The position numbers and the translations under genes are program-made. The notes under the pieces are model-generated. The model had not been told where the DNA came from, searched no databases, and was given only the letters and a program-made list of their open reading frames with translations. Positions 1 through 25,769 of a DNA stretch of 25,769 bases are shown here, one piece after another. Every line of letters starts with the position of its first letter. Positions within the stretch are counted from its first letter, which is position 1. Source of the stretch: a virus; IMG/VR virus record IMGVR_UViG_3300000227_000018, positions 8,370 to 34,138 of that record; one strand, given 5' to 3'.

Positions 1-134
1 GTAAATGTAGGGTGTGATGCATATGTTAGAGAACCATTATCAGCAATAATCGTATCACCACTCAAATTTAATGTTTCACCATGTAGTTGTACCACATGTT
101 TATCATCAATTTTTATTTTAGTATTTAATCCCAT
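1..134 (-). CDS. Phage fibre/structural protein, N-terminal part only
   Basis: A reading frame starts with ATG at 134 on the minus strand and stays open to the window edge, giving about 44 residues beginning MGLNTKIKIDDKHVVQ. It contains the phrase LNLSGDTIIA. The same kind of 'SGDT/SGTTI' beta-strand phrase recurs in the two large fibre-type proteins at 982-3240 and 3243-4340, so I take it as another member of the fibre or baseplate-appendage set. It is the last gene of the left-hand run, 52 bases after the stop of the 253-aa gene. No catalytic motif can be seen in so short a piece. Most of the protein lies outside the window. Confidence 0.6.
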   Translation of the reverse strand, partial: MGLNTKIKIDDKHVVQLHGETLNLSGDTIIADNGSLTYASHPTF

Positions 135-172
135 ATTAAAATATTTTTTTTATATAATAATATTTATTTAAA

Positions 173-180
173 TATAAATA
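173..180 (-). promoter_or_regulatory. Candidate TATTTATA promoter box
   Basis: The octamer reads TATTTATA on the minus strand, 39-46 bases ahead of the ATG at 134. The same octamer precedes other genes in this window. Its spacing here is longer than for most, so this is one of the weaker members. Confidence 0.25.
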
Positions 181-186
181 ATATAA

Positions 187-948
187 TTAATTAATAAATG
201 AAACAGCACTCCAAAAATATGAATTAAAAATTAATGTTAATGAACCATAATTGGTATTAATACAAGCAACACTACTTTCATTAATATTAATCCCATTACC
301 ATCAATAAATATTGGATATAATACAGCGTTACCTTGAATATCTGCAATAATTATTTGTTGACCAACATTAGGGGAATTTGGTAAATAAATACATGCACAA
401 TTATTAATTGAATATCCACTAACACCGATAAATCTATCATTATTCAATATATAATATGGTGGTATTCCATTATTGTTAATATTATTAACATTAACAATAT
501 TAATTTTAGTATCAACATACTCTTTATCAACTAAACTACGATTAGTAAATGAACTACTATAATTACCGCCATATTCAATACCAACTTTGTTTAGTCTAAT
601 ATCATTAATTACTGTATTATTAATCAAATCACCACCTAAACTAATGGTATCACCACTTTTTGTCAAACCATTAATAGCATTAACAATACCATTACTTCCG
701 CTATTAAAAACTTCCCAACCACTAGAATTATCAATATTATTAATATCAATTAGCACATAATATTTACTTTCACTAACAACATATACTATTGTTGAATATT
801 CTTTTAATTGGTCTCTTTTCGCAATTAATGAATATAATTCATTTAAATCAGAAACAAATGAACGTAATCCACCTCTAACAAAATTACTATCAACAAACGC
901 ATAATTTGGATTATTATGTTCGTATATGTCGGGTCTTTTAATTGCCAT
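187..948 (-). CDS. Phage tail fibre-type structural protein (253 aa)
   Basis: Probable virion appendage protein. The N-terminal third (about residues 30-82) has a motif seen in fibre-type phage proteins, with phrases like SKYYVLIDI and GWEVFN; the 752-aa neighbour has a related EYWYKNGIG phrase. The middle has the phrase SLVDKEYVD, often found at the junction of phage fibre domains. The last ~80 residues are rich in Asn, Gly and aromatic residues (LPNSPNVGQ, GNGININ, NTNYGSLTLIFN) and look like a beta-sandwich fibre tip. There is no signal peptide and no membrane segment. It starts at ATG 948, 33 bases after the stop of the 752-aa gene, and ends in TAA. Assignment to fibre or baseplate is by composition and recalled family resemblance. 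Confidence 0.6.
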   Translation of the reverse strand: MAIKRPDIYEHNNPNYAFVDSNFVRGGLRSFVSDLNELYSLIAKRDQLKEYSTIVYVVSESKYYVLIDINNIDNSSGWEVFNSGSNGIVNAINGLTKSGDTISLGGDLINNTVINDIRLNKVGIEYGGNYSSSFTNRSLVDKEYVDTKINIVNVNNINNNGIPPYYILNNDRFIGVSGYSINNCACIYLPNSPNVGQQIIIADIQGNAVLYPIFIDGNGININESSVACINTNYGSLTLIFNSYFWSAVSFIN

Positions 949-981
949 GTTACATAATTTAAAAAAATAATTATTTATTTT

Positions 982-3240
982 TTAACTAAATTCCAAACAA
1001 TTATTAGTAAATGCTTTAGGTGCATTACTTTTATATATTATATATGTTTCACTTTGACCGTATTGGTTTGTAACAATATTGTTTAAACAACACGAAAATC
1101 CTCCCAATACAGGTGCAGCACCATCCATAATAGCATTTGTTAATTGACCAAATGATTGCGGATATACAATATATGTATATTGATTATCAGGTGCTGTTAA
1201 TAACATTGCTCTTGTTCTAGTTGATAATAATGCTTGATTACCCAAATTTAAAATATCGCTATTTGATAAAACAGTATTTGCATTATACCCATAATACGAA
1301 GCAAATTTCAAATCTATTGTACATATATCACCATTAGATGTCGTATATTCATCAGATACTACTATTCTATAGCCAATATTATTTGCATTAACTGGCGCAG
1401 TGTTATCAATATACGACTGAATTGTATGTGATATACTATTTAAATCATTGCAAACAACCAAATCAACAAAAGCACCATTATCAACACATCTTTGTATTTT
1501 ATATCCAGTTAAATTAACTAAACTTCTATTTGATGATATTGTTCCATTAATATTAGTAATAACATTACCTTTTTCTCTTTCAAACAAGGTTTCGTAAGAT
1601 TGCAAAGTACCAGAATAGTTTGTTGATATATTGGGTTGTTGATATGCTTGAGGATTAACTACAATGGTAGTCATACCGCTACTACCAGCACTATCAATAA
1701 CACAATATCTATAATGTAATGCATTACTATTAAATCTATTAGCACTATCATTTATACTATGATTATATATACTTGGTGTAATTGTGCTATTAGTTAATGT
1801 AGTCCAATTGGGGTCACCAACTCTACAATATTCCAATTTTGCGCAACTAATAGTAGCACCTAATGTTTTAATTTCATAAGAAAATGATAAATCAACAAAT
1901 TTGTCAATTCTACCAAATTCTAAATTAGAATTATTAACATATAAATTCAATAATGGTGGTAATGCTTCAGATAATGCCATTTTTATAACATCAATTGCAG
2001 ATTTTCCACTTGCTGGTATTATATCACCATTGCAATATTTACCAAAAGTTTTACCATTTGCTATACTAACAATAATATCTTGTGTAAATATGCCATCGCT
2101 ACCCAAACTATTTATTAATATTGTATCACCACTTAATGATACTGAAGTATTACCACTACCCAATATTGTTCTTAATTGTGCATTTCTATTTTCAATATTT
2201 TTATAGATAGGAATACCTGCACCAATATTTGTAACACCTGTTAACGATAAGCCACTACCTTCAGGAGAACTAGAATGTATTACAATTCTATCATTATACT
2301 CTATAATATTAGTATCACCGCTACCAATTAATGATTTAAATTTTAATATATTATTATTGCTACCAGCATAAATTTCAGCACCAGCACCAATACTACTAGC
2401 ACCTAATACAGGTGTCGCACCTGAAATATAAACAAAATAATCATCATAACTAATATCAATAAAATCAGGTGTTTTGCTTTTAATTGTTCTTAAATTTATT
2501 GTTGTATTTTGAATATCACGAAATATAGTACCACCGACACTTATCGTATTACCAGTATTTAAACTACCACTAACAGAATCAATAGTGACATACGAACCAT
2601 TGATATATGGTTGTCCACTTAACCATTCATCATTTGAATATGGTAATGATGGTGATATTCCCGTATAATAAGTAACACCATATTGAAATGTACCAACTAA
2701 ATTATCGACATTACCATCAATAAAAATCCAACCACGTAAATTTGAAGATTGTATATAATCATTCCAAATAAAAGATTTATCTTTTATTTTATTATAATAT
2801 CCTCTACGAAAAACATTATCAACATTAGATGAACCAATACGAATATATCCATTTACATCTCTATAATAGTAATTATATAATGATTCATAATTACCATCAT
2901 AGGCATCATTAGTTAAATGATTAATAGGTAAAATTTGAACACCGCTATTACCTAAAAAAAAACCTAAATTAAATACACTATCAACACCACTACTAGAACC
3001 ACCAACGCCAATTTTTTCAATTAAATCACTATCACCAATACCATTCTTATACCAATATTCACTACCAGATATATTTACAGTTAATCCAATATACCTTTCT
3101 GATGGAATTATTGTTGTATTAACTTCTGTTGTTGATGAATATGGTAGATATACACCATTGATTAATCTATTACTTAAATATCTTTTATCCAATGGTGCTG
3201 GTGCTGCTATTTTAATATTTTCATTATATTGTATTGCCAT
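982..3240 (-). CDS. Large phage fibre/baseplate-appendage protein (752 aa)
   Basis: A long, Ser/Thr/Asn/Gly-rich protein with almost no charged helical stretches, as expected for an extended beta-structured fibre. The N-terminus has the EYWYKNGIG phrase common in phage fibre proteins. Residues roughly 160-420 carry several 'SGxT' segments such as LTGVTNIGAGIPIY and SLSGDTILI. Around residues 385-430 comes a recognisable junction, with KTFGKYCNGDIIPASGK followed by a helix and a PP pair. After that come Ig-like repeats, with phrases such as YRYCVIDSAGSSGMT. It starts with ATG only 2 bases after the stop of the 365-aa gene, so the two are probably co-translated. Function as a fibre is inferred; receptor or partner cannot be read. 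Confidence 0.6.
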   Translation of the reverse strand: MAIQYNENIKIAAPAPLDKRYLSNRLINGVYLPYSSTTEVNTTIIPSERYIGLTVNISGSEYWYKNGIGDSDLIEKIGVGGSSSGVDSVFNLGFFLGNSGVQILPINHLTNDAYDGNYESLYNYYYRDVNGYIRIGSSNVDNVFRRGYYNKIKDKSFIWNDYIQSSNLRGWIFIDGNVDNLVGTFQYGVTYYTGISPSLPYSNDEWLSGQPYINGSYVTIDSVSGSLNTGNTISVGGTIFRDIQNTTINLRTIKSKTPDFIDISYDDYFVYISGATPVLGASSIGAGAEIYAGSNNNILKFKSLIGSGDTNIIEYNDRIVIHSSSPEGSGLSLTGVTNIGAGIPIYKNIENRNAQLRTILGSGNTSVSLSGDTILINSLGSDGIFTQDIIVSIANGKTFGKYCNGDIIPASGKSAIDVIKMALSEALPPLLNLYVNNSNLEFGRIDKFVDLSFSYEIKTLGATISCAKLEYCRVGDPNWTTLTNSTITPSIYNHSINDSANRFNSNALHYRYCVIDSAGSSGMTTIVVNPQAYQQPNISTNYSGTLQSYETLFEREKGNVITNINGTISSNRSLVNLTGYKIQRCVDNGAFVDLVVCNDLNSISHTIQSYIDNTAPVNANNIGYRIVVSDEYTTSNGDICTIDLKFASYYGYNANTVLSNSDILNLGNQALLSTRTRAMLLTAPDNQYTYIVYPQSFGQLTNAIMDGAAPVLGGFSCCLNNIVTNQYGQSETYIIYKSNAPKAFTNNCLEFS

Positions 3241-3242
3241 TT

Positions 3243-4340
3243 TTAACTATTTTTAAATGTCATTTGATAATTAATACTTGTAGCATAACGACTAATATAA
3301 AATTTATATTCAATGTTCGACCAATAACCATTTGGAGAATTAATCGATACTATTTGTTCATTTAAGAATAAATCACCGGGAATCGTGCCACAATTAGTTG
3401 GTGAGTTACTACCTTGCCATTTGGTTTTAGTTGTACTACTTTTAGGAATTGCCAACCAAATATATTCACCCGATATATTATAATTATTAACAACAACATT
3501 ATTATTTGATGGTGCAACGCATACATTATTTAACGAATTTGCATTATTAATAAGCGATTGACTTGCAGATGGTGCATTAATACTACTACCCCAATAATAT
3601 GGATACAAACCGCATAAATTTACAGAAGCACCACAACTACCATTAGGACAACAACTATTAACGTTAGTTCCATCACTTTTTTTAGGATATTCACCTGCAG
3701 AATAACAAACTAATACCGATACTGAATTATTGCCATTTTGTATTGTTACCGATGGTAAAGTATTGGTATCGCTTAGTAATGTTGATATTTTCGTATTTTG
3801 TATGCCATTGATGTTTGTATATGTATAACACATTGGTAATCCTGTTCTTGTTGAAGGACCGTTACAATACACAGGACTTACACATCCACGATTGTACGTT
3901 GTATTTGCAGTAATTGCAACACTAGTTCCTACTTCAAAATAAGGATTATTTGGTAACACATTTAATATTGTTGATGGTGGTGTTAATGTTGGTGACATTA
4001 CTGGCACTAATATCCGTTGTAAAATATCAACAACTTTCATATCGCACAAACAAGTATTTAATGAAATGCCACCAACAGCACAAGTTACCTTATCATTATA
4101 TGGATAAACAACATCTACTGTTGATATTGTTGGTTGTGCTAATACTATACACCCATTTTTATATGTAAAAACATCATCATTAGTTTCATTTTCAATTACA
4201 ATTGGAATTCTACCATAATCACCAGTTAATGTTAAACCGCTTTGACTATTAATAATAGTAGTACCACTTAATGTTAACGTACTTCCAGTTAATTGTTTGA
4301 ATTGAATATCATCCAGATTAGGTCTTGCAAAAAATGTCAT
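3243..4340 (-). CDS. Cysteine-rich phage fibre-type protein (365 aa)
   Basis: First gene of the left-hand structural run, downstream of the terminator at 4491-4522. The N-terminus carries 'LTLSGTTI' and 'LTLTGDYG' phrases. A junction around residues 85-125 (VGGISLNTCLCDMK, then a helix and LTPP) parallels the junction in the 752-aa neighbour, so the two share architecture. The rest is Asn/Ser/Tyr-rich beta-type sequence. It holds about 14 cysteines, including SCCPNGSC, which is unusual for a virion protein assembled in the reducing cytoplasm and could mean metal binding. No enzyme motif is visible. The start is ATG 4340; no purine-rich ribosome site precedes it. Confidence 0.6.
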   Translation of the reverse strand: MTFFARPNLDDIQFKQLTGSTLTLSGTTIINSQSGLTLTGDYGRIPIVIENETNDDVFTYKNGCIVLAQPTISTVDVVYPYNDKVTCAVGGISLNTCLCDMKVVDILQRILVPVMSPTLTPPSTILNVLPNNPYFEVGTSVAITANTTYNRGCVSPVYCNGPSTRTGLPMCYTYTNINGIQNTKISTLLSDTNTLPSVTIQNGNNSVSVLVCYSAGEYPKKSDGTNVNSCCPNGSCGASVNLCGLYPYYWGSSINAPSASQSLINNANSLNNVCVAPSNNNVVVNNYNISGEYIWLAIPKSSTTKTKWQGSNSPTNCGTIPGDLFLNEQIVSINSPNGYWSNIEYKFYISRYATSINYQMTFKNS

Positions 4341-4490
4341 ATTATATAATATTACTAATACTCATATTTTAATTTTTTACGTAACTCATTGACCGTACTA
4401 TTAATTACCTAAACCAACTATTTTTATTTTAGTCGGTATTATCAATTTAATAATAAATACAAAAAAAATTATATAAATTACAATAAATAA
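4341..4490. other. Non-coding spacer with traces of a small broken reading frame
   Basis: With the terminator and 4523-4648 this makes a gap of 308 bases between the TnpB relic's stop and the next gene. On the minus strand one frame reads IPTKIKIVGLGN then TAA. A second frame, one base over, reads STVNELRKKLKYEY then TAG at 4351-4353. Joined by a one-base shift they would make one short peptide, so a frame-broken small gene or leader is possible. A promoter for the fibre genes must lie here, but I cannot place it with confidence. The piece 4523-4648 shows only a small TGTCA/TGACA hairpin (4595-4609). Confidence 0.3.
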
Positions 4491-4522
4491 AAAAAACCCG
4501 AAAGAATTTATTCGGGTTTTTT
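4491..4522 (-). terminator. Strong bidirectional intrinsic terminator
   Basis: A perfect 12-bp stem, AAAAAACCCGAA (4491-4502) with TTCGGGTTTTTT (4511-4522), encloses an 8-base loop. The A and T runs flanking the GC core make it work in either direction. It would end minus-strand transcripts coming from the replication block and the TnpB relic before the fibre genes begin at 4340. Confidence 0.9.
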
Positions 4523-4648
4523 CATTTCATAGTTTATTAAGCACTATAAAGTAAATCTATTTTGTTTTCTTGCTTTCATAGTTCTAAATTACAATGTCAA
4601 TAAATGACAAGATAATTTTAGACGCTTCATTGGCTTCATAACCTCTAC

Positions 4649-5035
4649 CTATGCGTCCGTTAAGTCACCTGAACTCCTGCGACCCTCTTTTAAAATATTT
4701 TGTGCTGCAAGTTCGTCTCTTTTATTCACTCTGCCACAAGATTTACAAATCCAAATCCTGTCTGATAACTTTAAGTCATCATTTTTTACACCACACACAC
4801 AAGTTTTACTACTCGCATAAAATCTATTAACTTTGACAACATCTTTCTCATACCATTCAGCTTTATAGATTAACATTGAGACAAATTTACTCCATGAAGC
4901 ATCACTAATAGAACGAACAAGATGATAATTTTTAATCATGCCACATATATTTAAATCCTCAATGAATATTCTATCATAATCATTAATTAATGATGTGATG
5001 TAATTGTGAAGAAACCAATTTCGTTGATTAACTAT
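4649..5035 (-). pseudogene. Truncated TnpB (IS200/IS605 OrfB) relic
   Basis: The minus-strand frame from 5035 to the TAG at 4649 gives 128 residues that match the C-terminal third of TnpB RNA-guided nucleases. It holds the RuvC-II segment (DRIFIEDLN), then GMIKNYHLVRSISDASWS, KAEWYEKDVVKVNRFYASSKTC, the zinc finger (CGVKN, then CKSCG) and the RuvC-III region (KRDELAAQNIL). Only the part after the Met at 4939 has an ATG. An in-frame TAG (5036-5038) and no recognisable sequence upstream show that the N-terminal two thirds are gone; full proteins run near 370-410 aa. The first zinc knuckle is CxC where CxxC is usual, another sign of decay. G/C is 21 of 40 at 4651-4690, far above the surroundings, which points to acquisition from elsewhere. 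No matching tnpA or clear element ends are visible. Confidence 0.88.
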
Positions 5036-5143
5036 CTAAGGTTTTACATCATCTTTTTTATTTGTCGAGTTTTTTTTATTTTGTTTGGATATATAAATCC
5101 GATATTAATAATAAAAAGTTACAAATATTTATAAAAATTATTA

Positions 5144-6874
5144 TTATTTTTTAATAATATCTTGATTATCACCAGTTTGTTTTAAAATTTTTTTTAATTC
5201 AATATTATTATCAATATCATCAATTACATCTAACTGTAAATCAAATTCTAATTTATTATCATCATTATTAGTACCATTTTCAGTATTGATACTATTAGAT
5301 ATTAATAAATCATTAATTTTCTGAGGATTTGACATAACATCTACCGCATCTATACGAAATGTAGCGTTATCCGTTTTATGGTTTAAAATTTCCGTTATAT
5401 TTTTTTCATATGTTTTTAATTCTTTTGAATTACTAATATTGTTTACTTTATTTTCCAATTTATCAATATCTTCGCTATCATGATGTTTTAAAGATTTATT
5501 AATTTTAGTGTATTTATATCTTGGGTCATCAATTATAATTAACATTTTATCATTATTAAATATACAATCTTCAAATTTTTGGCCATCTTGTGCAAATCTT
5601 GCTTTAATGATTGATATGTTTGCTAATTGTGCTTCTTTTTGCTCTTGTGTTTTAGCAATACTCATAAAAAAGTGTGCTTTTTGAACTCTTGTGATACTAC
5701 CGCCAGATTGGTGTGCACCTAAAAATTGAGTTTCAAAACCAGAACGATTTGATTGTATTGCAGTCCATGCAGGTATATTAAAATCAGAAGCAAGTGCTTC
5801 AAATGCTTTAATAATTGCCAATTCAGCAAGATTTTTATCAGAAACTTTTTTATGTGATTCCAAACAATCTAAATAATCTAATACTAAAATATCAAATTTA
5901 AACCCGTATTTTTTCTGATAAGATAGCATCCAATTTTTAACATCTAACATAGTTGTATTTTCTTGGCTAAATCGTTTGATAATTAATCTACCTTTACCTT
6001 GCATTTCTTTTGCCTTTTCAGCAACCACTTTCTTTACTCTTTCAATTTCATCTTCATCATCATTTAATTTTTTCAATGATGATTTAGCCCAAATTGTATA
6101 ATGTTTACGTTTAATTTGGTCTTTAGTATCTTCAAATATTATTTGTGCAACATTTTTCTCATCTTCATATGCTGTATTAGCAATAATAGTTAATGCTGTT
6201 GTTTTACCAACACCAGATGGTGATAATATAACACCAATTTCACCTTTACCTAATCCACCACCTGTTAACACATCGATTGCACCAATTCCAGTTGGAATAG
6301 GTTGTCTAAATTCTTTTCTTAATGCTTTTTCAATACCATCAATAACTTCTTCACTATCATCTTCATCATTGCCAATATATTGTATTTTATGAAATTTTTC
6401 TTCAATTTCAGCAACAACTGTTTTATTTCTAATTTCACCTGTTTTTATTTTTACTTGAATATATTCTGAAATTTTACGATATTCTTGTTGTTTTATAAAA
6501 AAATATGCAGATTTTTGAACAATATCGCCATCATATAGCATTTGTTTGTTAATAATTCTTTCATTCCATAATTCAATTTTTCTAATTAATGAAAACAATG
6601 CTTCTTCTTCTTGAATATTATTAGGTGTTTTATATTTATTAACTGCCTGATGAATACTATGATTCTGTAAATTAGGTACTTTTTCAAATTCTTTATAAAA
6701 TTCCAAAATAATAATAAATAATCTTTTTAAAAACGGATCATCAAAATATTCAATTGCTAAATCTGGAATTATTTTTTCTGCAAATTCTGGTTCAACCAAT
6801 AATTGCCACATTAATTTCATTTGAAAATCATGCCCTAAATATGCTGAAAATGTATTTTCATTAAAATCACTCAT
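5144..6874 (-). CDS. Replicative DNA helicase, DnaB/T4 gp41-like
   Basis: Unwinds DNA ahead of the phage replication fork, normally as a hexamer with a primase. The N-terminal ~130 residues (LGHDFQMKLMWQLL, FDDPFLKRLFIIILEFY) resemble the DnaB/gp41 N-terminal helical domain. The ATPase core has the Walker A motif SPSGVGKTT near residues 218-226, a Walker B-type FDILVLDYLD near 325-335, and an IQSNRSGF and AHQSGGSITRVQKA segment fitting the RecA-fold sensor region. The C-terminal ~120 residues are charged, Asn/Asp-rich and probably disordered. At 576 aa it is longer than T4 gp41 (about 475 aa), mainly because of this tail. The start ATG 6874 follows an A/T leader with a TATTTATA box and an inverted repeat. 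It is the last intact gene of the replication block. Confidence 0.9.
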   Translation of the reverse strand: MSDFNENTFSAYLGHDFQMKLMWQLLVEPEFAEKIIPDLAIEYFDDPFLKRLFIIILEFYKEFEKVPNLQNHSIHQAVNKYKTPNNIQEEEALFSLIRKIELWNERIINKQMLYDGDIVQKSAYFFIKQQEYRKISEYIQVKIKTGEIRNKTVVAEIEEKFHKIQYIGNDEDDSEEVIDGIEKALRKEFRQPIPTGIGAIDVLTGGGLGKGEIGVILSPSGVGKTTALTIIANTAYEDEKNVAQIIFEDTKDQIKRKHYTIWAKSSLKKLNDDEDEIERVKKVVAEKAKEMQGKGRLIIKRFSQENTTMLDVKNWMLSYQKKYGFKFDILVLDYLDCLESHKKVSDKNLAELAIIKAFEALASDFNIPAWTAIQSNRSGFETQFLGAHQSGGSITRVQKAHFFMSIAKTQEQKEAQLANISIIKARFAQDGQKFEDCIFNNDKMLIIIDDPRYKYTKINKSLKHHDSEDIDKLENKVNNISNSKELKTYEKNITEILNHKTDNATFRIDAVDVMSNPQKINDLLISNSINTENGTNNDDNKLEFDLQLDVIDDIDNNIELKKILKQTGDNQDIIKK

Positions 6875-6892
6875 AATAATATAATTTTTTTA

Positions 6893-6900
6893 TATAAATA
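6893..6900 (-). promoter_or_regulatory. Candidate TATTTATA promoter box ahead of helicase
   Basis: Minus-strand TATTTATA lies 19-27 bases ahead of the helicase ATG, followed by an A-run. It overlaps the edge of the inverted repeat at 6898-6937, which could act as an operator. The same box stands at similar distances ahead of the genes starting at 12706, 16022 and 25401. Confidence 0.4.
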
Positions 6901-6937
6901 TTGCAGTTATCAAATATTAAAACAATATCTGCAATAT
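6898..6937. repeat. Nested inverted repeat upstream of helicase
   Basis: The outer arms ATATTGCAG (6898-6906) and CTGCAATAT (6929-6937) pair perfectly over 9 bp. Inside them a second pair, ATATT (6914-6918) and AATAT (6924-6928), abuts the right arm. It sits between the 210-aa gene and the helicase and touches the promoter-like box. There is no uridine run on the 3' side, so an operator or mRNA structure is likelier than a terminator. Confidence 0.55.
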
Positions 6938-6963
6938 AAAAAAAAATAAAATAAATAGAATAA

Positions 6964-7596
6964 TTAACAACCAATTTTAGACAATAGCATTTCTCTATCC
7001 GATAATGATAATTCTCTTATTTGTTCTATTGATAATCCAGCAACATTAATCAAATCATAGTCATCCCAAATATTTTTAATATCTGTTTTCTTTATCTTTT
7101 TATAAATTTCATCAACTATATAAATAAATGTATTTAGTAAATCAACAGATAATCTTGCTTCGGGATTATACCTATCAACATAAAACAATCTTTCGACAAT
7201 AGGATTATCGTTTATATACATTCCAATTTTACATTCAACACCACGTATTGTCTTATCATCAATAAACTGTACAATTGGTTGTGGATTATATTCCAATAAG
7301 TTTCTAATTTCACTAGGATATGATTCTATATTTTTTCTATATAATTCTAATAAATCATATGAACAATTTTGACCATTACTATTTTTACCTATATCAATTA
7401 TAAAATCATAATTTTGAGTACGTTTAGACAAAACTTTTTGTAGCATAACTATTGATTTTGGTAAAATATCCCTTATATTAATTGAATATCTTGTAAAGGG
7501 ATTAAATTGGTCAGCATCCAAAATCATTTCGCATAGCAATAAATTTTCTTGATATAAAGAAAATTTAAAAACATTTCTTTTTTTTGAATCATTCAT
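6964..7596 (-). CDS. Unknown protein between RNase H and helicase (210 aa)
   Basis: I do not recognise this protein. It begins MNDSKKRNVFKFSLYQENLL and mixes strands and helices, with no cysteine cluster, nucleotide-binding loop or membrane segment. The first ~150 residues alternate short hydrophobic strands (FIIDIG, PIVQFIDDKTI, CKIGMYIN); the last ~60 are helical (LLNTFIYIVDEIYKKI, LSIEQIRELSLSDREMLLSKIGC). It stands alone with leaders of about 70-90 bases on both sides, within the replication set of gp32-like protein, UvsX, RNase H and helicase. Position suggests an accessory replication role, such as a helicase loader or a polymerase or clamp helper, but no motif supports a choice. It starts at ATG 7596 and ends in TAA. 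Confidence 0.75.
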   Translation of the reverse strand: MNDSKKRNVFKFSLYQENLLLCEMILDADQFNPFTRYSINIRDILPKSIVMLQKVLSKRTQNYDFIIDIGKNSNGQNCSYDLLELYRKNIESYPSEIRNLLEYNPQPIVQFIDDKTIRGVECKIGMYINDNPIVERLFYVDRYNPEARLSVDLLNTFIYIVDEIYKKIKKTDIKNIWDDYDLINVAGLSIEQIRELSLSDREMLLSKIGC

Positions 7597-7667
7597 AATA
7601 TTATTAAATTTATGGTTAATTTACGAAAACAAATATATTATTTTATAATAAAAAATAAAAGAATTTT

Positions 7668-8720
7668 TTAAAATTTATTACCATTTTTTTTCAAATATTC
7701 ATTAAGTAATTGTTTTTCATTCATAATAACAGTATAGAATGGTTCGACATAATTTGGAAAAGTACTACCATATACTGATAAAAAATCATCTTCCATCATC
7801 ATATTATATAAATTTTTACTATTTCTATTTTCGGGTGATAATGGAATTTCCAATTGTTTCAACTCCTCAATTGCTTGTTCATTTAAAAATGGCTCTTTTA
7901 AATTAATTAATTTATAATTAATTTTTAATCTATCAATACTATTTAATAAATTCTCAAAAATTTTTAAAGGTTTCTTTTTTTCATTAATTCTATTTTTATT
8001 AATTTCTTTTGCTTTTTCACAAATCTCACGAACAGACATTTTTTTATATTTCAATTCTGGAAAATATTTTAACAATATATTTTCACCAATACCAGAAATT
8101 CCATGTATATTATCGGCATCATCACCACAAATTATTTTAATTATCATTGCATTTGTATAATGATGATTAAAATACATAAAATAATTTGATTTTGTTATTG
8201 GTTGATTGATATTTGGAAATATTATTGTTATATTTAAATCTAACAACTGTGCATAATCTCTATCATTTGAATATAAAAAAATTTCTTCATTATTTGCATT
8301 ATTAATACAATATGCAGCAATTATATCATCTGCTTCAATATCTTCAATTTCAATTTGTCTTAAAAATAATTCTTCTGCATATGCTTGTATTCTTTTTCTT
8401 TGCTTTAGCATCGATTCTTCTTTTTCCTTTTCTCTACGAATATCCGCTTCAGACATTTCAATTCGCACATACCATTCTTTATTTTTTCTATTTGCTTTAT
8501 ATTCTTTATCAATTCTATATCTATATACGCCACCGCCTTCACCATCCCAAACCAAAATCACCTTATTTATCATGTAGTCTTTAATTAATTTGCGTATTGT
8601 TGTCATAAAAGAATATAAGCCACCAATATGTCCAAATTTCACGGTGTAGGTATCCTTAGCACCGTGAAATGAACGTTTTAATAAATAAGAAGAATCAACC
8701 AATAATGTTCTAATTTTCAT
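7668..8720 (-). CDS. rnh: T4 RNase H-like 5'-3' flap exonuclease
   Basis: Removes RNA primers and 5' flaps from lagging-strand fragments, using two metal ions. The acidic residues of the FEN/PIN-like nuclease fold are in the expected order: D9 (LLVDSS), D59 (LVWDG), E129/D131/D132 (IEADDIIAA), D153/D155 (SNDRDYAQLL) and D200/D201/D203 (GDDADNI). The basic DKEYKANRK segment (residues 71-79) matches the helical-arch region, and GISGIGENILL fits the helix-hairpin-helix/H3TH DNA-binding element. Length (350 aa) is a little above T4 RNase H (305 aa), partly from a charged helix at about residues 84-115 (MSEADIRREKEKEE). The start codon overlaps the UvsX stop by one base, so the two are likely translated together. 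Confidence 0.9.
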   Translation of the reverse strand: MKIRTLLVDSSYLLKRSFHGAKDTYTVKFGHIGGLYSFMTTIRKLIKDYMINKVILVWDGEGGGVYRYRIDKEYKANRKNKEWYVRIEMSEADIRREKEKEESMLKQRKRIQAYAEELFLRQIEIEDIEADDIIAAYCINNANNEEIFLYSNDRDYAQLLDLNITIIFPNINQPITKSNYFMYFNHHYTNAMIIKIICGDDADNIHGISGIGENILLKYFPELKYKKMSVREICEKAKEINKNRINEKKKPLKIFENLLNSIDRLKINYKLINLKEPFLNEQAIEELKQLEIPLSPENRNSKNLYNMMMEDDFLSVYGSTFPNYVEPFYTVIMNEKQLLNEYLKKNGNKF

Positions 8721-9862
8721 TATTCAAATTCTGATGTATCAATTCTATCAACAATTTCATCAGTAAATGATATTTTACCGTTTGCATCAATTATTTTACT
8801 ATCCAATTTTAAATCATCCGCATTAATAGTATTGTCTTCAAATAAATTTCTAAAATATAATATATGTTTCTTTTTAAAATCAACAATATCATCAGGGTGT
8901 ACAAATCCTAATGGTGTTGAAATTATTCTACCTTCCATTGAAATACCGCCTAAAGGACAATCAATTTGATTTTTAGCAACACTAATTTTAGTTTCAATAC
9001 CATAAGATACTTCACGTTTTTTACTTTCTGCCGTTGCTGCTTTAGTGCCATGTGTAATAATACCACCAAAATGATAAATCAATCTAGCACCCAAATAAAA
9101 AGTTTCACCACCCTTATGTTTTACAACACCCTTATTCATATTATCAATCCATATTTTTTGAACTGCAGCAATAGTATTTGTATATTTTCTATTCTGTTTT
9201 CTTGAACTAGGTATTGCATTATTCAATAAATACATAAATGATTTTTCATAAGCACCAGCATTCCACATATTATTTTGTGTATCATCCTTTTCGACAGCCT
9301 CAATTGTTTTAATGCAATTTAATGTACCAATTGAATCAATAGCAAATAATAAATCATATGGTAATTCATCATTTGCTTGTAAATCTAAAAAATAATATAC
9401 ACATTTTGCTAAATCTTCAATTGATGCTTCATTTCTCTTACTATTTTGTTTTTTACCAAACTCATTAAGTAAATAATCATTATCAATTCTAATATAATTA
9501 TCAAAGTCAAAACCAAGTTCTGTTAATCGATAATTACCTCTACCTAAATTATTTTCAGTATCAATTAATACTGGTAAAATACCCATTTTTTGTGCCGAAA
9601 CCAATGATTCACATATTGCTGTAGATTTACCAGTATTTGTATGTCCACGAAACAAATTAACATATCCTTTAGCAATACCCGGTAATCCAGTTGCTTTTTT
9701 AAAACCACTCGAAAACTCAATCCATTCTAATGGTTTATCTTGAATATCATCAATACCCACTTTTTTCTTAAAATTATCCAACGAAAAATTTTTTTTAGGT
9801 GTTGGTTTACGAACCTCATTAATAGGTACTTCATTAATCTCATTAATATTTTTCTTTGCCAT
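8720..9862 (-). CDS. uvsX: UvsX/RecA-like recombinase
   Basis: Strand-exchange protein for recombination-dependent replication and repair. The Walker A motif GHTNTGKST is at residues 73-81, after a typical GYVNLFRG strand. VLIDTENN follows, with the acidic residue expected in the RecA core, and the Walker B-type LLFAIDSIGTLN lies near residues 167-178. A later segment (KISVAKNQIDCPLGG) fits the RecA-fold core. The ~55-residue N-terminal lead (KKNINEINEVPINE) is charged and variable, as in UvsX. Length, 380 aa, matches T4 UvsX (about 390). It lies between the gp32-like gene and the RNase H gene, a functional grouping of replication proteins, and overlaps the latter by one base. Confidence 0.88.
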   Translation of the reverse strand: MAKKNINEINEVPINEVRKPTPKKNFSLDNFKKKVGIDDIQDKPLEWIEFSSGFKKATGLPGIAKGYVNLFRGHTNTGKSTAICESLVSAQKMGILPVLIDTENNLGRGNYRLTELGFDFDNYIRIDNDYLLNEFGKKQNSKRNEASIEDLAKCVYYFLDLQANDELPYDLLFAIDSIGTLNCIKTIEAVEKDDTQNNMWNAGAYEKSFMYLLNNAIPSSRKQNRKYTNTIAAVQKIWIDNMNKGVVKHKGGETFYLGARLIYHFGGIITHGTKAATAESKKREVSYGIETKISVAKNQIDCPLGGISMEGRIISTPLGFVHPDDIVDFKKKHILYFRNLFEDNTINADDLKLDSKIIDANGKISFTDEIVDRIDTSEFE

Positions 9863-9893
9863 ATTATAATATTTTTAAAATTTTAAACAAATA

Positions 9894-9929
9894 GGGTATA
9901 TAACATTTAAAAAAAAATATTATATACCC
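9894..9929. repeat. 10-bp hairpin in the gp32-uvsX spacer
   Basis: GGGTATATAA (9894-9903) and TTATATACCC (9920-9929) pair perfectly around a 16-base A/T loop. It lies 31 bases upstream of the uvsX-like ATG. There is no T-run after the minus-strand 3' arm, so it is probably an operator or mRNA processing/stability structure and not a classical terminator. Confidence 0.6.
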
Positions 9930-9949
9930 CATATAATCAAATCAATAAA

Positions 9950-11185
9950 TTAAAAAGGTAAATCATCTAAATCGTTAATTGATGAATTATATTCAACATT
10001 ATCAATATTTGAATGATATTGTGATCCTTTAATAATATCATTACCAACATCAGAAGCATCATCGTTAAACGTACCAACCTTATTTTCAGTAATATTACTT
10101 ATAGTAACTCTTGGATATTCTTCATCATCATAATCATTAATATCTGATGCATATTCAAAATTATCTTCATCAGAATCTAAATTCCTACCACGTGTATTTG
10201 CTGCTTCTTCCAAATCTGGTCTTCCGGGGAATACCCAATGTTTATTATTCGGGTCAGAATCATCCCAATATGGATTTGCACCATTTGCTAACATTTCCAA
10301 ATATTCATATGGAGTAATATTAGGTGCGCTCTTAGGTTTAAAAACATCTCTCCATGTTGTATTATCATCTAACCATTGTTTCATAACAATAGGGTCATTA
10401 CTTAATGGCGATTTACTTCGATACGTTATGGCAGATATTGATTTATAAACATAACCATTAAATTCACTATCAGTCATAATTATAGTTAAATCCGTACCAT
10501 TAATGGGGTCTGAAAAATCTGCTTGATGTGTTATTGTATATTCTTCTAATATAGGCAATAATTTATCAAGAGTACCCTGATTCTTATAATTATGCTTAAA
10601 TCTCCAGAATTTAACACCATCCTTTTCAGCACCCTTATCAATACCTCGTATTATATAAAATTTCTTCGCTTCCCATTTAATGGCTTCCTTATATATCTCA
10701 TCGTTTTTCGCCTTTATTTTCTTTTGTGCTTCAGTCATATTTTCCTTCTTAATACCTCTAATAGATTGGTCTTGTTTTGCCAATTCCTTTTTATACTTAG
10801 CACATAGCGGACATGGTGCTGGAACTAATACTGGATTTCCATTTTGGTCTAATACTGGCTTACCATCAATTCCAACTTTAGGAACTCTTGGGTCATTATG
10901 AGCAGGACAATAAATTTTAGCACCATACTTCTTCTTACCACCAGAAATAAGAATAGGAACAACATGAAAATAAGCTTCTTCAATATGCCTTTTCCCGGGT
11001 TTTGGTGGTAAAATTCGAAATACTTCTTTTTGCTTTTTCGGCACAAAATACTTAATCAAAATGTCATCAATTGATTTACGTGTCTTCTGATTTAAATTTT
11101 GTTTTTTCTGATAATCAGAAAACAACTTTTTCAAATTTGATAAACTACTCTCTTGAGTAGAGTTACCATCATAAATTTCATTCAT
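9950..11185 (-). CDS. gp32-like single-stranded DNA-binding protein
   Basis: Coats single-stranded DNA during phage replication and recombination. Supporting features are a basic N-terminal region (about residues 20-70), then H74, C93, C125 and C128. This repeats the His-Cys-Cys-x2-Cys zinc-ligand order of T4 gp32, with longer inserts. The KKFYIIRGIDKG and KFWRFKHNYK segments (about residues 175-205) look like OB-fold strands. The last ~80 residues are highly acidic, ending in SINDLDDLPF. That tip resembles the DDIPF ending of bacterial SSB more than the T4 gp32 tail. At 411 aa it is longer than T4 gp32 (301 aa). It has its own ~108-base leader upstream and lies directly ahead of uvsX. Zinc binding is inferred from spacing only. 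Confidence 0.8.
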   Translation of the reverse strand: MNEIYDGNSTQESSLSNLKKLFSDYQKKQNLNQKTRKSIDDILIKYFVPKKQKEVFRILPPKPGKRHIEEAYFHVVPILISGGKKKYGAKIYCPAHNDPRVPKVGIDGKPVLDQNGNPVLVPAPCPLCAKYKKELAKQDQSIRGIKKENMTEAQKKIKAKNDEIYKEAIKWEAKKFYIIRGIDKGAEKDGVKFWRFKHNYKNQGTLDKLLPILEEYTITHQADFSDPINGTDLTIIMTDSEFNGYVYKSISAITYRSKSPLSNDPIVMKQWLDDNTTWRDVFKPKSAPNITPYEYLEMLANGANPYWDDSDPNNKHWVFPGRPDLEEAANTRGRNLDSDEDNFEYASDINDYDDEEYPRVTISNITENKVGTFNDDASDVGNDIIKGSQYHSNIDNVEYNSSINDLDDLPF

Positions 11186-11293
11186 TTTACAAACAATTTA
11201 AAGTTACACATTTTTTTTACAAATAAAAAATTAAAACATTCACAATACAAAATTACAACATTTAAATCAACAATACAAGAAAATTATAAAAAA

Positions 11294-12706
11294 TTATTTA
11301 ATAAAATCATTAGATACTACACTAAATGAAATAATTTCTTTATTTTCATATAGATATCCATTTTTCAATCTAATTTGAAGTCGATAATCTTGTGGTATTA
11401 ACCATGTTGTATCTAGATTAAATTCATATCCAAATGCCGTTCTATTTACTTTAGTAAACGGTATAATATCTAATTCATATTTTCTTCCAACAGTAGTATA
11501 CAATCTATATTCAATATCTAATGGAATATTATTGTTTTGATTTGAATAGTATTGTTTAATTAATAATTTAATTTTTCTAATTTCGCCTCTTGAAATATGT
11601 TCACCATCATTAATTCCTTTAAAATTGAAATAATAATTATCAAAATTAAAATCATTTTCATTATTTAACATATAATAATTAATAGATGGTAAAATATAAA
11701 ATTCACCATCATATGTCATGGTAACATCATCAATAGTAACATTCCATTCATCTCTAAATAATACACTATCAGGACACGTTTTAGAATCAATATTAAATGT
11801 TATTTTATAAATCCCAAATGAAACATTATCAATAGAATCACCACTAAATACTGCAACTAAATTATTTTTATAATCATAGATATTTACATAATTTACTACA
11901 ACATTTTTATTTTCATTACCAACTCTAACATATAAGTATAAATCATTATATTTATCCAAATAAAAATAATTTCTATCATCAACAATTGTATCATCAATAA
12001 TTGTTTCGACATATGGTTCATAAAAAGTATTAGTATTCTTAGCATGAAATGCTACTGCTTGTCTATTAAACGGATTTAAATTTTCCAATTCATCAACAAA
12101 TTTTATACCCAAACCATAAGAATCACCACTATATACAATATTATTAGTATTACCACTACCAAATAATCTTTGATTTATATAATCAGTTATATCAATATCA
12201 ATATTTTTATTACCCTTTTCAAAATTTTGAGTTCCAATAATTTCAGAAACACCATTAACATAAGCTCCTTCACTATGCCACAATGCTGATGTTGTTGCTG
12301 AATACCAATTAGATGCTTGTAAAACCACGCCATTATAAATATTGCCAGAATAATCAAAAACATACCCACTTCCTTCATCCCATGGTTGTTTGATATTAAA
12401 AACATCTAATTGAAAACTACTTGCTCTATCAATAGATTGATTATATGATTTTTTACCTAAATATTCCGATGCAAAACTAATTGTATTTGTTAAATGAAGA
12501 ATGTGTTTTTTTATTCTATTTGAATTTATATATCCAATATCAATACGCTTTTTTAATTCTGATAAATCGATATCAAACAAATATCTACTAACTTGTTTAT
12601 CATACGTACCATATGATATTTCAGTTACTGGATTTTGCGAACTATTGGTCTTATTACCACTAATTATGGTATTATTTTTCGAAAAATATGACCTAAATAC
12701 TGACAT
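11294..12706 (-). CDS. Phage virion-type protein, DNRLRE-like start (470 aa)
   Basis: Probably a structural protein. The N-terminus (FSKNNTIISGNKTNSSQNPV, then YGTYDKQVSRYLFDIDLSEL) resembles phage proteins with a beta-rich DNRLRE-like domain. This continues through phrases like QPWDEGSGYVFDYSG and NIDIDITDYINQ, which suit a domain of about 240 residues. The remainder is Asn/Tyr-rich beta sequence (YFYLDKYNDLYLYVR, IPLDIEYRLYTTVGRKY). No enzyme motif or signal peptide is seen. It is first after the terminator at 12740-12768 and so heads the segment with the replication genes, an odd place for a virion gene. A TATTTATA box stands 17-25 bases ahead of its ATG. Confidence 0.6.
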   Translation of the reverse strand: MSVFRSYFSKNNTIISGNKTNSSQNPVTEISYGTYDKQVSRYLFDIDLSELKKRIDIGYINSNRIKKHILHLTNTISFASEYLGKKSYNQSIDRASSFQLDVFNIKQPWDEGSGYVFDYSGNIYNGVVLQASNWYSATTSALWHSEGAYVNGVSEIIGTQNFEKGNKNIDIDITDYINQRLFGSGNTNNIVYSGDSYGLGIKFVDELENLNPFNRQAVAFHAKNTNTFYEPYVETIIDDTIVDDRNYFYLDKYNDLYLYVRVGNENKNVVVNYVNIYDYKNNLVAVFSGDSIDNVSFGIYKITFNIDSKTCPDSVLFRDEWNVTIDDVTMTYDGEFYILPSINYYMLNNENDFNFDNYYFNFKGINDGEHISRGEIRKIKLLIKQYYSNQNNNIPLDIEYRLYTTVGRKYELDIIPFTKVNRTAFGYEFNLDTTWLIPQDYRLQIRLKNGYLYENKEIISFSVVSNDFIK

Positions 12707-12722
12707 ATAATTTAATATTTAA

Positions 12723-12731
12723 TATAAATAC
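12723..12731 (-). promoter_or_regulatory. Candidate GTATTTATA promoter box
   Basis: Minus-strand GTATTTATA lies 17-25 bases ahead of the ATG at 12706 and just downstream of the terminator at 12740-12768. That is the position expected for a promoter starting the next unit. Confidence 0.45.
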
Positions 12732-12739
12732 AAATAAAT

Positions 12740-12768
12740 AAAAAAGACTACTTATTGTAGTCTTTTTT
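12740..12768 (-). terminator. Strong bidirectional intrinsic terminator
   Basis: A perfect 12-bp stem, AAAAAAGACTAC (12740-12751) with GTAGTCTTTTTT (12757-12768), encloses a 5-base loop. The T-run is present in both directions. It closes the unit ending with the 507-aa gene (stop at 12867) before the next minus-strand gene starts at 12706. Confidence 0.9.
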
Positions 12769-12866
12769 TATTCTATTAAATCATAAAACAAAAATAATAT
12801 TTAATATATATTTTATATTTATATTTTTATATCAATTATAACTATTATTTTCAATAAATTATAATA

Positions 12867-14390
12867 TTACATCTTTTTTTTTGATTTATAACCAAGCAAA
12901 ATATCAGTCATATTTTTATCAGCATCTTTTATATTCACATTATTTTTTATTGCATCATTTTCATCACTATCGTTTTCAGCATCATTAGATGCACCAAATT
13001 GTGCACTTGATTCAGGGTCTTCTTTTCGTGTATAATATTCAGAATCTTCACTTAAATGGTCTAAAACAATTTCAATAGCAATCATTGGGTCATTGGTATG
13101 TTCCATTTCCACTTTCATGCCTAATTTTATTTGTTCTGGATTAAATTCAAGCGGAGATTTACCATCACCAAGACCACCTTTAATAATTTCCCCTCTTTTT
13201 TTCTTTTCAATTGCCAATTTTTGAACGTAACTTAAATCATCATTATCACTTTCATTCATATATTTTAATACTGTTTTATATGTATGAACAACAATATTTC
13301 GAATTAAATCATAATACTCATTTTTCGACGTATTTTTCAAATTAATTCCTTTATCATTTAAATATTTAATTGCTAATTTAATATAATAATCTTTATCATT
13401 TGCATTATTTAAGTAATTTTTTATCAAATCATCAATATCTACACTTTTTAATTCTAATTCTGATATTGGAATATAATCATATGCCCAATTAGGATATACT
13501 CTCTTCTTACCCTTAGCCATCATATTACCAAAACCTTTAGGTTTTTCTGGTTCATCATTTTTCTTCTTATTTGTTTTTAAAATATTTTCAATTTCCTTAT
13601 CAATTTCATATTTTGTTGGATAGTATTTTGGATTTTTATTGCTTCTATTTTTAGCAATTAAATTATTTACTGCTTGCCCAAAAACATCATCTGAATCATC
13701 ATTACCTTCATCATCATTATTTATATTATAATTACCATATTCAATTGAATTTTTTATTTTTTCATAATCATCCATATCATCATCATTAGATAAATTATGT
13801 ACATCAGCATCACCATAATCAGGTGGTAATGCTAATGGGTCATCAACATTATTATCATTTGAAGTATATTCATCATCCAACCAACTATCCTCATCTTCAT
13901 CATCATATTCATTTATTGATTTTTCAACAATACTATCAATAATACTAATAGTTTCACTATATAATTCATTATTATTTTCTTTATCAAAATCAACATAACT
14001 ATTAACAAATTCAATAATATCATCCCGATGTGTTTCATTAAACTTATTTAAAACAGGCATTTCTTTAGTTAATAAAACATTAAAATCTTTTGATTTATAA
14101 TCAAATTCAATAATATTTGCACTATCAATACCGTAAACACCATCATCAATTTCTTCACCACCAATAACATTAAATTTAAAAAAAACTTTATTATTATTAT
14201 CATCAGTAGCTAAAATTTCAACGTCATTTACATTATTATTAACTTTAGTTTTAACTAATTGTATTTTCATTTTATTGTTTATTAATTTATTAAACAATTT
14301 ATCTAATAAGGTTTCGTATAATGAATTTTCATTAATTGAAACTTTATTTAATTTTTGAAATAACTCATACATTCTATTTTTCTTTTCCAT
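12867..14390 (-). CDS. DUF5661-like phage protein with INE leader (507 aa)
   Basis: Function unknown. The N-terminus KNRMYELFQKLNKVSINE closely parallels that of the next upstream gene and ends in I-N-E (residues 19-21), which fits the (L/I)xE cleavage pattern of T4 prohead protease. The middle (about residues 150-240) is very acidic and low in complexity (DDEDEDSWLDDEY). A conserved stretch follows (KRVYPNWAYDYIPISELELK, about residues 300-320, then helices to ~385). Near residues 405-455 lies GGLGDGKSPLEFNPEQIK and VEMEHTNDPMIAIEI, which I recognise as DUF5661-like. The C-terminus is charged and disordered. It starts 11 bases after the upstream stop, so the two genes are probably in one transcript. 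A packaged internal protein is my inference. Confidence 0.7.
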   Translation of the reverse strand: MEKKNRMYELFQKLNKVSINENSLYETLLDKLFNKLINNKMKIQLVKTKVNNNVNDVEILATDDNNNKVFFKFNVIGGEEIDDGVYGIDSANIIEFDYKSKDFNVLLTKEMPVLNKFNETHRDDIIEFVNSYVDFDKENNNELYSETISIIDSIVEKSINEYDDEDEDSWLDDEYTSNDNNVDDPLALPPDYGDADVHNLSNDDDMDDYEKIKNSIEYGNYNINNDDEGNDDSDDVFGQAVNNLIAKNRSNKNPKYYPTKYEIDKEIENILKTNKKKNDEPEKPKGFGNMMAKGKKRVYPNWAYDYIPISELELKSVDIDDLIKNYLNNANDKDYYIKLAIKYLNDKGINLKNTSKNEYYDLIRNIVVHTYKTVLKYMNESDNDDLSYVQKLAIEKKKRGEIIKGGLGDGKSPLEFNPEQIKLGMKVEMEHTNDPMIAIEIVLDHLSEDSEYYTRKEDPESSAQFGASNDAENDSDENDAIKNNVNIKDADKNMTDILLGYKSKKKM

Positions 14391-14401
14391 AAAAAAATTT
14401 T

Positions 14402-15139
14402 TTATTCAAATATATCTGGATTTATTTTTCCGTAATTTCTTAATATAATACCCGCTAAATAATTAGCCTCATTTTCTTGTTCGCTACCAGTTTCTCCCGA
14501 ATTTAATTTTAAATTACCATCAATTTTTTGCTTATAATGTACCATTTCATGCGCTAATGTTCTTAAAACATCAGCTAAATTTCTATTTTTTATAACAACT
14601 GAAATTTCATCATTATTTAAATCAAAACTACCAAAAGAACGTCTTTTCTTTGCTTCATTTTCTAAATTTAACAATTTAATTTTTGGTAAATTATTCCCTA
14701 AATTAATGTAATCAGAAACATATTTAACAAAATCTTTAATTATTTTAATTTTTTTTTTAATTTTTATTTGTTCATTAACATTATCATATTCCTCGTCAAC
14801 ATCATCAATTTTGATTAATCTATTTTTAAACATTGTAATCAAACTACCATCATCTAATTTTACAGCTACCTTATTATTCCAATCAATTGGTTTATATACA
14901 CCTTCAATATTTACTGGTATACCACTACCATCAGTTTTTACTTCTCTTGGTGATACAACAATACCCGTTTTATTTGAATACAATCCACTACCTGAAGTAA
15001 CTTTAACCCTAGTACCAATAGGAAACGATATTCTATTTTCAGATAATATCTTATCAGAATAAATATGTGTCTCATTAATACTTATTTTATTTACATTTTC
15101 ATATATTTCAAAAAATCTATTTTTATTACTTATTTTCAT
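14402..15139 (-). CDS. HExxH zinc metallopeptidase-like phage protein
   Basis: The frame can start with TTG at 15145, but the ATG at 15139 is the likelier start and gives 245 aa. The leader KNRFFEIYENVNKISINE (residues 6-23) matches the next gene's and ends in I-N-E, a possible prohead-protease site. Residues ~38-108 look like a small KOW/SH3-type beta domain (GTRVKVTSGSGLYSNKTGIV). The C-terminal half has LAHEMVHYKQ (H197, E198, H201) and, about 20 residues on, QENEANYLAG, fitting the third zinc ligand of ImmA/IrrE-type zincins. Zinc binding is likely but the substrate is unknown. Possibilities are a virion-packaged peptidase injected into the host or a head-maturation helper. It overlaps nothing but sits in a tight run of four genes. 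Confidence 0.72.
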   Translation of the reverse strand: MKISNKNRFFEIYENVNKISINETHIYSDKILSENRISFPIGTRVKVTSGSGLYSNKTGIVVSPREVKTDGSGIPVNIEGVYKPIDWNNKVAVKLDDGSLITMFKNRLIKIDDVDEEYDNVNEQIKIKKKIKIIKDFVKYVSDYINLGNNLPKIKLLNLENEAKKRRSFGSFDLNNDEISVVIKNRNLADVLRTLAHEMVHYKQKIDGNLKLNSGETGSEQENEANYLAGIILRNYGKINPDIFE

Positions 15140-15151
15140 AATCAATAATAT

Positions 15152-15772
15152 TTAATCATAATCATAATATGTTTTTTGTATATCAATATTTGACAATTTA
15201 GGTAAATCATCAAAATCTGCAATATATGAACCATCAGGTAATTGCTTAATACCACTATTATTATTTCGATTGTATTTCATGCTGAACCAATTATTCGACC
15301 ATAAATCATTTAAATTAAAATAATATGGATATGATACTTCTTTTTTATTAATTAATTTTTCACCATTGGTTGGTTCACGCACTTCTTCAACATCATTTTT
15401 TAAATTTTCTAATTTAACATTTAAATTATCAATTGTACTATCTAAACTTTCTAATTTATTATAGATTAATTTCATTGCTTCAATATTATGTTTTATGATT
15501 TCATTTTGAATCACATCAACATTATTGATATTTTCAACAGAATTAATATCTAAATTATTATTCGCTGTATTATCAAACGCAGGTTGTGGTGTTTTTGCTG
15601 GTTTACCAACATTATTGACATTTGAAATGTTATTCACATTATCATTATCGATAGAATTATTCGCCTCTGTAGTAATTTTAGGTATTTCATCAAATACTTC
15701 ATTACTATCAACTAATTGACGATATCTTGGTGTTTCATTAATAATATAATTACTACGATATTTAATCTTCAT
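15152..15772 (-). CDS. Coiled-coil phage protein with INE motif (206 aa)
   Basis: Function unknown. The start MKIKYRSNYIINETPRYRQL has I-N-E at residues 11-13, as in the two following genes, though without the rest of their leader. Residues ~25-80 are low-complexity and Asn-rich (repeated NNV/INNV). Residues ~85-135 form heptad-like helix (MKLIYNKLESLDSTIDNL, then VKLENLKNDVEEV), likely a coiled coil. The C-terminal ~65 residues are conserved-looking, with WSNNWFSMKYNRNN and DGSYIADFDDLPKLSNIDI. It ends 12 bases before the next gene's ATG. A structural or packaged internal protein fits the neighbourhood, but no motif proves it. Confidence 0.65.
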   Translation of the reverse strand: MKIKYRSNYIINETPRYRQLVDSNEVFDEIPKITTEANNSIDNDNVNNISNVNNVGKPAKTPQPAFDNTANNNLDINSVENINNVDVIQNEIIKHNIEAMKLIYNKLESLDSTIDNLNVKLENLKNDVEEVREPTNGEKLINKKEVSYPYYFNLNDLWSNNWFSMKYNRNNNSGIKQLPDGSYIADFDDLPKLSNIDIQKTYYDYD

Positions 15773-15824
15773 AATTTGTTCTTAAAGATTATTTTTATTA
15801 TCGTTAATTTCCATATTATAAATA

Positions 15825-16022
15825 TTAATATCTTTCTCTTAATAATTGTCTACCATCAGAAGTAACAAAAATTTTATCAATACGCTCAATCAAACCTTCA
15901 CGTTCTTTAATAATAACATTTTTTGATTTTGCATCTTTTTTTAATAATTCATCATTTATTTGATTATTATCATCAAAACTATTCAAAAATTTGTTAATAG
16001 CATCATTAGCATTATTTTCCAT
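15825..16022 (-). CDS. Small conserved phage protein (65 aa)
   Basis: A short protein with an acidic, Asn-rich first half and a compact C-terminal part, EGLIERIDKIFVTSDGRQLL, ending RERY. I recall this 'R(I/V)DK..(V/L)T.DGRQLL' ending from short proteins in T4-like phage genomes, but not with any function. It is first of the run 16022-12867, starts with ATG 16-24 bases downstream of a GTATTTATA box, and ends 52 bases before the coiled-coil gene. The length and clean start make it a genuine gene despite its size. Confidence 0.7.
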   Translation of the reverse strand: MENNANDAINKFLNSFDDNNQINDELLKKDAKSKNVIIKEREGLIERIDKIFVTSDGRQLLRERY

Positions 16023-16037
16023 AATATTTGTTTTTAT

Positions 16038-16046
16038 TATAAATAC
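16038..16046 (-). promoter_or_regulatory. Candidate GTATTTATA promoter box
   Basis: Minus-strand GTATTTATA lies 16-24 bases ahead of the ATG at 16022. Read on the plus strand the site is TATAAATACTATG, very close to the T4 late promoter TATAAATACTATT, but pointing away from the gene. Confidence 0.45.
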
Positions 16047-16080
16047 TATGAAAAAATAAAAAGATATTATATATTTAAAA

Positions 16081-16716
16081 TTATTGAGTTACTATATATC
16101 TTTTAAGAAAAGTATAATTTGGTAAAATTTTTGAATATTTAATATAAACATTCCCGTCTAAATCATCAATATATTTCGATGTTCGATTACAAAAAATATT
16201 AATGATATCAGAAACATTAAAATTAAAAAAACTATACATAATTATATCAACACCCCATATTTTATCATTTTTTAATACATATAACATTTTGTTTTTATAA
16301 TTATAGACTCTATCAAAATCAGGGGGTAATTTAACAATTAAATCATTTAAATTTTTTATTTGAAAAAAAACAGGGTCTAAATTAATATATTGATAATTAA
16401 ATTCAAAATATATATTAGGTGCAATTTTAACAAAATTTTCAATACCATTAATATGTGATGTTTTGTTTTCATCAAAACTATATTCCCAATACAACTTATT
16501 TTTTAAAATTTTTTTATCTAAAATATCTGCATTTTGTATTATTACATTACTTAAATTACATTTTTTCATAAAAGACCAACCAACATATAATGTTGGCAAA
16601 TTCTTAATTACAGTTACTAATTTATTATATTCTAATGGTTCATTATAATAGTTAATGTATTCAACCATATCATGATTAACCAATTCGTTTTCGTATATAA
16701 TATTAGCAATTTTCAT
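16081..16716 (-). CDS. Unknown protein coupled to hldD (211 aa)
   Basis: I do not recognise a named family. The protein is a mix of short strands and helices with many aromatic residues. Distinctive phrases are NLPTLYVGWSFMKKCNLS (about residues 39-56), KNKLYWEYSFDENKTSH and GIENFVKIAPNIYFEFNYQY, then a C-terminal SDIINIFCNRTSKYIDDL segment. There is no signal peptide, membrane segment or nucleotide-binding loop. Its ATG lies inside the end of hldD (14-base overlap), so it is translationally coupled to the heptose operon and is its last gene. That could mean a role in the sugar pathway. It could equally be an unrelated phage gene placed downstream. Confidence 0.72.
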   Translation of the reverse strand: MKIANIIYENELVNHDMVEYINYYNEPLEYNKLVTVIKNLPTLYVGWSFMKKCNLSNVIIQNADILDKKILKNKLYWEYSFDENKTSHINGIENFVKIAPNIYFEFNYQYINLDPVFFQIKNLNDLIVKLPPDFDRVYNYKNKMLYVLKNDKIWGVDIIMYSFFNFNVSDIINIFCNRTSKYIDDLDGNVYIKYSKILPNYTFLKRYIVTQ

Positions 16717-17611
16717 TTTCTAATTGATTAATATATTCAAAAATACCTTGTTCAATACTATAAAAATTATTATAATAACCAATTTTTCTTAATTTATTAA
16801 TTTTTGCTTCAGTATAATACTGATATTTATTTATTATATTTTGAGGCATATCAATATATTTAATATTTACATTTAAATTCAACGTATTAAATATTGCTTT
16901 AACAACATCATTATATGTTCGTGAAATACCAGTACCAACATTATAAATTCCATTTGGTGGTGTATTATTTATAAAGAATAAACATACATTAATCAAATCG
17001 TTAATATATATAAAATCTCTTTTTTGTTCACCATCTAAAATATCATCACGATACGATTTAAATAATTTAACAATATTATTTTTTTTTATCTGTTTATATG
17101 CCTGTAAAATAAATGATGACATATTACCCTTGTGTTCCTCACCATATCCATACACATTAAAAAATTTCAAACCATACCAAAATGGCGGATATTTTTTTTG
17201 TTTCATTACGTATAAATCAAAATTTTGTTTCGACCAACCATATAAATTTAGTGGATTTAATTTAAATATTGGTTCTTCATCATCAAAACCAAATTCACCA
17301 TCACCATAAGTAGCAGCAGAACTTGCATATATCAACGGTATTTTATTTTCAACACATAAATTCCAAATATATATGGATGAAAATAAATTATACATTTTAA
17401 ATCTTTTATCATCATCCAATGTGGTATCAGTAATTGCTCCAAAATGAATTATAAAATCAATTTTTTTTGCATAATTATATAACCAATATAATATATTAGC
17501 CAAATTATCATTTTTAATATCCAAAGATATAACATCTAATTGACCAGTATCATTTAATTTTTTTATTAAATTCGAACCAATAAATCCCAATCCACCTGTT
17601 ACTACAATCAT
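16703..17611 (-). CDS. hldD: ADP-heptose 6-epimerase (HldD/RfaD)
   Basis: Converts ADP-D-glycero-D-manno-heptose to the L-glycero form, the last step before transfer of heptose to a glycan. It is a short-chain dehydrogenase/epimerase: TGGLGFIGSN (residues 5-14) is the NAD(P)-binding turn, ASSAATYG (96-103) holds the catalytic Ser/Thr region, and Y124xxxK128 (YGWSK) is the active-site pair. The family signature FFNVYGYGEEHKGNMSS (150-166) and LDGEQKRDFIYINDL are diagnostic of HldD within the epimerases. Length, 302 aa, is near the usual ~310. Its ATG overlaps the stop of the adenylyltransferase gene (ATGA). The preceding genes supply the kinase and nucleotidyltransferase of the same pathway. 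Confidence 0.92.
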   Translation of the reverse strand: MIVVTGGLGFIGSNLIKKLNDTGQLDVISLDIKNDNLANILYWLYNYAKKIDFIIHFGAITDTTLDDDKRFKMYNLFSSIYIWNLCVENKIPLIYASSAATYGDGEFGFDDEEPIFKLNPLNLYGWSKQNFDLYVMKQKKYPPFWYGLKFFNVYGYGEEHKGNMSSFILQAYKQIKKNNIVKLFKSYRDDILDGEQKRDFIYINDLINVCLFFINNTPPNGIYNVGTGISRTYNDVVKAIFNTLNLNVNIKYIDMPQNIINKYQYYTEAKINKLRKIGYYNNFYSIEQGIFEYINQLENENC

Positions 17612-18039
17612 ATTTGTCTTATTTTATTAATTATGTTAGTTGTTGACATACTATTTTTTATTGGATAAAAAATAACGCCATGTTTAGCAAATTCAGAACC
17701 AATAACATTTTTATCCTTATAATGGTCACCTATTATAATATAATCAACTTCAAAAAGTTTAATAAAATTCCTCAAATCGTTATCACTATCAAAAACCACA
17801 ACTCTATCAACCATTTTTAAATTTGAAATTATTTTTGCTCTTGTTCTATAATCTAAAATTGGTCTATCATTACCTTTCATTTTTTTTATTCTTTCATCGC
17901 TATCAATACCAACTATTAATTTATTAACATTATATTTATTTAAATCATATTCATTTGTATTATATAATTTAGCATACCATAATAAATCAATATGCCCTAA
18001 ATGTAATAAATCAAAACATCCATTTGTCCAAATAATCAT
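17608..18039 (-). CDS. rfaE2: Heptose-1-phosphate adenylyltransferase (HldE C-domain)
   Basis: Joins D-glycero-beta-D-manno-heptose 1-phosphate to a nucleotide to give the activated sugar. The start MIIWTNGCFDLLHLGHIDLL has the HxGH motif (H13-L-G-H16) of the cytidylyltransferase fold. VGIDSDERIKKMKG and RPILDYRTRAKII match the family core, IIGDHYKDKNVIGSEF the 'GxDY..' region, and SMSTTNIINKI the closing signature. In E. coli this domain is fused behind the kinase in HldE; here it is a separate 143-aa protein, a split form also known elsewhere. Whether it uses ATP or CTP cannot be told from the sequence. It overlaps both neighbours by 4 bases (ATGA) and ends in TGA. Confidence 0.9.
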   Translation of the reverse strand: MIIWTNGCFDLLHLGHIDLLWYAKLYNTNEYDLNKYNVNKLIVGIDSDERIKKMKGNDRPILDYRTRAKIISNLKMVDRVVVFDSDNDLRNFIKLFEVDYIIIGDHYKDKNVIGSEFAKHGVIFYPIKNSMSTTNIINKIRQI

Positions 18040-18320
18040 AATTCATTAATTTTTATTGCTTTATCATCAATAATATAATCATAAGATAATTTATTAAATC
18101 TTAATTCATGGTATAAACAACCCCAATCCGTTAATTGCTTTTTTGTTAAATTACTCCAATCAATTCCACTTTTACCGCCTCTTGCAGTCCAATAAATAAT
18201 ATAATGCCCATTAACATATAAATCATTTATTTTACGTATATTATCAATAATTGGTGTTGCTTTTTCATAGCCATATTCGCTATTACAAATTGTACCATCA
18301 ATATCAACACAAAATATCAT
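18036..18320 (-). CDS. Small HAD-family phosphatase (94 aa)
   Basis: A minimal haloacid-dehalogenase fold enzyme: VDIDGTICNS at the N-terminus carries the nucleophile D6 and acid D8, YWTARGG gives the motif II Thr (T45), and YIIDDKA (D85/D86/K87) fits motifs III-IV. Related short HAD proteins with 'WTARG..SGIDW..LT' occur in polysaccharide clusters. In this operon it may remove a phosphate in heptose synthesis, the GmhB step between kinase and nucleotidyltransferase. GmhB itself is about twice as long (near 190 aa) and has a zinc loop, which is absent here, so this is inference from context. It sits 3 bases after the cupin gene and overlaps the adenylyltransferase gene by 4 bases. Confidence 0.8.
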   Translation of the reverse strand: MIFCVDIDGTICNSEYGYEKATPIIDNIRKINDLYVNGHYIIYWTARGGKSGIDWSNLTKKQLTDWGCLYHELRFNKLSYDYIIDDKAIKINEL

Positions 18321-18323
18321 ACA

Positions 18324-18701
18324 TTAACAATTTTGTGTATCACCACCAATAATACGATAACTATCATTCACATCATCATATGTACTGACTTCAAAAATTT
18401 CAGATTCTTGTAATGCTTCCAATCTATGTGCAATACCTCTGTTAATTTCAACAACATCACCCTCATTTAAATTTTTCTCAATAACATCACCATTATCAGG
18501 ATTTATTGTAATTAATATAAAATTTCCTTTTGTAACATAAAACGTTTCTTTTTTATTAACATGATAATGCAAACTTCCTCTACCACCATCATTAAAATGT
18601 AAAATTTTACCGCAATATTCATTCATTTCATTATGAATTACCAATTCATAACCCCATCCCTTTTCAATTTTTTTTGGTTGTAATATTTCTATATTTCTCA
18701 T
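18324..18701 (-). CDS. Cupin protein, phosphomannose isomerase type II-like
   Basis: A single-domain cupin of 125 aa. The lead KKIEKGWGYELVIHNEMNEYC resembles the 'KPWGYE' start of the cupin domain of type II mannose-6-phosphate isomerase. The metal ligands are in place: H45 and H47 (SLHYH), E52 (KKETFYV) and H92 (GIAHRLEA). Such stand-alone cupins are common in sugar-nucleotide operons, often with isomerase or epimerase roles on sugar phosphates, but the exact reaction cannot be read. It may stand in for a step whose usual enzyme (GmhA) is missing here; that is speculation. The ATG overlaps the kinase stop (ATGA), and the gene ends with TAA. Confidence 0.82.
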   Translation of the reverse strand: MRNIEILQPKKIEKGWGYELVIHNEMNEYCGKILHFNDGGRGSLHYHVNKKETFYVTKGNFILITINPDNGDVIEKNLNEGDVVEINRGIAHRLEALQESEIFEVSTYDDVNDSYRIIGGDTQNC

Positions 18702-19495
18702 AAATATTTAATTTTATTAATATCAATCACTGTAACACCCTTTTTACTAACAACCCAAGATGCACATAAATTAGCAAATTTTACTGCACCACAAATATTA
18801 TAATTTTTAATATAATCTGCAACAAAAGCAGCAAAAAAACTATCACCAGCACCGCTTAAATCTCTGACTTCTAATTTATTTTCAATTGAAATGATTTTAT
18901 TATTAAAAGATTCTTTTATATTTATTATCATTGCACCATCACCACCCAATGTTACAATTATAGTACCATCATAACTATTAATAAATGATACATCAATATT
19001 ATCATTAAATTCTTTTTTATTTATTTTTATAAATTTTATTTTTTTTGCCCAATCGCCAATTTTTTTTTTAGTATCTAAAAAAGTTAATTGGTGATTATTA
19101 GAAATATATTCAATTTGTTCTTCATTTAAGAATCCCTTATTATAATCTGAAATAACAATACCATCATAATTATTATATTGAATATTTTTTAATACATTCC
19201 AATCAATAGGATTTACTTTATCATCAATATCTAACCTTAATAAAATTTGATTTGATTGTTCATCAACAAATCTAATTTTTTTTGGCATTAATTCATTAAT
19301 ATCATTTGTATAAATATCAACATTAACATTTAAACCTTTTAAATTATTATAAACATTCATTGCCATACCTTCATTTTCAATAACACGTGTTGGTGTTATT
19401 ATTGGTACTGGTGCTTCTGGTGATAATCTATCACATTTTCCATATTGAAAAATATCATTACAACTATCTCCAATAACTAAAATTTTTTCACTCAT
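18698..19495 (-). CDS. rfaE1: Heptose-7-phosphate kinase (HldE N-domain)
   Basis: Phosphorylates D-glycero-D-manno-heptose 7-phosphate at C1. It is a PfkB-family kinase: the start ILVIGDSCNDIFQYGKCDRL, then SPEAPVPI (residues 25-32), is the HldE signature, where GD..LD..Y.G...R.SPEAPVP is normal. The usual GGAANVA turn is changed to EGMAMNVYNNL. The closing DLSGAGDSFFAAF contains the GAGD anion hole and catalytic Asp. Length, 265 aa, is below the ~310 residues of the domain in E. coli HldE, with shorter loops in the middle. It is the first gene of the heptose operon, with about 100 bases of A/T-rich DNA between it and the interrupted glycosyltransferase, and it overlaps the cupin gene by 4 bases. 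Confidence 0.87.
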   Translation of the reverse strand: MSEKILVIGDSCNDIFQYGKCDRLSPEAPVPIITPTRVIENEGMAMNVYNNLKGLNVNVDIYTNDINELMPKKIRFVDEQSNQILLRLDIDDKVNPIDWNVLKNIQYNNYDGIVISDYNKGFLNEEQIEYISNNHQLTFLDTKKKIGDWAKKIKFIKINKKEFNDNIDVSFINSYDGTIIVTLGGDGAMIINIKESFNNKIISIENKLEVRDLSGAGDSFFAAFVADYIKNYNICGAVKFANLCASWVVSKKGVTVIDINKIKYL

Positions 19496-19597
19496 AATTT
19501 CAAATTTTCACATAAATTGAATAATTAAATTAATAAAATAAAATTAAACATATCATAATTAACTGAAATTATTTTTAATTTACACTAATATTCATAA

Positions 19598-20104
19598 TTA
19601 ATTATAATTATTCATAGTTTTTATTTTATTTACTATATATTCAGGCAAACCAATATCTTCAATTTTATTATCTGTATCAATAAATGGATATTTTATATCA
19701 ATATAATAATTATTTCTATATTTACTAATTGTGTTATATTCATCTGTTTCAATACCATCAGATAATAAATCATCAGATGTAAAATATTTCATATTTGCAT
19801 TTATTTCCCTAACAGTACTAATAAGAAAAAAATCAACGCCACTATTTATATTTGATGATTTAAATAATCTTGCGTATTTTGATTTTAGTGCCATATATAT
19901 ATTTGTTCTAGAATGCGCATCGTATTGTATCAATTTATCATAAGTAAAACTATAAAAATAACTTTTACTAAAATCAATCCAGTCATAATCTAAGTTTTTT
20001 ATTAAATCATATGATTTAACTAAACGCATACTAGGTGAATAACAATCAATACCATGTAGTAAAAAAACACTACTATTATTATCAATATTTTTTCCAATAA
20101 TTTT
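19598..20104 (-). pseudogene. C-terminal part of interrupted glycosyltransferase
   Basis: This stretch continues the 230-aa frame above it in the same phase after a single TGA at 20105-20107. It opens with KIIGKNIDNNSSVFLLHGID, then CYSPSMRLVKSYDLI. The first Met (20029) falls inside the conserved-looking CYSPSMR, so it is not a natural start. The rest (DWIDFSKSYFYSFTYDKLIQ, SRTNIYMALKSKYARLF) completes a GT-A-type domain. Unless the TGA is read through, or the ATG at 20029 is used, it is not made. It ends in TAA, about 100 bases before the heptose kinase gene. Confidence 0.75.
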
Positions 20105-20797
20105 TCATTTTTCTGGTAAATTAATCCATTTATCAACTAATAAATATGTTATTTTTCTACATCCAACGTTATATAATCTATCAATATATTGATAAAAAAA
20201 ATCTTCACCAATCATATTATCATGTTCTTCTTCACAAATAACAATTTCCCAATCAAAATTAACATTAATCTGATTACATAATCCTTCCAAGCACAACCAT
20301 GCAATTTTATTACCATTATATGCTGGAATTGCCACACTTAAATCTATTTTATTACTATCAGAATTTAATATTTCTTTTTTCGTATAATTATATGTCATAT
20401 TATTTATTGTGGATATATTATTAATATTATTTATTTTCTTGTTTAAAGGAACATCAATAACAATATTTTTATTACTATTAATATTAGTACTATAATCAAC
20501 ATTTTTTATTGTTGAATTATTAACAATATCTATATTTTTTGTAACATATTCATTTTTATTTTTAAAAACAAAACCATTTTTCTTTATATTATTATTTACA
20601 TTATCATTAATATCTTTTATATGATTACTATTAATAGTATTATTTTTCTTTACGACAATATTTATATTTTTTTTTACTTTACTAAAATCAATATTATCAT
20701 TCTTTTTTACAACAATTTTCGATTTCAATATTTCTTTATTTGAATCGTTATTAGTTTTTTTTATTATTCTTTTTATATCAATTTTTTGTCTTTTCAT
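20105..20797 (-). CDS. Glycosyltransferase, N-terminal part, ends at in-frame TGA
   Basis: Residues 1-150 are basic, Asn/Lys-rich and repetitive (KIVVKKNDNI, INIVVKKNNTI), very likely disordered. From residue ~152 a GT2-like domain begins: DLSVAIPAYNGNKIAWLCLE, WEIVICEEEHDN (an acidic pair at the usual place) and KITYLLVDKWINLPEK. The frame then meets TGA at codon 231, yet continues sensibly on the other side. With Trp at that codon the text would read NLPEKWKIIG, which fits my recollection of a conserved 'EKW' in this family. The whole 19598-20797 frame would give 399 residues. Trp is TGG elsewhere and TGA is a real stop in three ATGA overlaps, so a nonsense mutation, sequencing error or readthrough is likelier than a changed code. 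Acceptor unknown. Confidence 0.75.
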   Translation of the reverse strand: MKRQKIDIKRIIKKTNNDSNKEILKSKIVVKKNDNIDFSKVKKNINIVVKKNNTINSNHIKDINDNVNNNIKKNGFVFKNKNEYVTKNIDIVNNSTIKNVDYSTNINSNKNIVIDVPLNKKINNINNISTINNMTYNYTKKEILNSDSNKIDLSVAIPAYNGNKIAWLCLEGLCNQINVNFDWEIVICEEEHDNMIGEDFFYQYIDRLYNVGCRKITYLLVDKWINLPEK

Positions 20798-20805
20798 ATT
20801 AAAAT

Positions 20806-22116
20806 TTATTTACCATTATTTGGTTTTCCTTGCGTTTCTGTTAACACGTAATTAATCCATTTTATTTTTAATTTTTTATTTAATAATTGTTTTACTACCC
20901 GATAGTCTCCATAACTCCAAGAACCCCAATCAACTGGTAAATGTTTTGTATGAAACATAATTCCAATACCTGATACATTACCAGCATTTATTCTTTTGCC
21001 AAAATCATTATCATTAGGAACAATCCATCCATTTTCATTTATTTTAATATTTACTTTCCATATTAATAACTCATCTTCATTTTCAATATGATTAATAATA
21101 ATTTCCAATGATTTTTTATGCGAAAACATATCATCATCATCTAAATACATCACCCAACCATATTTTACATAATTCGCTAATTCATTTAAGTGTAAATTCC
21201 ATGGTGCTGGATATGTATTATATTCAGGCATTAACCGTGGATATTCAACATCTTTTAATTTTAAAAAAATTGTATTATCATAATAATTACAATCAATATC
21301 ACTTCCCACAATATGATTAATATTCTTATGTGTTTGATTTACTATTGATTCTCTGCATTTTTTAAATAAATCAGGTCTATTATGTGTTCTCGTTATAATA
21401 TTAATCATAATATCATTATTTTCTTTATTATCTTGACAATAATAAATTGGTAATTCATCATAATATTTTTCAACAAATTTTTTTCTATTTATATCCCATT
21501 CCTTATTTACAGTACCAATTGAATTATGTAATATTCTAATATCCGTTGTTACACCAATATTACATCCATCTAAATAATTCGGTATGCAAAATGATAAATC
21601 ATAAAAATGAAACCCATTAAAATCTTCATCAAATTTATGTATTATTGTATCAGGATTAAACGAAATGAATAATCCATCTACTAAAACAACAGGACTAATA
21701 CATCCTTTTTTTTCTAAACTATATTCACTAATCCATGTTTTGTATCCATTTGTATGTTCAACAATTCCAATCATTTTACTACGGTCTTCCCACCAAACAC
21801 CACTTTCTGGCAAATATGTACTACCAGCAACTCCAATTATATCATAATTACTATTATTAAATTTATTTAATAATATTTTTCCCCAATTTTTAGTTTTAAA
21901 ATAAATATCATTATGACACATTACAAAAATACAATCATCTTCATACTTTGTATGTATTGCATGATTATATATATATGAAAGACTATATTGATTATAATTA
22001 TTATAATAATAAATTTTATGATTACAACCTATTGTATTTTTTATGTGTTCAATAAATTTATTATTTTCATCATTTGACAATTGTGATGAAAATATAACTA
22101 CTATTTTATTCTTCAT
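20806..22116 (-). CDS. Two-domain glycosyltransferase (436 aa)
   Basis: Two GT-A-like units in one chain. Residues 1-~225 resemble the 'Glyco_tranf_2_5' type: IVVIFSSQLSND, FVMCHNDIYF (HND at 68-70 in place of DxD), IIGVAGSTYLP, VDGLFISFNPD and FHFYDLSFCIPNY. Residues ~237-436 look like a second GT2 unit: INIITRTHNRPDLFKKCRES, SIVNQTHKNINHIVG and the metal-site motif MYLDDDDMFS (D326-D329), ending with WSYGDYRVVKQLLNKKLKIK. The second domain is likely the catalytic one with sugar nucleotide; both may act. No membrane segment or signal peptide is present, so it acts in the cytoplasm. It lies 8 bases ahead of the interrupted glycosyltransferase and upstream of the heptose operon, so heptose is a plausible donor sugar. 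Confidence 0.85.
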   Translation of the reverse strand: MKNKIVVIFSSQLSNDENNKFIEHIKNTIGCNHKIYYYNNYNQYSLSYIYNHAIHTKYEDDCIFVMCHNDIYFKTKNWGKILLNKFNNSNYDIIGVAGSTYLPESGVWWEDRSKMIGIVEHTNGYKTWISEYSLEKKGCISPVVLVDGLFISFNPDTIIHKFDEDFNGFHFYDLSFCIPNYLDGCNIGVTTDIRILHNSIGTVNKEWDINRKKFVEKYYDELPIYYCQDNKENNDIMINIITRTHNRPDLFKKCRESIVNQTHKNINHIVGSDIDCNYYDNTIFLKLKDVEYPRLMPEYNTYPAPWNLHLNELANYVKYGWVMYLDDDDMFSHKKSLEIIINHIENEDELLIWKVNIKINENGWIVPNDNDFGKRINAGNVSGIGIMFHTKHLPVDWGSWSYGDYRVVKQLLNKKLKIKWINYVLTETQGKPNNGK

Positions 22117-22156
22117 TTTATGATTTTTATTTTACTGCACAAATAAAATAAAAATT

Positions 22157-22164
22157 TATAAATA
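22157..22164 (-). promoter_or_regulatory. Candidate TATTTATA promoter box
   Basis: Minus-strand TATTTATA lies 41-48 bases ahead of the ATG of the two-domain glycosyltransferase, in the spacer after the baseplate genes. It is a plausible start for the glycosylation and heptose unit, but the spacing is looser than for the best examples. Confidence 0.3.
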
Positions 22165-22176
22165 TAGCAATATTTT

Positions 22177-22485
22177 TTATTTTATTGATTTCAATATATT
22201 TTCATAATCCATAATTGCTTTACTTAATGGATATGGTATTCTTATAACTGCTCCATCAGGTATATCAAATTCTGAAACATATTCACTATTTGCATATAAA
22301 ATTAAAAAATCATAAAATGGACTATTATAATAGATATTTGATAATTTATCCATTCTACTAGTCGATGTATACCAATAAACATATTTATCTGTTGAATTTA
22401 TTGGTAATTTAATAAATGGCATAGGTATCAATGTGCCATCACTATTTTTTAAATTAGAATATCTATCGTAATCAAATTTTACCAT
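22177..22485 (-). CDS. Baseplate wedge protein, T4 gp53/LysM-like
   Basis: The frame can be read from TTG at 22491, but the ATG at 22485 (MVKFDYDRYSNL) is the better start, giving 102 aa. The pattern STSRMDKLSNIYYNSPFYDFL, then LILYAN and IPDGAVIRIPYPL (about residues 41-88), is that of gp53-type baseplate wedge proteins and the LysM-like tail proteins of contractile systems, which clamp baseplate parts together. The usual lead Trp is here as YWYTSTSR. It lies 18 bases after the 965-aa baseplate/tube protein, which supports a shared assembly. At this size it is near the single-domain length of the family. Confidence 0.7.
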   Translation of the reverse strand: MVKFDYDRYSNLKNSDGTLIPMPFIKLPINSTDKYVYWYTSTSRMDKLSNIYYNSPFYDFLILYANSEYVSEFDIPDGAVIRIPYPLSKAIMDYENILKSIK

Positions 22486-22503
22486 AATCAATTATTATTA
22501 TCA

Positions 22504-25401
22504 TTATTTTACATATTCCTTATTTTCAAATTCATGTGCTGATTCATAATAAATATTATCATAATATGTAGAATTTGCATAATAATTTAATGTTGCAGCA
22601 TTTTGTAATGCGGATATCGGTCCTTTTAATGATTGACCACCAATCAATTTCATCTGTAATGTTACCTTTGCTAACATTGGTTGTAATCCCATACCTTCTG
22701 GATTTAAATCCCATGTGGTTTCATTATAATCAATTGTTAAATTTTCAATAATTACTTTAGTATAAAAAAAGTCGCCGATTCTTAAAATACATATTGGTTG
22801 CCTACCAAAAATATAATTACTTTTTCTATTATTGTCATTAACTCTAACTGCAGGACCTTGTCTTACACATTGTTGTAGAAATGTTAATCTTCTATGAAAA
22901 TCTTCTGGTGTTTGTGAATAAAATGCTGGATTATAATTATTATATCTTATTGATTCAAAATTACTAGATATTGCATTAGATTTTATATCTTTTTCAGCAA
23001 AAAAATGATTATAATATTTATTTAAATCATCACTATTATAGGTTTTATTATTTTCATCACTATTATAGGTTTTATTATTTTCATCTTTATTATTATCAAT
23101 ATATGTTATAATAAGACGCCCAATTCTTGCTTGAATACTGGCATCACTATTTATATTATCTTTATTAGCAGTACTATCATGAGATAGTTTACTTCCTATT
23201 GAATATGTATTATATTTAATATTATTATTGTTAATTTTAAATTTATTAATATTTATTATTTTATCAATTTTTCGTTTAAGTAAATATTCTATTGCATTTG
23301 CACGTCTTAAACCTAAATCATAATTATATTTTTCAGGATTATTTCCATTATATAATTTACTTGCAGAACCAACTATATCAAATTTTAACTCGTTTTTATT
23401 ATTATTCATATTAGATAAATATTCCATTAATGTTTTATCTAAATCATTATCATTTTTAATAACATCATAAATATTATCATTAGAACTATATCCATAAATC
23501 CAAGATTTATTTAAATCTGATTGATAATTATTATTTAACATATTATTAAAAATATTATTTATATTACTATCATTTGGTTCATCGTTCCTAAAATAAAAAG
23601 TAATTTCCTTAGTTTTAGATTGATTATTTTGATTATTTGTATTTTGATTTGATTTTACATCATTATTTTCTTTAAATACTGGTATTTTATCACCACCAAA
23701 AGCAAAAAATTCAACAATTTTTTTATTATAATTATCATCATTAATATATTTTCTTAAATGTATTGGATAATCAACTAATAGTATAAATGATAATGTTGCA
23801 CTTCTTTCACTATTCATATAACTATATATTGGTTCATTTCTACCAACCAATACCGTTGAGTCATATCTAGCAGATGATGATTCACTTAATTCAATACCAT
23901 ATGGTGGAAACCACATCATATGACAATTAAAAGGACCTATTTCAGATAGTGGAATTTTAATATCACTATCTGGAATTATGCCATAATCATTACCTTTAGT
24001 AACATTAACTGCTAAATTTTCAATACTAAACATTAAATTTTGGTCAATATTATTACCATTTTTTATTGGATGTGTTTTTGGAATAACAGATTTGTGAATA
24101 ACAGAATTTTTATTACCTCCATATGCCATATTACCTATAAATCTAATTGATTTAGCATACCTATCATATGGTTTTAATATTGTATGTTGACGAATACCAG
24201 TACTACCAGAAAAACCATTCTTATTAGCATAATCACTATTATTAGATTGCCATATTGGAGCACCATTAAATCCAACAATATTATTATTTTCTGTAAAAAT
24301 TTGTCTTGTTAAATTAATTATTTGACCACCAGTTTTATCAACTAAATATTTTGTGTATTTTAACAATCCATTATTTACTTTAAATTCAGTATTATTTAAT
24401 TCATTATTATCATTATAATTACCAATAACATTTTTATTATAATTAGATACTGAACTATCATTTTCAATACCAGTATAACCCCAAATTATTTTATTATTAT
24501 TACTATCATTTATATTATTATAATAATTATTATTTTTTAAATTTTGAATATCAATACTATTACTAGTATTATTAAATTCAAAATTTTCTAACACATAATT
24601 ATAAATTTCATTTGTTTTTGTTGGTGCATAAACTTTATCTTTTCTAATTTTATCAATATATAAAATAGGAATACTATTATTATTTATATCTTCAATAAAT
24701 TTATAATTATTAATATCTAGTAGATATATATCTAAATTATTATAGTTAATTTTATATTTTTCAGCAAAATCATTTATTGATTTATTATCAAATGGTTTAT
24801 ATTTATTATATTCAATCGATTTGTAATAAAAAGACAATTGTACTTTCCCTGTATTTTCCAATAAAAATTTATCATCATCTTTGTCAATATTTCTAAAATC
24901 AATTTCTTTACTAAAGAAATTAGTTTTAAAATAAAGATTACTTATTATGGTATCAACAGTAGTTTTTTGTGAATTATTAGTAATAGAATAATCAATTGGC
25001 ATTTTAAATAGTTTATCACCTTTTAATACTGATGATACATCAATTGTTGGTATGTAATTTTGTGAAACATGAGAAATAACATTATATGATAATTGAAATG
25101 CAAGCATTTTAGTTGCAATATCAGTTAATTTACTACGCTCATTTGCAAATGCTCTTGAAATTAAACTATTTGTTGGATTAATACTTCTAAATAAAGGTAT
25201 TGGAATTAGTATACTTTCAATTGATGATGAAAAAATATTATTTAATGGTGATAAATTTTTTAAATTATATTCATTTTCAAATTTATATGTATTTCTAGAC
25301 AATATTAAATTTCTAAACTCTTCAGAAGTTATATTATTTTTTAAATTAATATTAGAATTAATAATATTATCTCTAATCAACTTAGATGTATAATCAGCCA
25401 T
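22504..25401 (-). CDS. Baseplate/tail-tube-type protein with OmpA-like segment (965 aa)
   Basis: Large virion protein of a contractile tail. The N-terminal ~100 residues are helical (SEEFRNLILSRNTYKFENEY, then RAFANERSKLTDIATKMLAF). Residues ~180-350 are Asn-rich. The segment near residues 675-715 (FDIVGSASKLYNG, then NYDLGLRRANAIEYLL) matches the OmpA/MotB peptidoglycan-binding pattern 'G.AS...yN..L..RRA.A'. The C-terminal ~115 residues (QCVRQGPAVRVNDN, FGRQPICILRIGDFFYTKVI, WDLNPEGMGLQPMLAKVTLQ, LIGGQSLKGPISALQNA) resemble CIS-tube/baseplate proteins of T4-like phages. A 27-base tandem duplication sits in the Asn-rich linker. The start ATG follows a GTATTTATA box by 18-26 bases. Exact baseplate position cannot be named. 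Confidence 0.7.
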   Translation of the reverse strand: MADYTSKLIRDNIINSNINLKNNITSEEFRNLILSRNTYKFENEYNLKNLSPLNNIFSSSIESILIPIPLFRSINPTNSLISRAFANERSKLTDIATKMLAFQLSYNVISHVSQNYIPTIDVSSVLKGDKLFKMPIDYSITNNSQKTTVDTIISNLYFKTNFFSKEIDFRNIDKDDDKFLLENTGKVQLSFYYKSIEYNKYKPFDNKSINDFAEKYKINYNNLDIYLLDINNYKFIEDINNNSIPILYIDKIRKDKVYAPTKTNEIYNYVLENFEFNNTSNSIDIQNLKNNNYYNNINDSNNNKIIWGYTGIENDSSVSNYNKNVIGNYNDNNELNNTEFKVNNGLLKYTKYLVDKTGGQIINLTRQIFTENNNIVGFNGAPIWQSNNSDYANKNGFSGSTGIRQHTILKPYDRYAKSIRFIGNMAYGGNKNSVIHKSVIPKTHPIKNGNNIDQNLMFSIENLAVNVTKGNDYGIIPDSDIKIPLSEIGPFNCHMMWFPPYGIELSESSSARYDSTVLVGRNEPIYSYMNSERSATLSFILLVDYPIHLRKYINDDNYNKKIVEFFAFGGDKIPVFKENNDVKSNQNTNNQNNQSKTKEITFYFRNDEPNDSNINNIFNNMLNNNYQSDLNKSWIYGYSSNDNIYDVIKNDNDLDKTLMEYLSNMNNNKNELKFDIVGSASKLYNGNNPEKYNYDLGLRRANAIEYLLKRKIDKIININKFKINNNNIKYNTYSIGSKLSHDSTANKDNINSDASIQARIGRLIITYIDNNKDENNKTYNSDENNKTYNSDDLNKYYNHFFAEKDIKSNAISSNFESIRYNNYNPAFYSQTPEDFHRRLTFLQQCVRQGPAVRVNDNNRKSNYIFGRQPICILRIGDFFYTKVIIENLTIDYNETTWDLNPEGMGLQPMLAKVTLQMKLIGGQSLKGPISALQNAATLNYYANSTYYDNIYYESAHEFENKEYVK
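23027..23080. repeat. 27-bp tandem duplication inside the baseplate gene
   Basis: Two identical 27-base units (23027-23053 and 23054-23080) encode ENNKTYNSD twice in a row. The unit is a multiple of three, so the frame is kept. A third, partial copy begins at 23081. Confidence 0.85.
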
Positions 25402-25736
25402 TTTTATTATATTTTTTTTATAAATACTTTCATATTAAAATAACAGTTATTATAATTAGAATATGTTGAAATTGTTACCCAACAACAAATATATAATTAT
25501 ATATTTTTAATAAATTAATTTATATTACCTTGAATTTTAATTTTTAATTATGATATATATTAATAATTAATAATATATTTATATAAAAATATATTACTAA
25601 ATATTTTAAGTTTTTAATGAATTTACTTAATATTTATATATTATATATTTAGGTATATTGTAAATTAATATTTATATTTTTTTAATTAAAAAAAGTTTTA
25701 ATAATAAAAAAATATCCCCCCAAGTTTCTAACTTTT
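25402..25736. other. A/T-rich non-coding region ahead of the baseplate gene
   Basis: About 335 bases with no credible gene on either strand. Three copies of TATAAATA in minus-strand sense (TATTTATA on plus) stand at 25576-25583, 25631-25638 and 25669-25676, pointing toward the 965-aa gene, besides the reverse-sense box at 25419-25427. The octamer matches the T4 late promoter core, but the region is so A/T-rich that chance copies are expected. A run of six C on plus (25716-25721) and a short AAGTT/AACTT hairpin lie near the right end. Confidence 0.4.
25419..25427 (-). promoter_or_regulatory. Candidate GTATTTATA promoter box
   Basis: Minus-strand GTATTTATA followed by an A-run lies 18-26 bases ahead of the ATG of the baseplate gene. 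This is the best-spaced example together with those ahead of 16022 and 12706. Confidence 0.45.
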
Positions 25737-25769
25737 TTATTCAAATTCGAAGAAGTTGAATAACAAAAT
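25737..25769 (-). CDS. Possible C-terminal end of an upstream gene
   Basis: One minus-strand frame is open from the window edge and ends with TAA at 25737-25739, giving ILLFNFFEFE. G/C rises slightly here compared with the adjoining spacer. Ten residues are too few to assign anything, and the frame could be chance. Confidence 0.25.
   Translation of the reverse strand: MLLFNFFEFE

What the first reader, a model, noticed from the sequence alone, without database searches (positions are those of the whole stretch)
12867..15772. Three consecutive genes with an N-terminal 'INE' leader: possible packaged, injected proteins
Genes 14402-15139 and 12867-14390 share the leader KNR(F/M)(F/Y)E(I/L)...NK(I/V)SINE although the rest is unrelated; 15152-15772 has IINE near its start. 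In T4, internal head proteins carry short shared leaders cut by the gp21 protease after (L/I)xE. The same layout here suggests cargo proteins sorted into the head and possibly injected, one of them a likely zinc peptidase.
Basis: partly seen in the sequence, partly recalled or inferred. Interest (0 to 1): 0.65.

Follow-up and report, generated by a model that had tools for sequence, protein, structure and literature searches.

The report
Head-sorting tags on huge-phage proteins
Two neighbouring genes of this uncultured virus of bacteria begin with the same short tag, and in its giant T4-like relatives such tags sit on many unrelated proteins and end in the motif (LNE/INE) found at the predicted cutting point of the shell protein, so they very probably sort proteins into the virus head, from which some may be injected into the host cell.

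Summary
Window genes B (14402-15139) and C (12867-14390) share the leader KNR(F/M)(F/Y)E(I/L)xxxx(N)K(I/V)SINE; their bodies are unrelated. Gene A (15152-15772) has only the IINE motif, but that site is conserved in 20 of 20 homologues. The window is a fragment (34,138 b) of a T4-like phage. Relatives of up to 371 kb keep the gene order and the leader (consensus MKIY..GSKERLFEMMxxVNKVxLNE). A sister leader, MKKDSKQRLFEVMGRLDKTFKPKLNE, occurs 79 times in IMG/VR, always at a protein start, on at least 14 unrelated bodies. Leader phages encode gp21-type prohead protease and gp23. In 21 of 21 gp23 sequences the predicted pro-sequence ends MINE, matching the leaders' (L/I)NE. Carriers include a zinc peptidase, a kinase and an ADP-ribosyltransferase; Lak megaphage has its own LNE leader, one on a sigma factor. 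Best reading: a capsid-targeting propeptide system, analogous to T4's but with no sequence similarity to the T4 tag. Cleavage, packaging and injection are inferred, not shown.

The parts
15071..15139 (-). Leader of gene B (MKISNKNRFFEIYENVNKISINE), predicted cleavage after Glu23
   Evidence: leader HMM E=1.6e-7
14328..14390 (-). Leader of gene C (MEKKNRMYELFQKLNKVSINE), predicted cleavage after Glu21
   Evidence: leader HMM E=2.6e-4
15734..15772 (-). N-terminus of gene A (MKIKYRSNYIINE); different leader, same type of end motif
   Evidence: [ILV]xE at this position in 20/20 homologues; not similar to the B/C leader
14402..15139 (-). Gene B: leader + ~100-residue KOW-like insert + zinc metallopeptidase domain
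   Evidence: HExxH and ENEAN invariant in 17 sequences; phrog_87 metallo-protease in 14/16 members; minigluzincin/Wss1-like fold, weak E
14780..15070 (-). KOW-like insert of gene B, placed between leader and peptidase; absent from the other 15 huge-phage homologues
   Evidence: phrog_13329 on residues 37-61; gap in alignment A1
14537..14551 (-). HEMVH zinc-binding motif of gene B (residues 197-201)
12867..14390 (-). Gene C: leader + long acidic, variable body (pI 4.6) with DUF5661 near its C-terminus
   Evidence: PF18905 E=1.7e-6; alignment A3; composition
13020..13136 (-). DUF5661 domain of gene C
   Evidence: residues 419-457
15152..15772 (-). Gene A: short N-terminus ending IINE, acidic proline-rich/coiled middle, conserved C-terminal domain
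   Evidence: alignment A2
15825..16022 (-). Conserved 65-aa gene of the syntenic block, function unknown
16081..16716 (-). Conserved gene upstream in the syntenic block (KIANIIYE... family)
11294..12706 (-). Conserved gene downstream of C (MSxFRSYF... family)

Best explanation
The leader is a capsid-targeting propeptide. During head assembly its helical part (RLFEMMxxVNK) docks the carrier protein to the scaffold core inside the prohead; the gp21-type prohead protease then cuts after the terminal (L/I)NE, the enzyme and motif that also mature the shell protein gp23, and leaves the carrier inside the head with the DNA. Gene B (zinc peptidase) is the best candidate for a cargo enzyme that enters the host with the DNA. 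Genes A and C are more likely internal core proteins or abundant internal proteins. Shown by sequence: modular leader, N-terminal position, motif match with gp23, presence of protease and shell genes in relatives, conserved gene order, peptidase active site. Inferred: docking to the core, cleavage, presence in virions, injection. The stated confidence is for head targeting plus cleavage; injection of B alone is about 0.5.
For: (1) Type-1 leader pattern: 22 of 23 hits in IMG/VR lie at protein starts; the one hit in 84,980 bacterial and archaeal genomes is antisense and not a protein start. (2) Type-2 leader: 79 of 79 matches begin 5-8 residues after an ATG, on at least 14 unrelated bodies. (3) Records with leaders are T4-like: gp23 (PF07068) in 11 of 12 records over 100 kb and gp21-type S77 protease (PF03420) in 10 of 12, plus gp23 in 11 of 14 further records. 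(4) gp23 of 21 of 21 phages read has ..ENQL(S/T)(Y/H)MINE|(S/A) at residue ~60, next to the region aligned by eye with the mature start of T4 gp23; known T4 gp21 specificity is L/I-X-E (PMC9026906). (5) The ORF with the strongest or second strongest excess of [ILM]NE in each of three large genomes is a core-like protein encoded near the terminase (7 seen, 0.84 expected in G009). (6) gp21 N-termini keep ILIE and [ILV]xE sites, as noted for T4 gp21 (LIE-9). (7) Type-2 leader genes sit in or near the head cluster (terminase, portal, gp21, gp22, gp23) in G009 and G012. (8) The leader is better conserved than the body in gene C (0.71 vs 0.42), and in gene B of the window a domain is inserted exactly between leader and peptidase. 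(9) Lak-B9, with an unrelated leader (..KKxLYESIMKSVSKTVKKKLNE), again matches its own gp23 (..TAKLNE|DAF).
Against: No virion proteomics was found for any of these phages. The leader bears no sequence similarity to the T4 tag MKTYQEFIAE. The residue after the type-2 site is mostly G, E, D or N, not the S/A seen in gp23. Some leader proteins lack a clear NE end (G009 96570, 97106, 51703, 319196), so cleavage is not universal. Gene A lacks the B/C leader. The window's own gp21/gp23 are not in the fragment.
Confidence: 0.8

Rival explanations
1. The leader is a sorting or docking tag for another virion part (baseplate, tail, neck) or for an intracellular assembly site, and NE is just part of the docking helix, not a protease site.
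For: Genes A-C lie beside a conserved possible virion protein (11294-12706) and the replication genes rather than the head cluster. Some leaders lack NE.
Against: The leader end matches the gp23 site in two lineages with unrelated leaders. Type-2 leader genes are in the head cluster. T4 tags also separate targeting from cleavage.
Confidence: 0.1
2. B and C share the leader only because of a local duplication of a gene start; it has no sorting role.
For: B and C are adjacent, and leader pairs in relatives are often tandem.
Against: Related leaders occur on many unlinked, unrelated genes. The leader is conserved where the body is not.
Confidence: 0.04
3. A sub-variant of the best explanation: genes A and C are scaffold/core proteins destroyed or lost at maturation (like T4 gp67/gp68), so only B is retained cargo.
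For: A and C are acidic (pI 4.1-5.1), while B is mildly acidic to basic (pI 5.1-8.9). C bodies have about twice the expected [ILM]NE sites (26 vs 13.8). The commonest type-2 carrier is an acidic coiled protein encoded near the terminase genes in G012.
Against: The excess in C is small and A has none (3 vs 5.6 expected).
Confidence: 0.45

Closest known systems
T4 internal head proteins IPI-IPIII and Alt with the capsid targeting sequence (CTS), cut by gp21
   Same: Short N-terminal propeptide shared by unrelated proteins, ending L/I-X-E; gp21-family S77 protease and gp23 in the same genomes; an ADP-ribosyltransferase among the carriers, as with Alt.
   Different: No similarity to MKTYQEFI(A)E; longer (about 20-27 residues, helix + (L/I)NE); x is nearly always N; many more carrier types; leader lineage found in uncultured huge phages.
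phiKZ/SPN3US inner-body and ejection proteins processed by gp175/gp245
   Same: N-terminal propeptides of head proteins removed after a glutamate by an S77-like protease.
   Different: Propeptides there are mostly long (111-254 residues in SPN3US) and not a common tag; a different phage lineage (PMC10052503).
Polyvalent phage proteins predicted to be injected (Iyer, Burroughs, Aravind)
   Same: ART and metallopeptidase domains proposed as packaged and injected (PMC5512222).
   Different: Those are large multidomain proteins without a described shared head-sorting leader; here single domains carry the leader.

Membership tests
T4 capsid-targeting (CTS) system | Short N-terminal propeptide common to otherwise unrelated proteins | tested here: met
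   79/79 N-terminal, at least 14 body clusters; type 1, 22/23
T4 capsid-targeting (CTS) system | Propeptide ends L/I-X-E | tested here: met
   (L/I)NE in most carriers (the DNA patterns themselves required NE); a few found by HMM lack it
T4 capsid-targeting (CTS) system | gp21-family S77 prohead protease in the same genome | tested here: met
   10 of 12 leader records over 100 kb; the window record is a fragment without it
T4 capsid-targeting (CTS) system | gp23 has the same motif at its maturation site | tested here: met
   MINE in 21/21 gp23 at residue ~60; site predicted, not measured
T4 capsid-targeting (CTS) system | Sequence homology to the T4 CTS (MKTYQEFI.E) | tested here: not met
   No match of the B and type-1 leaders in 50,697 phage records; the type-2 query hits only Lak and one Vibrio phage at E 3-4
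T4 capsid-targeting (CTS) system | Carrier found inside the head and cleaved | not testable with these tools
   needs virions
T4 capsid-targeting (CTS) system | Carrier injected into the host | not testable with these tools
   needs infection experiments
HExxH zinc metallopeptidase (gene B), minigluzincin-like | HExxH and downstream glutamate ligand | tested here: met
   H197, E198, H201 and E222/ENEAN invariant in 17 sequences
HExxH zinc metallopeptidase (gene B), minigluzincin-like | Fold match to solved members | tested here: inconclusive
   selecase/jannalysin/Wss1 best, E 3e-3 to 3e-2, domain pLDDT mostly high

The most novel reading that the evidence does not exclude
Huge T4-like phages run a general 'zip-code' system: any gene can become a packaged, injected protein by acquiring a ~25-residue start. 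This would give each leader phage an arsenal (peptidases, kinase, ADP-ribosyltransferase, cupin, and in Lak a sigma-70 factor) delivered with the DNA before any phage gene is expressed, and would make the injected proteome of uncultured phages readable from sequence.
Probability: 0.55. Interest if true: 0.85.

Novelty: new variant of a known kind. Interest (0 to 1): 0.7.

Why it matters
Which proteins a phage injects is normally learned by virion proteomics, which is impractical for uncultured huge phages. If the leader is a head-sorting tag, candidate injected proteins can be listed from sequence alone, including enzymes and a sigma factor that could reprogram the host at once. A natural 25-residue tag could also be used to load proteins into large capsids.

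Tried and rejected
Direct relatives of gene B or of the window's DnaB helicase in IMG/VR by single-sequence search: none; a degenerate leader pattern worked instead. tblastn of the B and type-1 leaders against isolate phages: no match. Idea that the relatives are the bS21 Bacteroidetes phages: no bS21 found in 10 records. Gene A as carrier of the same leader: rejected. General [ILM]NE enrichment in A and B bodies: not seen. Virion proteomics for the nearest isolate, Flavobacterium phage immuto: none found in the paper checked. Prior description of such leaders in huge phages: none found in the open-access library.

Full report
Observation. The window is bases 8370-34138 of a 34,138-base IMG/VR record, AT-rich, with T4-type replication genes (DnaB-like helicase, UvsX-like recombinase). 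Genes B (14402-15139) and C (12867-14390) share a leader over 18 residues with fixed spacing. The leader pattern is found twice in the window and in none of 100 shuffles; the alignment score is 74 against at most 53 in 20,000 shuffles, and the bodies are unrelated. Gene A (15152-15772) has IINE at residues 10-13 but not the same leader. The rest of the record shows no further leader gene.

The leader elsewhere. A degenerate DNA pattern of the leader gave 23 hits in 2.9 million viral contigs; 22 lie within 20 residues of a protein start. The same pattern in 84,980 bacterial and archaeal genomes gave one hit, antisense and not a protein start. Consensus: MKIY..GSKERLFEMMxxVNKVxLNE. Many hits are on contigs of 100-371 kb.

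Synteny. In the relatives the gene order is kept: KIANIVYE gene, ~60-aa gene, gene A, gene B (HExxH), gene C, MSIFRSYF gene, a conserved gene matching window 9950-11185 (no family match; resembles a gp32-type ssDNA-binding protein by position and length only), UvsX-like. The [ILV]xE site of gene A is present in all 20 homologues, usually as (I/L/V)(N/S)E followed by (S/T)P.YR. Extra leader genes are inserted in some genomes (L063, L067, L069, L074). Gene C keeps its leader (mean majority identity 0.71) while the body drifts (0.42). In L056, L061, L062, L064 and L073 bodies of little or no similarity to the window's follow the same leader. In the window's gene B a domain of about 100 residues sits exactly between leader and peptidase. 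So the leader behaves as a module.

A second leader. Genome-wide profile search in three large relatives found a sister leader on other genes, with at least 10 leader ORFs in G009, including a P-loop kinase (AAA_33, E 5e-23), an ART-PolyVal ADP-ribosyltransferase (E 4e-8), a cupin and a second metallopeptidase-like protein (HELVH). A pattern for it (RLFEVMxRxDxxFKxxLNE) gave 79 matches in IMG/VR, all 5-8 residues after an ATG, on at least 14 unrelated body clusters; the commonest body is an acidic coiled protein.

Link to the head. Leader records are T4-like: gp23 in 11 of 12 records over 100 kb, S77 (gp21-type) protease in 10 of 12, gp23 in 11 of 14 more. All 21 gp23 sequences read have an invariant ENQL(S/T)(Y/H)MINE|(S/A) near residue 60, followed by the region that by eye aligns with the start of mature T4 gp23. 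T4 gp21 cuts after L/I-X-E and T4 internal proteins are targeted by 10-19-residue propeptides (PMC9026906); the start MKTYQEFIAEA of a T4 internal head protein was confirmed in T4 records. Ranking all ORFs by [ILM]NE excess puts a core-like protein encoded near the terminase first in G009 and second in G012 and G014; the top ORF in those two is a large NE-rich protein of unknown function. The protease itself keeps ILIE and a second [ILV]xE site near its start. Type-2 leader genes lie in or near the head cluster in G009 and G012.

Independent parallel. Prevotella phage Lak-B9 has another leader (M....KKxLYESIMKSVSKTVKKKLNE) on several unrelated proteins, and its gp23 pro-sequence ends TAKLNE. 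One Lak carrier is a sigma-70 factor (Sigma70_r2 E 1.3e-11). In Synechococcus phage S-SRM01 the gene next to the peptidase homologue begins MKNFHQFITEA, a T4-type tag; the Flavobacterium phage immuto, nearest isolate by gp23, has repeated short starts (e.g. MENFDLKKFLVENKLTTNSKILKE) just upstream of its head genes.

Gene B. H197, E198, H201 and the ENEAN glutamate are invariant. PHROG 87 (metallo-protease) matches 14 of 16 members. The predicted peptidase domain (residues 125-245, mostly high pLDDT) best resembles minigluzincins (selecase, jannalysin) and Wss1, with weak E-values.

Mechanism. Most likely: the leader docks the protein to the prohead core; the S77 protease cuts after (L/I)NE; the protein stays inside the DNA-filled head. 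B is the best candidate for an injected enzyme; A and C (acidic) may be core or abundant internal proteins. Steps shown by sequence and steps inferred are separated in the Best explanation section. Against: no proteomics, no homology to the T4 tag, G/E/D/N after the type-2 site, some leaders without NE.

Novelty. No description of such leaders in huge phages was found in the open-access library; subscription papers were not searched. It is filed as a new variant of the T4 capsid-targeting principle, not as a homologous member, because sequence homology to the T4 tag was tested and not met.

Noticed in passing
L279:537-1550 (Prevotella phage Lak-B9): A sigma-70 factor carries the Lak leader ending KLNE, so it is predicted to be packaged and injected; several other Lak proteins share the leader and the Lak gp23 pro-sequence ends KLNE.
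   Followed up: partly
L129:16570-17576 (record G009): A P-loop kinase and an ART-PolyVal ADP-ribosyltransferase in the head region carry the leader helix but no clear NE end, as if targeted but not cleaved.
   Followed up: partly
window 16703-19495: Genes resembling the ADP-heptose pathway (kinase and nucleotidyltransferase of the HldE type, epimerase, HAD phosphatase) beside the block; similar genes flank it in several relatives. By eye only.
   Followed up: no
window 4649-4939: Short ORF resembling the zinc-ribbon C-terminal end of a TnpB/OrfB transposon protein, apparently a remnant. By eye only.
   Followed up: no
record G012 283083-286091 and G014 105734-108172: Large protein with the strongest excess of [ILM]NE in each genome (12 seen, 1.4 expected in G012); may be a multiply cleaved internal head protein of unknown function.
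   Followed up: no
L168:12295-28932 (Flavobacterium phage immuto): Run of genes with repeated short starts (MENFDLKKFLVENKLT.NS..LKE, MKKSQLRQIIKEAL) upstream of terminase and portal; one carries a stretch resembling DUF5661. Possibly that phage's own head-targeting tags.
   Followed up: partly
window 982-4340 and L002: Several tail-fibre-like paralogues with near-identical repeated modules, suggesting recombination of fibre genes.
   Followed up: no

Follow-up and report, generated by a model that had tools for sequence, protein, structure and literature searches.

A candidate heptose operon in a variable sugar island beside a baseplate gene of a large phage

Why would a phage carry, between genes for its own virion, a set of genes that look like those for an activated heptose? 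The question is raised by an operon (16703-19495, minus strand, all five genes co-directional) in the window, by which we mean the whole 25,769-nucleotide stretch analysed, positions 8,370 to 34,138 of the IMG/VR virus record IMGVR_UViG_3300000227_000018. Its contig is a 34 kb fragment of a large uncultured phage and is AT-rich (24% GC).

The operon and its phage setting

The genes of the operon and of its immediate surroundings are as follows:

22177-22491, minus: baseplate-wedge (gp53-like) protein, 5' edge of the island (PHROG 7145, E 0.0015)
20806-22116, minus: two-domain glycosyltransferase, 5' end of the island (PF13712 1.7e-23, PF00535 1.1e-08)
19598-20797, minus: glycosyltransferase-like gene (by eye), two ORFs in one frame, broken by an in-frame TGA
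18698-19495, minus: short PfkB-family kinase, HldA-like, candidate heptose 7-phosphate 1-kinase (PF00294, TIGR02198, PHROG 8133)
18324-18701, minus: single-domain metal-binding cupin, candidate sugar-phosphate isomerase and GmhA stand-in (Cupin_1/Cupin_2, PHROG 7851)
18036-18320, minus: 94-residue mini-HAD phosphatase, candidate GmhB stand-in (HAD motifs, PDB relatives, PHROG 1238)
17608-18039, minus: HldC-like nucleotidyltransferase (PF01467, TIGR02199, PHROG 7878)
16703-17611, minus: HldD, ADP-glyceromanno-heptose 6-epimerase (TIGR02197, motifs, PHROG 540)
16081-16716, minus: conserved 211-residue protein without known function, 3' edge, directly after the island

The five operon genes lie exactly where the sequence-only reading had placed them. 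The kinase/cupin, HAD/nucleotidyltransferase and nucleotidyltransferase/HldD junctions are 4-base overlaps (ATGA), and the cupin/HAD junction is a 3-base gap, also as first read; the HldD ORF shares 14 bases with the next gene (16081-16716). A survey of related phage genomes, proposed in that reading, found the five genes of the window in the same order in related phage contigs, so the arrangement is not due to chance.

The operon had been taken to be phage-borne, and this held. All five proteins match phage families (the PHROGs listed above), the flanks include genes for a baseplate-wedge-like protein, a DnaB-like helicase and a UvsX-like recombinase, and the source record is itself an IMG/VR virus contig. 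An origin from host DNA was rejected, since the flanks are phage and the syntenic relatives are phage contigs of up to 365 kb. In a nearest-isolate search of 50,697 phage records, the 965- and 470-residue virion proteins had no match. The low GC content and the lack of obvious Shine-Dalgarno sequences (judged by eye) fit Bacteroidota, and prove nothing.

Candidate enzymes of a heptose pathway

Against the heptose epimerase equivalog (heptose_epim, TIGR02197), HldD scored 312.6 bits, above the cut-off of 274.6. Its relatives 4ej0 and 1eq2 gave E-values of 1e-44 to 1e-43, and it has the Rossmann motif GGxGFIG (as GGLGFIG), YxxxK (Y124/K128) and the HKG lysine (in EEHKG at 158). The kinase matched PfkB (PF00294, 1e-20) and rfaE_dom_I (1e-35), with HldA 4e84 as closest solved relative; at 123.2 bits it does not reach the cut-off of 345 for the HldA equivalog (TIGR02198). 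Its PfkB catalytic motifs are kept, with GAGD at 215-218, and N..E (N159/E162) and ISDY.KG invariant in alignment A1. The nucleotidyltransferase matched CTP_transf_like (PF01467, 1e-13) and rfaE_dom_II (2e-29), has 5x9q and 1coz as structural relatives, and keeps HxGH (HLGH, 13-16) and STT (at 132); its 102.1 bits lie below the cut-off of 181.5 for the HldC model (TIGR02199). Judged by sequence, these two proteins are clearly relatives of domains I and II of HldE with catalytic motifs kept, although they are separate proteins and the kinase is short. Because both score below the equivalog cut-offs, their substrate is not assured.

The mini-HAD had a weak HMM match (NF046079, 2e-06) and keeps the superfamily motifs DxD, T, K and DD (D6/D8, T45, K77, D85/D86). 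Its nearest PDB relatives are 9iqw, a 'capsule biosynthesis protein' (4e-19), and 1xpj; 2obb is also related. On the strength of these motifs and relatives, we rejected the name 'phosphoheptose isomerase' carried by RefSeq and PHROG 1238. The HMM search confirmed the sequence-only observation of the five genes: HldD passed its cut-off, the kinase and nucleotidyltransferase were clear relatives below theirs, and the HAD match was weak. No active-site residue was found lost in the kinase, nucleotidyltransferase, mini-HAD or HldD, and the interpretation of the operon as a heptose pathway is upheld by these motifs and by the HldD score.

The cupin matched Cupin_1/Cupin_2 (1e-09), and its H44, H46, E51 and H91 (numbered without the initial Met) are invariant in 29 phage cupins. 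In VIA-align searches with its structure model (pLDDT 92), the archaeal cupin phosphomannose isomerase 7zvy came out best (Z 15.0), in a tie with CapF and others, non-isomerases included. The cupin fold differs from the SIS fold of GmhA. Compared with the GmhA (SIS)/GmhB/HldE/HldD route, the window has HldD in common and carries a cupin and a mini-HAD instead: neither GmhA (TIGR00441) nor GmhB (TIGR01656 group) had a match in the window's contig, a partial record, or in seven complete cyanophage genomes carrying the set, every one of which has the cupin and the mini-HAD. SIS_2 was not found over its cut-off in 20 viral contigs, and tblastn with E. coli GmhA and GmhB gave no match at 80 IMG/VR kinase loci.

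From this co-occurrence, the fold families and the missing GmhA and GmhB, the cupin is a candidate replacement for the GmhA isomerase and the mini-HAD for the GmhB phosphatase. The five genes could then cover five steps, and the earlier wording that they cover most of the route may say too little, since the cupin and mini-HAD, both conserved, could plausibly stand in for these two enzymes. Bacterial mini-HADs also occur in clusters that look like the sialic-acid type, so that the HAD is not specific to heptose. Nor is a lack of GmhA decisive in bacteria with the set, as an Armatimonadete genome has GmhA-like genes elsewhere than at its cluster.

Relatives of the operon and a variable sugar island

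When viral contigs were searched with the kinase alignment, hundreds were found with a kinase relative, many of them with the rest of the set; HldD used alone as the query gave no match. Near 80 IMG/VR kinase loci, the nucleotidyltransferase was present at 46, the cupin at 36, the epimerase at 31 and the HAD at 30. In the Armatimonadete cluster, the same four types of gene stand together with genes for a transaldolase and a GT9 protein.

The operon is not new in kind: all five genes belong to PHROG families, and the same five are already known from ocean cyanophages, whose genomes have carried annotations of this set for a long time; its novelty had been overstated. T4-GC 304, 305, 307 and 308 were reported in 2010 to co-occur and were termed "LPS genes", and the blocking of superinfection by such genes has long been proposed, for P-SSM2 (PMC2984593). 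The T4-like cyanophage cluster (T4-GC 304-308), found in P-SSM2, S-SM2, S-SSM7, S-CAM1, S-CAM3, P-TIM68 and Sf-FS3, comprises the same nucleotidyltransferase, short kinase, mini-HAD, cupin and epimerase families, with 30-57% protein identity to the window's. It often stands beside tail-fibre or neck genes and so shares with the window a nearness to virion genes. Its order, however, is usually nucleotidyltransferase-kinase-HAD-cupin, often with the epimerase on the opposite strand, whereas the window has kinase-cupin-HAD-nucleotidyltransferase-HldD on one strand; and the tested cyanophage epimerases score 185-230 bits with TIGR02197, under the cut-off that the window's HldD exceeds. Synechococcus phage SynMITS9220M01 is described with genes for a heptose kinase, a 'phosphoheptose isomerase' and an epimerase (PMC7378029); by sequence, the protein that bears the isomerase name in cyanophage records is HAD-like, not SIS. 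A further comparison is with the Moraphages and other Bacteroidota jumbo phages (PMC12619734), which are large aquatic phages that have several core glycosyltransferases.

In the jumbo-phage lineage to which the window belongs, a hypervariable sugar island adjoins a baseplate gene, and the operon is one of the forms that it takes. The content of the island varies across the lineage between the gp53-like gene and that for the 211-residue protein, which follows the island directly in 24 of the 39 lineage contigs. The gp53-like protein has a 61% identical homologue in the related contig L100, where the gp53-like gene lies beside that of a 63% identical homologue of the 20806-22116 glycosyltransferase. 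Proteins related to this glycosyltransferase also stand first in the islands of other contigs. Some relatives have the kinase only, or the kinase with the HAD or the cupin; such sets cannot complete the pathway alone.

Two glycosyltransferases had been read upstream of the operon. That at 20806-22116 is intact, with two glycosyltransferase domains, but the gene at 19598-20797 is interrupted by a TGA (codon 231, 20105-20107) and has no Pfam match. A code with TGA as Trp was rejected as a rescue, since three operon genes end on TGA within the 4-base overlaps; no homologue was close enough to decide between a genuine TGA and an error.

Transmembrane segments were absent from all 154 ORFs of nine islands, that of the window plus eight related ones, but present at a control locus; nor did these nine regions contain a membrane-bound initiating transferase, a flippase or a polymerase.

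Outside the window, at 4211-5116 of the contig (G000), a GT9-type gene conserved in the lineage lies by tail-fibre-like genes; it is also found in long lineage contigs without a detected kinase or epimerase. Its protein has no match to Pfam PF01075 and, by eye, GK (Lys K27) at the canonical GT9 'GD' position. The fold was read from a modelled homologue (L174), which VIA-align matched to 3tov (Z 23.7), WaaF (20.7), and TibC and WaaC (both 19.4); the next fold not labelled GT9 had Z 11.4, apart from plant NDH subunits at about 19. The fold is common to the GT9 heptosyltransferases WaaC and WaaF and the protein O-heptosyltransferase TibC (Z 19-24), at only some 11-13% identity. On this model, relatives of the contig's protein are predicted to have the heptosyltransferase fold.

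Possible uses of the product

Among the uses first listed for a heptose donor, decoration of the virion is favoured, because baseplate genes adjoin the island, its ORFs lack transmembrane segments and the GT9-type gene lies beside tail-fibre-like genes. For an environmental phage, nothing supports stimulation of innate immunity. That the five genes make activated heptose, then used for cytoplasmic glycosylation of virion proteins, we hold to have an even chance of being right. In the infected cell, the five enzymes would convert sedoheptulose 7-phosphate to a nucleotide-activated glycero-manno-heptose, most likely ADP-heptose, in the L,D form after HldD. The kinase, nucleotidyltransferase and epimerase roles are predicted from homology, and the cupin and mini-HAD would take the isomerase and phosphatase steps. 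The donor would be used by the glycosyltransferases of the island and possibly by the GT9-fold protein, and a variable glycan may be attached to virion proteins in the cytoplasm. Against this reading count the sub-cut-off scores of the kinase and nucleotidyltransferase, the relatives with partial sets, the GT9-type gene in contigs without a detected kinase or epimerase and its Lys at the 'GD' position, and the mini-HADs of other bacterial clusters; host enzymes, too, could supply missing steps. A narrower form, in which the ADP-heptose pathway is self-sufficient, with the cupin for GmhA and the mini-HAD for GmhB, and the GT9-fold protein heptosylates tail proteins in the cytoplasm as TibC does, seems improbable. 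No pathway assay or identified acceptor was found in the searchable literature.

The best-surviving alternative, which we judge possible and distinctly less probable than virion glycosylation, is that the operon feeds remodelling of host LPS or surface glycans during infection, which would exclude superinfection or protect the infected cell. The LPS core is usually built with ADP-L,D-heptose as donor, WaaC and WaaF lie within the GT9 fold, and the published proposal for P-SSM2 (PMC2984593) is of this kind; yet the initiating transferase, flippase and polymerase are absent from the nine island regions, and the island sits between baseplate and structural genes, not early genes.

It is unlikely that the enzymes act on another sugar phosphate and yield an NDP-sugar other than heptose. 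The sub-cut-off scores of the kinase and nucleotidyltransferase, the substrate diversity of the PfkB and cytidylyltransferase families and the mini-HAD relatives in other sugar clusters would allow it, but HldD exceeds the heptose-epimerase cut-off, HldA and HldC are nearest to the kinase and nucleotidyltransferase, and the Armatimonadete cluster has the same four kinds of gene along with those for a transaldolase and a GT9 protein. Lower still we rate a degenerating or filler cassette, with sugar genes gained and lost without present function. Such 'stuffer DNA' has been suggested for large cyanophages (PMC3037559), several contigs have partial sets and the neighbouring glycosyltransferase gene is broken; against it stand five intact frames, catalytic residues invariant across distant phages, the preserved stop/start overlaps and the recurrent co-occurrence. 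Protection of phage DNA from restriction by modification with the sugar is very improbable: DNA glycosylation by phage glycosyltransferases is known from work cited in PMC12619734, but the window has no recognised gene for the synthesis of modified nucleotides, and the operon adjoins virion genes, not nucleotide metabolism.

The island is a swap-in module, unlike from one related phage to the next, and under virion glycosylation receptors, defences or grazers would probably select for changes in the decorating glycan. Should the cupin and mini-HAD prove to be the isomerase and phosphatase that are otherwise missing, the misnamed PHROGs 7851 ('cysteine dioxygenase') and 1238 ('phosphoheptose isomerase') gain a testable role; and if the sugar ends on virions, this would explain why a variable sugar island is kept between the tail genes of large phages.

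The operon and its occurrence in cyanophages

The IMG/VR virus record IMGVR_UViG_3300000227_000018 is 34,138 bases long, and the window covers bases 8370 to 34138. The sequence-only reading had placed a phage-borne NDP-heptose operon at window 16703-19495, and all five genes were found there on the minus strand, in the order kinase, cupin, mini-HAD, nucleotidyltransferase and HldD epimerase. At three of the four junctions the genes overlap by ATGA; at the fourth they are 3 bases apart. HMM and PHROG searches assigned all five to the types of family it had named. For HldD, the score exceeded the curated cut-off of TIGR02197. The kinase (123 bits for a cut-off of 345 bits) and the nucleotidyltransferase (102 bits for 181.5 bits) fell below theirs, and their best matches were the two respective domains of HldE. 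Catalytic motifs are retained in 5/5 operon proteins. The pathway reading is well supported.

Matches by tblastn were obtained in 32 annotated phage records for the kinase, 35 for the cupin and 38 for the mini-HAD, nearly all of them from cyanophages or marine viruses. All five genes lie within one region in P-SSM2, S-SSM7, S-CAM1, S-CAM3, P-TIM68, Sf-FS3 and S-SM2. A 2010 paper had pointed out the co-occurrence of T4-GC 304, 305, 307 and 308 as 'LPS genes' in T4-like cyanophages; according to record annotations, this group comprises the nucleotidyltransferase, kinase, cupin and epimerase. Heptose genes have been named in SynMITS9220M01 (PMC7378029), and a superinfection idea for phage 'LPS genes' has been related (PMC2984593). 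The gene set is therefore already known, and its kind is not new.

The cupin, the mini-HAD and the two missing enzymes

The classical isomerase and phosphatase of the heptose pathway were searched for: neither GmhA nor a GmhB-type protein was matched in seven complete cyanophage genomes or in the window's contig, and SIS_2 gave no match over the cut-off in 20 viral contigs. This makes it plausible that five genes serve five steps, with the cupin and the mini-HAD taking the two remaining ones. Alternatively, host enzymes could supply the two steps proposed for these proteins.

The cupin is labelled cysteine dioxygenase in the record annotation and in PHROG. It keeps the full metal site, and its predicted structure (pLDDT 92) lies nearest to archaeal cupin phosphomannose isomerases (Z 15.0, rmsd 2.0 over 105 residues). 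CapF and others tie with these within 1 Z unit, so that the fold alone does not decide the function.

The mini-HAD is labelled phosphoheptose isomerase, again in both the record annotation and PHROG. HAD motifs are present in its sequence, and the relatives of known structure are small proteins of the HAD type, among them 9iqw, a 'capsule biosynthesis protein'. The same name is carried by HAD proteins of about 100 residues in PHROG 1238 and in cyanophage records (T4-GC 306); going by sequence, this label is probably a misannotation. At several bacterial loci, mini-HADs adjoin genes that resemble, by eye, those of sialic-acid-type synthesis, so the HAD is not specific to heptose.

What is apparently a compact heptose pathway was found in a bacterium, in an Armatimonadete operon (locus L059, 5313-10211) encoding an RpiB-nucleotidyltransferase fusion, a kinase, a cupin, a mini-HAD, a transaldolase and a GT9 protein. 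The transaldolase and GT9 genes beside the set tie it to sedoheptulose and heptose metabolism. The RpiB of this operon is a rival to the cupin as isomerase, and the genome also holds GmhA-like genes elsewhere, away from the operon.

A GT9-fold protein outside the window

One further gene of the contig encodes a candidate glycosyltransferase:

contig 4211-5116 (outside the window), GT9-fold protein of 301 aa, between long tail-fibre-like genes

This protein was found in 31 viral contigs, with 28/31 matching at 66-80% identity. Sequence searches, including Pfam, assigned it to no family. A structure was predicted for its homologue L174 (pLDDT 79), and the closest GT9 enzymes had Z values of 23.7 (3tov), 20.7 (WaaF) and 19.4 (TibC and WaaC). 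Beyond GT9, plant NDH-complex subunits reached Z of about 19, and the next match was at 11.4. The model thus matches GT9 enzymes far above other glycosyltransferases. Two cautions apply to reading it as a heptosyltransferase: where GT9 enzymes have a GD motif, the 301-aa protein has, by eye, GK; and its gene is also present in long contigs that yielded neither a kinase nor an epimerase. The same stretch holds, at contig 867-4073, a tail-fibre-like protein with a run of 'NIGIGxxAL' repeats of about 17 residues, noted by eye.

A variable sugar island in a jumbo-phage lineage

A group of IMG/VR contigs, up to 365 kb long, encodes relatives of proteins from the virion region of the window. In these contigs the island has a gp53-like baseplate gene on one side and, on the other, the gene for a 211-aa protein (window 16081-16716). 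Its contents vary from contig to contig and include glycosyltransferases, methyltransferases and nucleotide-sugar enzymes (functions assigned by eye from sequence). The full order kinase-cupin-HAD-nucleotidyltransferase-HldD occurs in seven contigs (the window's own, G000, together with G001, G002, G003, G004, G024 and G027); in G045 and G051, only the HAD is absent from its place. The remaining contigs have the kinase alone, the kinase with the cupin, the kinase with the HAD, or none.

In the operons of related phages, probable homing-endonuclease-like insertions, recognized by eye, are either joined to the mini-HAD gene or adjacent to it (L100, 9156-10097; L249, 2492-3643). An in-frame TGA at window 20105-20107, a codon where Trp fits, divides a probable glycosyltransferase gene (19598-20797), reflecting either a broken gene or a sequencing error. 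Between a tail-fibre-like gene and a helicase, a 96-aa ORF (window 4649-4939), whose match is limited to the C-terminal TnpB/Cas12f1-like domain (PF07282), is apparently a transposon remnant.

A hydropathy scan covered 154 ORFs, those of the window plus eight related regions, and detected a transmembrane segment in none; a bacterial polysaccharide locus, used as control, gave several. This argues against self-contained lipid-linked export and for a cytoplasmic acceptor. Activated heptose as the operon's product, like its end use, is a prediction from sequence, and virion glycosylation is the favoured end use. What the window displays is a known gene set placed in a different, uncultured jumbo-phage lineage.
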